Shown one piece after another: positions 1 through 64,000 of a stretch of 64,000 nt of DNA. The stretch lies in contig JACPUC010000027.1 in NCBI GenBank assembly GCA_016192455.1, positions 1 through 64,000 of the forward strand. Reading direction: 5' to 3'. The translations under genes and the position numbers were made by a program. The stretch comes from Candidatus Tectimicrobiota bacterium (GTDB lineage: Bacteria > JACPUC01). Each line of letters begins with the position of its first letter. Position 1 is the first letter of the stretch. Below the pieces are notes generated by a model. The model did no database searches. It had not been told where the DNA came from and saw only the letters and a list, made by a program, of their open reading frames with translations.

Positions 1-2
1 AC

Positions 3-116
3 CAACTCGTCGAGCGCGGCCGACCCAAAAAGGTTGCTCTTATCGCCTGCATGCGCCGCCTCCTCGGCATCCTCAACGCCATCATCAGGACGCAATCGCC
101 ATGGAAAACCGCTTGA
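3..116 (+). mobile_element. C-terminal tail of IS110-family transposase (partial)
   Basis: The first 38 codons of the window read as an open frame ending at TGA. The translation contains ERGRPKKVALIACMRRLLGILN and ends in TQSPWKTA. This is the typical end of the IS116/IS110/IS902 transposase C-terminal domain (the part with the catalytic serine region lies upstream, outside the window). IS110 elements lack classical terminal inverted repeats, so the right end of the element cannot be placed exactly; it should lie within roughly the next 100 bases. Only the tail is visible, so whether the element is intact is unknown. Assignment is from recognition of the conserved tail motif. Confidence 0.75.
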
Positions 117-267
117 CGTCAAAGACAGTCGCTACGGTCGATGGGATGGAAGCCTGCTGAGAAAAAGTGCGCGTGCTTATTTTCATGACCTTGCGGCTGG
201 GCCGAAGGCCCATGGGGAACTGCTTCGGAGCTGGTCAACGCCGCCACCAGAGCAGCAGGGGAACGGC

Positions 268-306
268 CCAAAAGCTCAGGGAGGTGGTGGGGTCTTGAGC
301 TTTTGG
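268..306. repeat. 11-bp perfect inverted repeat between IS tail and vapB
   Basis: CCAAAAGCTCA (268-278) is matched by its exact reverse complement TGAGCTTTTGG (296-306) around a 17-base loop. There is no T-run after either arm, so it does not look like a classical intrinsic terminator. It lies about 110 bases upstream of the antitoxin start codon and might be an operator, an end of the mobile element or a transcript hairpin. The rest of 117-412 shows no coding sign. Confidence 0.5.
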
Positions 307-412
307 CGTACGTGAGATCGGGACCTGCGCGCGGCCAAGCCTGTTGCACGTATTGCGGATATTGCGCTTATTGCTTTTGTGTCGTAGATTTGTGGCAAAG
401 GAGGATTGGGCA

Positions 413-877
413 ATGGTTATGACCATGAGAAAAGGAGACCCTGTCCTGCCATCCAAGCAGGATGCGTTGCTGGCACTGGAAATGGGTCGGAAGCTTGCGG
501 CACATCTGCGGCACGACAAGAACCTGCGCGTCCGCCTGTTCGAGAATGACCTCGAGGGCGAGACCATCGAGCTCCCGGAAGCGGCGGTACGCCTGCTCCT
601 GGAGATTCTCGAGCAGTTGGCGGAAGGCAACGCGGTGACCGTGATTCCAGTGCATGCGGAGCTGACGACCCGACAGGCCGCCGATCTCTTGAACGTCTCG
701 CGGCCGCATCTCATCCAGCTTCTGGAGGAAGGGGAACTTCCGCACCGGAAAGTCGGCACGCATCGGCGCGTGCGCGTGGATGACCTTCTGGCCTACAAGC
801 GAAATATCGAGCAGAAGCGTCGCGTCGTGCTCGACGAGCTGGCCGCGCAAGCACAGGAACTCGACATGGGATACTAG
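413..877 (+). CDS. VapB50-like antitoxin, excisionase-family helix-turn-helix protein
   Basis: 154 aa. Residues about 83-130 (ELTTRQAADLLNVSRPHLIQ... followed by KVGTHRRVRVDDLLAYK) form an excisionase/MerR-like helix-turn-helix with wing. This is typical of the antitoxins once annotated as 'possible excisionase' that pair with PIN toxins of the VapC50 type in Mycobacterium. The N-terminal half is probably the toxin-binding/dimerisation part. The ATG at 413 is preferred over further upstream starts because AAAGGAGG lies 8 bases before it. The stop is 11 bases before the toxin start, so the two genes form one transcript, probably autorepressed by this protein. A lone DNA-binding protein is the alternative, but the partner gene makes the toxin-antitoxin reading strong. 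Confidence 0.8.
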   Translation: MVMTMRKGDPVLPSKQDALLALEMGRKLAAHLRHDKNLRVRLFENDLEGETIELPEAAVRLLLEILEQLAEGNAVTVIPVHAELTTRQAADLLNVSRPHLIQLLEEGELPHRKVGTHRRVRVDDLLAYKRNIEQKRRVVLDELAAQAQELDMGY

Positions 878-888
878 CGCGGGCGATC

Positions 889-1449
889 TTGACGGCCTTT
901 TATGACGCGTCGGTGCTGTATCCGGCGCCGCTCAGAGATTTTCTCATGCGATTGGCGCTTTGCGAGGTCTTTCGAGCGAAATGGTCGTCGAAGGTGCATG
1001 AGGAGTGGATTGAAGCGGTTCTCAGGAATCGGCCTGATTTGAAGCGGGAGCAGCTCGAACACACTCGTGAGCTGATGGACGCCCACGGGCGCGATTGTCT
1101 GGTAGAGGATTTCGAGAGCTTGATCGACAGCCTCCGCCTTCCAGACCCGACCGACCGACATGTCCTGGCTGCAGCCATTCGGGGTCGTGCTGATATCATC
1201 GTCACGCGGAACATCAAGGACTTTCCCAGGGAGAGGCTCGACCCCTACGGCATCGAGGCCCAGCTTCCGGACACGTTCATCACCCATCTCCTCGATCTGA
1301 ATGCGGCGGCGGTCGTTCGGGCAGCGCTGGAACATCGGGCAAGCCTGAAGAACCCGCCCAAAAGCGTGGCTGAGTATCTCCACACGCTGGCGCGGCAGGG
1401 CCTGACGCAAACGGTTGCCGAGCTGCCTGCCTTTGCGAGCAGCCTGTAG
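889..1449 (+). CDS. PIN-domain ribonuclease toxin, VapC50-like
   Basis: 186 aa. The protein opens with MTAFYDASVLYP, which places the first catalytic Asp of the PIN fold at residue 6. Further acidic residues occur at LPDPTDRHVLAAA (Asp86, Asp89) and at NIKDF (Asp111), the expected order for a metal-dependent PIN RNase. The C-terminal third (after about 120) corresponds to the extra helical domain of VapC50-type toxins. The start is TTG at 889; no ATG or GTG in frame lies between it and the antitoxin stop. The gene directly follows its predicted antitoxin. By family knowledge it would cleave RNA when free of antitoxin; the target is unknown. Confidence 0.8.
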   Translation: MTAFYDASVLYPAPLRDFLMRLALCEVFRAKWSSKVHEEWIEAVLRNRPDLKREQLEHTRELMDAHGRDCLVEDFESLIDSLRLPDPTDRHVLAAAIRGRADIIVTRNIKDFPRERLDPYGIEAQLPDTFITHLLDLNAAAVVRAALEHRASLKNPPKSVAEYLHTLARQGLTQTVAELPAFASSL

Positions 1450-1718
1450 TCGATCAAGCGCATAAAGTTGGTGACGGCGCCCGCCACGCCTCGAAGGCGC
1501 CGAGAGAGGGCGGCAACGGCGCGGCATCATGCGCGGCGGCCCTGCAGTGGCTTGGGTGCAGGGAGTTGTAGGGAAGGAGGAGTGCGCGCCGCCGCGCCTC
1601 GGCTCGCGTGGTGCAGCGGCGCACCGGCGGACGACGGCGGCGGCAGGGCGGGGGGAAACGGTGCGACCCCGCCCGCCTCGCCGGCCGCCGCTGCAGAGGA
1701 AGGAATGGGCGGCCGGAC

Positions 1719-2045
1719 TTACGCCGGGGCGCCGCCAAGCTTCACATCCCAGCGGATCGCTTCGTCCTTCAGGGCCACCTCGGTCTCCAGGAGGAGGTAG
1801 CAGCCGGGGCAGTAGAACTCGCGGAAGACGAACTTCTCCGGCACCGCGATCTGCTCCGCCAGCGGACTGATGCGGCTCATCTGCCAATCGCTGACGAGGA
1901 GGTGGCGCTTGAAGTTCTCCTGGGCGGGGCAGATTTCGTGGCCGCAGGCGCAGGCGACGAGGCGCCGGCCATCCTTCTCGACGACGTGCAGGAACTCATG
2001 GATGTCCACCGGCGGAGCGGCCTCCCGGGGTTTCCTCTTCTTCAT
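1719..2045 (-). CDS. Acetone/acetophenone carboxylase gamma-like small subunit
   Basis: 108 aa. Five cysteines are arranged as CACGHEIC (Cys32, Cys34, Cys39) and FYCPGC (Cys79, Cys82), a zinc-binding pattern expected of the acetone carboxylase gamma subunit family (Acetone_carb_G). It is shorter than AcxC (about 170 aa) and nearer in size to the small subunit of acetophenone carboxylase. The ATG overlaps the stop of the preceding HyuB gene by four bases (ATGA), so it is translationally coupled and should be the third subunit of the same complex. The 270 bases after it, up to the convergent toxin gene, show nothing convincing. Confidence 0.75.
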   Translation of the reverse strand: MKKRKPREAAPPVDIHEFLHVVEKDGRRLVACACGHEICPAQENFKRHLLVSDWQMSRISPLAEQIAVPEKFVFREFYCPGCYLLLETEVALKDEAIRWDVKLGGAPA

Positions 2046-4039
2046 GGTCGGCGTCCCACCTCTGCTCGCTGTTTCTTGATGGCTGCGCGCTGGCGCAGCG
2101 TTGCGCGCTCATCCACCTCGCCGTGCCCGGGCTTCAGGATGACGCCGTAGACGGCGCGGGCCTTCTCCTCCGAGACGAGCCCGTGCACGACATCGCGGCG
2201 CGCCAGCTCCGGCTCGCGCAGCAGGGGATCGCCGTAGCCGCCGCCGCCGGAGGTGATGCAGCGGTACACGTCCCCCCGTTTCAGGTACGAGCGCTGCATG
2301 GGCGGCACCAGGTCGAGGGTGCCGCGCAGCTCGGTGAACGACTGCGGCAGCTTCCCCTGGCTCATCAGCTCGTTGACATTCGAGTTGCGCATGACGGCGA
2401 ACTGGTTCGTCGTGGCCGGGTAGCCGCCGGCGATGCCGCAGGCGTCGGCATGCTGGTACCCCATGCTGTGCATGACGTTGGTGGGAATCTCGTCCACCCC
2501 GCGCACCGTGTAGGCCATGCTCACCCCGACGCCGCCGCGAAACTTGCCGGGACCGCCGGTGTCGGGCTCCTGGCGGCGGTAGAGGTAGAGGATGGGGGCG
2601 CGGAACTCGTAGGTCTCGACGTTGGCGATGCTGGCCGAGAGGGCGCGGATGAAGCCGCCGGTGTCGATGCCGTCCTTGAAGGAGCGCGCCCCCGTGCCGC
2701 CCGCCATGGGATCGAGCATCGTCAGCCCGAACGGCTGGCCGCGGCTGTCGGTGCCGAAGAGCTCCTGGGTGGGGATGGAGGCGATCCAGGGCGCCATGAG
2801 GAGCTTGCGGTACTTCGGACTGGCGGCGAACATCTTCGCCAGGCAGGCGCACGTCAGGGTGGTGGCGGAGTAGCTCCCCGAGGTGGTGGCCTTGCTGACG
2901 CCAGCGGGCCAGGTGGCGTGGAACACCGTGCCGGGCTCGGAGATCACCTCGATGCAGCGCATGACGCCGGCGGGCGACCAGGGGATATCGTAGCAGAGGT
3001 AGACGAGCATCGACACCACCAGCCCCGAGAGCAGCCCGGAGTAGGCGCAGTTGATGATCGCCGGGGCCTGCTTCGCCGTGCCGGTGAAGTCGAAGATGAT
3101 CTTGTCGCGCCGCTTCGTCATGGTGCAGACGCAGGGGTAGACCTTATCGGAGATGCCGTCGTAGTAGTCGAGGTAGACTTCGTGCGACCAGACGCCGTCG
3201 GGCAGCTCGCGGATGCGCTCGCGCAGGCGGGTGGCGGTGTAGGTGATGATCTCCTGCAGGCAGGTCTCGATGGTGTCGAGGCCGTAGCGCGCCACCAGCT
3301 CGAGGAGGCGCCGCTTCGTGAGGTTGACGGCGCCGATCTTTGCCCGCAGGTCCAGGGCGTTGAGGTCCTGGGTGCGCGAGCGCATCAGGTACTCGCGCTC
3401 GACATCCTTGCGCAGCGTGCCCCGCTCGATGATCTTCAGGGGCGTCATGATCGGCGCCTCCTGGAAGATCGACTCCGAGCCGATGCTCCCTTGGCTGCCC
3501 TGGACGGGGCCGCCGACGTCGATCTGGTGGATCGTCGAGCAGGTCCAGGCCAGCAGCTTGCCCTCGGCGAAGATCGGCGCCGCGCAGGTGACGTCGTTCT
3601 GGTGCAGGGCGCCGATGAAGGGATCGTTGGTGATGAAGACGTCGTCCTCGTCGATGCCGGGGTTCTCGCCGTAGTCTTTGATGAGGTTCTGCACGATGAT
3701 GTTCTGGCCCACGGCGTGCGAGACGATGTAGGGGCCGACGATGACGGCCTGGCCATCGGCGGTGAGGATCGAAGTGTTGAAGTCGTTCACCTCGGAGGCC
3801 ACGGGCGAGCCCGAGATGCGTTTTAGGGTCAGGGCGCTCTCGTCGTTGATCGACCAGACGCGGTGCCGCAGCACTTCGAAGGTGACGGGATCGAGGCGCA
3901 TGCGGCTTTTCCCGCTCAGCCGTCCATTGCGCGGCGGGGCACCCTTCTTGGCTGCCCCGGACTTGGCTGCGCCCCTCTGGGCTGCCCCCTGCTGGGCCAC
4001 CTTGGTGGCGCGGCTAACGGTTGTCTGCTTCCTTGCCAT
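2042..4039 (-). CDS. hyuB: Hydantoinase B/oxoprolinase family protein (carboxylase alpha-like subunit)
   Basis: 665 aa. The sequence carries hallmark HyuB blocks: DPVTFEVLRHRVWSINDE near residue 50, FITNDPFIGALHQNDV near 135, and a Gly-rich C-terminal part (RGGVGVSMAYTV, TSGGGGYGDPL). The N-terminus has a 40-residue Lys/Ala/Arg-rich extension before the conserved domain. HyuB proteins work with HyuA in ATP-dependent hydantoinases, oxoprolinase and acetone/acetophenone carboxylases. The gamma-like subunit coupled downstream favours a carboxylase over a hydantoinase. The gene lies 102 bases downstream of HyuA in the same operon. The substrate is not deducible; an acetone-, acetophenone- or related ketone-type compound is only an inference. 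Confidence 0.88.
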   Translation of the reverse strand: MARKQTTVSRATKVAQQGAAQRGAAKSGAAKKGAPPRNGRLSGKSRMRLDPVTFEVLRHRVWSINDESALTLKRISGSPVASEVNDFNTSILTADGQAVIVGPYIVSHAVGQNIIVQNLIKDYGENPGIDEDDVFITNDPFIGALHQNDVTCAAPIFAEGKLLAWTCSTIHQIDVGGPVQGSQGSIGSESIFQEAPIMTPLKIIERGTLRKDVEREYLMRSRTQDLNALDLRAKIGAVNLTKRRLLELVARYGLDTIETCLQEIITYTATRLRERIRELPDGVWSHEVYLDYYDGISDKVYPCVCTMTKRRDKIIFDFTGTAKQAPAIINCAYSGLLSGLVVSMLVYLCYDIPWSPAGVMRCIEVISEPGTVFHATWPAGVSKATTSGSYSATTLTCACLAKMFAASPKYRKLLMAPWIASIPTQELFGTDSRGQPFGLTMLDPMAGGTGARSFKDGIDTGGFIRALSASIANVETYEFRAPILYLYRRQEPDTGGPGKFRGGVGVSMAYTVRGVDEIPTNVMHSMGYQHADACGIAGGYPATTNQFAVMRNSNVNELMSQGKLPQSFTELRGTLDLVPPMQRSYLKRGDVYRCITSGGGGYGDPLLREPELARRDVVHGLVSEEKARAVYGVILKPGHGEVDERATLRQRAAIKKQRAEVGRRP

Positions 4040-4141
4040 AACCTTCCCCTTCGACCACGCTGGTGTGGTCGTCGTACACTCGCCGGGAATGGAGCCGCGG
4101 CACGTCGCCGGCCGCGGGATGGAGGTGCGTGCCGTCGCGAT

Positions 4142-6232
4142 TCAGCCCTCGAGCATGATGTTGCGGTAGCCGTCAACCTGCGCCGTATGCCACGGATGCA
4201 CCACGACGGTGGTGGCCTTGCCTTCGATGATGGCCGGTCCCTTCAGGCGATGCCCGGGACGCAGCAGCTCCTCATCATAGATCGGCGTGCGGACGAAGCC
4301 CTCGTCGCTGCTGAACAGCACCGCGCGCCAGCCCTTGCGCGCCACCGTGGCCTTGCTGCCGGCACGCCGCTGGCGCTTTAGCACGGGCTTCGTCATCCTG
4401 CCGATGCCGTGCACCCGGAAGGTGGACATTTCGATGCCGGCCTTGGTGAAGGCCGTGCCTTTCCCATACGTCTGCTCGTACATGTCGATGAAGCGGCTGG
4501 CGATCTCCTCGAGATGCCTGGCGCGATACGGCCCCGGCGGCAAGGGCACCCGCAGCTCGTGAATCTGGAAGCGGAACTTCATATCCACCGACCGCTGGAG
4601 ATCAATTTCTCCCTTGGGGATGCCGTCCTTGCGCAGGTCCGCCATCGCCGCCCGCTCGAGCTCCCGGAAGATGCCATTGACGCGCCGCGGGTCGCCGGGA
4701 GCGAGCATCGGCTCGGAGCGGGCATAGAAGCGCACCAGGTCGGACGCGGCGATGCCGAAGGCGGAGAAGACGGGGGCGTAGGGCGACACGAGGACGTTGG
4801 TGATGCCGATCTCGCGCGCATAGGCGCCGGCGTGGGTGGGCCCCATGCCGCCGAAAGCGTAGAGCACGAAGTCGCGCGGGTCGTGGCCCTTCTCGATGGT
4901 GACCTTGCGGATGAGGTCGGCCATGTGGGCATCGACGATGTCGATGATCCCCTTGGCGGCGGTCGGCACGTCCCAGCCGAGCGGCTTGGCGACGTGCCGC
5001 CGGATCGCCTCCTCGGCGCGCGCCGCATCCAGCTTCAGGCGGCCGCCGTGAAAGAAGTCGGCATTCAGGCGCCCCAGGACGAGGTTGGCGTCCGTCACCG
5101 TCGGTTGCGTACCGCCGCGGCCGTAGCAGACGGGGCCCGGGTCCGCCCCGGCGCTCTTCGGCCCCACCTGCAGGAGCGAGAAGTGCGGTTCGATCCAGGC
5201 GATGCTGCCGCCGCCCGCGCCGATGGAGTGGATGTCCACCATCGGCAGGGAGAGCGCGTACTTGGCGAGCACGGGCGTGCGGTTCAGCTCCATCTCGCCG
5301 TTGGCGATGATGCCGACGTCGAAGCTGGTGCCGCCCACGTCGGTGGAGATGATGTTCTGGTGGCCGAGGAGCTTGCCGATGAACTGCGAGCCGAGGACGC
5401 CGCCGATCGGCCCGGAGTTGAGGATGCTGACCGCCTGGTTCTCGGCCTCGAGGGCGGGGATGGTGCCGCCCATCGACTGCATGACGACGAAGGTGCGCGA
5501 GAAGCCGCTCTCCCGCAGCTTGCCGTCGAGGTGGCGCATGTAGGCCGAGATGGTGGGGCCGAGGTAGCTGTTGATGGCGGTGGTGACGGTGCGCTCGTAG
5601 TCGTTGATCACCGGCGCCAGCTCGCTGGAGATGGAGGTGAAGAGGTGCGGCGCCATCTCCTTGACGAGGGCCTTCACCCGCCGCTCGTGGCTGGGGTTCA
5701 GGAAGGACCAGAGGAAGGCGATGGCGATGGCCTCGACGCCGGCCTCGAGGAGCTGGGCGATCTGCCGCCGCGCCTGGGCCTCTTGCAGCGGCACCGCCAC
5801 CTGGCCGTGGGCGTCGATGCGCTCCGCCACGCCGCGGATGAGGGGCCGCGGCACGATGGGGTCCTCCTTGTCGAGCGCCACGGCGTTGGTGATCTCGCGC
5901 TCGACGAGCCCCGCCACCTTCTGGTGCACCCGCCCGATGAGGATGGCATCCTCATGCCCCTGGGTGGTCAGGAGGCCCACCTTCGGACCGCTGCGGGTGA
6001 ACCAGGAGTTCAGCCCCACGGTGGTGCCGTGGGCGAACACCGCGCTTTGCCGCAGCACCTCGCGCGGCTCGCCGCCCACCACGGCGGCGATGTTGGCCAG
6101 GGCGTTCAGCACCCCGACCTGCAGCTCGTGCGGGGTCGTCGTGTCCTTGTCGAAGTACACCTCGCCCTTCTCGTTGATGAGCACGCAGTCGGTGAAGGTG
6201 CCGCCGGTGTCGGTTCCCAGAATGAGGCTCAT
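4142..6232 (-). CDS. hyuA: Hydantoinase A/oxoprolinase family protein (carboxylase beta-like subunit)
   Basis: 696 aa, a normal length for HyuA. The N-terminus MSLILGTDTGGTFTDCV is the ASKHA-type phosphate-binding motif used for ATP. Later blocks include STDVGGTSFDVG (second phosphate motif), SIGAGGGSIAWIE and GPVCYGRGGTQPTVTDANL, all diagnostic of the HyuA/acetone carboxylase beta family. In the characterised carboxylases this subunit phosphorylates the substrate or bicarbonate. It is the middle gene of a five-gene minus-strand run: UbiD, binding protein, HyuA, HyuB, gamma. Nothing in the key motifs is missing, so an active enzyme is expected. Confidence 0.9.
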   Translation of the reverse strand: MSLILGTDTGGTFTDCVLINEKGEVYFDKDTTTPHELQVGVLNALANIAAVVGGEPREVLRQSAVFAHGTTVGLNSWFTRSGPKVGLLTTQGHEDAILIGRVHQKVAGLVEREITNAVALDKEDPIVPRPLIRGVAERIDAHGQVAVPLQEAQARRQIAQLLEAGVEAIAIAFLWSFLNPSHERRVKALVKEMAPHLFTSISSELAPVINDYERTVTTAINSYLGPTISAYMRHLDGKLRESGFSRTFVVMQSMGGTIPALEAENQAVSILNSGPIGGVLGSQFIGKLLGHQNIISTDVGGTSFDVGIIANGEMELNRTPVLAKYALSLPMVDIHSIGAGGGSIAWIEPHFSLLQVGPKSAGADPGPVCYGRGGTQPTVTDANLVLGRLNADFFHGGRLKLDAARAEEAIRRHVAKPLGWDVPTAAKGIIDIVDAHMADLIRKVTIEKGHDPRDFVLYAFGGMGPTHAGAYAREIGITNVLVSPYAPVFSAFGIAASDLVRFYARSEPMLAPGDPRRVNGIFRELERAAMADLRKDGIPKGEIDLQRSVDMKFRFQIHELRVPLPPGPYRARHLEEIASRFIDMYEQTYGKGTAFTKAGIEMSTFRVHGIGRMTKPVLKRQRRAGSKATVARKGWRAVLFSSDEGFVRTPIYDEELLRPGHRLKGPAIIEGKATTVVVHPWHTAQVDGYRNIMLEG

Positions 6233-6361
6233 GGAACGAGCTCCTCCCGCGCAGCAGGCAGCGCTGCGTTGGCCGCAGCGTGATGCAGGTTCATCAGCAG
6301 GGGTCGAAGCATCCGCCCGCGGGCGGGCGAGGCGAGACCGTCTCCTCGCCGCGGGCCCAAG

Positions 6362-6393
6362 GCCGCGGCGCCTGCCGGGACCGGCGCCGCGGC
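6362..6393 (-). terminator. Stem-loop after the binding-protein gene
   Basis: GCCGCGGCGCC (6362-6372) and GGCGCCGCGGC (6383-6393) form a perfect 11-bp GC stem with a 10-base loop, starting six bases beyond the stop codon of the minus-strand binding-protein gene. There is no T-tract, so it may attenuate transcription or stabilise the upstream mRNA rather than terminate fully; HyuA follows 130 bases further on. Confidence 0.45.
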
Positions 6394-6399
6394 GGGCTC

Positions 6400-7422
6400 C
6401 TACTTGCCGCTGAGCTTGGCGACGGCCGCCTTGCGGAAGCTATCGTCCAGGGCGCGCGCCAGGCTCGCATCAGCCTTCGTGAAGCCCATCAGCTTGAACC
6501 ACGCGAGCTGGTGCTCCAGGCTGGGCAGGTAGATCGAGCCGTCCGCTGGAAGGTAGAGCGGCTTGGTCTTGCGGATGAGCTCCGCCGGCACCTCCGTGTA
6601 CTTCTGCAAGATCTCCAGGATCTTCGCATCGTTCATGCCCTTGTCGTTGAAGTGCCGCACCGCCTTGATGTAGGCATTCATCCATTTCTGGGCCGTGTCG
6701 CGCCGCTCGCGGACAAACTTCCCCGAGTACATGATGACCGCCACCTGCGTGGTGGCCATTTCCGGCACCTCGTCCTGGGACTGGTAGCGCACCGCCAAGC
6801 CTGCGTCCTCGGCGCGCACCCCCCAAGGCTCGGCGGCGTTGCCGATGGCGCAGGCTTTCGACTGCCAGGCCTGGAACTGCTTCGGGGGCGCCATGAAGAC
6901 CGACTTGAACTTCTCCAGCGACGAGCCCAGGTGCTTCAGGTGGTAGTAGACGGAGTAGTCGCTGATGCCGCCCTTCCCCCACAGGCAGTCGGTCATGCCT
7001 TCCAGGGCCTTGATGCCTTTTTCCTTCACCAGCGGCACAAGGTCCTTGCGCACGAGCAAGAAGTTGGCCCAGCCATAGCCCGGTCTCACCTGGCCCTTGT
7101 CGGCCACGATGAAGACATCCATGCCCTGGGCGATGGAGTTGAAGAGGCCGGCGCTGGAGCCTCCGGCGGCGGCGTCGATCTCGCCGGCGGCGATGGGGGC
7201 CATCATCTTCGTGCCCGAGGCGAAGCGCAGCAGCTCGGTCTCCAGCCCCTCCTCGGCATAGTACTTGAGATCCATGGCAATGAAGATGGGGGCGAAGGAG
7301 ATGGCGGCGAGGTAGCCCACCTTCACTTTATCGAGGGCCCGCACCTCGGCCGTGCCGAGCGCCCCCAGCAGCGCCAGCAGCGTGACGACCACCGTGACGT
7401 ACCACTTCAGCATGCCTTTCAT
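6400..7422 (-). CDS. ABC transporter substrate-binding protein, NitT/TauT (SsuA/THI5-like) type
   Basis: 340 aa. A signal peptide (MKGMLKWYVTVVVTLLALLGALGTAEVRA) is followed by DKVKVGYLAAISFAPIFIAMDLKYYAEEGLE, the usual opening of NitT/TauT/THI5-like binding proteins. The chosen ATG at 7422 has GGGGAG seven to eight bases upstream; the frame stays open further upstream but without coding character. No permease or ATPase is in this operon, so the protein must dock with a transporter encoded elsewhere. The type-matched importer genes at 14241-16822 are one candidate. Its place between UbiD and HyuA suggests it binds the compound those enzymes process. Confidence 0.85.
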   Translation of the reverse strand: MKGMLKWYVTVVVTLLALLGALGTAEVRALDKVKVGYLAAISFAPIFIAMDLKYYAEEGLETELLRFASGTKMMAPIAAGEIDAAAGGSSAGLFNSIAQGMDVFIVADKGQVRPGYGWANFLLVRKDLVPLVKEKGIKALEGMTDCLWGKGGISDYSVYYHLKHLGSSLEKFKSVFMAPPKQFQAWQSKACAIGNAAEPWGVRAEDAGLAVRYQSQDEVPEMATTQVAVIMYSGKFVRERRDTAQKWMNAYIKAVRHFNDKGMNDAKILEILQKYTEVPAELIRKTKPLYLPADGSIYLPSLEHQLAWFKLMGFTKADASLARALDDSFRKAAVAKLSGK

Positions 7423-7645
7423 GTTCTCCCCTTGCGCCCCTTCCGTCATCCTGAAGGTAGGAGCGCGCCTGTCCCCGATGCCGAGCCAGCCGCGGCGCGA
7501 GCTCTCAGGCTCGCGTGGTCGCCTCTCCTGCCTGCCGCGCGGCGATGCAGCCCACAGTCGCCAGCCTCCCGCCCCGCCACACGGCTGGCGCCATCCGTTC
7601 CCAAGCCTGCGCCGATCGTGCGCGCCGCCGGCGGCCGGCGGCAAC

Positions 7646-9070
7646 CTAGAAAATCTGCGCTTTCCACTTCTGCAGCGTCTTGTCCCGAAACTCCTTCTCG
7701 GCCCGCGCCACGAGGGGGAAGTCGCTCATCCACTCGTAGGGGCGGCAGGCGTCGATGACGGCGCGGGTGTTCAGTCCCTTGCGGTCCTTCGGGATGATGG
7801 GGTCCAGCGGCCCGCTCCACATGCGGCGCTTGATGTCGATATCGAGCTCCGGGTCGGAGCGGGTGCTGATGGCCCAGATGACCTGGTTCATGTCGGTGGG
7901 GTCGATGTCCTCGTCCACCACGATGACGTAGCGTCCCATGTAGGCCCCGCCGTGCGTCTGCGTGGCCGCCATGCCCGCTTGGGCGGCGTGGCCGGGGTAG
8001 CGCTGCTTGATGGCGACGACGATCCACATGCGCGTCGTGCCCGCCGGCTCGCACCACACCCCCCGCACATCCGGGATGCCGATGGACTCCAGCTCGTCCC
8101 AGATGAGGGCGGAGCGCATCAGCCCCTGGTAGACGCTGTTCTCGCACGGCGGGATGTGGTTCATGGAGCCGAGGATGATCGGGTCGTGGCGGTGCAGGAT
8201 GGTGTGGATCTTCACCACCGGCTCCGGCCGGGTGTGGCTGGCGTAGTAGCCGGTGAATTCGCCGAACGGCCCTTCCATGCGCAGGTCATCCGGCAGCATC
8301 TCCCCCTCCATGACGATCTCCGAGGCGGCCGGGATGGGGAGGCCGGTGAACGGCGCCTTGACGACCTCGTAGGGGTACCCCTTGATGCCGCCGACGTAGT
8401 CGTACTCGGTGAGGCCGTAGGGCAGCTCCAGGCTGGAGGCCGTCAGCAGGGCAGGATCATGGCCGAAGGAGACGGCCACCTTGCAGGGCTGGCCCTTGGC
8501 GAAGCACTTCTCGCGGTGGATCCGGCCGTGCTTGCCGGGGGACATGTAGACGAAGATGTGCTGCTCGTCGGCCAGCATCACCCGGTAGGTGCCGAGGTTC
8601 ACCCAGCCCTCCTCCGGGTCCCGCGTCACCACCACGTCGCCCGTGCCGATGTAGCGCCCGCCGTCCAGCGGGCACCACTTCGGCGCCGGGAACTTGAAGA
8701 CGTTCACCTCCTTGCCGCTCTGCACGTTTTCGAGAATCGGCCCGTCCGCCACAATCTTGTGGGGGATCGGCTCGATCGTCTTCACGTGGTCCTTCCAGTA
8801 GCGGACGAAATCCAGCGGGTGCTCGAACTCCTCCTTCACCCCCAGGGTAAGGGCGACGCGCCGCACCGAGCCCATGGCGTTGGTCAACACGCGGTAGCCC
8901 GCCGGGTAGTCCTTGATCTTGTCGAAGAGCAGCGCCGGACCGTTGCCGCGATGGTCCACGATCTCCGTGATGGCGCCGATCTCCAGGTTCCAATCGGCAT
9001 GCTCCAACAGCCGCAGCTCGCCGAGGTTCTTTGCTTTCTCGAGCCAGCTCCGTAGATCATCCGCCTCCAT
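7646..9070 (-). CDS. UbiD family (prenylated-FMN) decarboxylase
   Basis: 474 aa. The protein begins MEADDLRSWLEKAKNLGELRLL. It contains FPAPKWCPLDGGRYIGTGDVV and the highly conserved block EGPFGEFTGYY (about residue 270), which includes one of the catalytic acids of the UbiD family. UbiD enzymes use prenylated FMN made by UbiX to (de)carboxylate alpha,beta-unsaturated or aromatic acids; no ubiX is in the window. The ATG at 9070 is supported by GGAGG seven bases upstream. It is the first gene of the minus-strand operon, placed with a HyuA/HyuB/gamma carboxylase, so the pair may carboxylate and decarboxylate successive intermediates. The substrate is unknown, and 3-polyprenyl-4-hydroxybenzoate is unlikely in this context. 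Confidence 0.9.
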   Translation of the reverse strand: MEADDLRSWLEKAKNLGELRLLEHADWNLEIGAITEIVDHRGNGPALLFDKIKDYPAGYRVLTNAMGSVRRVALTLGVKEEFEHPLDFVRYWKDHVKTIEPIPHKIVADGPILENVQSGKEVNVFKFPAPKWCPLDGGRYIGTGDVVVTRDPEEGWVNLGTYRVMLADEQHIFVYMSPGKHGRIHREKCFAKGQPCKVAVSFGHDPALLTASSLELPYGLTEYDYVGGIKGYPYEVVKAPFTGLPIPAASEIVMEGEMLPDDLRMEGPFGEFTGYYASHTRPEPVVKIHTILHRHDPIILGSMNHIPPCENSVYQGLMRSALIWDELESIGIPDVRGVWCEPAGTTRMWIVVAIKQRYPGHAAQAGMAATQTHGGAYMGRYVIVVDEDIDPTDMNQVIWAISTRSDPELDIDIKRRMWSGPLDPIIPKDRKGLNTRAVIDACRPYEWMSDFPLVARAEKEFRDKTLQKWKAQIF

Positions 9071-9265
9071 AGGGCGCCTCCTCACGCACGCCTCTTGGGT
9101 TGACACCCGGGAGGTTCGCGCAACTGAAATTGACATTCAACGTGCCGTCACAACGCAGTCGCTCATTCTTTCCCAACCGCACTCCTACTGTCAATGCCCA
9201 GGGAACCGCGGCAGCCGCCCAGGCGGGAGGGCGGGCCCCACGTGGCCGGCTGGAACCCTGCCCTG

Positions 9266-9670
9266 CCCTGTCTGCGTCTCTGCGCCTCCGCGGTGAAATG
9301 GATGGCACCGCGGAGAGGCGGCGGACGCAGACAGGGGGGAACCACAGATGCACACGGATGCACACGGAGAAGAATAAGATCAGTGTTCATCTGCGTTCAT
9401 CCGTGGTTCTTGCATCCCGTGGTAGGGACGGTTCGCTAACTGCCCCTACGCTCTCTACGTCTCTGCTCCTCTGCGGTTCCATAGATTGCACCGCGGAGGC
9501 GCGGAGAACGCGGAGAAGGTGGGGAGGAACCACAGATGCACACCGATGCACACGGAGAAGAATTAAGATCAGTGACCATCTGTGTTTATCTGTGGTTCCT
9601 GTGTACCGCACGCAGACAGGCGGATGCACACGGAGAAGATCAGTCTCCATCTGGGTTCATCCGTGGTTCT
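9266..9670. repeat. Double-hairpin dispersed repeats, three units (block 1)
   Basis: Two full units (about 9266-9409 and 9451-9600) and one shorter unit (9601-9670). Each full unit is made of two adjacent imperfect palindromes. The first has arms of the CTGCGCCTCCGCGGTG / CACCGCGGAG type around a short loop. The second has arms of the AACCACAGATGCACACGGATG / CATCCGTGGTT type around a central AAGATCAGT. The same arrangement, including the short trailing unit, recurs at 12807-13016. No transposase is linked; they look like REP/MITE-type elements. Small open frames here are by-products of the repeat. Confidence 0.8.
9422..9449. repeat. GGGGCGGTTCG-type palindrome, copy 1
   Basis: GTAGGGACGGTTCG followed by CTAACTGCCCCTAC is an imperfect palindrome lying between units 1 and 2 of the repeat block. 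Related palindromes occur at 13030-13051 and 25133-25154. All are intergenic, consistent with a REP-like family. Confidence 0.55.
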
Positions 9671-9694
9671 GGCCTCCTGGTCACGCCGCCGGCC

Positions 9695-10285
9695 TCAGTA
9701 CGCCGGCGGCAGGATGGTGAGCTTCTCCGAGGCCTCGATGTGGCGCACGAAGCGGTACTTGTTCTCCGTCTTGTCCACGGTCATGACCGGGACATCCTCG
9801 TTCCCCTTCTCGACCTTGGCCACCAGCAACGAGGGCGCCGCGGTGGCGAACATAGCGCGCAGGGTTGACGCGAAGGCGTCGACATCGCGCACCGTCGCCA
9901 CGTCGTCGATCCCGCAGGCGCGCGCCGCGGCGGCGAGATCGGTGCGCCCGGCGGTCACCGTGGGCAGGCCGCAGGGGGAGTCGTAGGCGGCGTTGTCGAA
10001 GACGATGATCTTCAGGTTCGGCGGCTGCAGCTCGCCGACGCTGCAGAGCGCCCCGAGGTTGAGAAGGAGGCTGCCGTCACCGTCGAAGGCGAGGACGCGC
10101 CGCCGCGGCAGCGCCAGCGCCAGGCCGAGCGCCATCGGCGTCACCCCGCCCATGAAGACGCCGTAGAGGTTCTGCGGCCGGTCCCCCTGGGCGTGCCACT
10201 CCACCATGTTGCCGCCGACGCTCGTCACCACCAGCTCGTCGGTCACCAGGCGCGCCAGCATTTCCATGCACCGTAGGCGTCTCAT
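9695..10285 (-). CDS. ThDP-dependent decarboxylase, C-terminal (cofactor-binding) subunit; sulfopyruvate/phosphonopyruvate decarboxylase-like
   Basis: 196 aa. The ThDP/Mg-binding motif is present as FDGDGSLLLNLGALCSVGEL, running from GDG to the conserved Asn, and is followed by LKIIVFDNAAYDS, the usual core of the C-terminal half of ThDP enzymes. Length and two-gene organisation match the ComE subunit of sulfopyruvate decarboxylase and split phosphonopyruvate decarboxylases. The ATG at 10285 overlaps the stop of the N-terminal subunit gene (ATGA), so the two are translationally coupled. The substrate could be another 2-oxoacid; sequence alone does not decide. Confidence 0.82.
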   Translation of the reverse strand: MRRLRCMEMLARLVTDELVVTSVGGNMVEWHAQGDRPQNLYGVFMGGVTPMALGLALALPRRRVLAFDGDGSLLLNLGALCSVGELQPPNLKIIVFDNAAYDSPCGLPTVTAGRTDLAAAARACGIDDVATVRDVDAFASTLRAMFATAAPSLLVAKVEKGNEDVPVMTVDKTENKYRFVRHIEASEKLTILPPAY

Positions 10286-10779
10286 CGCACCGCCTCCCCG
10301 CTGAACAGCAGCGCCACCGGCGCCTTCGACAGCGTCAGCGACGTCTGCGCCTCGACGATGGAGCGGCGGATGTCGGCGCTGCGCTCCACCTTGCGGTACT
10401 GCAGGCGCAGCGCCTGGATCACCGGCTCGGTGGACCAGCCCATCGCCACGGACCAGTAGAACGGGTCGCCGAGGGTGCCGCGGTGGCTGATGCACAGGAG
10501 GAACGGCGTGCCGAAAAGGCTCAGGCGTGAGAGCGCATCGCAGGCTACCATCATGCCGGACGCTTCGGTGAGCATCACCGGCCGCTTGCCGCCCAGCCAG
10601 GCGCCGGCGCAGGCCGCCACGCCCACCGCCTCGTTCACCACCGGCACGTGGATGAAGTCGGGGTCGGCCATGACGCGCTCGGCCACGTTCCACAGCCAGC
10701 CATCCGGCAGGAACGCCGCAAAGTTGATCCCCGCCTCCTTGAAACCCCGCATCACTTCATCAACCGCTGCCGCTTTCAT
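10282..10779 (-). CDS. ThDP-dependent decarboxylase, N-terminal (pyrimidine-binding) subunit; sulfopyruvate/phosphonopyruvate decarboxylase-like
   Basis: 165 aa. The region FAAFLPDGWLWNVAERV...FIHVPVVNEAVGVAACAGAWLGGKRPVMLTEASG has the layout of the pyrimidine-binding domain, with the catalytic Glu of VNEAVG. This is as in ComD of sulfopyruvate decarboxylase. The ATG at 10779 has GGGAG nine bases upstream; further in-frame codons upstream lack coding character. It forms one enzyme with the overlapping downstream gene and is divergent from the flavoprotein gene at 11117. A 2-oxoacid is decarboxylated; sulfonate or phosphonate chemistry is plausible given the nearby TauT/NitT-type importer but not shown. 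Confidence 0.8.
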   Translation of the reverse strand: MKAAAVDEVMRGFKEAGINFAAFLPDGWLWNVAERVMADPDFIHVPVVNEAVGVAACAGAWLGGKRPVMLTEASGMMVACDALSRLSLFGTPFLLCISHRGTLGDPFYWSVAMGWSTEPVIQALRLQYRKVERSADIRRSIVEAQTSLTLSKAPVALLFSGEAVR

Positions 10780-10890
10780 GCCCCGTTCTCCCTGCGGGAT
10801 GGTGCCGCGCTGCCCTTCTATCCGGCGCCTGCCGCTCGTCGCGGTAGCCTCCGGTCGAGGGTCGGCGCCGGATTTTCCCATCCGACGGTG

Positions 10891-10919
10891 TTGGAAAACC
10901 GCCGGTGGTCTGCTAGAGT
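10891..10919 (+). promoter_or_regulatory. Candidate sigma-70-type promoter for the flavoprotein gene
   Basis: TTGGAA (10891-10896), a 17-base spacer and TAGAGT (10914-10919), the latter preceded by TGC as in extended -10 promoters. It lies in the 337-base divergent region between the ThDP decarboxylase genes (minus) and the flavoprotein (plus), about 195 bases before the flavoprotein ATG. No other coding sign is seen in that gap. Confidence 0.4.
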
Positions 10920-11116
10920 ACCTCACCCTGCTCTCGGAAGCCAGCGGCCGGCGCCGCCCGGCGGGCGTTGCTGGAGCAGCCGAAGCTGAGGCGGGGGAGA
11001 CCGCACTCGAGCCGGCAGGAGAGGCTGAGGCATTTCCGCCCTCTCGTCGTGAAGCCGCCTATGGGGCCGGCGTGCCGCCTCGCATCGTTCGCATCCTGAG
11101 AGGCGTGAGGGAGACC

Positions 11117-12763
11117 ATGCACGAGATCACCACGGACATCCTCGTCATCGGCGGCGGTCTGGCGGGCTGCCAGGCCGCGGTGCGGGCGCGCCAGCTCGGC
11201 TGCGAGGTGGCGGTGATGGAGAAGTCGTACATCCACCACAGCGGCGCGGCCTGCATGGGGCTGAAGGACATGGTGGTCTACCTGCCAGGCATCAACACGA
11301 AACAGTCCGAGATGGCGCTGCAGAAGCGCGCCACCCACGGCCTCAACGACGAGACGATGTGCGAGCTCATCCTCGACGGCGGCGCCGCCCTGGTCGATCG
11401 TCTCGAATCGTGGGGCATCCAGGTGCGCAACGACGAGGGGGAGCTGGTCTACGACCAGTCCATGTTCGGCGGCTGCAACCTCTACATCTGGAACGGCAAG
11501 TACCTGAAGAAGGGGCACGCGCGGCAGGTGAAGAAGAGCGGCGCGCACGTCTTCAACCGCGTCATGATGACCGATCTGCTGGTGGAAGACGGCGCCGTGG
11601 TGGGAGCAGTGGGGTTCCACACGCGCAGCGGCGAAGCCATGGTCTTTCACGCCAAGGCGACGATCCTGGCTTCGGGCGACTGCGTGCGCATGTACCAGGC
11701 GCCGGCCGGCGAGAACTTCAACCGCTGGCGCAACCCCTACCATACCGGCGACGGCTATGCCGCGGCGCTGCGGGCCGGCGCCCGCCTGAAGCACATGGAG
11801 TTCGTGCAGGGCACCCTGGTGCCGAAGGATTTCACGGCGCCGGGGATCAACGCCTTCATCGGCGTCGGCGCGAAGCTCTACAACGCCCGCGGCGAACGCT
11901 TCATGGGGGAGTACGCCGGCGAGCGCATGGAGAAGTCGCCCCGCCAGCTCCTTGCCTACGCCGTCTTCAGCGAGATCAAGGAGGGACGCGGCCCCATCTT
12001 CATGGATTTCCGCGACCTCGACCGGGCGCGCTTCGACCTCGTTATGCGCGGCTTCGAGAATGAGAAGCCGACCTACTTCACCTACTTCAAGGAGCGCCAC
12101 ATCGACCTGAAGTCCGGCATGATGGAGCTCGAAGTCTCCGAACCGTACTCGCGCGGCGAGCTGACGGGAGGCGTCGACGTTGACAGCACCTTCGGGCTGA
12201 CCCTGCCGGGACTCTTCGGCGTCGGCGACGCCACCGCCTACGGGAGCTGGTCGGCCGCCTCGGGCGCCATGATCCTGGGCTGGGAGGGGGCGGCCCGCGC
12301 CTGCGCTTACGCCCAGGGCCTGCACGCCGCGCCGCGCCCCTCGACGGCGACGGTGGCGGCGGCCCTCGACCGTCTGGAGGGGCCGGGACGCAGGCCGCCG
12401 GGCATGGAGCTTGCCGAGATCGAGCGCAACCTGCAGCGCATCATGACTTCGTATGCCGGCTACGAGCGCAACGAGACCAGCCTGCGCGTCGGCCTCGAGC
12501 GCATCCGCAAGCTGCAGCGCCTGGCGGAAACGGAGGTCGGGGCGCGCGACGTGCGCGAGCGCGTCAAGGCGCACGAGATTCTCAACATGCTGGAGGTGGC
12601 CGAAACCATCATCCTGGCGGCGAAGGAGCGCAAGGAATCGCGCATGTTCCTGAACCACCGCCGGACGGATTACCCCGAGCGCGATGACAAGCGCTGGCTG
12701 AAGCATCTGTTGGTCCAGAAGCAGGCCGGCAGGGTGGTGGTGAGTGAGCGCGCGGTGGGGTGA
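11117..12763 (+). CDS. FAD-dependent oxidoreductase, fumarate reductase/adenylylsulfate reductase alpha-like
   Basis: 548 aa. The N-terminal dinucleotide fold TTDILVIGGGLAGCQAAVRA binds FAD. It is followed by the FAD_binding_2-type capping region, with LASGDCVRMYQAP near 190 and GVGDATAYGSWSAASGAMILGW near 385. A C-terminal helical domain (from about 435) resembles the succinate dehydrogenase/AprA C-terminal domain. The ATG at 11117 follows GAGGGAGACC. AprA-type partners (a two-cluster ferredoxin AprB) are not adjacent, so the electron acceptor is unknown. The gene is divergent from the ThDP decarboxylase and 420 bases upstream of an ABC importer. It may oxidise or reduce an intermediate of the same pathway. 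Confidence 0.8.
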   Translation: MHEITTDILVIGGGLAGCQAAVRARQLGCEVAVMEKSYIHHSGAACMGLKDMVVYLPGINTKQSEMALQKRATHGLNDETMCELILDGGAALVDRLESWGIQVRNDEGELVYDQSMFGGCNLYIWNGKYLKKGHARQVKKSGAHVFNRVMMTDLLVEDGAVVGAVGFHTRSGEAMVFHAKATILASGDCVRMYQAPAGENFNRWRNPYHTGDGYAAALRAGARLKHMEFVQGTLVPKDFTAPGINAFIGVGAKLYNARGERFMGEYAGERMEKSPRQLLAYAVFSEIKEGRGPIFMDFRDLDRARFDLVMRGFENEKPTYFTYFKERHIDLKSGMMELEVSEPYSRGELTGGVDVDSTFGLTLPGLFGVGDATAYGSWSAASGAMILGWEGAARACAYAQGLHAAPRPSTATVAAALDRLEGPGRRPPGMELAEIERNLQRIMTSYAGYERNETSLRVGLERIRKLQRLAETEVGARDVRERVKAHEILNMLEVAETIILAAKERKESRMFLNHRRTDYPERDDKRWLKHLLVQKQAGRVVVSERAVG

Positions 12764-12806
12764 AAGCGCCGCGGCGGCAGGCGACAGGCCGGAAGGCTGT
12801 CCTCCC

Positions 12807-13016
12807 ATCTCTGCGCTCTCTGCGCCTCTGCGGTGAAATGGAGTGCACCGCGGAGACGCGGAGGACGCAGAAGAGGGGGGAGGAACCACGGATGAACACC
12901 GATGCACACGGATAAGAATAAGATCAGTGTTCATCTGTGTTTATCTGTGGTTCCTGTGCACCGCACGCAGACAGGCGGATGCACACGGACACGATCAATG
13001 TTCATCCGTGGTTCTT
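12807..13016. repeat. Double-hairpin dispersed repeats, two units (block 2)
   Basis: A full unit (about 12807-12956) and a short trailing unit (12957-13016) closely match the second and third units of the block at 9266-9670. The first palindrome again carries CTGCGGTGAAATG and CACCGCGGAGACG; the second carries GGAACCACGGATGAACACC and ATCTGTGGTTCC. The block sits between the flavoprotein gene and the next binding-protein gene, so the two repeat blocks bracket the ThDP decarboxylase-flavoprotein pair. Confidence 0.8.
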
Positions 13017-13029
13017 ACCTCCCCTGGTT

Positions 13030-13051
13030 GGGGCGGGGTGCGAACCGCCCC
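13030..13051. repeat. GGGGCGG-type palindrome, copy 2
   Basis: GGGGCGGGGTGCGAACCGCCCC directly follows repeat block 2, as a related palindrome lies within block 1 at 9422-9449. Just after it, 13053-13075 matches 134-156 near the IS110 tail in 22 of 23 bases. The remainder up to the next gene (13076-13185) shows only the ribosome binding site. Confidence 0.5.
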
Positions 13052-13185
13052 GACGGTCGATGGGCTGGAAGCCTGGCCTACCGGCCTGGCGGCGCGGTGA
13101 TGTAGCAGCCGGCGAGGAGAGCTGCACCGGGCTAAGGGAGAGCAAGTCCCGCTCTCAGGGTGCGTCATACAAGAGGAGGAGCGTC

Positions 13186-14202
13186 ATGAAGAGAGTGGTG
13201 CGTGGTGTCTCTGTCCTGCTGGCGTTGGTGGCCCTGCTTGCCGGCGGCGCGGCGGGGCATTGGGGGTTCGGCGTCGCCCAGGCCGCCGAGCCGGTGACGT
13301 TCCGCATCGGCACCGCAATCCCGGACTATGCTTACGCCTTCTTCACGGAGCGTCCGGACATCCTGAAGCACTACGGCAAGAGCTACAAGATCGAGTGGGT
13401 GAAGTTCACCGGCTCGGGCGGCGCCCTGTCGGCCTTCGCGGCCAAGAAGGTTGACCTGTCGATCATGACCATCCTCCCCCTCATCAACGCCGCCACGAAG
13501 TACCGCCTCGACTTCAAGGTCATCCACTCGCAGCAGGATCACGGCGTGGACGGCCACTTCGCCACCACCTTCATGGCGCGGGCCGACTCCGGCGTCCGGC
13601 GCGCCGAGGACCTGAAAGGGAAGATCGCCGGCGTCAACGTGCGCGGCGGGGTGCTCGACCTGGCCCTGCGCATCATGCTCATGAAGCACGGCCTGAAGCC
13701 CGACAGCGATGTGACCATCGTGGAGGGCCAGTTCCCCCACCTGGGTGCGATGATCCGGGACAAGAAGATCGACCTCGGCTCCATCATCCAACCCTTCTAC
13801 TCGCGCGAGCAGAAGAAGGGCGGCCTCATCGACGTTTTCACCACCGTCGATGCCTTCGAGACCGCGCAGCCACTCTCCTTCCGCGCCGCCCACGGCTCGG
13901 TGCTGAAGGAGCATGCCGCGGCGGTGCGGGATTACGTCGACGACTATCTTCGCACCATTGCCTGGGGCCACGACCACCGCGAGGAGGCCGTCCGGGCCTA
14001 CTCGAAGACCTGGAAGATTCCTGAAGAGACGCTGATGGATTACTTCCTGACGAAGAAGGACACGCTCTATCGGCGCGACGGCGTCGTCGACGTGACTCTC
14101 CTGCAGAAAGTGGTCGAGACCCTGGTGAGGACCGGCTTCCTGAAAGAGTCGGTCGATGTTTCCAAGTACGTCGATCTGTCGTTCCTGCCGGCTAAACGGT
14201 AA
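13186..14202 (+). CDS. ABC transporter substrate-binding protein, NitT/TauT type
   Basis: 338 aa. A signal peptide (Lys-Arg start, hydrophobic stretch VLLALVALLAGGAAG, cleavage near AQAAEP) precedes a binding-protein fold beginning VTFRIGTAIPDYAYAFFTERPDILKHYG. The middle contains LKGKIAGVNVRGGVLDLALRIMLMKHGL, typical of NitT/TauT/SsuA-like proteins. The ATG at 13186 has AGGAGGAG six to seven bases upstream. It heads the plus-strand run of ATPase and two permeases and is their natural partner. The ligand is not predictable. Confidence 0.87.
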   Translation: MKRVVRGVSVLLALVALLAGGAAGHWGFGVAQAAEPVTFRIGTAIPDYAYAFFTERPDILKHYGKSYKIEWVKFTGSGGALSAFAAKKVDLSIMTILPLINAATKYRLDFKVIHSQQDHGVDGHFATTFMARADSGVRRAEDLKGKIAGVNVRGGVLDLALRIMLMKHGLKPDSDVTIVEGQFPHLGAMIRDKKIDLGSIIQPFYSREQKKGGLIDVFTTVDAFETAQPLSFRAAHGSVLKEHAAAVRDYVDDYLRTIAWGHDHREEAVRAYSKTWKIPEETLMDYFLTKKDTLYRRDGVVDVTLLQKVVETLVRTGFLKESVDVSKYVDLSFLPAKR

Positions 14203-14240
14203 GGGAGCGCGGCTCGGGTGACCTGCTGGAAATCGCCGTC

Positions 14241-15038
14241 ATGAATTCGGCAAAGGTGGAGATCCGCGACGTCACCAAGGCCTTCCGGTCGACGGGAGGC
14301 TCGCAGGTGACGGCGCTGGCGGGCATCTCGCTGCGCATTCCGGAGAACGAGTTCCTCACCGTCGTGGGGCCGAGCGGCTGCGGCAAGAGCACCCTCCTCT
14401 ACATCATCGGCGGCTTCCTGAAGGCGACGCGCGGCGAGGTGCTGGTGAACGGCGTGCCGGTGACCGGCCCGGGGGCGGATCGCGGCATCGTCTTCCAGAA
14501 GTACTCCCTCTTCCCCTGGCGCACGGTGATGCAGAACATCACCTACGGCCTCGAGGAGCAGGGAGTGCCGCGCGCCGAGCGCCAGGAGATCGCCCGCTCC
14601 TACCTGCGGCTCATGCGCCTCGAGGGCTTCGAGCGCGCCTACCCGCGCGCCCTCTCCGGCGGCATGCAGCAGCGCGTCGCCCTGGCCCAGACGCTCGCCT
14701 GCGAGCCCGACATCATCCTCATGGACGAGCCCTTCGGCGCCCTCGACGCGCAGACCCGCAAGCTCATGCAGGTGGAGCTGCTGCGCCTCTGGGAGCAGCG
14801 CCGCACGACGATCATCTTCGTCACCCACGACGTCGAGGAGGCGATCTACCTCGGCACCCGCGTCATCGTCATGACGGCGCGGCCCGGCACGGTGAAGCAC
14901 GATGAACCCATCGCCTTGAACATCGCGCGCGACAAGGAGGACTACATGCTGAACCGCGCCTTCATGGAGCTGAAGATGCGCATCTGGCTGAACGTCAAGG
15001 AAGAGGTCGAGCGCTACGGTGAGGTTGCCCGCTCGTAA
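14241..15038 (+). CDS. ABC transporter ATP-binding protein, NitT/TauT type
   Basis: 265 aa. Walker A GPSGCGKST (about residue 44), Q-loop in VFQKYSLFPWRTV, signature LSGGMQQR and Walker B IILMDEPFGALDAQTR are all present, followed by the switch His in FVTHDVEEAIYLG. The block LFPWRTVMQNI is typical of TauB/SsuB/NrtD-type ATPases. It lies 38 bases after the binding-protein gene and 166 bases before the first permease, so it is the motor of this importer. All catalytic residues are intact. Confidence 0.93.
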   Translation: MNSAKVEIRDVTKAFRSTGGSQVTALAGISLRIPENEFLTVVGPSGCGKSTLLYIIGGFLKATRGEVLVNGVPVTGPGADRGIVFQKYSLFPWRTVMQNITYGLEEQGVPRAERQEIARSYLRLMRLEGFERAYPRALSGGMQQRVALAQTLACEPDIILMDEPFGALDAQTRKLMQVELLRLWEQRRTTIIFVTHDVEEAIYLGTRVIVMTARPGTVKHDEPIALNIARDKEDYMLNRAFMELKMRIWLNVKEEVERYGEVARS

Positions 15039-15138
15039 GACGTTTGCCTTCTGCATTCCCGTTCGAGCTTGGTGTCGTGAGGAGTGAAATTGGGGCTGGG
15101 GGAGGTGAGGGGGGACCCTTGCTCCCTCGCGGTCCCCT

Positions 15139-15185
15139 CCCTCACCCTCACCCTCTCCCAGTGGGAGAGGGGTTGGGGGTGAGGG
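15139..15185. repeat. CCCTCACC.../...GGTGAGGG palindrome between ATPase and permease genes
   Basis: A long imperfect stem: CCCTCACCCTCACCCTCTCCC pairs with GGGAGAGGGG...GGGGGTGAGGG around AGT. It fills much of the 166-base gap inside the importer operon. Such pyrimidine/purine palindromes are common dispersed intergenic elements in GC-rich genomes. Here it could lower expression of the permeases relative to the ATPase. Confidence 0.6.
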
Positions 15186-15204
15186 ACGACGCAAGGAGCG
15201 TTCG

Positions 15205-15969
15205 ATGCCGGCGCTGCGCAAGATCGTTGTCCGCTTCCTGCCGCTCCTGCTCGTGTTCGGCGCCTGGGAGGCGCTCACCGCGCCGCGCCTCATCCCGGAG
15301 GACTTCATTCCCCGCTTCGCACACGTGCTGAGGGCGCTGGGCGACCTCCTCTCCTCGGCGGAGTTCTACGGGCATGCCGCCGCCTCGTTCTCTCGCGTCT
15401 TCATCGGCCTCACCATCAGCATCATCGCGGGGGTGGCGCTCGGCATCGGCATGGCGTGGTACCGCTGGGTGAAGCGCTTCTGCGAGCCCCTCGTGGTCCT
15501 CAGCTATCCGATTCCGAAGCCCGCCATCATCCCGGTGTTCATCATCTGGCTCGGCATCGGCGACCTCTCGAAGATCGCCGTCATCGCCCTGGGGTGCGTG
15601 GTGCCGATCATCATCTCCTCCTACAACGCCACCCTCAGCGTCGATCGCTACCTCGTCTGGTCGGCGTTGTCGAAGGGGACGAGCGAGCGGCGGCTCCTGC
15701 GCAAGGTGATCTTCCCCGCCTCCCTGCCGCGCATCGCCGTCGCCATCCGCGTCGCCATCGCCGTGGCCTTCATCCTCCTCGTCAGCTCGGAGTTCATCGC
15801 CGCCAACACCGGCCTCGGCTATCTGACGTTCTCGTATGGGTCCGTTGGGTCGAACGATTACATGTTCGCCACCATCTTCCTCATCGTCGCGGTGGGCTTC
15901 TCCGCCGATCGCGGCTACGCGGCGGTGATGCAGCGCGTGCTCGCCTGGCACGAGTTCGGCGAGCTGTAG
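15205..15969 (+). CDS. ABC transporter permease, NitT/TauT type (first of two)
   Basis: 254 aa inner-membrane protein with an N-terminal segment KIVVRFLPLLLVFGAWEAL and about five further hydrophobic helices. The cytoplasmic coupling loop of BPD_transp_1 permeases is visible near WSALSKGTSERRLLRKVIFPASLPRI, a variant of the EAA motif. The start ATG follows CAAGGAGCG. It is seven bases from the second permease gene, so the channel is probably a heterodimer rather than the homodimer usual for TauC/SsuC. Confidence 0.9.
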   Translation: MPALRKIVVRFLPLLLVFGAWEALTAPRLIPEDFIPRFAHVLRALGDLLSSAEFYGHAAASFSRVFIGLTISIIAGVALGIGMAWYRWVKRFCEPLVVLSYPIPKPAIIPVFIIWLGIGDLSKIAVIALGCVVPIIISSYNATLSVDRYLVWSALSKGTSERRLLRKVIFPASLPRIAVAIRVAIAVAFILLVSSEFIAANTGLGYLTFSYGSVGSNDYMFATIFLIVAVGFSADRGYAAVMQRVLAWHEFGEL

Positions 15970-15976
15970 GGGCGCC

Positions 15977-16822
15977 ATGGCACAGGGCAAGCCGCGGGTG
16001 GATGTCGATATGGCGTCGGGGAGCAGGGAACCCGCAGCCCGGCGCTGGGCAGCGCTGCGTTGGCTCGCAGCCGGGGTGGCGCACTACTTCTCCGTCCTCC
16101 TCTTCTTTGGGCTGTGGGAGTTCGTGGCCCGCAGCGGCTGGGTGAATCCCTGGGTCTTCCCGCCGGTGACGGTGTCGCTGGCGGAATGGGGGAGGTCGCT
16201 CGCCACGGGGGACATCTTCCATCCCATGGGCTTGACCCTCTTGCGCGCCCTGGGCGGCCTGACGATGGCCCTCGGCGTCGGCATCACGCTAGGGCTGCTG
16301 ATGGGGCGCTACCGCCTGGTGGAGTGGTTCTTCGAGCCGCTCATCGCCATCGGCTTCCCGGCGCCGAAGATCGCCTTCCTGCCGCTCTTCGTCCTCTGGT
16401 TCGGCTTCTTCAACACCGCCAAGGTGCTCATCGTCTTCACCTCGTGCATCTTCCCGTTGACGCTTTACGCCTACCACGGCGCCAGGAGCGTCGATCGCTT
16501 CTACCTTTGGTCGGCGCTCAGCAAGGGGAGCCGCGGCTTCGCTCTGCTGCGCAAAGTCGTCCTGCCGGCGGCCCTGCCGCACATCTTCGACGGCTTCCAG
16601 GTGGCCCTCATCGTCTCCTTCATCGTCGCCTTCGTGGCGGAGATGGTGACCGGCGGCGGCGGCCTGGGCTTCGAGATGATCAAGGCGGCGCAGGACGCCG
16701 AGACGCCGCGCGCCTTCGCCATGCTCTTCACCATCTCCCTGCTGGGCTACGGCACCATCAAGCTGGCGGAATGGCTGCGCGCCCTCCTCCTCTTCTGGCA
16801 TATCGAGCACGAGGCGCATTGA
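15977..16822 (+). CDS. ABC transporter permease, NitT/TauT type (second of two)
   Basis: 281 aa. A 30-residue polar N-terminus precedes the first membrane helix (AHYFSVLLFFGLWEFV). The EAA-like loop WSALSKGSRGFALLRKVVLPAALPHI matches that of the preceding permease and marks it as its paralogue. The last helices are near FAMLFTISLLGYGTIKLAEWLRALLLF. Together with the ATPase and binding protein it completes the importer. Two hundred bases without evident genes separate it from the cyclase-family gene. Confidence 0.9.
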   Translation: MAQGKPRVDVDMASGSREPAARRWAALRWLAAGVAHYFSVLLFFGLWEFVARSGWVNPWVFPPVTVSLAEWGRSLATGDIFHPMGLTLLRALGGLTMALGVGITLGLLMGRYRLVEWFFEPLIAIGFPAPKIAFLPLFVLWFGFFNTAKVLIVFTSCIFPLTLYAYHGARSVDRFYLWSALSKGSRGFALLRKVVLPAALPHIFDGFQVALIVSFIVAFVAEMVTGGGGLGFEMIKAAQDAETPRAFAMLFTISLLGYGTIKLAEWLRALLLFWHIEHEAH

Positions 16823-17026
16823 GACTGGCCGAGAGCGCCCGCCCTCCTACGCGCCCGGGGCCAAGCACTGCCGCCGTGGTCCCCACGGGACGCCGCCGCT
16901 CGCCGCGTTGACAGCCCGCCAGGCCGGCTCTACCATCCGCCTATTCCCAGCTCTCCTTCCACGGTCGTCCGCACGATGGCCCTGGAGGAGGAAGGAGCAG
17001 ACCGCTGTGTGAAGGAGTGAGCCGTC

Positions 17027-17764
17027 ATGCGTATCGTTGACCTGAGCCTGCCGATCAACCGCCACATGCGCGGCATTCCGAAGATCAAGGAGTACGAGGA
17101 GAACCCCACCCGCCTGGTGGTCCTCTCGGCCCTCAGCGAGCAGCACCTGGCGCAGTTGAGGGCGCAGGGGTTGGAGACGGTGGCGCAGCCGGAGGTCACC
17201 CACCACATGATGAGCCGGCTGGAGATCCTGGGTCACATCGGCACTCACATCGACGCGCCCTGCCATTTTCTCGAAGGGACGTGGTCCATCGACCAGGTGC
17301 CGCTGGAGAGCATCGTCAAGAAGGGGCGGGTCATTCCCCTGACGCACCTGGAGCCGGGCACCGCGGTGACCGCCGAGAAGGTTCTCGCCACGGGGGTTCA
17401 GTTCGACAGCTCGGTCATCCCCATCCTGCACACCGGCTGGACCGACCGCGCCTGGGGCACCGACGCCTTCTGGAACGACATGATCTACCTCGATACGAGC
17501 GTCAGCGAGTTGCTGCTCGAGCGCGGGGTGAGCGCGGTGGCCCTCGACTTCTTCCCCGAGGTGCCCTTCTGGCGCATCGTGCGCGACCCGAGCGCCGGTC
17601 CCGGCCCGAACCATTGCCTGCTCCTCGGCAAGGGGACGATCCTCATTCAGATGCTCACGAACATCGGCGCCATCGGCACCGAAGACTTCACGCTCGTGGC
17701 CGTCCCCCTGCGCCTGGAGGGGCTCGATGGCTCGCCGGCGCGCGTCTTCGCCATGATCCCCTAG
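17027..17764 (+). CDS. Cyclase-family metal-dependent hydrolase (kynurenine formamidase-like)
   Basis: 245 aa. MRIVDLSLPIN at the start and LGHIGTHIDAPCHF (about residues 67-80) form the signature of the cyclase/arylformamidase family (HxGTHxDxPxH), which binds two metal ions. Family members hydrolyse amides, lactones or cyclic compounds: arylformamidase, isatin hydrolase and others. A kynurenine role is not supported, because no tryptophan-catabolism genes are nearby. Its position between an importer and an amidohydrolase suggests a step in degrading the imported compound. Confidence 0.85.
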   Translation: MRIVDLSLPINRHMRGIPKIKEYEENPTRLVVLSALSEQHLAQLRAQGLETVAQPEVTHHMMSRLEILGHIGTHIDAPCHFLEGTWSIDQVPLESIVKKGRVIPLTHLEPGTAVTAEKVLATGVQFDSSVIPILHTGWTDRAWGTDAFWNDMIYLDTSVSELLLERGVSAVALDFFPEVPFWRIVRDPSAGPGPNHCLLLGKGTILIQMLTNIGAIGTEDFTLVAVPLRLEGLDGSPARVFAMIP

Positions 17765-17942
17765 CCGGCGCCAAGGTGCCGCGCCTATGAGGCTGGCGCG
17801 CGGGGAGGGGCGCGTCAGAGCGGCAGGGGGCTCGCGGCGAGGCGTTCCAGCTCCTCCTGCCGAGGTGGCGCGGTGGGGCGCGCCGGAGAAGCCCCCATCT
17901 CGTTGCTCGTCTCGTCACCCGCATGATGGGAGGAAGCGCCCC

Positions 17943-19289
17943 ATGGCAAGCCTAGCCATTCGCAATGGAACGATCATCACCTGCGACCCGCGGCACCGCA
18001 TTCTGCGGCACGGCTGCCTGGTGTTCGACGGGGAGCGCATCACCGCCGTGCTTGCCGAGAGCGAGGCCGGCGCCGCCCAGGCCGAGGCGAGCCTCGACGC
18101 CGCGGGGTGCGTGGTGATTCCCGGCCTCATCAACGCGCACACGCACATGCAGGAGGTGATCAACCGCGGCCTGGGGGCGGACCTGACAATGCCGCGCTGG
18201 CTCTCCGAGCTGGCCATGCCGTCGCTCTCCAAGCGCACGCCGAAGCTCTACGAGCTGGGAGCCATGGTCTCCTGCATCGAGATGCTGAAGTCCGGCACCA
18301 CGTACGTCTACGAGAACCCGCTGCCGCCGATCCCCCAGGCCGATGCCGCGGCGCGCGCCATCGCGGAGACCGGCCTGCGCGGCTCGGTGGCGCCGATCAT
18401 CTCCGATCGCAACTACCCCGCCGCCTTCCGGGTCGACGTGAAGACCGCGCAGGCGCAGAGCGAAGACTTCGTGAACCGCTGGCAGGGCGCCGCCGGCGGC
18501 AGGCTGCAGACCGGCCTCAGCCCCTCCACCCCCGCCTTCACGGCCAGCCGCGAGCTGGTGCGCGAGCTCTCCCGGCTGGCGACGCAGCTCGGCGTGGGAT
18601 TCACCACGCACGTCGCCGAGTCCACCGCCACGGTGCAGGCCCTGCGGAAGGAGTACGGCGCCAAAGGCGTGGTCTTCTTCCTGGAAGAGCTTGGCGTCCT
18701 CAACGCCCGCTTCGTGTCGTCGCAGTCCGTGCACCTGTTGCCGGAGGAGCTGCCTCTCTTCGCCGCCGCCGGCGTGCACGTGGCGAACAACCCCTCCTCG
18801 AACATGTTCCTGGGCAACGGCATTGCGCCGGTGCGCGACCTGTTGGCCGCCGGCGTCAACGTCGCCCTGGGGTGCGACGCGCCGGCCTGCAACAACGTCC
18901 TCGACATGCTGGCGGAGCTGAAGATCGCCGCCCTGGCGCAGAAGGTGCGCTACGGCGACCCGACGGCGATCACCACCGAGCAGGTCCTCGACCTCGCGAC
19001 GCGGAACGCGGCGCGCGCCGTCGGCCTGGGGGATGAGCTTGGCTCGCTGGAGGTGGGCAAGCTGGCGGATGTGGTCATCGTGGACATGACGCAGCCCCAC
19101 TGCCTGCCGGGCAATAATCCGCTCGCCGATCTCGTCTACTCAGCAACGGGTCGTGACGTGAAGCATGTCTTCATCGGCGGCAGGCAGGTGGTGCGCGACG
19201 GCAACGTGACGACGGTGGACGAACAGCCGATCCTCACCCAGTTCATCCGCGAGGCGAGGGCGGTGGATGTGGGGGGAACGTTCCACTGA
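17943..19289 (+). CDS. Amidohydrolase family protein (TRZ/ATZ/guanine-deaminase type)
   Basis: 448 aa. The N-terminal beta-sandwich (MASLAIRNGTIITCDP) leads to the first metal motif VIPGLINAHTHMQEV. HVAES near residue 223, the His/Asn region HVANNPSSNMFLGNG near 280, and the metal Asp in ALGCDAPACNN near 307 complete the expected amidohydrolase set. The C-terminal sheet contains GKLADVVIVDMTQPH. The ATG at 17943 has GGGAGGAAG upstream; earlier in-frame codons are unlikely. These enzymes deaminate or dechlorinate heterocycles or hydrolyse cyclic amides. It closes the plus-strand importer/catabolic run. Specificity is unknown. Confidence 0.88.
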   Translation: MASLAIRNGTIITCDPRHRILRHGCLVFDGERITAVLAESEAGAAQAEASLDAAGCVVIPGLINAHTHMQEVINRGLGADLTMPRWLSELAMPSLSKRTPKLYELGAMVSCIEMLKSGTTYVYENPLPPIPQADAAARAIAETGLRGSVAPIISDRNYPAAFRVDVKTAQAQSEDFVNRWQGAAGGRLQTGLSPSTPAFTASRELVRELSRLATQLGVGFTTHVAESTATVQALRKEYGAKGVVFFLEELGVLNARFVSSQSVHLLPEELPLFAAAGVHVANNPSSNMFLGNGIAPVRDLLAAGVNVALGCDAPACNNVLDMLAELKIAALAQKVRYGDPTAITTEQVLDLATRNAARAVGLGDELGSLEVGKLADVVIVDMTQPHCLPGNNPLADLVYSATGRDVKHVFIGGRQVVRDGNVTTVDEQPILTQFIREARAVDVGGTFH

Positions 19290-19523
19290 GGTTGCGTCTG
19301 GTCTCCGCCGGGGGATCACCTTGTTTCATCATCCGGCGGCGGCGTCGCGAAGGGTTGGGGAGCGGGGATGCCCCACCGACCCCCGCAAGCATGGAGGCGG
19401 GGCGCGCGCCGAGGCACGGCCCCGCCCGCTGGCGTTGCGCTCCCCCTCCGGTTGACCTGGAGGGCGGGCCTGGGGCCGCCTTGCGGCATCACCCAGGGCG
19501 CCTCGCCCCATCTCCCTCCGGCG

Positions 19524-20714
19524 CTACGGGAGGCGCACGTAATCCCCGTCCTTCACCACGAAGATGAACGCCTCCTTCACGGCGTCGCCATCCAGGCCCA
19601 TGGCGGTGCGGCCGCCGACGCCGGTGTAGTCCTTCAGGTTCGCCCAGCAGTCGCGGATTTTCTGCCGATCGCTGGCGAGGTCCTCCGGGCGGTTGGTCAC
19701 GCCGGAGGTCTCGATGCAGGTCTTGGTGACGAAGATGGTGTCATAGAGGTTGGCGGTGGTGTTCATCGGCTTGTCGCCCTTCTTGTCGCGTTTGATGTAC
19801 TCCGCGACAAAGCGCCGCACCTTCGGGTCCGGGTTCTCCGCCCAGAAGCTCCCCACCGTGTAAACCCCTTCGGCATCTTTCTTGGCGAGGTGGACGAACT
19901 CCGGGACACTCAGCGACACGCCGCCGATGGCCGGCACCATGACGCCCTGGCGGCGCATCTCGCGCAGGAAGTTCGCCGAGGCCGCCTGCAACCCCGCCAG
20001 CACCACACCGTCCACCTTGGCGTGCTTCACCTTCGTGACCTGGGCGCTGAAGTCGATGTCCGTCGTCACGAAGTCCGTCTCCAACCCCACCTCCACGCCG
20101 TTCGCCTTCAGGAGCGCCGGCATCACGTCCTTGCCGTAGGTTTTGCTGAAGAAGTCCTTCACGTCGGTGGCGACGGCGACGCGCTTGATCTGCGGGTAGG
20201 CCTTCAACCATTTTTCAACCACGGGGCCATTCAGCTTCTCGCTGGTCATGACGTTGCGGAAGGACCAGGGGCGGTTGCTGGCCGAGAGGCCGGGCGCCGC
20301 GGCGGAGGAGGAGATGATCGGCGCCGCGGCACGGTTCGCCACCGGGAAGGTGACGGCGGTGGTGGAGCTGAGGTAGGGTCCCAGGACCGCCAGCACCTTG
20401 TCGGCGTCGATGAGCTTGCGGGCCGCCTGGATGGAGGTCTCCGACTTGCTCGCCGTGTCGTACATGATGATCCGCAGGGGCAGTCCGCCGACGCCGCCGG
20501 CGGCATTGATCTCCTCCATCGCCATGTTCATGGCGATGACCTGCTGGAGCCCATTATGGGCCACCGCCCCCGTCGTGGGGATGAGCGCCCCGAGCTTCAC
20601 CTCCTTGCCGGCCAGCTTGGCGGCAGCGGTCGTGGCCGCGGCCAGCACCCCAACGATGAGCAGAAGCGTTACCAGCCATGACATCCCAAGCCAACGACGC
20701 TGAACACCGTTCAT
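19524..20714 (-). CDS. ABC transporter substrate-binding protein, branched-chain amino acid (Leu/Ile/Val) type
   Basis: 396 aa. A signal sequence with a hydrophobic core WLVTLLLIVGVLAAATTAAA is followed by EVKLGALIPTTGAVAHNGLQQVIAMNMAMEEINAAGGVGG, the classic opening of LivJ/LivK-like periplasmic proteins. The ATG has AAGGAG seven bases upstream. There are no permease or ATPase genes beside it; the only Liv-type membrane genes are at 50017-53271 and have two binding proteins of their own. Many Liv-type proteins bind aromatic or other organic acids, so the ligand is open. Confidence 0.88.
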   Translation of the reverse strand: MNGVQRRWLGMSWLVTLLLIVGVLAAATTAAAKLAGKEVKLGALIPTTGAVAHNGLQQVIAMNMAMEEINAAGGVGGLPLRIIMYDTASKSETSIQAARKLIDADKVLAVLGPYLSSTTAVTFPVANRAAAPIISSSAAAPGLSASNRPWSFRNVMTSEKLNGPVVEKWLKAYPQIKRVAVATDVKDFFSKTYGKDVMPALLKANGVEVGLETDFVTTDIDFSAQVTKVKHAKVDGVVLAGLQAASANFLREMRRQGVMVPAIGGVSLSVPEFVHLAKKDAEGVYTVGSFWAENPDPKVRRFVAEYIKRDKKGDKPMNTTANLYDTIFVTKTCIETSGVTNRPEDLASDRQKIRDCWANLKDYTGVGGRTAMGLDGDAVKEAFIFVVKDGDYVRLP

Positions 20715-21144
20715 ACTTTCTCCTTCCCCGTGCCGAGGTACGCCCCCCGGCGCTTTGGAACGTGAACTGCGCGGCGGTCGCGCCTTCGGCGTCGTGCCGC
20801 CCAGGCGCCGACCACGCCGACCAACAGCTCAGGGGCAAAGGCCCCGCTTCGCTTCGCCTTTGAACAGCGCGAGAAAGCCTGCTTGGGGTTGCTGGTATGC
20901 CTTCCATTATCGCGCCGCGGCTAAGCAAGCGCAAACCCCGCGACCGGCACGCGCGCACCCGCCGTCGAGGCGAGTTGGCGCGAAAAAATCTGCTCTCCAT
21001 CATGTCGGGAACCCGGCAAGGGCCTATATTCTCTGGGAGCAGCAGGCCAGGCGGGCTGCTCGCCGGCGTGCCCAAGCCGGCGCCGAGGAGTGTTGAGCGC
21101 CGTCATCCCCCGGCACGCGCCGCGTCGGTTTTCAGGAGACCTCG
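20715..21144. other. 430-base divergent intergenic region
   Basis: Lies between the binding protein (minus) and the radical SAM gene (plus). A TATATT at 21024-21029 could be a -10 element for the plus-strand gene, but no convincing -35 lies 16-18 bases before it. I see no repeat, RNA gene or small CDS with coding character. Confidence 0.4.
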
Positions 21145-22299
21145 ATGCATCCACACCGCGAGCTGAACTTCAACGAGGCGCCCTTCCTCCTCATCTGGGA
21201 GATCACCCAGGCGTGCGCCCAGGCCTGCCTGCATTGCCGCGCCGAGGCCATCCCGTCGCGCCATGCCGGCGAGCTCACGCTGGCGGAAGGAGAGCACCTC
21301 ATCGACCAGCTTGCGGAGATGGGCACGCCGATCCTCATCCTCACCGGCGGCGATCCGCTGGAGCGCGACGACCTCGAGGACCTCATCCGCCACGGCAAGG
21401 CGCGCGGCCTGCGCGTCGGCGCCATTCCCGCCGCCACGCCGCGCCTGACGGCGGAGCGCGTGCAGCACCTGGCGGCGGCGGGGCTGGATCAGATGGCCCT
21501 CAGCCTCGATGCCGTCAGCGCCGAGCAGCACGACGCCTTCCGCGGCGTCGAGGGGTCCTTCGCGCGCACCCTGGCCGGGGCGCGTTACGCGCGGCAGGCC
21601 GGCCTGCGGCTGCAGATCAACACCGTCTTCGCGGCCTGGAACGTCGGTCTGTTCGATCCCCTCCGGCAGCTCGTGGAGGAACTCGGGGCGGTCTTCTGGG
21701 AGGTCTTCTTCCTCGTCCCCACCGGGCGGGGGAGCGCCGTGAAGGGCCTGACGCCGGAGCAGTACGAAGATCTCTTCGCCAAGCTCCACGCCCTGCAACG
21801 GCAGGTCTCTTACATCGTCAAGGTGACCGAGGCGCCGCACTACCGCATGTTCGTCGCCGAGCGGGAGCGCCGGCGGCAGACCACGGACGGCGCCTCGCCC
21901 GGCCCATCCACCGGGGCGCGCATCCGCCAGCTCCTGGCGCGCGAGACCGGCCCCGCCGGCGGCGTGGGGCAGGCGCCGCGCGGCGTCAACTCCGGCAAAG
22001 GCTTCGTCTTCGTCAGTCACACGGGCGACGTCTTCCCCAGCGGCTTCCTTCCCGTCCGCGCCGGCAACGTGCGCCAGACCCCGCTGGCGGAGCTCTACCG
22101 CGACACGCCGGTCTTCCGCGAGCTGCGCGACGCCGCGCTCCTGAAAGGGCGCTGCGGCGTCTGCCCCTACCGCGAGCTGTGCGGCGGATCGCGCTCCCGC
22201 GCCTACGCCCTGACGGGCGACTACCTCGCCGAGGACCAGAGCTGCCGCTACCAGCCGCCAACCCACGCACCGGCGGCGGCGCAGGCGGCGCACTCCTGA
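21145..22299 (+). CDS. Radical SAM/SPASM domain protein (TIGR04053/AhbC-NirJ-like)
   Basis: 384 aa. The 4Fe-4S/SAM motif is ACAQACLHCRAEA (Cys24, Cys28, Cys31), preceded by PFLLIWEITQAC. It is followed by LILTGGDPL, the GGEP-like motif. The C-terminal SPASM-type half has CGVCPYRELCGGSRSRAYALTGDYLAEDQSC, which can hold auxiliary Fe-S clusters. This architecture is shared with AhbC/AhbD/NirJ haem-modification enzymes and the TIGR04053 family. The ATG has GGAG eight bases upstream. No haem or peptide-maturation genes adjoin, so I cannot name its substrate. Confidence 0.83.
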   Translation: MHPHRELNFNEAPFLLIWEITQACAQACLHCRAEAIPSRHAGELTLAEGEHLIDQLAEMGTPILILTGGDPLERDDLEDLIRHGKARGLRVGAIPAATPRLTAERVQHLAAAGLDQMALSLDAVSAEQHDAFRGVEGSFARTLAGARYARQAGLRLQINTVFAAWNVGLFDPLRQLVEELGAVFWEVFFLVPTGRGSAVKGLTPEQYEDLFAKLHALQRQVSYIVKVTEAPHYRMFVAERERRRQTTDGASPGPSTGARIRQLLARETGPAGGVGQAPRGVNSGKGFVFVSHTGDVFPSGFLPVRAGNVRQTPLAELYRDTPVFRELRDAALLKGRCGVCPYRELCGGSRSRAYALTGDYLAEDQSCRYQPPTHAPAAAQAAHS

Positions 22300-22378
22300 C
22301 GGCCGGCCGGCCGCAGCCGTTACCGGCGCCGACGCCGTACGGGCCGCGGAGCGCCGGCCTGCGCAGCCACGTCACGCC

Positions 22379-22750
22379 ATGTCCACCGCTTCGTTCCGCG
22401 ACACCTTCATGCGGCGCGACCGGCTGCTGCTGGCGTCCGGGCCGTTGCTCCTCGCCTGCCTGGCCTGGCTCGCCCCTTGCCGCTCGCCCCTTGCCTTCCT
22501 CCTGACCTTCTGGCGCGAGGGGCGGGGCGGCGCCTTCCTCATGGGGGTGCATCACGGGACCTTCTGCGTGGGCTGCTGCTGGGTGCTCATGGGCTTGCTC
22601 TTCGTGGCGGGGGTGATGAACCTCGTGTGGGTGGCGGCGATCGCCGGCTTCATCCTGCTGGAGCGGCTCGTGCCGCGCGGCCGCTGGCTCAGCCGTCTGA
22701 CGGGGCTCCTCCTCGCCGGCTGGGGAATGTGGGTCGGTGCAGGAGGATAG
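22379..22750 (+). CDS. DUF2182 membrane protein with internal deletion
   Basis: 123 aa. The C-terminal half is a clear DUF2182 (predicted metal-binding membrane protein) end: CRSPLAFLLTFWREGRGGAF, then GVHHGTFCVGCCWVLM and LVPRGRWLSRLTGLLLAGWG. The N-terminal MRRDRLLLASGPLLLACLAWL also matches the family's first helix. Family members are normally about 250-280 aa, so the central helices, including the MMxAMMxP region, are absent. The two ends are joined in frame near residue 33. It is either a decayed gene or a shortened functional variant that keeps the HG...CVGCCW motif. It begins 79 bases after the radical SAM gene. Confidence 0.7.
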   Translation: MSTASFRDTFMRRDRLLLASGPLLLACLAWLAPCRSPLAFLLTFWREGRGGAFLMGVHHGTFCVGCCWVLMGLLFVAGVMNLVWVAAIAGFILLERLVPRGRWLSRLTGLLLAGWGMWVGAGG

Positions 22751-22900
22751 CCCCAGTGGGGTGGGAGCGGCTTCACGTTCATGCCGCGCCGGGGTACAAT
22801 GGAGGCGTGGGGCGGCTGCCCGCGCGGATTCGGCGGGGAGGAGCAGCGCAGCGGGCCTGGGTGGCCGCGACGGGGAGATCGACCTCAGGGGTGAGAGACC

Positions 22901-24535
22901 ATGCCGATTCAGGTGAGCCTGCCGGCGGCGGAGGTGGAGCGCTTTCGCGCCGCCGGGTATTGGAGCGGCGAGACGCTCTGGACCATCCTCGAGGGCTGGG
23001 CGCGGCGCCAGCCGAACGCCGTGGCGATGGTGGACGCCGAGCGGCGCATCACCTACGCCGAGCTCTGCGCCGAGAGCGAGCGCCTGGCCGGGGCGCTGCG
23101 GCGGCTTGGTGTCGGGCGCGGGGAGGTCGTCGGCGAGGTGATGCCGAACAGCATCGACTGGCTGGTGGCGCACCTTGCCGTGAGCCGCTGCGGGGCCGTC
23201 TGGGCGCCCTTCCACCTCGCCTTCCGCCAGCACGAGTTCCGCCAGCTCCTGCCGGCGGCGGAGGCCAGCGCCATCATCGTGCCGGCGGACTACCGCGGCA
23301 CGAACTTCCCGGCGATCATCGATGAGGTGGCGGCGGCGCTCCCCGGCGGGCGGCAAGGGCTGCTGCGCATCGCGTCCCTGGGGCAAGGCTGGCGCCAGGC
23401 CACCGACCGCCTCCCCGACGGCTGGCACTGCCTGGAGCGACTGCGGCAGGAAGGAGGGCCGGTTGACTTCCCCCCCATCGCGCCGGGCGACGCTTTCTCG
23501 ATCACCTTCACCTCCGGCACCACCGGCGAGCCGAAAGGGGCGGTGCACACCACCGACACGAGCCTCGTTGCCGGCCCCGGCAACTTCAAGGCGCGGGGAA
23601 TCAAGCCCGGCGATGTCTGCTTCTGCGTCTCGCCGTTTGCCTTCTCGTTCGCCCACGAGTCCGTCTACAGCACGCTCGTCAACGGGGCCACGGCCATCGG
23701 CGTGGACCGCGTGGCACCGGAGGAGTTCTGCCGCATCGTGGAGCGGGAGCGCGTCACCTTTGTCCTCTGCTCGCCCGCCTTCATACCGCCGCTGGCGCAG
23801 GAGGGCGTCTGGCGGCGCTACGACTTGTCGAGCGTACGCCTGGTGCTCACCGGCGGCACCACCGTGGCGCCGACCGTCGTTCGCGCCCTGCGGACCTGCT
23901 TCCCGAACTGCACGCCGCTGGCGCAGTGGGGGATGACCGAGTGCTTCGCCGCCATCCGCACCGAGGTGGCGGACAACGTCGAGGTGGTGATGCAGAGCGT
24001 CGGCACGCCGGGGCCGGGCATCGAGGCGGCGATCCTCGACGAGGCGGGGAACGAGCTGCCGCCGGGGGTCATCGGCGAGCTGGCGGTGCGCGGCGCCTCC
24101 CTCATGTGGGGCTACTGGCGGCGCGATGAGGGGACGCGCAGCCGCAACCCGCGGAGCTGGTTCCTGAGCGGCGACCTGGCGACGCACGACGGCAAAGGTT
24201 ACTTCCAATTCGTCAGCCGCAAGAAGGAGGTCATCAACCGTGGCGGCGTGAAGGTCTACCCCGCCGAGGTTGAGGCCATCCTCAGCGAGCATCAGGCGAT
24301 CGTCGAGTGCGCCGTGGTGGGGTACGCCGACGAGCGGCTCGGCGAGCGCGCCTGCCTGGCCGCGGTCGTCAAGGATGGGCGGGAGCTGTCGCTTGCCGAC
24401 CTCACCGCTTACCTCGAGGGGCGCGGCCTGGCGAGGTACAAGTTCCCCGAGCGCCTGGAGGTCATCGAAGCCCTGCCGCGCAACCCCTCGAATAAGATCG
24501 ACAAGGGCCGCCTTGCCAAGATGCTGAACCTCTGA
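22901..24535 (+). CDS. AMP-dependent acyl-CoA synthetase/ligase
   Basis: 544 aa, normal for the ANL superfamily. Key motifs are FTSGTTGEPKGAVH (about 202-216, the P-loop), LAQWGMTECFA, WFLSGDLATHDGKGYFQFVSRKKEVINRGGVKVYP, and the C-terminal catalytic Lys in LPRNPSNKIDKGRL. Such enzymes activate a carboxylic acid to an adenylate and then a CoA thioester. It resembles cyclohexanecarboxylate-/medium-chain acid-CoA ligases in overall layout, but specificity is not readable. It stands alone, downstream of the DUF2182 gene by 150 bases. Confidence 0.92.
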   Translation: MPIQVSLPAAEVERFRAAGYWSGETLWTILEGWARRQPNAVAMVDAERRITYAELCAESERLAGALRRLGVGRGEVVGEVMPNSIDWLVAHLAVSRCGAVWAPFHLAFRQHEFRQLLPAAEASAIIVPADYRGTNFPAIIDEVAAALPGGRQGLLRIASLGQGWRQATDRLPDGWHCLERLRQEGGPVDFPPIAPGDAFSITFTSGTTGEPKGAVHTTDTSLVAGPGNFKARGIKPGDVCFCVSPFAFSFAHESVYSTLVNGATAIGVDRVAPEEFCRIVERERVTFVLCSPAFIPPLAQEGVWRRYDLSSVRLVLTGGTTVAPTVVRALRTCFPNCTPLAQWGMTECFAAIRTEVADNVEVVMQSVGTPGPGIEAAILDEAGNELPPGVIGELAVRGASLMWGYWRRDEGTRSRNPRSWFLSGDLATHDGKGYFQFVSRKKEVINRGGVKVYPAEVEAILSEHQAIVECAVVGYADERLGERACLAAVVKDGRELSLADLTAYLEGRGLARYKFPERLEVIEALPRNPSNKIDKGRLAKMLNL

Positions 24536-24589
24536 GCGGCGTGCCTGCTCTTCCTCCCCGCGGCGCGGGCCTGTGCCTCGCCGCGTCGT

Positions 24590-25057
24590 TCACCCTGCCT
24601 CGTCCGACGACCGTTGCAGCACGCCGAGCTGCAGCAGCATCCCCAGCTCATCGCGGCAGACCCACTGCTCGGCGATCTTGCCGTCGCGCAGGCGAAAGAT
24701 GGCCATGGCCTCCCAGGAGATCGTCCTGCCCGCCACCGCCTGGTTGCCGAGGCGCGTCCGCCACTCGCCGCTGAACGTGGCCCGATGACTCAGCCGGCAG
24801 GCCACCCGGTCCCCCTCGGCGATGAGGTCGTGGACGGTCGTGGCGACGTGGCTATAGAGCTTGGCGCCGGCGCCGACGATGCGCCTGATGCCCTCCAGGC
24901 CGCTGATCGGCCGCGACGCCTCCGGGCGATGGATGATGCAGTCCGCGGTAAAGAGATCCCCGAGGATGGTGACGTCATGCTGATCGACGGCTTCCGCGAA
25001 GAAGCGGCGCACGACCTCCTTGGCTGACGGTAGCGGCGAGGGTGACGGCAGGGGCAT
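24590..25057 (-). CDS. SnoaL-like polyketide-cyclase/ester-cyclase family protein
   Basis: 155 aa. SAKEVVRRFFAEAVDQHDVTILGDLFTADCIIHRPE and GLEGIRRIVGAGAKLYSHVATTVHDLIAEGDRVACRLSHRATFSGEW match the NTF2-like SnoaL fold (ester cyclase, COG5485-like). The chosen ATG at 25057 has AGGAGG nine to ten bases upstream. The active-site His/Asp set of true cyclases cannot be confirmed by eye. The gene is convergent with the acyl-CoA synthetase, 54 bases apart. Function is uncertain; many family members are uncharacterised. Confidence 0.75.
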   Translation of the reverse strand: MPLPSPSPLPSAKEVVRRFFAEAVDQHDVTILGDLFTADCIIHRPEASRPISGLEGIRRIVGAGAKLYSHVATTVHDLIAEGDRVACRLSHRATFSGEWRTRLGNQAVAGRTISWEAMAIFRLRDGKIAEQWVCRDELGMLLQLGVLQRSSDEAG

Positions 25058-25132
25058 GGAGCTCCCTCCTGCGTGGCGGCGACCGGCTGTGATGGGGAAG
25101 TCCGCAGATTTCGCCGATGACGCAGATTCAAG

Positions 25133-25154
25133 GGGGCGGTTCACGAACCGCCCC
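25133..25154. repeat. GGGGCGGTTCACGAACCGCCCC palindrome, copy 3
   Basis: A near-perfect 22-base palindrome whose right arm runs into the stop codon of the exported-protein gene. It belongs with the related palindromes at 9422-9449 and 13030-13051. Confidence 0.6.
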
Positions 25155-25504
25155 TACTTCTTTATGACCGCCTCCGAGTAGTCCAGAGCTCGATGCTCTC
25201 CTTTCCGGCGTAGAGTCGGATGTGGGCGGTTCCCCCCCCAGGAGGAGGAGAGCAGAGAAACTGGCTGGGCCTTCGGCAGGACGATGCAGAGGCCACGGTT
25301 GGCGAGGAACTCCATGCCGCGTTGATCGTCCTGGGTTTTGGCCGTCACCCACTGGTCGAAGGCGTCGGCCGTGAGACAGGCGACCTTGGGCGTGATGACG
25401 TGATCGGCGGGAGTGGGCGTGCGAGGCGCGTCAGACATGGCCAGCGCGACGATGAGCGGCGTGAGGATCGAGGCGCCGATAATCAGGGCGGTCTTGGGTT
25501 TCAT
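25154..25504 (-). CDS. Small exported protein with a frame-shifted segment (hypothetical)
   Basis: 116 aa as read. The N-terminus MKPKTALIIGASILTPLIVALAMSDA is a signal or anchor sequence. The mature part has DHVITPKVACLTADAFDQW and GMEFLANRGLCIVLPKAQPVSLL, with two cysteines. After residue about 90 the frame reads GNRPHPTLRRKGEHRALDYS, which looks unnatural. Dropping one base in the run of eight C (25232-25239) gives AHIRLYAGKESIELWT instead, an SH3-like strand pattern. The original frame then resumes at YSEAVIKK. This suggests two compensating indels or sequencing errors. The function is unknown. Confidence 0.65.
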   Translation of the reverse strand: MKPKTALIIGASILTPLIVALAMSDAPRTPTPADHVITPKVACLTADAFDQWVTAKTQDDQRGMEFLANRGLCIVLPKAQPVSLLSSSWGGNRPHPTLRRKGEHRALDYSEAVIKK

Positions 25505-25571
25505 GGGGTGCGCCTTTCAGGGCGGGCGAGACGCCCATGGTGGACGCGGCGGCGGGCGGGGCCGCGTCCTC

Positions 25572-26285
25572 CTACAACGTGCTCAAGTGAGCCGCCAGCT
25601 CCTCGGGCGCGGCGTAGAAGGGCGAGTGGCTCGTGTTCATGGAGATGACCGGGGCGCACGCCAGGCGCGTGTACATGACCTTTTGCAGGTGCGGCGCGAT
25701 GGCCCGATCGTTGAGGCACTCGATGTAGGCGCGCGGGATGCGCCCGAAGTTCGCCTCGCTGGTGCGCACGGCGGCGCCGAGCGGCTGCAGGGCTTGCGGC
25801 ACCAAGCGCGCCGCGGCCCGCCGCGCGTCCTCCTCCGGGCAGTCGGCGTAGAACACCTCGCGCACCGCTTCGGGCCGGATGGTTGCGGACTTGCCGTCGG
25901 CGGCGAGGACCATGTTGGGACGCACCAGCGAGACGGTGTCCGGGGGCGTCAGGGTGAGCCGCGACTCGCCGTTGCGCAGGAGAAAAGCTGTCAGGTAGAC
26001 GAGCCTGCGGATGCGCCGCGGGCAGTCCTCGGCGGCCTGGGTGATGATGATGCCGCCCATGCTGTGGCCCACCAGGATGGCCGGCTCGGGCTGCGCCGCC
26101 AGCACCTCGCAGACCCGCCGCGCATAGCGCTCCAGGGTGACCTCGGCGGTTGGCGTGGGGTCCTGCCCGTGGCCCGGCAGGTCAGGCGCCACGACCGTAT
26201 GGCCGTCTCGTTGCAGCAGCGGCGCCACCTTCTCCCAGCACCAGCCGCCATGCCAAGCGCCATGGATGAGAACGTAGGTACTCAT
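25572..26285 (-). CDS. Alpha/beta hydrolase (methylesterase/hydroxynitrile-lyase-like)
   Basis: 237 aa. MSTYVLIHGAWHGGWCWEKV contains the oxyanion-hole HGAWHGGW motif. VGHSMGG gives the nucleophile elbow (Ser near 95), and NTSHSPF near the C-terminus supplies the catalytic His. These are features of the EstC/pyrethroid hydrolase and plant methylesterase/hydroxynitrile-lyase-like group. The enzyme is expected to be a cytosolic esterase with unknown substrate. It is divergent from the Rrf2 regulator at 26623. Confidence 0.88.
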   Translation of the reverse strand: MSTYVLIHGAWHGGWCWEKVAPLLQRDGHTVVAPDLPGHGQDPTPTAEVTLERYARRVCEVLAAQPEPAILVGHSMGGIIITQAAEDCPRRIRRLVYLTAFLLRNGESRLTLTPPDTVSLVRPNMVLAADGKSATIRPEAVREVFYADCPEEDARRAAARLVPQALQPLGAAVRTSEANFGRIPRAYIECLNDRAIAPHLQKVMYTRLACAPVISMNTSHSPFYAAPEELAAHLSTL

Positions 26286-26622
26286 GATGGGAGATCCAGA
26301 GCGTGCGCGGCTTCCGGCCGGCCGCGCCGCGCCGCGTCACGCCTCGAAGAGGCCGCGCTGGCCAAGAGCCGAGAAATCGGCCAGAGGATGCCATGGTATG
26401 CCGCCGACCACCGCGATGCAACCGCCGCTGGCTGCCATGAGATTCCAGCCTCCCCTGACCGGCGCAGCCTTTAAGCGCTTGGCGCGGCGATTTTCTTCTT
26501 GACAGACTTGCGAAGGGAGGATGCAGGGAATAAGTTAGCCTAAGAGGCGGAGAGATCAACAATAAGAAACACTTATCTAAGACATTAGACACCATTGCAG
26601 CGGGCGGGGCAGCCGGCGACTC
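26286..26622 (+). promoter_or_regulatory. Upstream region of the Rrf2 regulator with candidate operator
   Basis: A 337-base divergent gap whose last 130 bases are markedly AT-richer than the surroundings. TTGACA occurs at 26499-26504 without a good -10 at the right distance. ATAAG-AAACA-CTTAT (26562-26576) is a short inverted repeat 46 bases before the ATG and could be an autoregulatory operator. The start-proximal sequence has no strong ribosome binding site. Confidence 0.35.
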
Positions 26623-27114
26623 ATGAAACTCAACCGCGAAAGTGAATATGGGCTCAAGGCCTTGGTCTTCCTGGCGCAGCAGCGGCCGGGGGCGGTGTTC
26701 CAGGCAAGCACGATCGCGGAGGCCAAGGAGCTGCCGCGCGGATTCCTCGCCAAGATCTTCCAGAAGCTCACGCAGCACGGTCTGTTGCGCTCGCATCGCG
26801 GCAAGCGCCGGGGCTACACCCTGGCGCGCGCGCCGGAGGAGATTTTCCTGCGGGAGATCGTTGAGGCCATCGAGGGGCCGGGGCTGTTTGACCGCTGCAT
26901 TTTTTGGAGCGGTCGCTGCAGCACCACGAACCCCTGCCTGCTGCACGAGTGGTTCAAGGAGGTCAAGCCGAGGCTTGAGGAGATGCTGACCACGACGACC
27001 TTGGCGGAGGTTCTGGCTCAGAACGCCTTGGCAGGCGGGACGGAGCTTTGCCGGGAGTTCGCGCCGGGCTTATTCGGCGCGGAAAAGAGGCACCAGCCTC
27101 CCTCGCAGCCGTAA
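26623..27114 (+). CDS. Rrf2 family transcriptional regulator with putative Fe-S cysteines
   Basis: 163 aa. MKLNRESEYGLKALVFLAQQ is the standard Rrf2 opening. The winged helix follows with LPRGFLAKIFQKLTQHGLLRSHRGKRRGYTLAR. Three cysteines in CIFWSGRCSTTNPCLLH (about residues 91-107) match the 4Fe-4S or 2Fe-2S-binding loop of NsrR/IscR-type members. It probably senses NO, redox or Fe-S status. The next coding remnant is the end of a NosY-like permease, consistent with an ancestral nitrous-oxide-reductase context, since NsrR-like regulators often control such genes. Confidence 0.87.
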   Translation: MKLNRESEYGLKALVFLAQQRPGAVFQASTIAEAKELPRGFLAKIFQKLTQHGLLRSHRGKRRGYTLARAPEEIFLREIVEAIEGPGLFDRCIFWSGRCSTTNPCLLHEWFKEVKPRLEEMLTTTTLAEVLAQNALAGGTELCREFAPGLFGAEKRHQPPSQP

Positions 27115-27146
27115 AAAGGAGCGGCAGGCGGGAGGGGCTGGTTTAA

Positions 27147-27524
27147 TTGTTCCGTAGCAAAGGACCTTCAAGACCCCATTACATCCGCCGGTTCCCTCCA
27201 CTCACCCTCATGCGGGGAGATGTGGTTGCCGCGCTCGTAGGGAGACCTCCTCGGTTCGCTAACGTTGATCCTGCCCACCTACTGCCTCCGAATCGCCGCT
27301 CGCTCTTCTGGCTTTCCTTGTTGAACCCGATGCAGGCCTTCAAGCTCGCCGCGCTGCTGAGCTTCAGGCCCAACCTCGATGTGCTCGGTCCGGTGGGGGC
27401 CTACGCGATCCATAGGATGGGCGCGGGCGGCCTGCGGCTCCTCCTCATCGGCAGCCTTCTCCTCTGGTCGTTCCTCCCCCTCAGCCTGGCTCTCAGCCTC
27501 TTCAGCGTGCCGCGCGATGAGTGA
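27147..27524 (+). pseudogene. C-terminal remnant of NosY-like ABC-2 permease
   Basis: The open frame has no proper start. From about 27290 it reads RRSLFWLSLLNPMQAFKLAALLS, then LDVLGPVGAYAIHRMG and LLLIGSLLLWSFLPLSLALSLF. This is the last part of NosY-type ABC permeases (the LLNP...QxFKLAALLS and LGPxGxYA elements plus the final helix). The N-terminal four-fifths are missing and no ABC ATPase or nosZ/nosD is present. I read it as a deletion remnant left between the Rrf2 gene and the dihydrouridine synthase. The rest of 27525-27771 shows nothing. Confidence 0.55.
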
Positions 27525-27771
27525 GGAACGAGGCCGCCGCTCCCGCCCGGCATGCCGCGACGCCCGTGGCGGGACGTCCCTCGGCAGATTGTGGTAGTCA
27601 AGCGGCGCGTCTCCATGCCAACATTGAGCGGGGTTGGTTGCCGCGGGCAGGGGTGGCCCGCCGCGGCGCGGCGAAGGCGGGCGCGCCTCCCACCTCGGGG
27701 GAGAGGCGCATCATTTCCTGCCACGGCGTTGAACATACCGGGCGCGCGGCTGCGTTCGGAAGGGGTCGGCG

Positions 27772-28818
27772 ATGAGATGCTCAGCACCTCGAGCGGATGC
27801 GGCGCTGCCGCAGGGGAGCGCTGCGCCGCCGGTCGCGGCGGGTTTTCGCATCGGTCCCGTCCTGGTCTCCAATCCCTTCCTCCTGGCGCCGCTCTCCGGG
27901 TACAGCGACGCGGCGATGCGCCTCATCGCCCGGGAAGAAGGGGCGGGTTTCGCGTTCACCGAGATGATCAGTTGCATCGCCTACCTGCACGACAGCCGGC
28001 GAACGCTGCAGCGGGCCGCCTGGCTGCCGGAGGAGAAACCGTTCGGACTGCAGCTCATGGGCGCGGACGCGGACCTCATGCGGCGAGCGGCGGAGAAAGC
28101 GCAGCGCGACGGGGCCGACCTTCTCGATATCAACATGGGGTGTCCAGCCCGGCGCATCGTGAGAGCGGAGTCGGGTTCCGCCTTGATGCGCTCGCCGGAG
28201 AGCGCCGAGCGCATCATGCGGGCGACCGTGGCGAGTGTCGACATCCCGGTCACCGTCAAGCTGCGCAGCGGCTGGTCAAGGGAGATCGGCGACGCGCGGG
28301 CCGTCGCCGAGGCGGCGGAGGCGGCGGGCATCGCCGCGATCACCGTGCATGGCCGCACGCAGACCCAGAAGTTCGCTGGCAAGGCTGATTGGGAGGTGAT
28401 CCAGGCGGTGAAGGAGCGCGTGCGCATTCCCGTCATCGGCAACGGCGATGTCGAGACTGCGGTTGAGGCCGTCGCCAGGATGCGGGGCGCCGGCTGCGAC
28501 GGCGTGATGATCGGCCGCGGCGCCATCGGCCGGCCGTGGTTGTTCGCGGCGAGCCTCGCCCTCCTGACCACGGGGATGCTGCCGGAGCCGCCGGGCGGCG
28601 AGGCGCTGCTGCGCCTGATGCTGCGCCACCTGGGCTACCTGCAGCGCCTCTACCCCGCGGGCCAGGGGCTGCTGCGCTTCCGCAAGCACTGCGCGGCGTA
28701 CCTGCGCGGCTGGCCGCAGAGCAAGGCGCTGCGCGCCCATCTGCACACGCTGTGCGACCCTGCCGCGGTCGAGGCGGCGCTGGTGGGATACTTCAGCGGC
28801 GGCCACGCCTCCGCGTAA
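27772..28818 (+). CDS. dusB: tRNA-dihydrouridine synthase (DusB-like)
   Basis: 348 aa. The FMN-binding barrel begins ILVSNPFLLAPLSGYSDAAMR. The Dus signature ADLLDINMGCPARRIVR contains the active-site Cys, and later blocks VTVKLRSGW, ITVHGRTQTQKF and GNGDVET...GCDGVMIGRGAIGRPWLF are typical. The enzyme reduces uridines in the tRNA D-loop using NADPH. The start may lie a few codons later, because the first 25 residues are not conserved. Terminal helical domain residues (RFRKHCAAYLRGWPQSKALR) are complete. Confidence 0.92.
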   Translation: MRCSAPRADAALPQGSAAPPVAAGFRIGPVLVSNPFLLAPLSGYSDAAMRLIAREEGAGFAFTEMISCIAYLHDSRRTLQRAAWLPEEKPFGLQLMGADADLMRRAAEKAQRDGADLLDINMGCPARRIVRAESGSALMRSPESAERIMRATVASVDIPVTVKLRSGWSREIGDARAVAEAAEAAGIAAITVHGRTQTQKFAGKADWEVIQAVKERVRIPVIGNGDVETAVEAVARMRGAGCDGVMIGRGAIGRPWLFAASLALLTTGMLPEPPGGEALLRLMLRHLGYLQRLYPAGQGLLRFRKHCAAYLRGWPQSKALRAHLHTLCDPAAVEAALVGYFSGGHASA

Positions 28819-28954
28819 CGGGTCGAATGGTTTGGGGGCGGGTTGGAGCGCGGAGGGAGGGTTCTTCTGGGGGGACCCTTGCTCCCCACACCCTCTACCC
28901 GCACGAGCCGCCGCGCCGCTCGCGTGCTAGGTGAGGAACGGAGGGGAGACGACG

Positions 28955-29722
28955 CTAGCGCTCCGCCACGATGCGCTCGATGAGCTTGCGGGCGCGGTTC
29001 GCCTGCCCCGAGGCGGGATACCGTTGCAGGAGCGTGTAGAGCTCGGTCAGCGCCGCGTCGAACCGGCCGAGGTGGAAGAGGGAGAAGCCTTTCTTGTAGA
29101 GCGCGTCGGGAAGTTTGTTGCCTTTCGGGAACTTCTCGAGCACGAGCTGGAAGGCGACGGAGGCTTGCTCATAGCGCTGCAGCAGCAGGTTGGACTCCCC
29201 CACCCAGTACTGCGCGTTGTCCGCCAGATCACTGCCGGGGTAGCGCTCGACGAAGGCCTGGAAGCCGCGGATGGCTGCCTCGTAGTTGCGTTCCATGAAA
29301 TTTGAGTAGGCGTGTTCGTAGAGCTCCTCGGCGCTGAGCTGCTGCGTCAGCGACGCAGCTTCCCGGGCCGACGATGGTTGGGCCGGGGCGCTCTCGCTCT
29401 TCATCTGGCTGCCACGCGCACCCGCCTCGATCTGCTGGGTCAGCAAGCTGACCTCGTCCCGCAACATGGTGAGACTCTTGCGGAGATCGCTCAGCCGCGT
29501 TTTTTGCTCGGTAAAACGATCATCAAGACTGCGAATCTTGGTCTCCAGCCGCTTGAAATGTTCGTCGAACTCTTCTTTCATTGCCACTCTCTCTTGGCGG
29601 AGCGTAAGGGCGGTTGGGAGTTCGGGATGAGGCTCGACTGGAGGCTGCGCGGCACATCCAACGAGCGCCACCGCCATCCCTCCCGTGAGCAACGGGATCC
29701 TGCTCCACATCCGGCGGCGCAT
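28955..29722 (-). CDS. Tol-Pal system coordinator CpoB/YbgF-like lipoprotein
   Basis: 255 aa. The lipobox ALVGC near residue 22 implies a lipoprotein. A coiled-coil segment (about 40-105) with EEFDEHFKRLETKIRSLDDRF... is followed by TPR repeats from ELYEHAYSNFMERNYEAAIRGFQAFVERYPGSDLADNAQYWVGE onward. This is the YbgF/CpoB architecture. The ATG at 29722 is chosen; a TTG two codons upstream is possible. No tol or pal genes adjoin; the next gene upstream on this strand is the RNase G gene. A generic outer-membrane-assembly TPR lipoprotein is the alternative. Confidence 0.83.
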   Translation of the reverse strand: MRRRMWSRIPLLTGGMAVALVGCAAQPPVEPHPELPTALTLRQERVAMKEEFDEHFKRLETKIRSLDDRFTEQKTRLSDLRKSLTMLRDEVSLLTQQIEAGARGSQMKSESAPAQPSSAREAASLTQQLSAEELYEHAYSNFMERNYEAAIRGFQAFVERYPGSDLADNAQYWVGESNLLLQRYEQASVAFQLVLEKFPKGNKLPDALYKKGFSLFHLGRFDAALTELYTLLQRYPASGQANRARKLIERIVAER

Positions 29723-29918
29723 GCTCAATCATACTCCGAGCAGAATCATCGACGATCCTCGCTGAACGTTACCACAGGGCTTGCTGGCAAGCAAGCGCCC
29801 GGCGCGTCTCCTCGCACCTCCCGGAGATCTCCCGGCTGACGGTTCAGAACCACCTCGGCCACCTCAGCGGGCGCGCGTTCCCGGCAGCCCCCTGCCGGGC
29901 CATTCCCAGCCTTCCTCG

Positions 29919-31643
29919 TTAGACGAAGTTGACCTCAAAGTGTTCCTGGTGGAGTTCGCGATCAGCTTTGATGATGATGTTCTTCTGCAGCTCCCACTCG
30001 AGGTGCTCGAGGTACCCCGGCGCTTCATCGAAGATGTAATCGGCCACCTCCGGGTGGACGCTCACCAGGACCTTCTGATGCGGGGCGGTCGACCTCTCGC
30101 CGCGGATGATCTCCCGGAAGACCTCGTGTCCCACGCTGGCGGGCGACTTCACGTAGCCGCGTCCCTGGCAGTACGGGCAGGGGCGGCAGAGCGTCCGCGC
30201 CAGACCTTCGCGCACCCGCTTGCGCGTCATCTCCACCAGCCCCAGCTCGGAGACCTTGAGGATATTGGTGCGCGAGCGATCGGTCTTCAGGGCGTTCTCC
30301 AGCGCCTGAAAGACTCGCTCCTTGCTCTCTTCGCGCTCCATGTCAATGAAATCGATGATGATGAGGCCGCCGAGGTTCCGCAAGCGCAGTTGGTAGACGA
30401 TCTCGTTGACGGCCTCCAGGTTGGTCGTCAGGATCGTCTCTTCGGCGTTGCGCGAGCCGACGAAACGGCCGGTGTTGACATCGATGGCCACCAGGGCCTC
30501 CGTCGCGTCGATGGTGATGTAACCGCCGGATTTCAACCAGATCTTGCTCTGCAAGGCGCGTTCGATCTCAATCTCGATGGCATAAGCGTCGAAGATCGGC
30601 TGCTCGCCGGTGTAGAGCTCGATCTTCGGTTCGAGGTGGGGCAGGTAGGAACGGACGAAGCGCACGCAGCGTTCATACTCTGCGGGATCATCGACGAGGA
30701 AACGATCGACGCTGCTGGAGAAGAGATCGCGGATGGAGCGGAGCACGAGATCGAGGTCGGGGTGAACGAGTTCGGGGGCGTTCTTCTGGCGCTCCGTCTC
30801 CTGGATGGTTCCCCACAGCCTCGTGAGGTAATCAATATCCGAGGCGAAGGCCTCCTCATTCATCCCTTCGCTCACGGTGCGCACGATGAACCCAGCCTGG
30901 GGCGGTTTGATGGTGAGGAGCAGGTCGCGCAGGCGCGTCCGCTCGTGCTCGTCTTCGATGCGGCGGGAGACGCCCACATGGTCGACGCCCGGCATGTAGA
31001 CGAGGTAGCGTCCCGCCAGCGTGATGAAGGTGGTGAGGCGGCACCCTTTGCTGCCGAGCGGCTCCTTGGACACCTGCACGAGGACCTCCTGCCCCTCGTG
31101 CAAGATCTCCTCGATGGCCGGCCGGCTGAGAAGGCCACCGGCTCCGCCCTCGCCCTGTTGCCCCTCCGGGCTGGCCGCGCTTCCCGTCAACGGACTCCCC
31201 GCCCCTTCGAGGAGAGGCATCCCCGCGACGCCCTCCTCTGACCCGCAGCCCGGAGCGAGCTCCGGCGCGTTCGCGGCTGCCGCGTCGCCGGCGCCGCCGG
31301 TCCTCCCTTCCATGCCGGGGCTCGCGGCGCCGCTGGCGGTAGTCGGCGGGGGGAGGTCTTCCTCGTCCGCGGAGACCACCAGCGCCTGCACCTGCTCGGC
31401 GGCGGGGAGGGGGCCGCCGTGGTTGATATCCGCCACATAGAGGAAGCCGGCCTTCTTCATGCCGATATCAACGAACGCGGCCTGCATGCCCGGCAGCACT
31501 TTCGAGACCCGCCCCTTGTAGATGTTGCCGACGACACCCTTGTCCCGTTCCCGCTCGATGAACAGTTCCGTCACCTGATGGTTTTCGACCAGCGCGACCC
31601 GCGTCTCGAAGTTGGTATGGTTAACGATGATCTCTGCGCCCAT
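29919..31643 (-). CDS. rng: Ribonuclease G/E family endoribonuclease with insertion in the S1 domain
   Basis: 574 aa. The S1 domain starts conventionally (NIYKGRVSKVLPGMQAAFVDIGMKKAGFLYVADI, to about residue 73). It is then interrupted by about 100 residues rich in Gly/Ala/Pro/Glu before resuming at EILHEGQEVLVQVSKEPLGSKG (about 178). The DNase I-like catalytic part is intact: ATEALVAIDVNTGRFVGS and GGLIIIDFIDM supply the two metal-binding Asp. CRPCPYCQGRGYV is the zinc-link region. The enzyme matures 16S rRNA and turns over mRNA. The gene follows the radical SAM-DUF2344 gene by 18 bases, a neighbourhood conserved in many bacteria. Confidence 0.93.
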   Translation of the reverse strand: MGAEIIVNHTNFETRVALVENHQVTELFIERERDKGVVGNIYKGRVSKVLPGMQAAFVDIGMKKAGFLYVADINHGGPLPAAEQVQALVVSADEEDLPPPTTASGAASPGMEGRTGGAGDAAAANAPELAPGCGSEEGVAGMPLLEGAGSPLTGSAASPEGQQGEGGAGGLLSRPAIEEILHEGQEVLVQVSKEPLGSKGCRLTTFITLAGRYLVYMPGVDHVGVSRRIEDEHERTRLRDLLLTIKPPQAGFIVRTVSEGMNEEAFASDIDYLTRLWGTIQETERQKNAPELVHPDLDLVLRSIRDLFSSSVDRFLVDDPAEYERCVRFVRSYLPHLEPKIELYTGEQPIFDAYAIEIEIERALQSKIWLKSGGYITIDATEALVAIDVNTGRFVGSRNAEETILTTNLEAVNEIVYQLRLRNLGGLIIIDFIDMEREESKERVFQALENALKTDRSRTNILKVSELGLVEMTRKRVREGLARTLCRPCPYCQGRGYVKSPASVGHEVFREIIRGERSTAPHQKVLVSVHPEVADYIFDEAPGYLEHLEWELQKNIIIKADRELHQEHFEVNFV

Positions 31644-31661
31644 CAGACCCCCAACGGCGTC

Positions 31662-34601
31662 TCAGGACCACGTTTGCCCCACTTTCACCACCTCGATCTC
31701 CAGGTCGTCCGCCCCTGCCGACGGGAAGAGGGCGCGGACAACCAGGTGGGGTTTCACAGAGCCTTCCAACGTCTGCCGCAGCCGCAGATGCAGACGCGCC
31801 TCCCCCTGGCGCTGCTGCCGCACCTCGAGCGCTTCGAGCAGGGGTCGCGCCTCGACCACCTTGGCCTGCTTACCGCGGCGGCCCTCCCCTTTCACGAGCG
31901 GCAGGCTGGAGCGCTCCAGGAAGGCGCGGACCATGGCCTGGAGCTCCTCCTCGCCGCGGAGTCGATCGAGGGCGGCGCCGCGCGCCGCCACCTCGTAGCT
32001 CACGCAGCGCGGCTGCAGGGTGAGGCCGGAGAGCAGGGTGACATCCTCGGCGCCGTCGATGCCTAGGCCCGCCGGCAGTTCGCGGTTCAAGGCCGCCTGC
32101 AGGAGGCCCGGCGCCATCCAGCGCTTCAGGCCGATGTCGCAGTACTCTTCCAGGCTCTCCACGCCCACCGGCAAGGCGGGGCCGAAGGAGAGCTTCGGCA
32201 GCGCGTTGTATCCCTGGGAGTAAGCAAGGGGCACCCCAAGGCGGCGCAAGGCGCGGTGGAACACCGTCTGCAATTCCAGGTGCGAGAGGTACTTCATCAG
32301 CCCTCGTTTGCTGTACCGCAGCCGAACCCGCTGGCGCACCGGCGATTGCGCCGCTGGGGTGCGCGCCGCGGGCATCGCGGCGGCGTGCGGCGCACGCGGC
32401 GCCGTCGCCCCGGCAATACCCCCCCCCGCGCCGGCGGCCGAGGCGGCGTCCGCCGCTGGGGCGGCAGGGCGCCCGTTGCCGACCGCCGCGGCCGGCGGGC
32501 TGACGGGAGCGCCGAAGCTGCTGCCCGACGGCTCGTTTTCCCTCCTGCCGTCGGCGCTCTGCGGCTGGGCGCCCTGGTGCAGCAAGAGGGGGAGATCGAG
32601 GCGCATCCCTTGCCGGTGTTCCAGCTCGGCCGCCAGACCCGGGACAAGGTCCGCCCCGCCGTGCTCATTGCGATAGGCGAACCACGAGGTGTTGCGGCGC
32701 GTGGTGGTGCAGTAGGGGAGGCCCGCCTGCTTCGCCATCCCCAGCAAGGGGCCGCAGGCCGTACAGCGCTGGTAACGGCAGTCATCGAGCGGCTGGCTCT
32801 CCAGGGCTCGTCTCTGCTCGCGCAGGTGAAACTTCTTGATCGTGTGGGAGTCGATGTGATCCCACGGCAGCGCCTCCTCCTCCTTAATGACGCGGTAGGC
32901 GTAAAAATCTGGCTGCAACCCAACCTGGGCGAACGCCTGCCGCCAGAGGGGCAGGCTGAAGTGCTCGTCCCAGCCCTCGAAGCGGCAGCCCAACTGGTAG
33001 GCGGCGTGGAGGACCTGCCCGAGGCGCCGGTCGCCGCGCGAGAAGACCGCTTCGAGGTAGCTGCTCTCGGGAGCGTGGAAGCGAAAGTGCACCGGCTTCT
33101 TCTTCAGGCGCTGGTAAAGGTAGTCCTGCTTCGCCCGCAGGCTTTCGAGCCGCTCTTGCGGCAGCCACTGGAAGGGCGTGTGCGGCTTGGGGACGAAGGA
33201 GGAGACGCCGAGGTTGATGTTCTTCAGCCGCTCCCCACGTTTGCCGCGCACGGCGAGGGCGTTCAGGCAGAGGCGCACGATGCCGTCGAGGTCGTCGGTG
33301 GTCTCGGTGGGCAAGCCGATCATGAAGTAGAGCTTCAACGACTCCCAACCCGCCGAGACGATCTCGTGGACGTTGCGCAGCAGGTCGGCCTCGGAGATCG
33401 TCTTGTTAATGACGGCCCGCAGGCGCTCCGTCCCCGCCTCCGGGGCGATGGTGAAGCCGGACTTGCGCACCCGGCCAACCTCGTGGATCAGCCTGGGGTT
33501 GAGCGATCCGGGCCGCAGGGAGGGGAGGGAGATCGCCACCGCCTCGTCTTCATGGCGCGCCACGAGGCGGGAGACGAGGGCGTCGAGCTCGCTGTAGTCG
33601 CCGGTGCTCAAGGAGAGGAGCGAGACGTTCTCGAAGCCGGTGGCGGCGAGGGAGGCGCGGACGATGGCGGCGATCGTCCGCGGCGTCCGCTCGCGGGTCG
33701 GGCGGGCGATGTAGCCGGCCTGGCAGAAGCGGCAGCCGCGCGTGCAGCCGCGCGCCACCTCCACGGCGACGCGTTCATGGACGATCTGCATGAACGGCAC
33801 GATGGGCCGCGTCGGCCAGGGGCTGGCATCGAGGTCCCAGACGAGGCGGCGCTCCACCGTCGGCGAGGGCGCCTGCGCGGCGTCGATGCGCGCCACCCGG
33901 CCGTCGGCATGGTGCGTCACCTCGAAGAGCCGCGGCACGTAGACGCCGCGCAGCTCCGCGCAGCTCCGCAGGAGCGTCTCCCGGCACGCGCCCTGACGCT
34001 GGGCGGCCTGGTAGGCGTCGATGATTTCGTGCACCACCTCTTCGCCATCGCCGATGACGAAGAGGTCCACGAAATCCGCCAGCGGCTCGGGGTTCACGGT
34101 GCAGGTGCCCCCGGCGATGACGAGGGGATGCGCCGCGGTGCGCCGCCGGCTGAGGAGAGGGACGCCGCCGAGATCGAGCATGGCGAGGAGGTTCGTGTAG
34201 CAGAGCTCGTACTGCAGGGTGAAGGCGACGATGTCGACCTCGCCGAGTGGCCAGGCCGATTCCAGGGTGCCGAGGGGGATCCCCTTGCGGCGCAGGAGCG
34301 CTTCGCAATCGAGGTCCGGGGCGAAGGCGCGTTCGGCGGCCACGTCCGGTCGATCGTTGAGGATGGTGTAGAGGAGCTGCAGTCCCAGGTGGGACATCCC
34401 CACTTCGTACTTGTCGGGGAAGCAGAACGCCACCGTCGTCGACACGCCGGCGAGGTCCTTGCGGATGCTGTTGATCTCCGTCCCCAGGTAGCGGGTGGGC
34501 TTGCTCACGAAGGGGAGGACATCGCGCTCAAGGCGGTCGCGCAGCGAGCGCGGACGGCGCAGCGGCGCCTGCGTTGGCTGCGGCAGCATGCTCGTCGCCA
34601 T
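31662..34601 (-). CDS. Radical SAM protein (TIGR03960) fused to DUF2344 (TIGR03936)
   Basis: 979 aa. The N-terminal 250 residues form a B12-binding-like domain. The radical SAM core has EVARGCTRGCRFCQAGYIARP (about 280-300) and continues to about 560. A zinc-like CRYQRCTACG segment follows near 610. A low-complexity Ala/Pro/Gly linker (about 695-755) joins the DUF2344 domain, which begins RVRLRYSKRGLMKYLSHLELQ. In many bacteria these two halves are separate adjacent genes beside rng; here they are one chain. The ATG has AAAGGA upstream. The biochemical role is not established, but the link to rng and cell-shape genes suggests RNA modification or ribosome biology. Confidence 0.88.
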   Translation of the reverse strand: MATSMLPQPTQAPLRRPRSLRDRLERDVLPFVSKPTRYLGTEINSIRKDLAGVSTTVAFCFPDKYEVGMSHLGLQLLYTILNDRPDVAAERAFAPDLDCEALLRRKGIPLGTLESAWPLGEVDIVAFTLQYELCYTNLLAMLDLGGVPLLSRRRTAAHPLVIAGGTCTVNPEPLADFVDLFVIGDGEEVVHEIIDAYQAAQRQGACRETLLRSCAELRGVYVPRLFEVTHHADGRVARIDAAQAPSPTVERRLVWDLDASPWPTRPIVPFMQIVHERVAVEVARGCTRGCRFCQAGYIARPTRERTPRTIAAIVRASLAATGFENVSLLSLSTGDYSELDALVSRLVARHEDEAVAISLPSLRPGSLNPRLIHEVGRVRKSGFTIAPEAGTERLRAVINKTISEADLLRNVHEIVSAGWESLKLYFMIGLPTETTDDLDGIVRLCLNALAVRGKRGERLKNINLGVSSFVPKPHTPFQWLPQERLESLRAKQDYLYQRLKKKPVHFRFHAPESSYLEAVFSRGDRRLGQVLHAAYQLGCRFEGWDEHFSLPLWRQAFAQVGLQPDFYAYRVIKEEEALPWDHIDSHTIKKFHLREQRRALESQPLDDCRYQRCTACGPLLGMAKQAGLPYCTTTRRNTSWFAYRNEHGGADLVPGLAAELEHRQGMRLDLPLLLHQGAQPQSADGRRENEPSGSSFGAPVSPPAAAVGNGRPAAPAADAASAAGAGGGIAGATAPRAPHAAAMPAARTPAAQSPVRQRVRLRYSKRGLMKYLSHLELQTVFHRALRRLGVPLAYSQGYNALPKLSFGPALPVGVESLEEYCDIGLKRWMAPGLLQAALNRELPAGLGIDGAEDVTLLSGLTLQPRCVSYEVAARGAALDRLRGEEELQAMVRAFLERSSLPLVKGEGRRGKQAKVVEARPLLEALEVRQQRQGEARLHLRLRQTLEGSVKPHLVVRALFPSAGADDLEIEVVKVGQTWS

Positions 34602-34823
34602 GGGGGTCCTTTCTCCGTGACCAAGCGTGCAGCCGGGCTCCGTGGCGGGAGCGGCCTGCGCGGCTGCGTCGGCGCGGGGGCCCGTCCCGGCGCGCCTGCC
34701 TGTCTCACCCTGTGAGTATAGATACCTGGCGGCGCTCTTGTCTAGCCGTGGGATGGCGACGCACCCACGCGGCGCCGCGGCGGGGCGGTCGCGCTCACCG
34801 TGCGGCGCCGCACGGCGCTGCCG

Positions 34824-35924
34824 TCAGAACGAGTAGCGGCGGAGGCGGACGTTGAGGAGCAATCCAAAGGCGAACATCATGCTGACCAGGGAAGAACCGC
34901 CGTAGCTCATGAACGGCAGGGGGATGCCCACCACGGGAGCGACGCCGATGGTCATGCCGATATTGGCTGCCGTCGTCACGCTGAAGAGGACCACGATCCC
35001 CAGGGCCAGGAGGGCGCCGAGGCGGTCCCGGGCCTTCAGGGCGGTGGTCACGCCGCGCGCGATGAGCGCCAGGTAGAGGAGGATGAGGAGCGTGCTGCCG
35101 AAGAAACCGAGCTCCTCGCTCACCACGCCGAAGATGAAGTCGGTGTGCTTCTCGGGGAGGAAATCGAGGCGGCTCTGCGTACCCTGAAACATCCCTTTGC
35201 CCCAGACCCCGCCGGAGCCGATGGCGATGAGCGATTGCATGCTGTGGTAGCCGGCGCCGCGGGGGTCGCTGCCGGGGTTGAGGAGGGTGAGGACGCGGCT
35301 GCGCTGGTAGTCCTGCATCACCAGCCAGAGCAATGGCAGGGCTGCCAGCACGAGGGCGCAGAGGAGGAGGAAGGTGCGCCGTTGGATGCCGACGCAGAGG
35401 GCGAGGCCAACGAAGATCACCAGGATGATGAGGGCCGTGCCGAGATCGGGCTGCTTGACGATGAGGAGGAACGGCACGATGGTCAGGAGCGCGGGCTTCA
35501 GGAGGTCCAGCAGCCCGCGTGGGGTGAGCTTCTGGGACTCGGCGAAGTAGTGGGCCAGCGCCAGGATGAGGGCGATCTTGGCGAACTCCGAGGGTTGCAC
35601 GCGAACGCCGCCGACGCCGAGCCAGCGCTGCGCCCCCTGCACCGGCGGGCTGATGGTGAGGACCGCCAGCAGGCTGAGGACGGCGATGCCGTAGATGACG
35701 TAGGCGTACTTGCCAACGTAGTGGTAATCAACGAGGAGCGCGACGAGGAAGGCGACGAACCCGTAGGCCAGCCAGGTGAGCTGCTTGGTGTAGAGCTGGT
35801 GCAGCGGGCCGTCGGGTTTGCCGCTCGTGGCGCTGTAAATCGTCAGCACCCCCCAGCCGGCCAGCAGGAGCATGACCAGGAAGGTCAGCCAGTCGAAATT
35901 TTCCCTCAGGCGCCAGCTTCCCAT
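34824..35924 (-). CDS. rodA: Rod-shape SEDS glycosyltransferase RodA
   Basis: 366 aa polytopic membrane protein of the FtsW/RodA/SpoVE family. Visible signatures are RWLGVGGVRVQPSEFAKIALILALA and LIVKQPDLGTALIILVIFV, then SMQSLIAIGSGGVWGKG, FLPEKHTDFIFGVVSEELGF and the C-terminal PLPFMSYGGSSLVSMM. The ATG at 35924 has GGAG eight bases upstream; upstream in-frame sequence overlaps the PBP2 gene and is not conserved. RodA polymerises glycan strands with PBP2, encoded just upstream. Length is normal. Confidence 0.95.
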   Translation of the reverse strand: MGSWRLRENFDWLTFLVMLLLAGWGVLTIYSATSGKPDGPLHQLYTKQLTWLAYGFVAFLVALLVDYHYVGKYAYVIYGIAVLSLLAVLTISPPVQGAQRWLGVGGVRVQPSEFAKIALILALAHYFAESQKLTPRGLLDLLKPALLTIVPFLLIVKQPDLGTALIILVIFVGLALCVGIQRRTFLLLCALVLAALPLLWLVMQDYQRSRVLTLLNPGSDPRGAGYHSMQSLIAIGSGGVWGKGMFQGTQSRLDFLPEKHTDFIFGVVSEELGFFGSTLLILLYLALIARGVTTALKARDRLGALLALGIVVLFSVTTAANIGMTIGVAPVVGIPLPFMSYGGSSLVSMMFAFGLLLNVRLRRYSF

Positions 35925-35997
35925 CGACAACTCCGAGCGCTGCGGGCTCTCACCCACCTCCTGCGGGTTCCTGCGGCATGCCGCGGCTGGCGCTTCG

Positions 35998-37908
35998 CTA
36001 CTCCGGGGCGCTGCCGGTGAGCTGCAACCTCGGCCCCTCCGACAAGGTCCTTGCCTGGCGCTCCGCGACCTGCACGTCGACGCCAAGGTGGGCCGCGATG
36101 AGCTGCCGGGCGATGGGGGCGAACTGGGAACCTCCCTTTCCTGAATGCTCGGCGAAGATCGCCACGGCAATCGTCGGCTCGTCGAACGGCGCGAAGGCGA
36201 CGAACCAGCTATGATCGCGGAAGCGCTCGGGAATCTCCGCCGGTTCCTTGTCCTTGGGGTCGGGGGAGAGGCGGATGACTTGGGAGGTGCCGGTCTTGCC
36301 CGCCACCACGACGTTCCGCAGCTTGGCCCGCCAGCCGGTCCCGTGGGCCGCGTTCACCACGTCTCGCAGTCCCTGCCGCACCCGGGCCAGGTTTTCAGGC
36401 TGCGCCGGCAGGTAGCCGACGATGTGGGGTGAGCCGACGCGCAGGGTGCGCGGGGGAGCCGTTCCCAGCTCGCTGGTGATGCGTTTGAGCACGTAGGGTT
36501 GGTAGAGCGTGCCGCCGTTGGCAACGGCGCTGATGAGCTCGGCCTGCTGGATCGGCGTCACCAAGTTGTACCCCTGGCCGATGGCGATCGAGATGGTTTC
36601 TCCAGGATACCACGGCTGGCCAAGGACGCGTTCTTTCCAGCGCGTGGTGGGGATGAGACCCCCCTTCTCGTTGGGTAAGGCGATGCCGGTGGGTCGCCCC
36701 AAGCCGAAGCCCTGGGCGTACTTGGCGATGGCGTCCACGCCGAGGCGCTGGCCAAGCTGGTAGAAGTAGACATCGCACGACTCCGACAAGGCCCGCCGCA
36801 AGGAGAGATAGCCGTGCCCGCCCTTCTTCCAATCATGGTAGACGCGGTCGCCGAAGCTGTAGAAGCCTGGGCAGAAGAGCTCTTCCTGCGGGGTGATCGC
36901 CTTCTCCTCCAGGGCGGCGATGGCCACGATGATCTTGTACACGGAGCCGGGTGGATACTGGCCTTGCAGGGCGCGGTTCTGCAGAGGATTCTTCGGGTCC
37001 TGCTGGAGGGCCTGCCAGATCGTCGGGGACAAGCCGCTGACGAACTGGTTCGGATCGTAGGCGGGCTGGCTGACGAGCGCCAGCACCTCGCCGTTCCGCG
37101 GATCAAGGGCGACCACCGCGCCCGCCTGGCTGCCGAGGAGGGTGGCGGCGAGCTGCTGCAACCGCCAGTCAATGGTGAGGTAGAGGTCGTTCCCCGGCGT
37201 CGAGGGCACCCTGCGGATGCCCCGCACCTCCTGGCCGTGGGCATCCACCTCCATCTCTTTGTAGCCGTTCTCGCCGCGCAGCTCGCGGTCGTAGACGAGC
37301 TCGACGCCGGTCTTGCCGATCAGATCGCCGGGCCGGTAGAGGCGCTCGCCGGCGCGATCCTGCGCGAGCTGCTGCTCGGTGACCTCGCCGACGTAGCCGA
37401 GGACGTGGGCCAGTTGCGGGCCATAGAGGTAGTGCCGAATCGGCTCCACCTCGAGCTGCACCCCAGGGAGGTCGAACTTGTGTTCCTCGAAGAAGGCCAC
37501 GTCGCGGCGGTTGAGATCTCGCCGGATGAGAATGGGCATGAACGGCGGCGCCGTCTCGATCTTGCGCCGCAGCCAGCCGCGCTCGAGGTCGAGCCGCTGG
37601 CTCAGGACGGCGATGGTCTGTTCGAGGTCGCCAAGGTCTTGACGCACCACGAAAAGGTTCAAGGCGGGTCGCGTGGCGGCGAGGGGCACGCCGTGGCGAT
37701 CGAAGATGCCGCCCCGCCGGCTCGCCAGGCGAACCTGCCGCAAGCGGTTGTTCTCCGACAGCTCGCGGAAGGCCTGGCCGCGCAGCACCTGCACCTGCCA
37801 GAGACGGAAGAGGAGGACCACGAAGACCAGCACGACCAGCATGCCGAGGATCTGGACGCGCCGGCGGAAATTCGTGAATTCGGCGTGGCTGTATTTATCG
37901 CGATTCAC
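35998..37908 (-). CDS. mrdA: Penicillin-binding protein 2 (elongasome transpeptidase)
   Basis: 636 aa class B PBP. An N-terminal membrane anchor (RVQILGMLVVLVFVVLLFRLWQV) precedes the pedestal domain with RLASRRGGIFDRHGVPLA. The transpeptidase has the active-site Ser in YPPGSVYKI (about Ser320), SCDVYFYQ as the SxN-equivalent, and VAGKTGTSQV as the KTG motif. The start is GTG at 37908 because no ATG fits the conserved beginning. It lies 74 bases upstream of rodA and is its functional partner in lateral wall synthesis. Confidence 0.95.
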   Translation of the reverse strand: MNRDKYSHAEFTNFRRRVQILGMLVVLVFVVLLFRLWQVQVLRGQAFRELSENNRLRQVRLASRRGGIFDRHGVPLAATRPALNLFVVRQDLGDLEQTIAVLSQRLDLERGWLRRKIETAPPFMPILIRRDLNRRDVAFFEEHKFDLPGVQLEVEPIRHYLYGPQLAHVLGYVGEVTEQQLAQDRAGERLYRPGDLIGKTGVELVYDRELRGENGYKEMEVDAHGQEVRGIRRVPSTPGNDLYLTIDWRLQQLAATLLGSQAGAVVALDPRNGEVLALVSQPAYDPNQFVSGLSPTIWQALQQDPKNPLQNRALQGQYPPGSVYKIIVAIAALEEKAITPQEELFCPGFYSFGDRVYHDWKKGGHGYLSLRRALSESCDVYFYQLGQRLGVDAIAKYAQGFGLGRPTGIALPNEKGGLIPTTRWKERVLGQPWYPGETISIAIGQGYNLVTPIQQAELISAVANGGTLYQPYVLKRITSELGTAPPRTLRVGSPHIVGYLPAQPENLARVRQGLRDVVNAAHGTGWRAKLRNVVVAGKTGTSQVIRLSPDPKDKEPAEIPERFRDHSWFVAFAPFDEPTIAVAIFAEHSGKGGSQFAPIARQLIAAHLGVDVQVAERQARTLSEGPRLQLTGSAPE

Positions 37909-37993
37909 CGTGAGGCTCTACCTTACTCCGGGAAGGGCAGCGGCAACAGGATTCGCCCCCACTCCACCTGCGTAGCGGCGCGGCGGTCGGGGT

Positions 37994-38536
37994 TCAGGGC
38001 GGCGCTGCGGCGGCGCCGCGCAGGCGCACCAGACCGCCGATGAGGTCCGACGGCAGGCGGAAGAGTGCGCGCAGTCGTTCGATGCCGACAATGACCACGG
38101 GGGCCAGCGCCCCGCTGACGACGATCTGCAAGAGCAACAGGGGCAAGGCTTGCGCGGCGCCGACGGTGGCGGGCGAGACGGTTCGGGTGAGGCCAAGGAA
38201 GAAGACGCCATCCACGAGGCTCAGGAAGCTCGTGACGACGAGTTGCGTCAGCCAGGTCGTTGATCGGAGGTGGCGTTGCACCAGGCCGAGGGAAAAGACG
38301 AAGACGGCCTTCGTCAGCAGGTTGGTCCCCACCAGGCCGCTTCCCAGCGTGTCCTGCAGCAGCCCCAGGACTGCCCCCACCACCAGGCTTCTGTTCAAGT
38401 TCCAGTAAAGGCCGAAGTAGACGGTGGCGATGAGGCAGAGATCGGGTCGCGCCCCCCACAGCGCGAAGGGCCCAAACAACGTCGTCTGCGCCAGCAGCGT
38501 GGCGAACACCGTCAGGCTCGCGAACAGGGCGAACAC
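37994..38536 (-). CDS. mreD: Rod-shape-determining membrane protein MreD
   Basis: 180 aa, highly hydrophobic, with about five to six helices. LWGARPDLCLIATVYFGLYW and VVGAVLGLLQDTLGSGLVGTNLL are the recognisable MreD blocks. The start is GTG at 38536, 12 bases after the mreC stop. Order mreB-mreC-mreD-PBP2-rodA is the textbook elongasome operon. MreD helps to link MreB to the cell-wall synthases. Confidence 0.93.
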   Translation of the reverse strand: MFALFASLTVFATLLAQTTLFGPFALWGARPDLCLIATVYFGLYWNLNRSLVVGAVLGLLQDTLGSGLVGTNLLTKAVFVFSLGLVQRHLRSTTWLTQLVVTSFLSLVDGVFFLGLTRTVSPATVGAAQALPLLLLQIVVSGALAPVVIVGIERLRALFRLPSDLIGGLVRLRGAAAAPP

Positions 38537-38548
38537 GCAGGCACCCCC

Positions 38549-39370
38549 TCATGATGAGGGCTGTTCGAGTACGATGAGCACCTCTTCCAGCCGCCGCAGG
38601 TTGGCGCTCGGCACCACCTCGGCGATCTGGAACAACCCCTCCTGGCTGGCGCGCACGGCGTTCACATGGCCGATGAGCAGACCGGGCGGAAAGATGCCGC
38701 CGTGGCCGGAAGAGACTACGCGGTCGCCCAGACGGAGGCTGTCGCCGAGGGGAACGTAGTTCATCCGCAGCAGCGAGGAATTCCTGCCGACCAGGACACC
38801 GTTGGCGCGGGTGCGCTGGATGATCCCATCCACGGCGCTGCGCACATCGGTGATGAGAAGCACCTGCGAGGAGGTGTAGCTGGCGGCGATGATATGCCCG
38901 ACGATTCCCTCGTGGTTCACCACCGCCATCTTCTGCTGCACGCCATCGCGCCGGCCGCGGTCCAGGACCATCGTTTGCGACCAGTTCGTGGCGGCATGGC
39001 CGATGACGCGCGCGCCGAGGAGGTTGAGGGGGGTGCGTTCCTTCAGGGCGAGGAGCCGCCGCAGGCGTTCATTCTCCTGTCGCTGCTCGTCGGCGGCCAA
39101 GAGCTTGGCGCGCAATTCTTCATTCTCTTGCCGCAGGCGAACATTCCCATCCTGCACGTTGATCAGCACGAGGTAGCGACTCCACGCCTCGCCGGCGCTC
39201 CGTTGCGCAAAGTGAACCGCGCGCTGCGCTGGCGCGAGGATGATCTGCGCCAGATCGGCCAGCATGAGGGGATCGGGATTCCCTCGGATGTTCAAGGAAA
39301 TCAACACGAAGGAGAAGAGGGTGATGGCCAGGAGAAGGAAGAGGTGACGACGTTGGAAGGTATGCTTCAT
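38549..39370 (-). CDS. mreC: Rod-shape-determining protein MreC
   Basis: 273 aa. A single N-terminal membrane helix (LFLLLAITLFSFVLISLNI) is followed by a coiled coil (NVRLRQENEELRAKLLAADEQRQENERLRRLLALKE). The beta-rich MreC core contains ARVIGHAATNWSQTMVLDRGRRDGVQQKMAVVNHEGIVGHI. This is standard MreC layout and length. The 208 bases between it and mreB hold only GC-rich sequence. Confidence 0.95.
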   Translation of the reverse strand: MKHTFQRRHLFLLLAITLFSFVLISLNIRGNPDPLMLADLAQIILAPAQRAVHFAQRSAGEAWSRYLVLINVQDGNVRLRQENEELRAKLLAADEQRQENERLRRLLALKERTPLNLLGARVIGHAATNWSQTMVLDRGRRDGVQQKMAVVNHEGIVGHIIAASYTSSQVLLITDVRSAVDGIIQRTRANGVLVGRNSSLLRMNYVPLGDSLRLGDRVVSSGHGGIFPPGLLIGHVNAVRASQEGLFQIAEVVPSANLRRLEEVLIVLEQPSS

Positions 39371-39578
39371 GCTTGGGAGATGATCGGCATTCGGATGGGC
39401 TGGCCTGCCACGGTTTGGCGGTAAGCCGCGGCGCCCCGCTCACGCCACTGCACCGACGGCAGCGCCTCCGCCGCTCGGCGCCTCGATTCCCCGCGCCCCT
39501 CGCAGCCGCGTCCGCGGCGTCGCGCTCCCCGCTGCCGGCCATGCCCCCGCCGGCGAAGCCCTGAGCCGCGCGCGGAGA

Positions 39579-40619
<1,041 letters not shown>

Positions 40620-40801
40620 TCATGGGAGGCCGCTCACCTTGATTGATTCAGACAAACCGTGCTGCTCACCACTCAGCGCCACACCCAGCAGCGTCCGGCG
40701 CAGGAGTACCTTGCGCGGACTCTTCCTTTCGCCATACCATAAAGGAGACCGCACCGGAAGGCAATGGCTTAGCTTGTAATTTTGACAATTTTTTCGTTCC
40801 C

Positions 40802-40830
40802 TTTGCAAACGCGGCAGGGTGCCGTACTAT
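40802..40830 (+). promoter_or_regulatory. Candidate sigma-70-type promoter for ppiD
   Basis: TTTGCA (40802-40807), a 17-base spacer and TACTAT (40825-40830) lie about 200 bases before the ATG. It is in the 427-base mreB/ppiD divergent region, which otherwise has an AT-rich stretch (GTAATTTTGACAATTTTTTC at 40774-40793) likely to serve mreB. Confidence 0.45.
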
Positions 40831-41028
40831 GCTACGCTTACACCTCACCCGCGACGTGGGGGGAGAGCATGCCGCGGCAGCGCCCGCGGCGGTGATCGGC
40901 CGCCGGAGCAGCCGTGTGCGGGCCTCGGGCGGCGCGGCGGACGGAGGCGGCGGCGACAACAGCGCCCGCGGCATGCACGCCCGGATCACCTTGCCACACG
41001 CACGGACAACCTGAAGAGAAGTAGCACC

Positions 41029-42945
41029 ATGCTGACCTACCTGCGCAAGAACGCTCAAAGTTGGATGATCAAGACAATCCTCTGGGCCCTCGTGGCCGCC
41101 TTCGTGGGCACGATCTTCCTGGTGTGGGGACGCGGCACCGAGACTGGCAAGCAGAATGTCGTGGCGACCGTGCAGGGAGAGCCGATCTCGTCTCGGGAGT
41201 ACCAGGAAGCCTATACCACGCTGCTGGAGAACTACCGGCAGTTTTATGGCCGCAACCTCAACAACGAGCTCCTGCGCAGCCTGAACCTCGGCCGCTTGGC
41301 GCTGGATCAGCTCATCGAGCGGCGCCTGGTCGGCTCGGAGGCGTTCCGCCTCGGCCTGCGCGTCAGCGACCGGGATGTCTCCCTGCGGGTGCAAAGCCTC
41401 CCCTTCTTTCAGTCAAGCGGTCGCTTCGATACGCAGCGCTACGACACCTTCCTGCGCACGCGCGGCATGCGTCCGCAACAGTTCGAGCAGCTCGTGCGCG
41501 GGGAAATCCTGCAGAATCGCTACCGGGACCTTGTCACCCAGGCGGTGACGCTGACCGACGACGAAGTGGCCGAGACGTATCGCCAGGAGAACGAAAAGGT
41601 CGAGATCGCTTACGTGCGCGTGCGCGGCAGTCGTTTCCAGGACGTTGTGGAGGTGACGCAGGAGGAGATGGCGAAGTACTACAACGAGCACGCCGCGGAG
41701 TTTCGCGAGCCTGAGAAGCGCCGGGTTGAGTACCTCTCCCTCCTTTACGCGGCCTACGAACCAAAGACCATTGCCGACGACCAGGTGGCGGCCTACTACC
41801 GGGAGCACCAGGACGAGTTCCTCGACAGTGAGCAGAAGGAACGCGAGGTGCGGGCCCGCCATGTGCTCATCAAGCTGAAGCCGAATGCCTCGCAGGAGGA
41901 GCGCCAGGCGGCCCGGCGCAAGGCCGACGAGACGCGTCAGAAAGCGCTGGCCGGCGAGGACTTCGCCAAGCTGGCGAGGGAGAACTCCGAAGACGCCACG
42001 GCCGCCAAGGGCGGTGATTTGGGATTCTTCAGCCGCGGCGCCATGGTCAAATCATTCGCCGATGCAGCCTTCGCCTTGAAGCCCGGCGAAATCAGCGAGG
42101 TGGTGGAGAGCGAGTTCGGCTCCCACGTCATCAAGGTGGAGGAGGTGCGCGAGCCGCAGGTGAAACCGCTCGAGACGGTGCGCGCCGACATCGCGGCGAA
42201 GCTGCGGCGCGAGGAGGCAAAGCGGCTGGCCAGCGAGACGGCCCGCAAGGTCCTGCGCGAGGACCTGGAAGGGCTTGGCTTCGCGGCCCTGGCCAAGCGG
42301 TTCGCGGTGAAGCACGAGACGCCGCCGGCCTTCGCGCGAACGGGACCCATTCCAGGGCTGCCGCCCCGCGTGATGGCAAGTGTCGCCAAGGCGACCTTCG
42401 AGCTTGATGCAAACAAGTTCAGCGAGGCGGTCGAGACCGAGAGCGGCCTCTTCTTCCTCCACCTCGTGGAGCTCCTGCCCTCCTACGTTCCAAAGCTGCA
42501 GGAGGTCATTGCCAAGGTGAAGCAGCACCTCGTGCGCGACAAGGGGAAGGCGCAGGCGGAGCGCGTCGCCCGGACCCTCCTGGAGCTCATCGAGAAGACC
42601 CCCCTCACCTTCGATCTCGTGGCCGCGAGTGACGCCTACAAGCCGGAGCGGCCTGCTCCCTTCACGCACCATGCGGGTATCCCCGGCATTGGGCGCAGCA
42701 GCGAGCTGATCACCCAGGCGTTCGCCAACCAGCCCGGCTATGTGGGAGTCTTCAGCTCGGCAGACAGCGCGTTTCTCTTCCGCGTGGAGAAGCGCATCCC
42801 TGTTGATGAGAAGAAGTTCGCCGAGGAGCGCCGGCAGTTCGCGGCGGACCTCGAGGCGCGCAAACGGAGCCGCTTCTTCGCCACCTGGCTGGGACAGCTC
42901 CGGCAGGCCACGCAGGTGCAGGTCAACGAGGCGCTCCTCTTCTAG
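41029..42945 (+). CDS. Peptidyl-prolyl isomerase, PpiD/SurA-like periplasmic foldase
   Basis: 638 aa. The N-terminal helix (MIKTILWALVAAFVGTIFLVW) anchors it in the inner membrane with the rest in the periplasm. A SurA_N-like region (VVATVQGEPISSREYQEAY...) is followed by a parvulin domain at about residues 275-365. This starts RARHVLIKLKPNASQEER and contains DLGFFSRGAMVKSFADAAF and FGSHVIKVEEV. The C-terminal part is a second SurA_N-like lobe. The ATG at 41029 is preferred over upstream codons, which lie in non-conserved sequence. It helps fold exported proteins near the Sec translocon. Confidence 0.92.
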   Translation: MLTYLRKNAQSWMIKTILWALVAAFVGTIFLVWGRGTETGKQNVVATVQGEPISSREYQEAYTTLLENYRQFYGRNLNNELLRSLNLGRLALDQLIERRLVGSEAFRLGLRVSDRDVSLRVQSLPFFQSSGRFDTQRYDTFLRTRGMRPQQFEQLVRGEILQNRYRDLVTQAVTLTDDEVAETYRQENEKVEIAYVRVRGSRFQDVVEVTQEEMAKYYNEHAAEFREPEKRRVEYLSLLYAAYEPKTIADDQVAAYYREHQDEFLDSEQKEREVRARHVLIKLKPNASQEERQAARRKADETRQKALAGEDFAKLARENSEDATAAKGGDLGFFSRGAMVKSFADAAFALKPGEISEVVESEFGSHVIKVEEVREPQVKPLETVRADIAAKLRREEAKRLASETARKVLREDLEGLGFAALAKRFAVKHETPPAFARTGPIPGLPPRVMASVAKATFELDANKFSEAVETESGLFFLHLVELLPSYVPKLQEVIAKVKQHLVRDKGKAQAERVARTLLELIEKTPLTFDLVAASDAYKPERPAPFTHHAGIPGIGRSSELITQAFANQPGYVGVFSSADSAFLFRVEKRIPVDEKKFAEERRQFAADLEARKRSRFFATWLGQLRQATQVQVNEALLF

Positions 42946-42992
42946 TCTTCTGTCGCCCCAGGTCATCGACGAAGCGGCGGAATCGTTTCCAC

Positions 42993-43748
42993 TTACGGCA
43001 GCGGGAGATGAGAGAGCCGCGTCGCCGCCGGGCGCTCGATGAACCAGGTGAGCCTGCCGGCGCGCGGCTGTACGCCTTGCGCGGGGAGACGCAGCGGCTG
43101 GCGCGGCCCCTCGAGGACCTGGCGCACCGTCTCGGCCTTGGCGGCTCCGGTCACCAGGAAGAGGATGTCGGCGGCCCGGTTGAGCACAGGGTAGGTAAGG
43201 GTGAGCCGAGAGGGGCCGTCGCCGCCGAGGCGCGCGGCGGCCACCCAGCGCTCCTGCTCCCGCAAGGCGGGGTGGTTGGGGAAGAGAGAGGCGGTGTGTC
43301 CATCGGCGCCGAGGCCGAGGAGAACGAGGTCGAAGCGAGGCTCCTGAAGCCCGAGGTGCTGGAAGAAGTGGCGCAGGTGCTCCTCGTAGGCGGCAGCCGC
43401 GGCGGCCGCATCGGCAAGCTCGCCTGCCATGCGGTGCACTTGCGCGGGCCTGAGCGGGAGCCTTGAGAGCAGCGCCTGGCGCGCCATGCGGTAGTTGCTC
43501 GCCGGGTCGTCCGGGCCGACGCAGCGCTCGTCCCCCCAGAAGAACTCCGCCTGCCGCCACGGCGCCTCGCGCCGCCAGGGGTCAGTCGCCAGCAGTTCGT
43601 AGAGCCGGCGCGGCGTTGAACCCCCGGCCAACGCCAGGGTGGCCACGCCGCGCGCTTCCGCCGCCCGCCGCAGGCAATCGCCGACGTAGGCGGCCGCCGC
43701 GCGCGCAAGTTCCTCCTCGCTGTCGAAGGTGCGCACGTCCGCCGTCAT
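42993..43748 (-). CDS. pgl: 6-phosphogluconolactonase
   Basis: 251 aa. ATLALAGGSTPRRLYELLA, FFWGDERCVGPDDPASNYRMA and FDLVLLGLGADGHTASLFPNHPAL are the diagnostic blocks of the DevB/Pgl family, related to glucosamine-6-phosphate isomerases. The enzyme hydrolyses 6-phosphogluconolactone in the pentose phosphate pathway. Neither zwf nor gnd is adjacent in the window. It is convergent with ppiD, 47 bases apart. The last about 10 residues are not conserved. Confidence 0.93.
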   Translation of the reverse strand: MTADVRTFDSEEELARAAAAYVGDCLRRAAEARGVATLALAGGSTPRRLYELLATDPWRREAPWRQAEFFWGDERCVGPDDPASNYRMARQALLSRLPLRPAQVHRMAGELADAAAAAAAYEEHLRHFFQHLGLQEPRFDLVLLGLGADGHTASLFPNHPALREQERWVAAARLGGDGPSRLTLTYPVLNRAADILFLVTGAAKAETVRQVLEGPRQPLRLPAQGVQPRAGRLTWFIERPAATRLSHLPLP

Positions 43749-44257
43749 CGTCCCGCCCCTTCAGGCATCCGCTCGACCTTAAGAAGCGATCCTCCGAAGG
43801 GAACGCCTGAAGCAGAAGTGGTGCATCCAGGCGGTGGGGGATTCTCGCTCCCGCCACCGCTGGGCACGCGCATGCGCCCCTCCTTCACGAGGCCGTTTCC
43901 GGGTTTTCCATGAGTCGAGAGGTTGGCGCTGAGGCGCGTGCCGGCACAGCGCTGCTTGCTCACACACTCGCAGCGCGGGCGTCGCGCCCGCGCGCGCTCC
44001 GGCGCCTGAGCTGCGGAAGAGGGAATCTCCCGATCCCGTGTCGAGATGGCGTGATGAGCTGCCCTGGAGGTGATGCGGGCGAGACGCCCGCGCTCCTCGC
44101 GCCCTTGGGGTAACCCCTGCACGAGGGCGTTCGCTTGCGGCGCCGTCTCAGCTTGCTCTCCGCAGTACCTCCCCGGCCTCTCCAGGCCAGGGGCGGCTCT
44201 TTCAACTCCACCCGCTGGTACCGCCCCCTCGCGACAGCCGGGGGGGGAGAGGCGGGC
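43749..44257. other. 509-base intergenic region with GCGGGCG-type palindromes
   Basis: No convincing gene. It contains two related GC palindromes: GCGCGGGCG-TCG-CGCCCGCGC at 43973-43993 and GCGGGCG-AGA-CGCCCGC at 44075-44091. These look like dispersed GC-rich hairpins. The upstream part should hold the pgl promoter on the minus strand, which I cannot pick out. Confidence 0.45.
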
Positions 44258-46123
44258 TCAGGCGCGCCGGCTCGCCCGCGTAGAGGTTGCGCGCCGGCGC
44301 TGCTTTGCGGCCCGGCCGGAGGCCGCCTTGGCAGCGGCGGGCTTGGCGGCGGCCCCCTTGGCAGGCTTGGTGGTCGCGCCGCGGCGCAGCCTCGCCGTCG
44401 CCTTCGCATCAACGACGAAAGTGGCGGGATCGACGACCACCTTGTAGACCTTGCGGGCCGCGGCCGGGGAGATGATCTCGTTGCGCACGTCCAGGGCCAC
44501 GAGCTGGGGATCGCGCTGCGCCGGGTTGCCGACGCCGGCTCCGCCGCTGCTGATCTTGATGACGACGTCCTTGTTCTTGAGCTGCACGAGGCGGTGCGGC
44601 TTGACGCGGATGCGCTGCGAGCCGCGCTGGATATAGGTGCGGCACGGCGGGCAGGGTTGGCCGCCCTCGGCGCCGGGACCGAACGTCGTATCGCCGTCGG
44701 AGCTGCCGGTTGCCATGCCGGAGTCGCTCCCCTGGTTCTGCGCCTCCCAGTAGACGCCCGCTCCGCCCCGCCAGCGCCCGGCGCCCTGCAGGTCGGTGGC
44801 GAACTCGAGCTTGTGCATGTAGAAGGGGATGCGGATTTCCATCTCCTCGATGTTGCCGCGCGTCACCGCGGCCAGGGCCGTCAGGGCCGACAGCCCCTGG
44901 TAGCCGTCCTGCCCCCAGACGGCGCCGCCGCTGCCGTCGTAGTCGAAGGAGGTGCGCACGTAGCGCTCGTTGGTGCGCGGGTCAACGCCGAAGACGTAGT
45001 CGCCGCGATGCTTCGCCCAGGCCGCGATGGAGCGCTGCGGCACGGCCTGGGAGAGGGCCATGAGCACCGCCTCCATCACCTGGATGCCGACGTTCACCGG
45101 GGAGGCGCCGACGGTGGCGGGGTACTCGCAGTTCACCACCAGCCCCTGCGGCGCGATGACCTCGATGGGGCGCATGGTGCCTTCGTTGTGGTAGTCGGCC
45201 AGGGTGGCATCGAAGACGAGCACCGCCGCCGCGATGGCATTGCCGTAAGTGGCGGCATAGACGCTGTTGATGAACCCCTTGCGCTGCTTGTCGCTCTGCG
45301 AGAAGTCGAGCGTCATGCGGTCGCCCTTCACCGTCACGGCCACGCGGATCCACACCGGCTCGTCGAGCACCGTGCCATCGTCATCGGTAGCTGATTCGCC
45401 GAAGTACGTGCCGGCGGGAATCTTCCTGATCTCGGCGCGCACCGCCCGCTCGGTGCGCTGGATCATCTCGTCGATGCAGGCCTTCACGGTCTCCTTGCCA
45501 TACTTCTTCAGCATGGCGAGCAGGCGCTTCTCGCACAGGGCGGTGGAGGCGATCATCGAGTAGTTGTCGACGCGCACCCCCTGGGGCCAGCGCACGTTGT
45601 TCCAGATGAGCTCGAAGAGGTCCTTGTTCTCGACGCCCTTCTCGTAGACCTTCAGCGGCGGAATGCAGATGCCCTCGGCATGGATGTCGTAGCCGTTGGG
45701 GAAGTAGCCACCGGGGTAGGCGCCGCCCGTGTCCTCCTGGTGGGCCCGCGCCAGGGTGATGAAGATGAGCTCGCCGTCGAAGAAGACGGGGCGGAAGAAG
45801 CCCCAGTCGGGCAGGTGGCAGTTGTGACCTCCGTGGTAGGGATCGTTGGTCAGGATGATATCGCCCGGGTGGAGGTTGTCCTTGAACTTCTCCGTGATCG
45901 ACTTGACGGCGAACGATGCTCCCAGGAACTGCACCGGCAGCCCCACCGGCACGGCGACGGTGCGGCCCTGGGCGTCCCAGATGCCGACGGAGATGTCGTG
46001 GAGCTGCCCCATGAGGTAGTTCTGCGCGGTGCGGTCCATGACGTGGCGCATCTCGCGGCAGAGGGTCTGCATTGTGTGCCAGACGGTGGCCAGGGTGATG
46101 GGATCGACGACGGAACTAGGCAT
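44258..46123 (-). CDS. hyuB: Hydantoinase B/oxoprolinase family protein (copy 2)
   Basis: 621 aa. VDPITLATVWHTMQTLCREMRHVMDRTAQNYLMGQ opens the HyuB domain. IILTNDPYHGGHNCHLPDWGFF and GGYFPNGYDIHAEGICIPPL are conserved blocks. The C-terminus carries GSDSGMATGSSDGDTTFGPG and then a 45-residue Ala/Lys/Arg-rich tail that its close paralogue at 55315 lacks. The two proteins are similar along their whole length and differ strongly from the HyuB at 2042. It follows HyuA by 32 bases and forms an ATP-dependent hydrolase or carboxylase with it. No gamma subunit follows. Confidence 0.9.
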   Translation of the reverse strand: MPSSVVDPITLATVWHTMQTLCREMRHVMDRTAQNYLMGQLHDISVGIWDAQGRTVAVPVGLPVQFLGASFAVKSITEKFKDNLHPGDIILTNDPYHGGHNCHLPDWGFFRPVFFDGELIFITLARAHQEDTGGAYPGGYFPNGYDIHAEGICIPPLKVYEKGVENKDLFELIWNNVRWPQGVRVDNYSMIASTALCEKRLLAMLKKYGKETVKACIDEMIQRTERAVRAEIRKIPAGTYFGESATDDDGTVLDEPVWIRVAVTVKGDRMTLDFSQSDKQRKGFINSVYAATYGNAIAAAVLVFDATLADYHNEGTMRPIEVIAPQGLVVNCEYPATVGASPVNVGIQVMEAVLMALSQAVPQRSIAAWAKHRGDYVFGVDPRTNERYVRTSFDYDGSGGAVWGQDGYQGLSALTALAAVTRGNIEEMEIRIPFYMHKLEFATDLQGAGRWRGGAGVYWEAQNQGSDSGMATGSSDGDTTFGPGAEGGQPCPPCRTYIQRGSQRIRVKPHRLVQLKNKDVVIKISSGGAGVGNPAQRDPQLVALDVRNEIISPAAARKVYKVVVDPATFVVDAKATARLRRGATTKPAKGAAAKPAAAKAASGRAAKQRRRATSTRASRRA

Positions 46124-46155
46124 GCCGCTGCTCCTCTCTTGTGCCCCGCCAGCCG

Positions 46156-48216
46156 TTAGCGCCGGGTGAGGATATAGTTCTTGTAGGCGTCGATCGCGCA
46201 GGCGAAGCCGGGCGGAATGACCACGGTGGTGGTTGGCTCCTCAATGATCGCCGGCCCCTTGAAGGTGTTGTTCGCCAGCAGCCTGTCGCTGTCGTAGATG
46301 GGCGTGTCGAGCTGGCGGCCATGGAAACGGCAGGGACGCTTGCTCTTCAGGGCGGCCTTGGCGTCGGCCTTCCCCGGCTTGATCTTGCTGAGCTTGAAGG
46401 GCGCCCGCGGGGCGACCGCCTTCAGCCGGAAGGTGAGGAACTCGACCTCGCGCCACGGCATCGAGAAGGTGAAGAGCTCGTCGTGCCGCTTGTGGAAGTT
46501 GTTCAGGATGAGCTCGAGATCGGCCGCCCCCAATTTGCCGTTCGGCATCTCCACCTCCACCTGGTGGAACTGGCGGACGTAGCGCATCTCCGCGGTGCGG
46601 TTCAAGACGACGTCCTGCACGGGAATCTTCATGGAGCGGATGTTGGCGCGGGCTTCCTTCTCCATTTGCGCGTAGAGGCTGTTGACGCGCCGCAGGTCGA
46701 GGCGCAGCGCCCGGGAGACGAAGGAGCGCGCGAAGTCGCGCCCGAGGTCCATCGAGAACATGCCGAAGGCGCTGAACAGGGCGGCGGTCGATGGCACGAT
46801 GATCTTCTCGATGCCGAGCTGCTCGGCGATGAAGGCGGCGTGCACGGCGCCGGCGCCGCCCCCCGCCACCAGGGTGAAATCGCGCACGTCGTAGCCCCGC
46901 TTCGTGGAGACCTCCGTGATCTGGTTCGCCATGTTCATGTTCACCGTGGTGAAGATCGCCTCGGCGGCCTCGTCCACGCTCATCTTGTGGGGACCCGCGA
47001 CGCTCTTCACGGCCTTGGTGGCGGCTCCGGCGTCGAGTGGGATGCTGCCGCCGAGGAAGAAGTCGGCGGGGACGTAGCCAAGCAGGAGGTCGGCGTCGGT
47101 CACCGTGGGCTGCGTGCCGCCGCGGTTGTAACACGCCGGTCCCGGCTCCGCGCCGGCGCTCTGCGGGCCGACGCGGAGCAGCCCGAGCGAGTCGATCCAG
47201 GCGATGCTGCCGCCGCCGGCGCCGATGCTGCGGACATCGACGATCTTGATCGCCACCCGGTGGTCCTCCTGCCACATCTCCGTGGTGGTGGGAATCTCGC
47301 CGCCCGGCAGGAGGCAGACATCGAAGCTCGTGCCGCCCATGTCCATGGTGAGCAGGTCGCGCTGCTTGGTCAGCGACCCCAGGAAGGTCCCCGCGCTTGG
47401 CTGGGCGGCGGGGCCGGAGCCGATGAGGAAGACGGCGCGCTTGGCGCAATGCTCGACGGTCTGCGTCAAGCCGTTGGCCAAAATCATCAGCATGGCCCCC
47501 TTGAGGCCGCTGCGCTTCAGCTCCCGCTCCAGCTTCCTCAGGTACTGGCTGACGACCGGCCCGACATAGGCATCCACCAGGGTGGTGCTGAAGCGCTCGT
47601 ACTCGCCCCACACCGGCAGGATGTCATGCGAGGCGCAGACGTAGAGGTCCGCGAAGCTGCCGCGCAGCAGGTTCGCCGCCGCTTCCTCGTTCTGCGGGTT
47701 GGCGTAGGAGTGCAGGAAACAGACGGCGATGGACTGCACCCCCTCCTGGCGCAGTTTCTCGGCTGCCTCGCGCACTTCGGTCGGGCTGACGGTCTTCAGG
47801 ACCTCGCCGTTCCAAAGGGTGCGCTCGGTCACCCCCAGGCGCAGGTAGCGCGGCACCAGCGGTTCGTAGGGTGGGATGAAAAGGTTGTACATGGAGACCC
47901 GGGGGTCCTTGATGCCGCGGCGAATCTCGACGAGGTCGCGAAAGTTCTTCGTCGTGATCATGCCCGTCTTCGCGCCCGCCTTGTTGATGAGCGTGTTGGT
48001 GGCCAACGTGGTGCCGTGCATCAACAGGTCCACGTCCTTCAGAAACGTGGAAAGGGGCTGCTCGAAGTGCTGCGCCGCTTGCTCCAACGCCTGCCTCACC
48101 CCTTGGGTGGGGTCCTGAGGGGTGGTCGGTGACTTGAAGGCGCTCAAGGCGCCCGAGGCATCGAGCACCAGACAGTCGGTGAACGTCCCCCCTACGTCGA
48201 TGGCGATCCTCTTCAT
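46156..48216 (-). CDS. hyuA: Hydantoinase A/oxoprolinase family protein (copy 2)
   Basis: 686 aa. MKRIAIDVGGTFTDCLVLD gives the first phosphate motif, LTMDMGGTSFDVCLLPGG the second, and SIGAGGGSIAWIDSLGLLRVGPQSAGAEPGPACYNRGGTQPTVTDADLLLG the family core. The ATG at 48216 has GGGAGG eight bases upstream; the frame remains open for 22 more codons without conservation. It is upstream of HyuB copy 2 in a two-gene operon, divergent from a branched-chain-type importer, so the imported compound is a likely substrate. Confidence 0.91.
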   Translation of the reverse strand: MKRIAIDVGGTFTDCLVLDASGALSAFKSPTTPQDPTQGVRQALEQAAQHFEQPLSTFLKDVDLLMHGTTLATNTLINKAGAKTGMITTKNFRDLVEIRRGIKDPRVSMYNLFIPPYEPLVPRYLRLGVTERTLWNGEVLKTVSPTEVREAAEKLRQEGVQSIAVCFLHSYANPQNEEAAANLLRGSFADLYVCASHDILPVWGEYERFSTTLVDAYVGPVVSQYLRKLERELKRSGLKGAMLMILANGLTQTVEHCAKRAVFLIGSGPAAQPSAGTFLGSLTKQRDLLTMDMGGTSFDVCLLPGGEIPTTTEMWQEDHRVAIKIVDVRSIGAGGGSIAWIDSLGLLRVGPQSAGAEPGPACYNRGGTQPTVTDADLLLGYVPADFFLGGSIPLDAGAATKAVKSVAGPHKMSVDEAAEAIFTTVNMNMANQITEVSTKRGYDVRDFTLVAGGGAGAVHAAFIAEQLGIEKIIVPSTAALFSAFGMFSMDLGRDFARSFVSRALRLDLRRVNSLYAQMEKEARANIRSMKIPVQDVVLNRTAEMRYVRQFHQVEVEMPNGKLGAADLELILNNFHKRHDELFTFSMPWREVEFLTFRLKAVAPRAPFKLSKIKPGKADAKAALKSKRPCRFHGRQLDTPIYDSDRLLANNTFKGPAIIEEPTTTVVIPPGFACAIDAYKNYILTRR

Positions 48217-48612
48217 TGCGCACCTCCCTCCGGGAACAGCAAGGACAGCCGCTTCCTCACCGGCGTTGCCACCCACCTCCACGCTGCGGCAGGCGAGCCG
48301 ACCCGTTGCCCCCCCTGGCGAGAACTCCGCGCGGCTCAGGGGGCCACGCGGGGGAACTGACGCGGCGCCCGCACCCAGGCGGATGGCCGCGCACAGCGTG
48401 GGCCGCAGCCGCCCGTTCGAGCGCTTGCCGGCGTCTCCTCAGTTGTTCTTCGGGAACGGCCTGCTGGGCGCGAAGGAAGCTACGATACGCCATTGGAGTA
48501 AGGAGCTTCTTTCACGGCGCGAGAGGCTTGGGCGTCCCTCGCGGCAGGCGCCCACGGCCAATTTGAACACACCGGCCAAGTGGATTTTGACAGATCATTT
48601 GATGTGAAACCA

Positions 48613-48624
48613 TGACATATGTCA
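48613..48624. promoter_or_regulatory. Perfect palindrome TGACATATGTCA, candidate operator
   Basis: A 12-bp perfect palindrome in the 482-base divergent region between HyuA copy 2 (minus) and the binding-protein gene (plus), 75 bases before the latter. A possible -35 TTGACA sits at 48587-48592. Two further inverted repeats follow: AGTCC-GCG-GGACT (48631-48643) and TAGATCTA (48656-48663). A same-pattern palindrome lies in the other binding-protein/Hyu divergent region at 54943-54954. The remaining 48217-48560 shows no gene. Confidence 0.55.
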
Positions 48625-48698
48625 ATTTCTAGTCCGCGGGACTGGTCTAAGATAGTAGATCTAGGTCAAAGTTTGGGGAGAACTCGGGAGGTGCGGTG

Positions 48699-49931
48699 AT
48701 GAACACGACCAAGGTGATGCGTGCTCTCTTACTCGTCTCTTTTGCCGCGGTGGTCGCCCTGTCACTCGCCATGCCGGGGATTGGCGGATCGCCGGCAGAA
48801 GCACAGCAGAAGCCGCCGATCAAGATCGGTGTCCTCTATGGGCTGACGGGAGTCTACGCCTTCCCGTCGAAACATGGGGTCCAGGGGGCGGCGCTGGCCT
48901 TCGAGGAGGCGAACTACCAGGTGGCCGGGCGGAAGATCGAGACCATCGTCGAGGACGACCAATCGCCCCAGGTGGCGGTGGGAGTGACCAAGGCGCGCAA
49001 GCTGGTTGAGAAAGACCGCGTGCACGCCGTCATGGGGATCATCTGGAGCCCCACCGGCGTGGCGGTGAGCGACTACATGAAGACGGTGGAGGTGCCGCTC
49101 GTCCTCACCGAGGCGGCCGCCCGCATCATCACCCAGGAGAAGCGCCACCCCTACGTCTTCCGCACCTCGTTCGCCAGCGGTCAGATGACGCTGCCGTTCT
49201 CGGCGTACGTCTGCAAGAACCTGGGGTACAAGCGCATCGTGACGTTCGCCTTCGACAGCGTCTTCGGGCGGGAGCAGGCGGACTACGTGGCGCAAGGCTG
49301 CGAGCAAGGCGGCGGCAAGGTGATCAAGCAGCTCTTCGCCCCGGTGCGCACGCCGGATATGGCCCCCTACCTGGCGCAGATCCAGGCCGAGAACCCCGAT
49401 GCCGTATGGGCCCTCTGGAGCGGCATCGCGGCCATCCAGTTCCTGCGCCAGTACAAGGAGTTCGGCCTGAAAGGGAAATACCCCTTGCTGACCTTCGGCA
49501 GCCTCTCCGGTGAGGACGTCCTGGCTCAGGTTCCCGACGCCGCCGAAGGGATGATCAGCTACTACTTCTATACCACCGCCTACGATGCACCGGAAAACAA
49601 GGCGTTCGTCGAGGCGTATACGAAGAAGTACAATATGCCGCCGGCAGTCTATGCGGGCCAAGGGTACCTGACGGCGAAGGTGATCCTGGCGGCGCTTGAA
49701 GCGATCAAGGGCAACGTGGAGGACAAGGCGGCCTTCCTCGCGGCGTTGCGCAACGTCTCCTTCGAGCGCGGCATCCGCGGCCCGTGGCGCTTCGACGCCT
49801 TCCAGAACGCCGTCTCCGACGTCTACGTCTTCAAAGTCGAGCGGGGCGCGGACGGCAAGGTGGGCCACAAGATCATCCACGTCCTGAAGAACGCCGAGCA
49901 GTACTGGCCGCAGGGCAAGCCGCAGCGGTAG
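48699..49931 (+). CDS. ABC transporter substrate-binding protein, branched-chain amino acid type (copy A)
   Basis: 410 aa. A signal peptide (ALLLVSFAAVVALSLAMPG... to about residue 32) leads into PIKIGVLYGLTGVYAFPSKHGVQGAALAFEEANYQVAGRKIETIVEDDQSPQ, a Peripla_BP_6 domain. The ATG at 48699 fits GGGAGG seven bases upstream; the GTG one codon earlier is the alternative. A close paralogue is encoded at 53542-54771 with long identical stretches (for example VAVGVTKARKLVEKDRVHA). It heads the operon with LivH/M/G/F-type genes and delivers their substrate, probably an organic acid or amide rather than leucine. Confidence 0.9.
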   Translation: MNTTKVMRALLLVSFAAVVALSLAMPGIGGSPAEAQQKPPIKIGVLYGLTGVYAFPSKHGVQGAALAFEEANYQVAGRKIETIVEDDQSPQVAVGVTKARKLVEKDRVHAVMGIIWSPTGVAVSDYMKTVEVPLVLTEAAARIITQEKRHPYVFRTSFASGQMTLPFSAYVCKNLGYKRIVTFAFDSVFGREQADYVAQGCEQGGGKVIKQLFAPVRTPDMAPYLAQIQAENPDAVWALWSGIAAIQFLRQYKEFGLKGKYPLLTFGSLSGEDVLAQVPDAAEGMISYYFYTTAYDAPENKAFVEAYTKKYNMPPAVYAGQGYLTAKVILAALEAIKGNVEDKAAFLAALRNVSFERGIRGPWRFDAFQNAVSDVYVFKVERGADGKVGHKIIHVLKNAEQYWPQGKPQR

Positions 49932-50016
49932 CCGGCCGCGAGGCGGCGCGCCGAGGGATGGCGCCGGCGCGCCCTCCGCCGCCCTCCTCCGCCACCTCAG
50001 GGGTGAGCGCGCAACC

Positions 50017-50871
50017 ATGAGCTTCTGGTACCTGCAGGCGATCACCGGCTTGTCCTTCGCCATGCTCCTCTTCCTGCTGGCGGCGGGGCTGTCGCTCATC
50101 TTCGGGCTGATGCGCATCATCAACCTGGCGCATGGCGCGCTCTATCTGGTGGCGTCCTACCTCAGCCTCTCGGTCATGCGGGGGACCGGCAGCTTCCTCT
50201 TGGCGTTGCTGGTCGGCGCGGCCGCGGTCACCCTCATCGGCCTGTTCATGGAGCGCCGCTTCCTCAACCGTCTCTACCGGATGGAGCTGGCGCAGGTGCT
50301 CCTCACCTTCGGCTTCCTGTTCATCCTCAGCGATCTCACCCAATGGGTCTGGGGCGGCGAGCCGCAAATCATGCCCAAGCCGGCGCTCTTCGCCGGCTCC
50401 TTGCGCCTGGGTGAGATGATGTTCCCGATCTACCGGCTGCTGGTCATCGCGGTGGGCATCGTGGTGGCGGTGCTGCTGGGGCTCATCCAGCAGTACACCA
50501 GCCTGGGGGCGAAGGTGCGCGCCGGCGTCGATGACGCGGAGATGACCCGCGGGCTTGGGGTGGACCTGCCCCGCCTGTTCACCGGCGTCTTCGCCATGGG
50601 AGCCATGCTCGCCGGCGTGGGCGGCGTCATGGGGGGGCCGATCATCGGGGCCAACCTCGATGCCGCCTTCGAGATTCTCCTCTTCGCCTTCGTGGTGGTC
50701 ATCATCGGCGGCATGGGCAGCCTGAAGGGCGCCTTCCTCGCCAGCCTCTTCGTGGGCCTCATCGACACCTTCGGCAAGGCGCTCTTCCCGGAATACTCCC
50801 TCTTCACCATCTTCGCCCCGATGGCGATCGTGCTGGCGATCCGCCCGACGGGCCTGTTTGGACGCACATGA
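50017..50871 (+). CDS. Branched-chain amino acid-type ABC permease, LivH family
   Basis: 284 aa membrane protein. LLAAGLSLIFGLMRIINLAHGALYLVASYL is the LivH hallmark near the N-terminus. GLGVDLPRLFTGVFAMGAMLAGVGGVMGGPI and VVVIIGGMGSLKGAFLASLFVGLIDTFG are the later conserved blocks. Its stop overlaps the LivM start (ATGA), so the two permeases are translationally coupled. They form the membrane channel of the importer served by copy A and probably copy B of the binding protein. Confidence 0.92.
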   Translation: MSFWYLQAITGLSFAMLLFLLAAGLSLIFGLMRIINLAHGALYLVASYLSLSVMRGTGSFLLALLVGAAAVTLIGLFMERRFLNRLYRMELAQVLLTFGFLFILSDLTQWVWGGEPQIMPKPALFAGSLRLGEMMFPIYRLLVIAVGIVVAVLLGLIQQYTSLGAKVRAGVDDAEMTRGLGVDLPRLFTGVFAMGAMLAGVGGVMGGPIIGANLDAAFEILLFAFVVVIIGGMGSLKGAFLASLFVGLIDTFGKALFPEYSLFTIFAPMAIVLAIRPTGLFGRT

Positions 50872-51815
50872 GGCAGCGAACGCGGCGCACCGCCATGGCG
50901 CTCGGGGGGTTCCTGCTCCTGCTCCTCCTGCCGGCAGTGCTGCCCTCGTTCTACCTCGGCCTGGTGACGGAGGTCCTCATCTTCGGGCTCTTCGCCATGA
51001 GCCTAAACCTGCTGCTCGGCTACGGGGGGCTTCCCTCCCTCGGCCACGCCGCCTACTTCGGCGTTGCCGGCTACACCGTGGCGCTCCTCTCCTTCACGGT
51101 GACGCAGAACGGCTGGCTGCTGATCTTCCTTGGGTTGGCGATGGCCGGGGTGACGGCGGCCCTCTTCGGGCTGCTGGCCCTGCGCACCCGCGGCGACTAC
51201 TTCCTCATGATCACCCTTGCCCTCGGCGAGGTGCTCTGGGGCCTTGCCTTCAAGCTGCGCAGCCTCACCCACGCCGAGGACGGCATCTCGGGCGTGGCCC
51301 GCCCGGTGCTCAACCTGCCATGGTCCTTCGAGGACGATGTGGCCTTCTACGTCTTCGTGCTCGTCAGCGTCACCCTCGCCACGCTGCTGCTCATCCTCAT
51401 CATCGAATCACCCTTCGGCAAGGCGGTGGTGGGGGTGCGGGAAAACGAGGCGCGCCTGCAGGTCCTGGGGTACAATGTCTGGCTGTGCCGCTACCTCGCC
51501 TTCGTGCTTGCCGGGCTCTTCGGCGGGCTGGCCGGCATTCTCTTCATCTTCTACAACCGCTTCGTCAGCCCCGCCGACCTGAGTGTGATCCTGTCGGCGA
51601 AGGCGCTGCTCATGGTCATCCTCGGCGGGGCCGGGACGCTGGCCGGGCCGATGATCGGCGCGGCGCTCCTGGTCTTCATCGAGAACGAGGTGAGCTCCCT
51701 CACCGAGCGCTGGCTGCTCATTCTCGGTCTGATCTACGTGGTCGTCGTGATGTTCATCCCCGCCGGGGTCTACGGCGGTCTGAAAGCAAAGCTGCAGCGG
51801 CGGAGCGCCGTGTGA
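50868..51815 (+). CDS. Branched-chain amino acid-type ABC permease, LivM family
   Basis: 315 aa. FGLFAMSLNLLLGYGGLPSLGHAAYFGVAGYT is the LivM signature. LALRTRGDYFLMITLALGEVLW and ILGGAGTLAGPMIGAALLVFIE are conserved further on. Nine to ten hydrophobic segments are visible. It overlaps LivH by four bases at the start and the ATPase gene (GTGA) at the end, a tightly coupled operon. Confidence 0.92.
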   Translation: MRQRTRRTAMALGGFLLLLLLPAVLPSFYLGLVTEVLIFGLFAMSLNLLLGYGGLPSLGHAAYFGVAGYTVALLSFTVTQNGWLLIFLGLAMAGVTAALFGLLALRTRGDYFLMITLALGEVLWGLAFKLRSLTHAEDGISGVARPVLNLPWSFEDDVAFYVFVLVSVTLATLLLILIIESPFGKAVVGVRENEARLQVLGYNVWLCRYLAFVLAGLFGGLAGILFIFYNRFVSPADLSVILSAKALLMVILGGAGTLAGPMIGAALLVFIENEVSSLTERWLLILGLIYVVVVMFIPAGVYGGLKAKLQRRSAV

Positions 51816-52573
51816 ACGCCCTCGTGGTCGACCAGGTGTCAAGGCGGTTCGAAGGGCTGCAAGCCCTCAACAGGGTGAGCCTCACCGTGCAGGTGGGCGA
51901 ACGGCGCGCCATCATCGGGCCCAACGGCGCCGGCAAGACGACGCTCTTCAACATCATCAACGGCACGCTGCGGCCGACGACGGGGCGCATCCTGCTCTTC
52001 GACCGCGACGTGACCCGCCTCGCTCCCCATCGCCGCACCCACCTCGGGCTGGCCCGCACGTTCCAGATCAGCGCTCTGTTCCCGCGCTTGAGCGTCTATG
52101 AGAACGTGCGCCTGGCCGCGCAGGCGGCCACTGGCGGGCGCTACGCGATGCACCGACCGGCCGCCACCCTGGGCGCCATCCAGCGCCTCTGCGAGGATAC
52201 CCTGAAGAAGTGGGACCTCTGGCACCTGCGGCGCGAGGCCGTCCGCACCCTCTCCTACGGTGATCAGCGGCGCATCGAGATCGTCCTCGCCTTGGCCACG
52301 AACCCGAGGCTCCTCCTCTTGGACGAGCCGACGGCGGGGTTGTCGCTCGCCGAGACGCAGCAGGTGAGCAGCATCATCCAGGCCCTGCATCGCCAGCTCA
52401 CCATCCTGCTCATCGAGCATGACATGGACGTGACGTTCGAGCTGGTCGACCAGGTCACGGTGTTGCATCTGGGCAACCTCCTGGCGGATGGTCCCCAGGA
52501 GGAGGTCCGGCGCGATCCCCGGGTGGCCGAAATCTACCTGGGGTCGGCAACGGAGTGGGGGAAGCCGTGCTGA
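51812..52573 (+). CDS. Branched-chain amino acid-type ABC ATPase, LivG family
   Basis: 253 aa. Walker A IIGPNGAGKTTLFNIINGT, the LivG-typical HRRTHLGLARTFQISALFPRLSVYENV, signature LSYGDQRRIEIVLAL and Walker B PRLLLLDEPTAGLSLAE are intact, with the His switch in IEHDMDVTFEL. The start is a GTG that overlaps the LivM stop. It pairs with the LivF-type ATPase that follows, giving the heterodimeric motor usual in Liv systems. Confidence 0.93.
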   Translation: MNALVVDQVSRRFEGLQALNRVSLTVQVGERRAIIGPNGAGKTTLFNIINGTLRPTTGRILLFDRDVTRLAPHRRTHLGLARTFQISALFPRLSVYENVRLAAQAATGGRYAMHRPAATLGAIQRLCEDTLKKWDLWHLRREAVRTLSYGDQRRIEIVLALATNPRLLLLDEPTAGLSLAETQQVSSIIQALHRQLTILLIEHDMDVTFELVDQVTVLHLGNLLADGPQEEVRRDPRVAEIYLGSATEWGKPC

Positions 52574-53271
52574 GCGTGCAGGACATCCACACCTACTACG
52601 GCGACAGCTACATCCTGCAGGGTGTCTCCCTGGAGATTCCCGAGGGCTGCGTGGTCTCGGTGCTGGGGCGCAACGGCGTGGGCAAGACGACCCTGATCCG
52701 CTCGATCATCGGCTTCACCCCGCCGCGCAGAGGGCGCGTCCTGTTGCGGGGCCAAGAGATCACCCGGCTGCCGGCGCATAAGATCGCCCGCCTTGGGGTG
52801 GGATTGGTGCCGCAAGGCCGGCGCATCTTCGCCAGCCTCACCGTGCGGGAGAACCTGCAGGTGGCGCAGCGCGACCTCGAGGGTGGCGGCCGCCCCTGGG
52901 ACTGGGAACGCGTCGCCGCGGCCTTCCCGCGTCTGCGGGAGCGCAGCCACCATCGGGGCAACAAACTGAGCGGCGGCGAGCAGCAGATGCTGACGACCGC
53001 CCGGGCGCTGATGGGCAACCCGCGGTTGCTGCTCATGGACGAGCCGAGCGAGGGGCTCGCCCCCCTCCTGGTGCGGAATCTGGGGGAGATCATCGCCGAC
53101 CTGAAACAGCATGGCCTCGCCATCCTCCTCGTCGAGCAGAATCTCCCCTTTGCCCTCGCCCTCTCCGACTACGTCTACGTCATGAGCAAGGGGGCCATCG
53201 TGCACCACGGCGCGGCCGCGGAGTTCCACCAGCACACCGAGATCAAGGCGCGCTACCTGGGCATCGGCTAG
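52555..53271 (+). CDS. Branched-chain amino acid-type ABC ATPase, LivF family
   Basis: 238 aa. SVQDIHTYYGDSYILQGVSLEI is the LivF opening. Walker A is LGRNGVGKTTLIRSIIG; the VPQGRRIFASLTVRENL block, signature LSGGEQQML and Walker B NPRLLLMDEPSEGLAP follow. The start is GTG at 52555, overlapping LivG by 19 bases; a second GTG at 52567 preceded by GGGGGAAG is an equal alternative. It is the last gene of the importer operon; a strong hairpin follows at 53384-53450. Confidence 0.93.
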   Translation: MGEAVLSVQDIHTYYGDSYILQGVSLEIPEGCVVSVLGRNGVGKTTLIRSIIGFTPPRRGRVLLRGQEITRLPAHKIARLGVGLVPQGRRIFASLTVRENLQVAQRDLEGGGRPWDWERVAAAFPRLRERSHHRGNKLSGGEQQMLTTARALMGNPRLLLMDEPSEGLAPLLVRNLGEIIADLKQHGLAILLVEQNLPFALALSDYVYVMSKGAIVHHGAAAEFHQHTEIKARYLGIG

Positions 53272-53383
53272 GCGGGATCGGATCGCGCCGGGCGTTCGTC
53301 GATGTGATCGGCTGGCGAGGCCCGCGGGCAGGCGGTTGGGCAACGGTTGACGAGATGCGGAGGGGAGGCGTTCGCCACTTGGA

Positions 53384-53450
53384 AACGGCCCTCGGGGCGC
53401 GCTCGGGCGTTGGGGATCATTCCAGCGCCTGAGCGCCTGCGAGGGCCGTT
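53384..53450. terminator. 67-base hairpin between convergent livF-like and binding-protein genes
   Basis: AACGGCCCTCG (53384-53394) pairs perfectly with CGAGGGCCGTT (53440-53450). Inside, after a small internal loop, 53399-53414 pairs with 53421-53436 through about 16 positions including a few G-T pairs, leaving a six-base loop. The structure is symmetric enough to act for both converging transcripts. No T-run flanks it, so factor-independent termination is not certain. The rest of 53272-53541 shows nothing. Confidence 0.6.
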
Positions 53451-53541
53451 CTGCATGGTGCGGCGCAGCCCGAACAGGACCATCCCGGCACGCGCCGCCG
53501 TTGAGGGGCGTCGCCAGGTTCAGCAGCCGTTCACTGCCGCT

Positions 53542-54771
53542 TCACTCCTTGGGTTTGCCGGAAGGCCAGTATTGTTCAAGATTCTTCATGACGTGGATGA
53601 TCTCATTGCGCACCTTGCCGTCGGACTGCCGCGTCGGCTTGAAGACGTAGAGGTCCGAAACGGCATTCTGATAAGCGTCGAAGCGCCACGGTCCTCGATT
53701 ACTGTCTTTCATTTGGACCTTCCGCAATGCCTGCAGGAAGGCCGGCTTGTCCTCCACGTTGCCGTTAATGCTCTGGAGGGCCATGAGAATAATCTTGGCC
53801 GTCAGGTATCCGGAAGCGGCATAGATGGCGGGAGGCATGCCGTACTTCTGCGTGTAGGCCTGGATAAAGCGCTTGTTCTCGGGGGAATCATAGGAGGTGG
53901 TGTAGCGTTCGTAGCTGAGCATCCCCTCCGCCGCCTCCGGCACTTGCGCGAGCACCTCATCGGTTGACAGGTCTCCGGCACCCAGGAGGGGTATCTTCCC
54001 CTTCAAGCCGAATTCCTTGTACTGGGTCAGGAAGCGGATGGCGTTCTGGCCGCTCCACAGCGCCCACACGGCGTCGGGATTGAGCGCTTGAATCTGCGTC
54101 AGGTATGGCGCCATGTCGGGCGTGCGCACCGGGGCGAAGATTTGCTCGATCACCTTGCCGCCGCCTTGCTCGCAGCCTTGCGCAAAGGAGGCGGCCTCAT
54201 CGCGCCCATAGACGCTGTCGAAAGAGAAGGCGACCGCCCGCTTGTAGCCGAACTTCTTGCAGGCGTACTCCCCGAACGGCATCGTCATCTGGCCGCTGGC
54301 GAAAGAGGTGCGGAAGACGTAGGCATGCCGCTTCTCCTGGGTGATGATGCGCGCGGCGGACTCCGTCAGGATCAACGGCGTCTCCACCGTCTTCATGTAC
54401 TCGCTCACCGCCACGCCGGTGGGGCTCCAGATGATCCCCATGATGGCGTGCACGCGGTCTTTCTCAACCAGCTTGCGCGCCTTCGTCACCCCCACTGCGA
54501 CCTGGGGCGATTGGTCGTCCTCGACGATGGTCTCGATCTTCCGCCCGGCAACCTCGTTGTTTGCCTCCTCGAAGGCAAGCTTCGCCCCCTGCACCCCGTG
54601 CTTGGAGGGGAAGGCGTAGACGCCGGTAAGCCCATAGAGCATGCCAATCTTGATCGGCGCTTTTTGCGCCCAGGCCGGCTGGCTTTGGCCGACCAGGCCG
54701 CCGAGAAGCAGCGTGCAGAACGCTGCGAGGAAGCAGCGCCCGCCCAAACTCCCCACTCCCCTGTTCACCAT
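53542..54771 (-). CDS. ABC transporter substrate-binding protein, branched-chain amino acid type (copy B)
   Basis: 409 aa. A signal peptide (CFLAAFCTLLLGGLVGQSQPAWAQ) is followed by PIKIGMLYGLTGVYAFPSKHGVQGAKLAFEEANNEVAGRKIETIVEDDQSPQ. This is almost the same as copy A at 48699-49931, and the resemblance continues to the end (GPWRFDAYQNAVSDLYVF, EQYWPSGKP). The ATG at 54771 has GGAGGAA upstream. It has no membrane genes of its own and probably shares the LivHMGF complex 300 bases away. It is divergent from HyuB copy 3, mirroring the copy A/HyuA arrangement. Confidence 0.9.
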   Translation of the reverse strand: MVNRGVGSLGGRCFLAAFCTLLLGGLVGQSQPAWAQKAPIKIGMLYGLTGVYAFPSKHGVQGAKLAFEEANNEVAGRKIETIVEDDQSPQVAVGVTKARKLVEKDRVHAIMGIIWSPTGVAVSEYMKTVETPLILTESAARIITQEKRHAYVFRTSFASGQMTMPFGEYACKKFGYKRAVAFSFDSVYGRDEAASFAQGCEQGGGKVIEQIFAPVRTPDMAPYLTQIQALNPDAVWALWSGQNAIRFLTQYKEFGLKGKIPLLGAGDLSTDEVLAQVPEAAEGMLSYERYTTSYDSPENKRFIQAYTQKYGMPPAIYAASGYLTAKIILMALQSINGNVEDKPAFLQALRKVQMKDSNRGPWRFDAYQNAVSDLYVFKPTRQSDGKVRNEIIHVMKNLEQYWPSGKPKE

Positions 54772-54942
54772 CGCCGTTCCTCCCTCACGTCGGTGCCTGG
54801 AAAGGCCCCCACGCCTGTGAGTGCAAGGGTCGCCCTGCAAAGCGCTGCTTCCCGTCTCGCCGCAGCGCCGGCACGTCCCAGGCGTGGTGCAAAGCTGAAC
54901 CGCGGTGAAAGCCACGGTAAACTGAAGCAGGGACTTTTTCCT

Positions 54943-54954
54943 TGACAATTGTCA
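54943..54954. promoter_or_regulatory. Perfect palindrome TGACAATTGTCA, candidate operator
   Basis: A 12-bp perfect palindrome in the 543-base divergent region between binding-protein copy B (minus) and HyuB copy 3 (plus). It differs from the palindrome at 48613-48624 only in the two central bases (AT instead of TA). It overlaps TTGACA at 54942-54947, a possible -35 element. Its recurrence in both equivalent intergenic regions is the main reason to call it an operator. Confidence 0.55.
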
Positions 54955-55093
54955 TATTTTCGCATGCACTTTGGGATGACACTATGGGTCAAAAGGGAGG
55001 GCCGGAAACGCTCGACCAGGGAGCGAGGGAGAGCCGTGGTCTTCCCGGCCGGGGGCGGCGGCCGGCTGGCGGGGGGCCGAGGCGCGGGGACGA

Positions 55094-55243
55094 GCATCCG
55101 CCCCGCGCGCGGGGAAGCTTCAACAGCACCCTGCGTCAATGTTCCACGTGGAACGCATCCGCCCCGCGCGCGGGGAAGCTTCGGGGGAGCGCAGGCTTCC
55201 AGCCTGCCGGCCTTCGAATCCGCTTCACGCACGCGGAGGCGCC
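55094..55243. repeat. 28-bp palindromic repeats at 61-bp period (CRISPR-like remnant or tandem hairpins)
   Basis: The segment 55094-55121 recurs identically at 55155-55182. Each copy contains CCCCGCGCGCGGGG flanked by GCATCCG and AAGCTTC. The interval between copies is 33 bases, so the period is 61, the value typical of type I-E CRISPR arrays. A decayed third copy, with about 19 of 28 positions matching, can be aligned at 55216-55243, again 61 bases on. No cas gene or leader is visible, and the second interval contains a palindrome of its own. A CRISPR origin is therefore only a possibility. Confidence 0.5.
55140..55155. promoter_or_regulatory. parS-like palindrome TGTTCCACGTGGAACG
   Basis: GTTCCACGTGGAAC is a perfect 14-base palindrome. 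The 16-base site differs from the ParB-binding form TGTTCCACGTGGAACA only at the last base. It lies in the interval between the two 28-bp repeats. No parA or parB gene is in the window; chromosomal parS sites are commonly within tens of kilobases of the origin, so the match could mark proximity to the origin or be chance. Confidence 0.45.
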
Positions 55244-55314
55244 GACCGGCAGGTGAAGCCTTACGGCGGGAAAGAACTTCATCGACCGCGCAGGCAAGGA
55301 GTAAGGAGCAACTC

Positions 55315-57084
55315 ATGGCCGCAACCGGGGTGAATCCCATTACCTTGTCCACGGTGTGGCACACCATGCAAACGGTCTGTCGCGAGATGCGGCACGTCAT
55401 GGACCGCACCGCCCAGAACTACCTCATGGGGCAGCTCCACGACATCTCCGTCGGCATCTGGGACGCGCAGGGGCGCACCCTGGCCGTGCCGGTGGGTTTG
55501 CCGTCGCAGTTCCTCGGTTCCTCGTTTGCGGTGCGGGACATGGTGGGGAAGTTCAAGGGCAACCTGAACCCCGGCGACATCATCCTCACCAACGATCCCT
55601 ACCACGGTGGGCACAACTGCCATCTCCCCGACTGGGGATTCTTCCGGCCCATCTTCTACGACGGGGAGCTGATGTTCGTCACCCTGGCGCGCGCCCACCA
55701 GGAGGATACCGGCGGCTCCTACCCGGGGGGATACTTCCCGAACGGCTACGACATCCATGCCGAGGGGCTCTGCATCCCGCCCCTGAAGGTGTACGATCGG
55801 GGGGTGGAGAAGACGGAGCTGTTCGAGCTGATCTGGAACAACGTGCGCTGGCCGCAAGGGGTGCGCGTTGACAACTACTCGATGATCGCTTCGACGGCGT
55901 GGTGTGAGAAACGGCTCGTCGCCATGCTGAAGAAGTACGGCAAGGAAACGGTGCGGGCTTGCCTCGACGAGATGATTCGGCGCACGGAGCAGGCGGTGCG
56001 CAAGGAGATTCGCGCCATCCCCAACGGCACGTACTACGGCGAAGCGGCCACCGACGACGATGGGACGACCCTCGATGAGCCGGTGTGGGTGCGCGTGCAG
56101 GTGACCGTGAAGGGCGACCGCATAAAGCTGGACTTCTCGAAGAGCGACAAGCAGCGCAAGGGGTTCATTAACAGCGTCTACGCCGCCACATACGGGAACG
56201 CCGTCGCCGGCGCGGTGCTCGTCTTCGATCCAGCCCTAGCCGAGTACCACAACGAAGGGACGCTGCGCCCCATGGAGGTCATCGCGCCGCTGGGGTTGGT
56301 GGTGAACTGCGAGTACCCGGCCACCGTCGGCGCCTCGCCGGTGAACGTCGGCACCCAGGTCATGGAGGCCGTGGTCATGGCGCTCTCCCAGGCCCTTCCC
56401 GAACGAGCCGCCGCCGCCTGGGGCAAGCACCGCGGCGACTACGTCTTCGGCATCGATCCGCGCAGCGGCGAACGCTACGTGCGCACCTCCTTCGACTATG
56501 ACGGCAGCGCCGGGGCGGTGAGCGGCTTCGACGGCTACCAGGGCATCTCCTCCATAGCGGCCCTGGGCGCCGTGACCCGCGGCAACATCGAGGAGATGGA
56601 AATCCGCATCCCCTTCTTCATGCACAAGCTCGAGTTCGCCACCGATCTGCAGGGGGCGGGGCGCTGGCGCGGAGGGCCGGGCGTCTACTGGGAGGCGCAG
56701 AACCAGGGGAGCGACTCCGGCATGGCCACCGGCAGCTCCGACGGCGATACGACGTTCGGTCCCGGAGCGCTGGGCGGCGAGCCCTGTCCCCCCTGCCGTA
56801 CTTACATCCAGCGGGGCGAGCAGCGCATGCGGGTCAAACCGCACCGCCTCGTGCAGCTCAAGAACAGCGACGTGGTCATCAAGGTCAGCAGCGGCGGCGG
56901 CGGGGTCGGCAACCCCAAAGAGCGCGACCCGGAACTGGTGGCCAAGGATGTGCGCAACGAACTCGTCTCGCTGCAAGCCGCCCGCAGGACTTATAAAGTG
57001 GCGCTCGACCCGAAAACGCTTGCCGTGGACGCGCAGGCGACGAAACGCCTGCGCAGCCGTAGCGCCAGGGGTGCGAAGCGATGA
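55315..57084 (+). CDS. hyuB: Hydantoinase B/oxoprolinase family protein (copy 3)
   Basis: 589 aa. VNPITLSTVWHTMQTVCREMRHVMDRTAQNYLMGQLHDIS and IILTNDPYHGGHNCHLPDWGFF match HyuB copy 2 almost residue for residue, and similarity holds through GSDSGMATGSSDGDTTFGPGALGGEPCPPCRTYIQRG to the C-terminus. The Ala/Lys-rich tail of copy 2 is absent. The ATG at 55315 follows AAGGAGCAACTC. No HyuA gene adjoins, so it may assemble with HyuA copy 2 or act with an unlinked partner. A molybdopterin enzyme gene follows 169 bases downstream on the same strand. Confidence 0.9.
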   Translation: MAATGVNPITLSTVWHTMQTVCREMRHVMDRTAQNYLMGQLHDISVGIWDAQGRTLAVPVGLPSQFLGSSFAVRDMVGKFKGNLNPGDIILTNDPYHGGHNCHLPDWGFFRPIFYDGELMFVTLARAHQEDTGGSYPGGYFPNGYDIHAEGLCIPPLKVYDRGVEKTELFELIWNNVRWPQGVRVDNYSMIASTAWCEKRLVAMLKKYGKETVRACLDEMIRRTEQAVRKEIRAIPNGTYYGEAATDDDGTTLDEPVWVRVQVTVKGDRIKLDFSKSDKQRKGFINSVYAATYGNAVAGAVLVFDPALAEYHNEGTLRPMEVIAPLGLVVNCEYPATVGASPVNVGTQVMEAVVMALSQALPERAAAAWGKHRGDYVFGIDPRSGERYVRTSFDYDGSAGAVSGFDGYQGISSIAALGAVTRGNIEEMEIRIPFFMHKLEFATDLQGAGRWRGGPGVYWEAQNQGSDSGMATGSSDGDTTFGPGALGGEPCPPCRTYIQRGEQRMRVKPHRLVQLKNSDVVIKVSSGGGGVGNPKERDPELVAKDVRNELVSLQAARRTYKVALDPKTLAVDAQATKRLRSRSARGAKR

Positions 57085-57253
57085 GACGCGGCGGCGCCTC
57101 GAGGCGCTCCGCTGGCGCCGCAATCGCCGCCGACGGGGGCGGGGAGGCGGGCGGCTCGTGAGGGCGTTCGCAGGCTTAAGAGGCTGCGCCGCGGCGGCGC
57201 CTCGACAGGCATCTCTTCGAAGTTCTCCTCACCCGATCACGGGAGAGACGTCC

Positions 57254-59647
57254 ATGGAACAGGCGGAGCGCACCATCCATCGAGTGCAAAGCTACTGCGC
57301 CACCTCGTGTTCGCACTGCGGGGTGATCTGCGAAGTCGAGGACGGGAAACTGACCAAGGTGCTGACCGATCCCGACCATCCGAACGGCGGCATCTGCATC
57401 AAAGGGAAGGCGGGGCCGGAGGTCATCTATCATCCCCAGCGTCTCCTGCAGCCGCTGAAACGCACCACCCCGAAGGGGAGCAAGGACCCCGGCTGGCAAC
57501 GCATTAGCTGGGACGAGGCGCTGGACACCATGGCGAGCACGTTGCGCGAGCTGCGCGAACGCCATGGCGCGGAATCGGTGGTCTTCTGCCGCCCGGCCCC
57601 CGGCGGCTCCAGCGCCTGCGATTACGACCACTTCGTGATGCGCTTCGCCAACGCCTTCGGCAGCCCCAACACCGTGGCGACGACGCACGTCTGCAACTGG
57701 CACAAGGACGTGGGATCGAGCTACACCTACGGCATCGGCATTCCGCCCGCCGACTTCCGGCGCGCCGCCTGCATCCTCATCTGGGGGCATAACCCCACCG
57801 CGAGCTGGCATATCCATGCCCAGCGCATCAGCCGCGCCAAGGCGCGCGGCGCCAAGCTGCTCGTCATCGATCCGCTGCGCAACCGGCTCGCCGCCAAGGC
57901 CGACCTGTGGCTTCAGGTGCGCCCCGGCAGCGACGGCGCCCTGGCCCTCAGCCTGATCGCCACGCTGATCGAGGAAGAGCTCTACGACGCCGCATTCGTC
58001 AGGAGCTGGACCAACGCCCCGTTCCTGGTGCGCCCGGATACCGGCGCCCTCCTGCGCGCGGCCGATCTCCAGGAGGATGGCGGAGAGGGCTACGTCGTGT
58101 GGGATGAGAGCCGCGGCGCCCCGGTCAGCCATCTCCGCCTGCGCGACCATGCCGTCCGCCCGGCGCTGCGGGGCACCTACCACGTCAGCCTGGCGGACGG
58201 GCGCACCCTGAGCTGCCGGCCGGCGTTCGAGGGGCTGGCCGAGCTGGCCGCCGCCTACACGCCGGAACGCGCCGCAGCCATCCATTGGGTGCCGGCCCAG
58301 CAGGTGCGCGCCGCGGCTCGCATGTTCACCCAGAACGGCCCCTCCTGCTACTACACGTACAATGGGCTGGAGCAACATACGAATGCGATGCAGACGAATC
58401 GAGCCGTCTGCATCTTCTATGCACTCAGCGGCTTTTTTGACGCGCCGGGCGGCAATGTGATCTTCCCGACGGTGCCGAGCAAGAACCTGCAAGGCACGGA
58501 GTTCCTGCCGGCCGAGCAAGCGCGGCGGCGCCTGGGAATCGAGAAACGTCCACTCGGGCCGCCGTCTACCGGGGCGGTCCAGGCTTACGAGGTCTACACC
58601 GCGATCCTGACCGGGAAACCTTATCCGGTGAAAGGGTTCGTGAGTTTCGGCGGCAATATCGTGCAGGCGAATGGGGACAGCCAGCGGGGTTACGAAGCCC
58701 TCAGACAACTCGATTTCTATGCCCAGGTGGAGCTGTTCGAGACCCCCACGTCCCGCCTCGCCGACCTTCTGCTCCCCGCCGCAACCCATTGGGAAGCGGG
58801 CACGCTGAGGGTGGGCTTCGGTCAGGATGAAACCACGTCGGGCTATGTGCAGTACCGTCAGCCTGTCATCGAACCGCTGGGCGAGAGTCGCCCCGACGTG
58901 CGGATCATCTTCGATCTGGCGCAGCGGATGTGCCTGGGGGAGAAGTTTTGGCGCGGCGACATCGAGGCGGCCTGGCGCGAGCAGCTCAGCCCCTCCGGTT
59001 TGAACCTGGAAGAGCTGCGGCGCCATCCGGGCGGCGTCAATGTGCCGCTGCCGGTGCGCTTCCGCAAGTACCGCGGCGCCGACGAGCCGTCCGCCACGGC
59101 GCCGGCCTTCAACACCCCCACCGGCAAGATCGAGATTTACTCCGAGCGCTTCCTCGCCCACGGCTTCGCGCCCTTGCCGGTGTACGAGGAGCCCTTCTAC
59201 AGCGAGGCGCGCAACCCTGATCTGGCGCGGCAGTACCCGCACATCCTCATCACCGTCAAGGTCCTGCAATTCTGTCACGGCCAGCACCGCGCCATGCCAA
59301 GCCTGCGCGGGGCGGTGCCCTATCCCACCATCGAGGTTCATCCCCAAACCGCGGCGGCTCTGCGGATTGCGGACGGCGAGTGGGTGGCGGTGGAAACCTT
59401 CCACGGCTCCGTGCGCCTGAAGGCGAGCCTCAGCACCCGCCTCGATCCACGCGTCGTCGTGGCGCAGCATGGCTGGTGGCAGGAATGCCCCGGCCTTGAC
59501 TTGCCGGGCTTCGATCCGTTCAGCTCCAGCGGCGCCAATATCAACCTGGTCTACACCAATGACCAGGTCGACCCCATCACCGGCTCGGTGCCGTTCAAAT
59601 CGTTCCGCTGCCGCTTGCGCAAGCTCGCGGCCGACGCGGCGGAGTAA
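57254..59647 (+). CDS. Molybdopterin-dependent oxidoreductase (DMSO-reductase family catalytic subunit)
   Basis: 797 aa. An N-terminal 4Fe-4S site is formed by CSHCGVIC with a fourth Cys in GGICIKGKAG (Cys19, Cys22, Cys26, Cys48); another Cys is at 15. The bis-MGD domains follow with LIWGHNPTASWHIHAQRI and AKLLVIDPLRNRLAAKADLWLQVRPGSDGALALSLI. The metal ligand is likely Cys147 in THVCNWHKD. The C-terminal molydopterin-dinucleotide-binding domain includes VVVAQHGWW. There is no Tat signal, so it is cytoplasmic. Layout resembles the acetylene hydratase/thiosulfate reductase/transhydroxylase group. No electron-transfer subunit gene adjoins, which fits a non-redox or hydroxylase-type reaction but does not prove it. 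Confidence 0.88.
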   Translation: MEQAERTIHRVQSYCATSCSHCGVICEVEDGKLTKVLTDPDHPNGGICIKGKAGPEVIYHPQRLLQPLKRTTPKGSKDPGWQRISWDEALDTMASTLRELRERHGAESVVFCRPAPGGSSACDYDHFVMRFANAFGSPNTVATTHVCNWHKDVGSSYTYGIGIPPADFRRAACILIWGHNPTASWHIHAQRISRAKARGAKLLVIDPLRNRLAAKADLWLQVRPGSDGALALSLIATLIEEELYDAAFVRSWTNAPFLVRPDTGALLRAADLQEDGGEGYVVWDESRGAPVSHLRLRDHAVRPALRGTYHVSLADGRTLSCRPAFEGLAELAAAYTPERAAAIHWVPAQQVRAAARMFTQNGPSCYYTYNGLEQHTNAMQTNRAVCIFYALSGFFDAPGGNVIFPTVPSKNLQGTEFLPAEQARRRLGIEKRPLGPPSTGAVQAYEVYTAILTGKPYPVKGFVSFGGNIVQANGDSQRGYEALRQLDFYAQVELFETPTSRLADLLLPAATHWEAGTLRVGFGQDETTSGYVQYRQPVIEPLGESRPDVRIIFDLAQRMCLGEKFWRGDIEAAWREQLSPSGLNLEELRRHPGGVNVPLPVRFRKYRGADEPSATAPAFNTPTGKIEIYSERFLAHGFAPLPVYEEPFYSEARNPDLARQYPHILITVKVLQFCHGQHRAMPSLRGAVPYPTIEVHPQTAAALRIADGEWVAVETFHGSVRLKASLSTRLDPRVVVAQHGWWQECPGLDLPGFDPFSSSGANINLVYTNDQVDPITGSVPFKSFRCRLRKLAADAAE

Positions 59648-59695
59648 CCCTGGCCGCGGCCGGTCAAAAAACCGTGCGCCGAACAGAAGCGGGAG

Positions 59696-60184
59696 GTGAA
59701 CCGCGAAGAGCGGCGGGGTTCACCTCTCCGGGAAGTACGTGATTCTCCAGCGTGGCGCTGGCGTTCAGTGGTCGCCGGACTGGCTCTACGGGGAGCAGCC
59801 GGACCCCGCGGTGCAGCACGACAACAGGCTGCCCTCATCCGGTCGCCGGGGTTCGACGAGTTGGCGGAGGGGCTGCAAGCCATTCTCTTAGGTGAGGGGA
59901 TGGTGCAGGGGGTCGGCGGACTGACCGCGGAGGCGGCGCAGCACCTCATGCGCCTCGACGTGGTGAGTCGCGAGTGACCGCCGACCGCGGAGTTCTACCG
60001 GCAGGAGTTGGCGGCCTTCCACGATGAGCAGAGGAAGAGACGGGCGGAGAGGGTGGAGGTGCGGCGGAACGAGGACGAGAAGCTCATCGAGCTGGTGCAA
60101 CGGTTGCGGGGCCACCCGAAGCTGCGGGCCGTCGTCTCCGAGATGGTCAAGAAGATGATCGAGGTGTACGAGAAGGAGTCGTGA
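59696..60184 (+). pseudogene. Reading frame interrupted by an in-frame TGA (unknown protein)
   Basis: From GTG at 59696 one frame reads to TGA at 59975-59977 (ending HLMRLDVVSRE). The same frame continues without a break after the stop as PPTAEFYRQELAAFHDEQRKRRAERVEV...KLIELVQRLRGHPKLRAVVSEMVKKMIEVYEKES to a second TGA at 60182. The second part is charged and helical and clearly coding-like. I do not recognise the family. It is most simply a gene broken by a nonsense mutation; recoding is not supported by any known element here. Confidence 0.4.
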
Positions 60185-60421
60185 GGAGTAGGTGGCGCAA
60201 TGTAACTGAAGCTCCGTCCGCGGCGGGCGCGTGGAGCATTATTATCGGTATTTCAATGGGTTGGCAAAGTAATGCGGTGTAACGCCCGCCGGCCGGGTGG
60301 GAAAGGCCGGTGCTTGGCATTGACGTTGCGTATACATTGTCACAGATTTGTGGTAGAGGCTACCCCTGGCTGAAAACCCAGAAGAGTATAGAGCCTCGGG
60401 CTGGACGCGCAGGTAAACTAA

Positions 60422-60808
60422 ATGGCTGACCAACCAGAACAACAACCTTCTCGGCCTCCGCAGCCGTTGCCGCCACTGCAACCGCCAATCCGGCAGCCGC
60501 CACTTTTCTATAGCAACGTGGCACGCGTTATGCATACTGAATATGATGTGTTCATAGATTTTGCGACACGCTTACCGGATACACCAGACTTTGCAGCCAT
60601 AAGTGCCAGGATTGTGATGAGTCCTCAGCATACAAAGGCGCTCCTGAAGGCTCTTTTTGAGCATCTAAAGAAGTACGAAGAATCCTACGGAAAGATTCCA
60701 TTGCCTGGAGATTTTGTAATGGAAAAGTCTATTAAGGAGTTCTTTAACAACGTTGAGCGCAGTAAACCGGGTGAAGGAGAGACCAATGCAGGGGTACAAG
60801 GTCCGTGA
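60422..60808 (+). CDS. DUF3467 domain protein
   Basis: 128 aa. After a Pro/Gln-rich N-terminus of about 27 residues comes PLFYSNVARVMHTEYDVFIDFATRLPD and then ARIVMSPQHTKALLKALFEHLKKYEESYGKI, the DUF3467 pattern. The gene is AT-richer than its surroundings and overlaps the antitoxin gene by 23 bases. The function of DUF3467 is not established. The ATG at 60422 has only a weak upstream ribosome site. The preceding 237 bases (60185-60421) are low in GC and must hold the promoter, which I cannot define. Confidence 0.75.
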   Translation: MADQPEQQPSRPPQPLPPLQPPIRQPPLFYSNVARVMHTEYDVFIDFATRLPDTPDFAAISARIVMSPQHTKALLKALFEHLKKYEESYGKIPLPGDFVMEKSIKEFFNNVERSKPGEGETNAGVQGP

Positions 60809-61013
60809 AGTATCAGCGGATGAAGTAATTTCTAAGGACCTGTTTGAAGTGTGGCCACGCATGGGTGCCTATGTTCATATCACGCACGCGCGAGATGTTA
60901 CCTTTTACGTACAGGAGAATGAGGACGAAGACGACCTGCGCGCTCACCGTCTAGCGATGCAGGAAGAGGGGGGGCGTCCTTGGGGCGATGTGAAACGAGA
61001 GCTGGAACTTTAG
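60786..61013 (+). CDS. Putative type II antitoxin
   Basis: 75 aa. MQGYKVREVSADEVISKDLFEVWPRMGAYVHITHARDVTFYVQ, then an acidic, helical C-terminus (ENEDEDDLRAHRLAMQEEGGRPWGDVKRELEL) suited to wrapping a RelE-type toxin. The ATG at 60786 has AAGGAG eight bases upstream, inside the end of the DUF3467 gene. The toxin follows after six bases. I do not recognise a named antitoxin family; the call rests on size, charge and position. Confidence 0.6.
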   Translation: MQGYKVREVSADEVISKDLFEVWPRMGAYVHITHARDVTFYVQENEDEDDLRAHRLAMQEEGGRPWGDVKRELEL

Positions 61014-61019
61014 ACCCCC

Positions 61020-61277
61020 TTGCCATATCAGGTGATTCTCAAGCCCGGCGCTCAACGCGACCTTAAGCGCCTCGACAATCCAGTGCGCAAAAGGGTTGCG
61101 GTTGCTTTAGATCGGCTCCTGGAAAATCCTCGACACCATGGAGTCACACCCCTGGTTGAGGGGGAAAATGTGTATCGCGTCAGGGTTGGAGAATGGCGTA
61201 TCATTTTTGAAATTGCTGATAACGAATCACTCGTAACAGTCTCTCGGATCCGACACCGCCGCGACGCCTATCGTTAG
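61020..61277 (+). CDS. RelE/ParE family toxin (mRNA interferase-like)
   Basis: 85 aa. PYQVILKPGAQRDLKRLDNPVRKRVAVALDRLLENP, VYRVRVGEWRIIFEIADNESLVTVSRIRHRRDAYR is the full RelE fold, with the basic residues of the final strand expected in ribosome-dependent RNases of the RelE group. The start is TTG at 61020, immediately after the antitoxin. It completes a three-gene low-GC module with DUF3467 and the antitoxin, likely acquired horizontally. Confidence 0.87.
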   Translation: MPYQVILKPGAQRDLKRLDNPVRKRVAVALDRLLENPRHHGVTPLVEGENVYRVRVGEWRIIFEIADNESLVTVSRIRHRRDAYR

Positions 61278-61450
61278 CAAACGAGGATCAGTGAACACTA
61301 TAAATCCAGAAAAATTCTAATTCTTATCGTTGCCTTGAAACCAGTTTGCTGGGCCATTCCTCCCCCAACATGATGCAATGCTGATCAAAAAGTAGACCAT
61401 ATAATACAATGGACGCTATAGCAATAACGTCCCCTGGGAAAACACTTGTG

Positions 61451-61593
61451 TTAGTTGAATTCTTCCAGCGTCTCCATCGCCGCCTCCGCCCGCTTCGCAT
61501 CGCCCTCGGGCATCAGCACGCCGTCGAACGGCGCCGGCGCGTCCTTCTTCAGCCAGGCCCAGCCCTTGTCGCCTACGGGGGTTGGACGTAAAC
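61451..61593 (-). pseudogene. Coding remnant of unknown protein
   Basis: On the minus strand this reads VGDKGWAWLKKDAPAPFDGVLMPEGDAKRAEAAMETLEEFN and stops at TAA (61451-61453). The composition is strongly protein-like, but there is no start codon. A likely frameshift lies near 61580, because the adjacent frame reads TEFVYVQPP before a TAG. I do not recognise the family. Confidence 0.35.
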
Positions 61594-61615
61594 GAACTCG
61601 GTTCTCTCGAAGGCG

Positions 61616-61726
61616 TTAGGAAACGCGCACCCCGAGGCCGCGACGAGCCGCGAAGTGGGCCATCAGCGCGTCCGATGCCATTTTCAGCACCGGGCCGGCC
61701 AGTAGAATCAACAGGGTTGACCACAT
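61616..61726 (-). CDS. Possible 36-aa membrane peptide
   Basis: ATG at 61726 preceded by AAGGAG with seven bases spacing. The product MWSTLLILLAGPVLKMASDA... has one hydrophobic segment and ends GLGVRVS. It lies between two coding remnants on the same strand, so it could be part of a decayed phage-like or mobile cassette. Upstream on this strand (61727-61901) another frame reads MERLTAMGYADEVVQWGASKLGDSIDSKIAL, also coding-like. Weakly supported. Confidence 0.3.
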   Translation of the reverse strand: MWSTLLILLAGPVLKMASDALMAHFAARRGLGVRVS

Positions 61727-62487
61727 GGCGAGCTCCTTGCGCCGCCTTGGGCTGCTCCTGGGTCGGCTGCCCGACAGGCGGATCAAGCTCGCCTCGGTCG
61801 CGCGTCCGCAGGGCGATCTTGCTGTCGATGGAGTCGCCGAGTTTGGAGGCGCCCCATTGCACCACCTCGTCGGCGTACCCCATGGCGGTCAGGCGCTCCA
61901 TAAGAAGTCGCCCCTCACCCTCCCCGCCGGCCCCCCTTGCTAATAACGCGCGATGATTCCCCCGCCTCTCCTGACGCTCTGTCTGCGGGGAGCGTACACC
62001 CTCAGCCACACCTGCTTGGCGCCGGCGTTCGCCGCCCGCGCATCCCTGACAAGCCAGCGCCGAGTGCGCCGCACCTTGACTTAGCACAATGGATAACGTA
62101 TATGCTCTGCGGGAGAGCCACCCGACCTCTCGCTCCGCTCGCCGACCGTGTGTGACGCCAGCGCTTGCCGCCAACACTCGCCCCCCTCAGGTTCCTCCCA
62201 GCGACAAGCTTCGGTGGCGCTGAAGGTTTTGCGGGGGAGACTCTCCTTTTCGACTCATCATGCATCTTCCGAGAAGGGAAAAGTAAAAATCAGTGGGCAT
62301 TCCCTAAGCAATAGGTGTAAGAAGTTCGCTGACGACCTTGAGGCGTTGCGGGCGGCCCGATATGGGGGCGGTGGGGGCCGCGCTCTCCCACGCGCCGGCA
62401 GGTCGGACGCAGACAGGCGAGGGGGCGAGGTTCCCTCGCACAACCTGGGGGACAGCAGAGGGGACGGTAGAGCGCAAGGAGAGCGTC

Positions 62488-64000
62488 ATGCCCTTGGACA
62501 TGAGCTTAAACGATAGAGTGAAGCCGGAACCGCCGACGCCCGAGGAGTTGGCCTGGGCCGCGAAGCTGCTGCCGGGCGACTACGAAATCTACAGCGAGAA
62601 GCTGAACATGATCTGCGTGGAGGCGAGGGAGATCTTCGCGCGCATGGGGGTCTCCGCGCTCATCCACGCGGGCGACATGGTGGTGGCCATGTACAGCGCC
62701 CAGGGTGACCAGATCACGGCGGTGGCGGGCACCTTCCTCCATTCGGTGACCGGCATCGTGCCGATCAAGTTCATTCTCAAGCACTGGTTGACCAATGAGT
62801 CCGTCGGCGTGCGCGAAGGCGACATCTTCTACTGCAACGACGCCCACTACGGCGGCGTGCACAACGCCGATCAGCTCGCCATCATGCCGGTCTTCTTTGA
62901 AGGGGAGTTGATCGCCTGGACCGTCGGGGCGGCGCATCAAACCGAGACCGGCGCCACCGAGCCGGGAGGCATGCCCGTCAGCGCCCGCAGCCGCTACGAC
63001 GAGGGCATGAGCCTGTCGCCGATCAAGATCGCCCAGAACTACCGCATGAAGGACGACCTCGTCGAGATGTGCGCCAACATGATCTCGCGGGCGCCGCGCA
63101 TGCAGGTGCTCGACATGAAGGCGCGGGCCGCGGCGGCCGACCGCATGCGGGTGCGCCTTCAGGAGCTGGCGCGCGCCAAGGGCGCCGGGTTCCTCAAGGG
63201 GCTGTTCCGTAGGATGCTGCAGCATACCGAGGAGGCGACGCGGGCCCGCATCGCAAGCTGGAACGATGGCGACTACCGCCACGTCGTCTTCACGGACACC
63301 ACCGGCCTGCGCGACGCCCTGGGGCGCATCTACCTGACGACGCGCAAGCGCGGCGATCAACTGGTCTTCGACTTCACCGGCACCTCGCCGGAGAACGAGG
63401 GGTCGTACCACGCCTTCCTCCATGTGGTGCGGGCCGCGGCGGCCTGCTACTTCTACCAGCACCCGTTCCATGACTTCCCGATCTCCTCCGGCCTCTACGC
63501 CCCCATGGAGTTCATCGCCCCCCAGGGGTGCATGCTGAACGCCAGCCCCGAGGCCGCCATCTGCAACTCTCCCATCATCCTCATGAACATCTGGCAGCCC
63601 CTCTGCATCACCTTCTCGAAGATGATGTTCGACAGCCCGATGCGGCATCTCTGCACCGGCTATGTCAACGCGGCCGGCAGCGGCGGCGTCATGAGCGGCG
63701 TCAACCAGTGGGGCGTGCGGCAGACCGACATGCTCAGCTATCCCCTCAACTCCGCCGGCGCCGGCGCCCGGCACGACATGGACGGCGTGGATAACTACGG
63801 CTTCCCCTATGCCCCCACCGGCAAGGGCGCCGAGGTGGAAGACTGCGAGAACGAGCAGGGACACCTGCACCTCTTCCAGCGCCGTCTGCGCGATTACCTC
63901 GGCTTCGGCAAATATCGCGGCGGCATCGGCCTGACGGCCGCCTACACGCCGCACCTGGTGCCGCGCATCGCCTACATGAACTTCGCCAAGGAATCGCGCT
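62488..64000 (+). CDS. hyuB: Hydantoinase B/acetone carboxylase alpha-like protein (copy 4, cut by window end)
   Basis: 504 codons are visible without a stop; the gene continues past the window. From ATG at 62488 (AAGGAG eight bases upstream) it reads MPLDMSLNDRVKPEPPTPEEL, then LPGDYEIYSEKLNMICVEAREIF. The HyuB hallmark follows as REGDIFYCNDAHYGGVHNADQLAIMPVFF, with AHQTETGATEPGG and later FDFTGTSPENEGSY and KYRGGIGL. The long N-terminal part before the hallmark and its sequence differ from the other three HyuB proteins here, so it belongs to another branch, closer in layout to acetone/acetophenone carboxylase subunits. Neighbouring subunits should lie downstream. Confidence 0.88.
   Translation, partial: MPLDMSLNDRVKPEPPTPEELAWAAKLLPGDYEIYSEKLNMICVEAREIFARMGVSALIHAGDMVVAMYSAQGDQITAVAGTFLHSVTGIVPIKFILKHWLTNESVGVREGDIFYCNDAHYGGVHNADQLAIMPVFFEGELIAWTVGAAHQTETGATEPGGMPVSARSRYDEGMSLSPIKIAQNYRMKDDLVEMCANMISRAPRMQVLDMKARAAAADRMRVRLQELARAKGAGFLKGLFRRMLQHTEEATRARIASWNDGDYRHVVFTDTTGLRDALGRIYLTTRKRGDQLVFDFTGTSPENEGSYHAFLHVVRAAAACYFYQHPFHDFPISSGLYAPMEFIAPQGCMLNASPEAAICNSPIILMNIWQPLCITFSKMMFDSPMRHLCTGYVNAAGSGGVMSGVNQWGVRQTDMLSYPLNSAGAGARHDMDGVDNYGFPYAPTGKGAEVEDCENEQGHLHLFQRRLRDYLGFGKYRGGIGLTAAYTPHLVPRIAYMNFAKESR

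Follow-up and report, generated by a model that had tools for sequence, protein, structure and literature searches.

A probable RelE-type toxin-antitoxin pair preceded by an overlapping DUF3467 gene, a possible third component, in a Candidatus Tectimicrobiota genome

The window analysed here, the first 64,000 nucleotides of contig JACPUC010000027.1 of a Candidatus Tectimicrobiota bacterium (GCA_016192455.1), carries near its end a module of three small forward-strand genes whose frames are all open and full-length. The first gene (60422-60808, +; 128 aa) matches the Pfam family DUF3467 (PF11950), the second (60786-61013, +; ATG start; 75 aa) is an antitoxin candidate with a Phd/RelB-like toxin-binding C-terminus, and the third (61020-61277, +; TTG start; 85 aa) matches PF05016 and belongs to the RelE/ParE toxin superfamily. 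As a sequence-only reading of this DNA had described, the first two genes overlap by 23 bases and a gap of six bases precedes the toxin gene, a spacing from which we infer a single transcript; promoter and terminator patterns at the module did not exceed those of shuffled sequence. The same reading had called the segment AT-rich, and it is indeed the AT-richest of the window: stretches of 860 bp average 66.8% GC (sd 3.4), and the minimum of 48.5% starts at 60601. Only the antitoxin has a strong Shine-Dalgarno sequence (GAAGGAG, 60773-60779, +), which lies within the DUF3467 gene and pairs with the anti-Shine-Dalgarno at -8.8 kcal/mol, compared with -3.9 kcal/mol for DUF3467 and -3.6 kcal/mol for the toxin.

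The toxin scored 52.3 bits against ParE_toxin in Pfam (PF05016, cut-off 23) and matched the RelE-like phrog_1213 of PHROGs with E 1.2e-20, while its score against NCBIfam RelE_StbE (18.1 bits) fell under the cut-off of 27.9. Its PDB relatives are 2khe, 9g12 (RelE), 3g5o and 3bpq, and its blocks YRVRVGEWR and RIRHRRDAYR line up with those of RelE toxins of solved structure. These blocks follow the patterns YRxRxGxxR and RIxHRxxxYR, which we take to be the conserved basic blocks of RelE-type RNases. Because they are kept, the toxin would more likely be a ribosome-dependent mRNA cutter than a gyrase inhibitor. The toxin has relatives in 118 of 386 genomes, a set in which the window's genome is counted and is the sole representative of its phylum, and several different kinds of antitoxin adjoin them.

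The antitoxin candidate matched no family of Pfam, NCBIfam or PADLOC; its best PHROGs match reached just E 0.16. Against a profile that we built from six Phd-type antitoxins adjoining toxin relatives, it scored 13.9 bits, a value attained by none of 2000 shuffled sequences (best 9.0); with five other antitoxins as a control profile the score was 3.7 bits, which 26 of 2000 shuffles equalled or exceeded. HHalign placed the similarity in residues 37-75, the C-terminal half with the toxin-binding tail, leaving the N-terminal half outside the match and without a DNA-binding family in Pfam or NCBIfam. No relatives of the antitoxin were found in the 385 other genomes, in plasmids or in phages. We expect that it should neutralise the toxin through its Phd/RelB-type tail. 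The toxin family matches and this tail bear out the earlier claim of a toxin-antitoxin pair, and we regard a RelE-type pair at this locus as highly probable. The arrangement resembles RelBE and Phd-RelE type II modules in its gene order, antitoxin before RelE/ParE toxin, in its short spacing and in the antitoxin tail; it differs from them in an antitoxin without a recognised family and in the DUF3467 gene that precedes and overlaps the antitoxin gene.

The DUF3467 protein matches PF11950 over residues 29-92 (66.2 bits, E 2.7e-18; cut-off 25). Its N-terminus is rich in Pro and Gln, its C-terminus extends past the domain, and it is the only copy of the family in this genome. DUF3467 itself was the sole Pfam match above cut-off, and no recognised DNA-binding domain was seen there. 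The predicted model comprises three strands (33-38, 43-51 and 54-66) and a helix (68-89), with a core pLDDT of about 80; a second predicted model, of a fuller DUF3467 relative, had a mean pLDDT of 78.8. Pur-alpha and MoSub1 stood in the top Foldseek rows at non-significant values (E 0.12-0.3), and the best match of the first model was likewise non-significant (E 0.084). VIA-align paired DUF3467 with PC4 (Z 4.5, rmsd 3.9, 57 aligned) and with Borrelia Pur-alpha (Z 4.4), scores that unrelated proteins tie in both cases; fold matches missing from the VIA-align lists carry no weight as evidence. A PC4/Pur-like nucleic-acid-binding fold is thus a weak lead rather than a result.

Upstream of the module lies a leader of 33 bp (60320-60352, +) that includes the palindrome CACA-GATT-TGTG. 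The 4.46-Mb assembly contains exactly three copies of this leader with up to three mismatches, compared with none for a reversed control pattern and none expected in the window by chance. The other copies, at C23:301602-301634 (L230) and C1:198395-198427 (L229), also precede low-GC gene sets, and all three sets are unrelated. The leader may serve the three sets as a common promoter/operator, or it may be a site of recombination. A structured RNA was considered and rejected, since 187 of 200 shuffled sequences fold equally well, and the pattern was absent from viral contigs. Around the module, the upstream flank (60026-60360, +) is 67% identical over 335 bp to C23:301594-301927 (E 7.9e-17). Downstream, a piece at 61388-61438 (+) is 76% identical over 51 bp to C23 at about 300 kb (E 5.5e-4), and a longer flank (61474-61853, +) has relatives both there (61479-61590, 81%) and at about 257 kb of C23 (61474-61600, 78%; 61648-61853, 76%).

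What these recurrent sequences enclose differs from place to place. At a paralogous site at about 300 kb of C23 (L227, C23:297500-304500), flanks of the window's type surround a low-GC gene for a 332-aa SDH-type ClpP-like protease (62 bits). On C1 (L228, C1:197000-200000), the leader (91% over 47 bp) is followed by 46 bp of relic antitoxin coding sequence (83%, 48 bits; controls reach 28) and, after it, by a gene for a retropepsin-like aspartyl protease. The other RelE gene that this genome has (L226, C23:258072-258308; PF05016, 51 bits) adjoins the same downstream flank and is paired, without DUF3467, with an antitoxin that looks by eye like CopG/ParD. Because flanks and leader recur around other low-GC cargo, the module looks like exchangeable cargo behind the leader, which agrees with the cargo-like setting that the sequence-only reading had proposed. 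That reading had also described the flanks as decayed DNA, which is partly right: the flanking ORFs tested match no family, but the flanks recur at other places in the genome and are not simply decayed. The three genes were not found together anywhere else. We rejected a viral home for the three proteins: viral scans with each of them were empty, as were those with further DUF3467 queries, the only query with a viral match being the DUF3467 of an Anoxybacillus plasmid described below (one viral contig).

To place the DUF3467 gene in its family, we turned to its relatives. PF11950 is present in 22 of 59 and in 135 of 386 genomes from many phyla, both counts including the window's genome. Among 150 further loci, drawn mostly across phyla, home-made models found no relatives of ParE/RelE (iterated toxin model) and no PBECR or DUF2283 genes, and a HEPN gene is known at one (L180); these searches did not span every toxin family and may have missed other toxin types. 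Of the 151 cross-phylum loci, the window's included, just the window and L180 are toxin-linked. The neighbours that recur are various housekeeping genes; in Bacteroidales (Bacteroides), DUF3467 adjoins rpsL-rpsG-fusA. A record labelled Bacteriophage sp. (MT836236.1, L184) carries DUF3467, rpsL, rpsG and fusA and resembles a piece of bacterial chromosome. DUF3467 as a family is not a toxin-antitoxin gene and mostly stands alone with varied neighbours; a role as a general partner of RelE was rejected on the evidence of the 150 other loci. The literature searched mentioned DUF3467 only in a proteomics table, and no description of it in toxin-antitoxin systems was found there.

A minority of DUF3467 genes nevertheless lead toxin operons. 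At L180 (G383:C59), a DUF3467 gene (25.2 bits) is followed after one base by a 154-aa gene without known family, which overlaps by seven bases a HEPN gene (PF05168, 32.6 bits; cut-off 22). An Anoxybacillus plasmid (NZ_CP015439.1, L185) carries DUF3467, then a 128-aa PBECR2-like gene (22.7 bits, under the cut-off of 27.1) and a DUF2283 gene (40.9 bits). The viral contig IMGVR_UViG_2829825107_000003 (L187) holds the same module with a DUF3467 95% identical to that of the plasmid, and both modules are flanked by a LexA-like repressor on one side and a recombinase on the other. We then searched 378 genomes from the phylum of Gracilibacter (Bacillota by NCBI), drawn blind, with the DUF3467 model alone and obtained 15 matches in 13 genomes; six of these matches start a DUF3467-PBECR2-like-DUF2283 operon (G502, G475, G510, G671, G429 and G747). 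Interrupted toxin frames were seen in two of these six, G475 and G510 (loci L194 and L195). GC content was below that of the flanks at all seven other modules measured, at L180 only slightly.

A seventh Bacillota match of this draw (G551, L202) shows the window's own order, a DUF3467-like gene followed by a 166-aa antitoxin-like gene and a RelE-like toxin gene, at sub-threshold Pfam scores. Its first gene reaches 22.8 bits against PF11950, under the Pfam cut-off, and its score on the profile of alignment A1 is equalled or exceeded by seven of 2000 shuffles; what ties it to DUF3467 is HHalign through L200-type relatives (E 5.8e-6). The RelE-like gene scores 18.4 bits against PF05016, below cut-off, and E 4.4e-9 against phrog_1213. 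With regard to the L200 type, three genomes carry near-identical loci (L200, L201 and L204) in which a divergent DUF3467-like gene is overlapped by a 179-aa gene. The sequence-only reading had suggested a tripartite system and named rarity of DUF3467 beside toxin genes as evidence against it. That rarity is real across the family and does not extend to the divergent Bacillota subset (six of 15, plus the sub-threshold seventh), so that a tripartite system is possible and gains support from the PBECR2-like/DUF2283 and RelE-like operons, not from any general adjacency of DUF3467 and RelE.

A search of the same 378 genomes with a PBECR alignment matched 12 genomes. Six of these also have DUF3467, three carry a PBECR-DUF2283 pair without it (G610, G634 and G431), and the remaining matches are cut by a contig end (G761), broken (G587) or a fragment (G624). 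The co-occurrence in six genomes (of 13 and 12, in 378) corresponds to a Fisher p of 3.7e-7, a biased value, since DUF3467-linked genes were used to build the PBECR model. Since pairs without DUF3467 exist, DUF3467 is an optional addition to the pair. The family assignment of the second genes is itself weak: PBECR2 matches fell below the Pfam cut-off in three of five tested and were absent in the other two, although histidines and a threonine are invariant in the six Bacillota genes aligned. The DUF2283 assignment at L199 derives from a Pfam score of 22.1 bits, under the cut-off of 23.

Two small ORFs on the same strand followed DUF3467 at 19 of 168 loci; ten of these were dropped by eye as GC-rich shadow ORFs, and L130 was dropped because its ORFs encode two membrane proteins. 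This filter did not catch L194, L195, L199 and L202, which came from models or from reading. L182, a DUF3467-like gene (22.8 bits, cut-off 25) followed by 94-aa and 106-aa genes, resembled by eye an antitoxin/RelE operon; no library match supports this and it was not counted.

The toxin-linked DUF3467s are mostly divergent members of the family. Ten linked loci (the window, L180 and eight PBECR-linked) score below 158 others on the home-made DUF3467 model (Mann-Whitney p 3e-6; median of the others 103 bits), and the linked share is eight of 23 loci under 60 bits compared with two of 145 above (the window and L191). The window's own 82.6 bits are inflated because the model was seeded with it. 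In a poorly resolved tree with few columns and long branches, whose linked group included L196 (neighbours lost to a contig end), the PBECR-linked rows call for two changes, and the nearest rows to the window's DUF3467 are copies from Caldisericota and Coprothermobacterota without a toxin link. Membership of the window's protein in a PBECR-linked clade is not supported by this tree. Because a single change does not account for the PBECR-linked rows and the window's row lies apart, more than one origin is the simplest account, and the link between DUF3467 and toxins seems to have arisen repeatedly.

Our main reading, to which we assign a probability of roughly 0.5, is a type II toxin-antitoxin operon with DUF3467 as an accessory, perhaps nucleic-acid-binding, component. 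The DUF3467 gene would be read first, overlapping the antitoxin gene, and the antitoxin would neutralise the RelE/ParE-superfamily toxin. The likeliest role of DUF3467 would then be that of a small protein that binds nucleic acid, either controlling the operon or holding the complex at RNA or ribosomes. We take it as a third component because several operons with putative RNA-cutting toxins (PBECR2-like/DUF2283, RelE-like and HEPN) start with a divergent DUF3467, and nucleic-acid binding is a guess prompted by the weak fold lead together with partner toxins that are all putative RNases. Whether DUF3467 is a functional part of this particular module stands at about even odds.

The alternative that survives best, and which we consider quite possible, is an ordinary two-gene RelE-type pair, with an unrelated DUF3467 of its own function acquired in the same AT-rich segment. 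The mostly stand-alone occurrence of the family and the lack of ParE/RelE relatives at its 150 other loci speak for this, and the antitoxin's own strong Shine-Dalgarno sequence would permit its production without DUF3467; the 23-base overlap, the position of the genome's sole DUF3467 in this module and the divergent DUF3467s that lead other toxin operons speak against it. It is improbable in our view that the specific task of DUF3467 is to chaperone the antitoxin or help it fold. Toxin-antitoxin-chaperone (TAC) modules are a known tripartite precedent (PMC5105189, PMC6377645), and the module shares with them three genes and an RNase-type toxin. However, TAC antitoxins bear a C-terminal chaperone-addiction extension (PMC6377645), whereas the 75-aa antitoxin stops at its toxin-binding tail, and none of the three proteins matches the SecB-like chaperone of such modules in Pfam or NCBIfam. 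A decaying remnant that has lost its function is the least probable alternative: flanking ORFs without recognised families, the antitoxin relic on C1 behind the same leader and the toxin's TTG start and weak Shine-Dalgarno sequence would fit it, but all three frames are intact and the toxin's conserved residues are kept.

An accessory role for DUF3467 in a toxin-antitoxin operon would have parallels. PaaR2-PaaA2-ParE2 of E. coli O157 combines an accessory gene, a short antitoxin and a ParE/RelE toxin in the order seen here, with PaaR2 a CI-like transcriptional repressor (PMC8630535); the first protein of the window's module matches DUF3467 only and has no CI-like repressor domain in Pfam. PtuXYZ is a tripartite RelE-type operon with a DUF262 protein (PtuX) and an ATPase (PtuY) (PMC11980606); it likewise has three genes including a BECR-fold toxin, but both the DUF262 protein and the ATPase are absent from the window's module. 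Both of these known tripartite systems with RelE/ParE-type toxins thus use accessory proteins other than DUF3467.

A broader proposal, tentative and on balance doubtful, is that a divergent, mobile and PC4/Pur-like branch of DUF3467 forms the shared first component of undescribed tripartite RNase-toxin operons (RelE, PBECR2/DUF2283 and HEPN), where it would steer toxin activity or expression via RNA or single-stranded DNA. A DUF3467 branch tied to toxin operons would offer a first testable role for the family, possibly as a common accessory part across different toxin folds that may have been overlooked in some toxin-antitoxin systems. The DUF3467-PBECR2-like-DUF2283 module of Bacillota would be a specific candidate in which toxicity and phage defence could be assayed. 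PBECR nucleases of phage polyvalent proteins belong to the BECR clade and have characteristic histidines and a threonine (PMC5512222). The Bacillota second genes keep invariant residues of that kind, but each stands solo, with DUF3467 before it and DUF2283 after it, a layout of which the available part of that source says nothing. The PBECR-DUF2283 pairs without DUF3467 (L213, L214 and L215) are probably an undescribed toxin-antitoxin pair in their own right.
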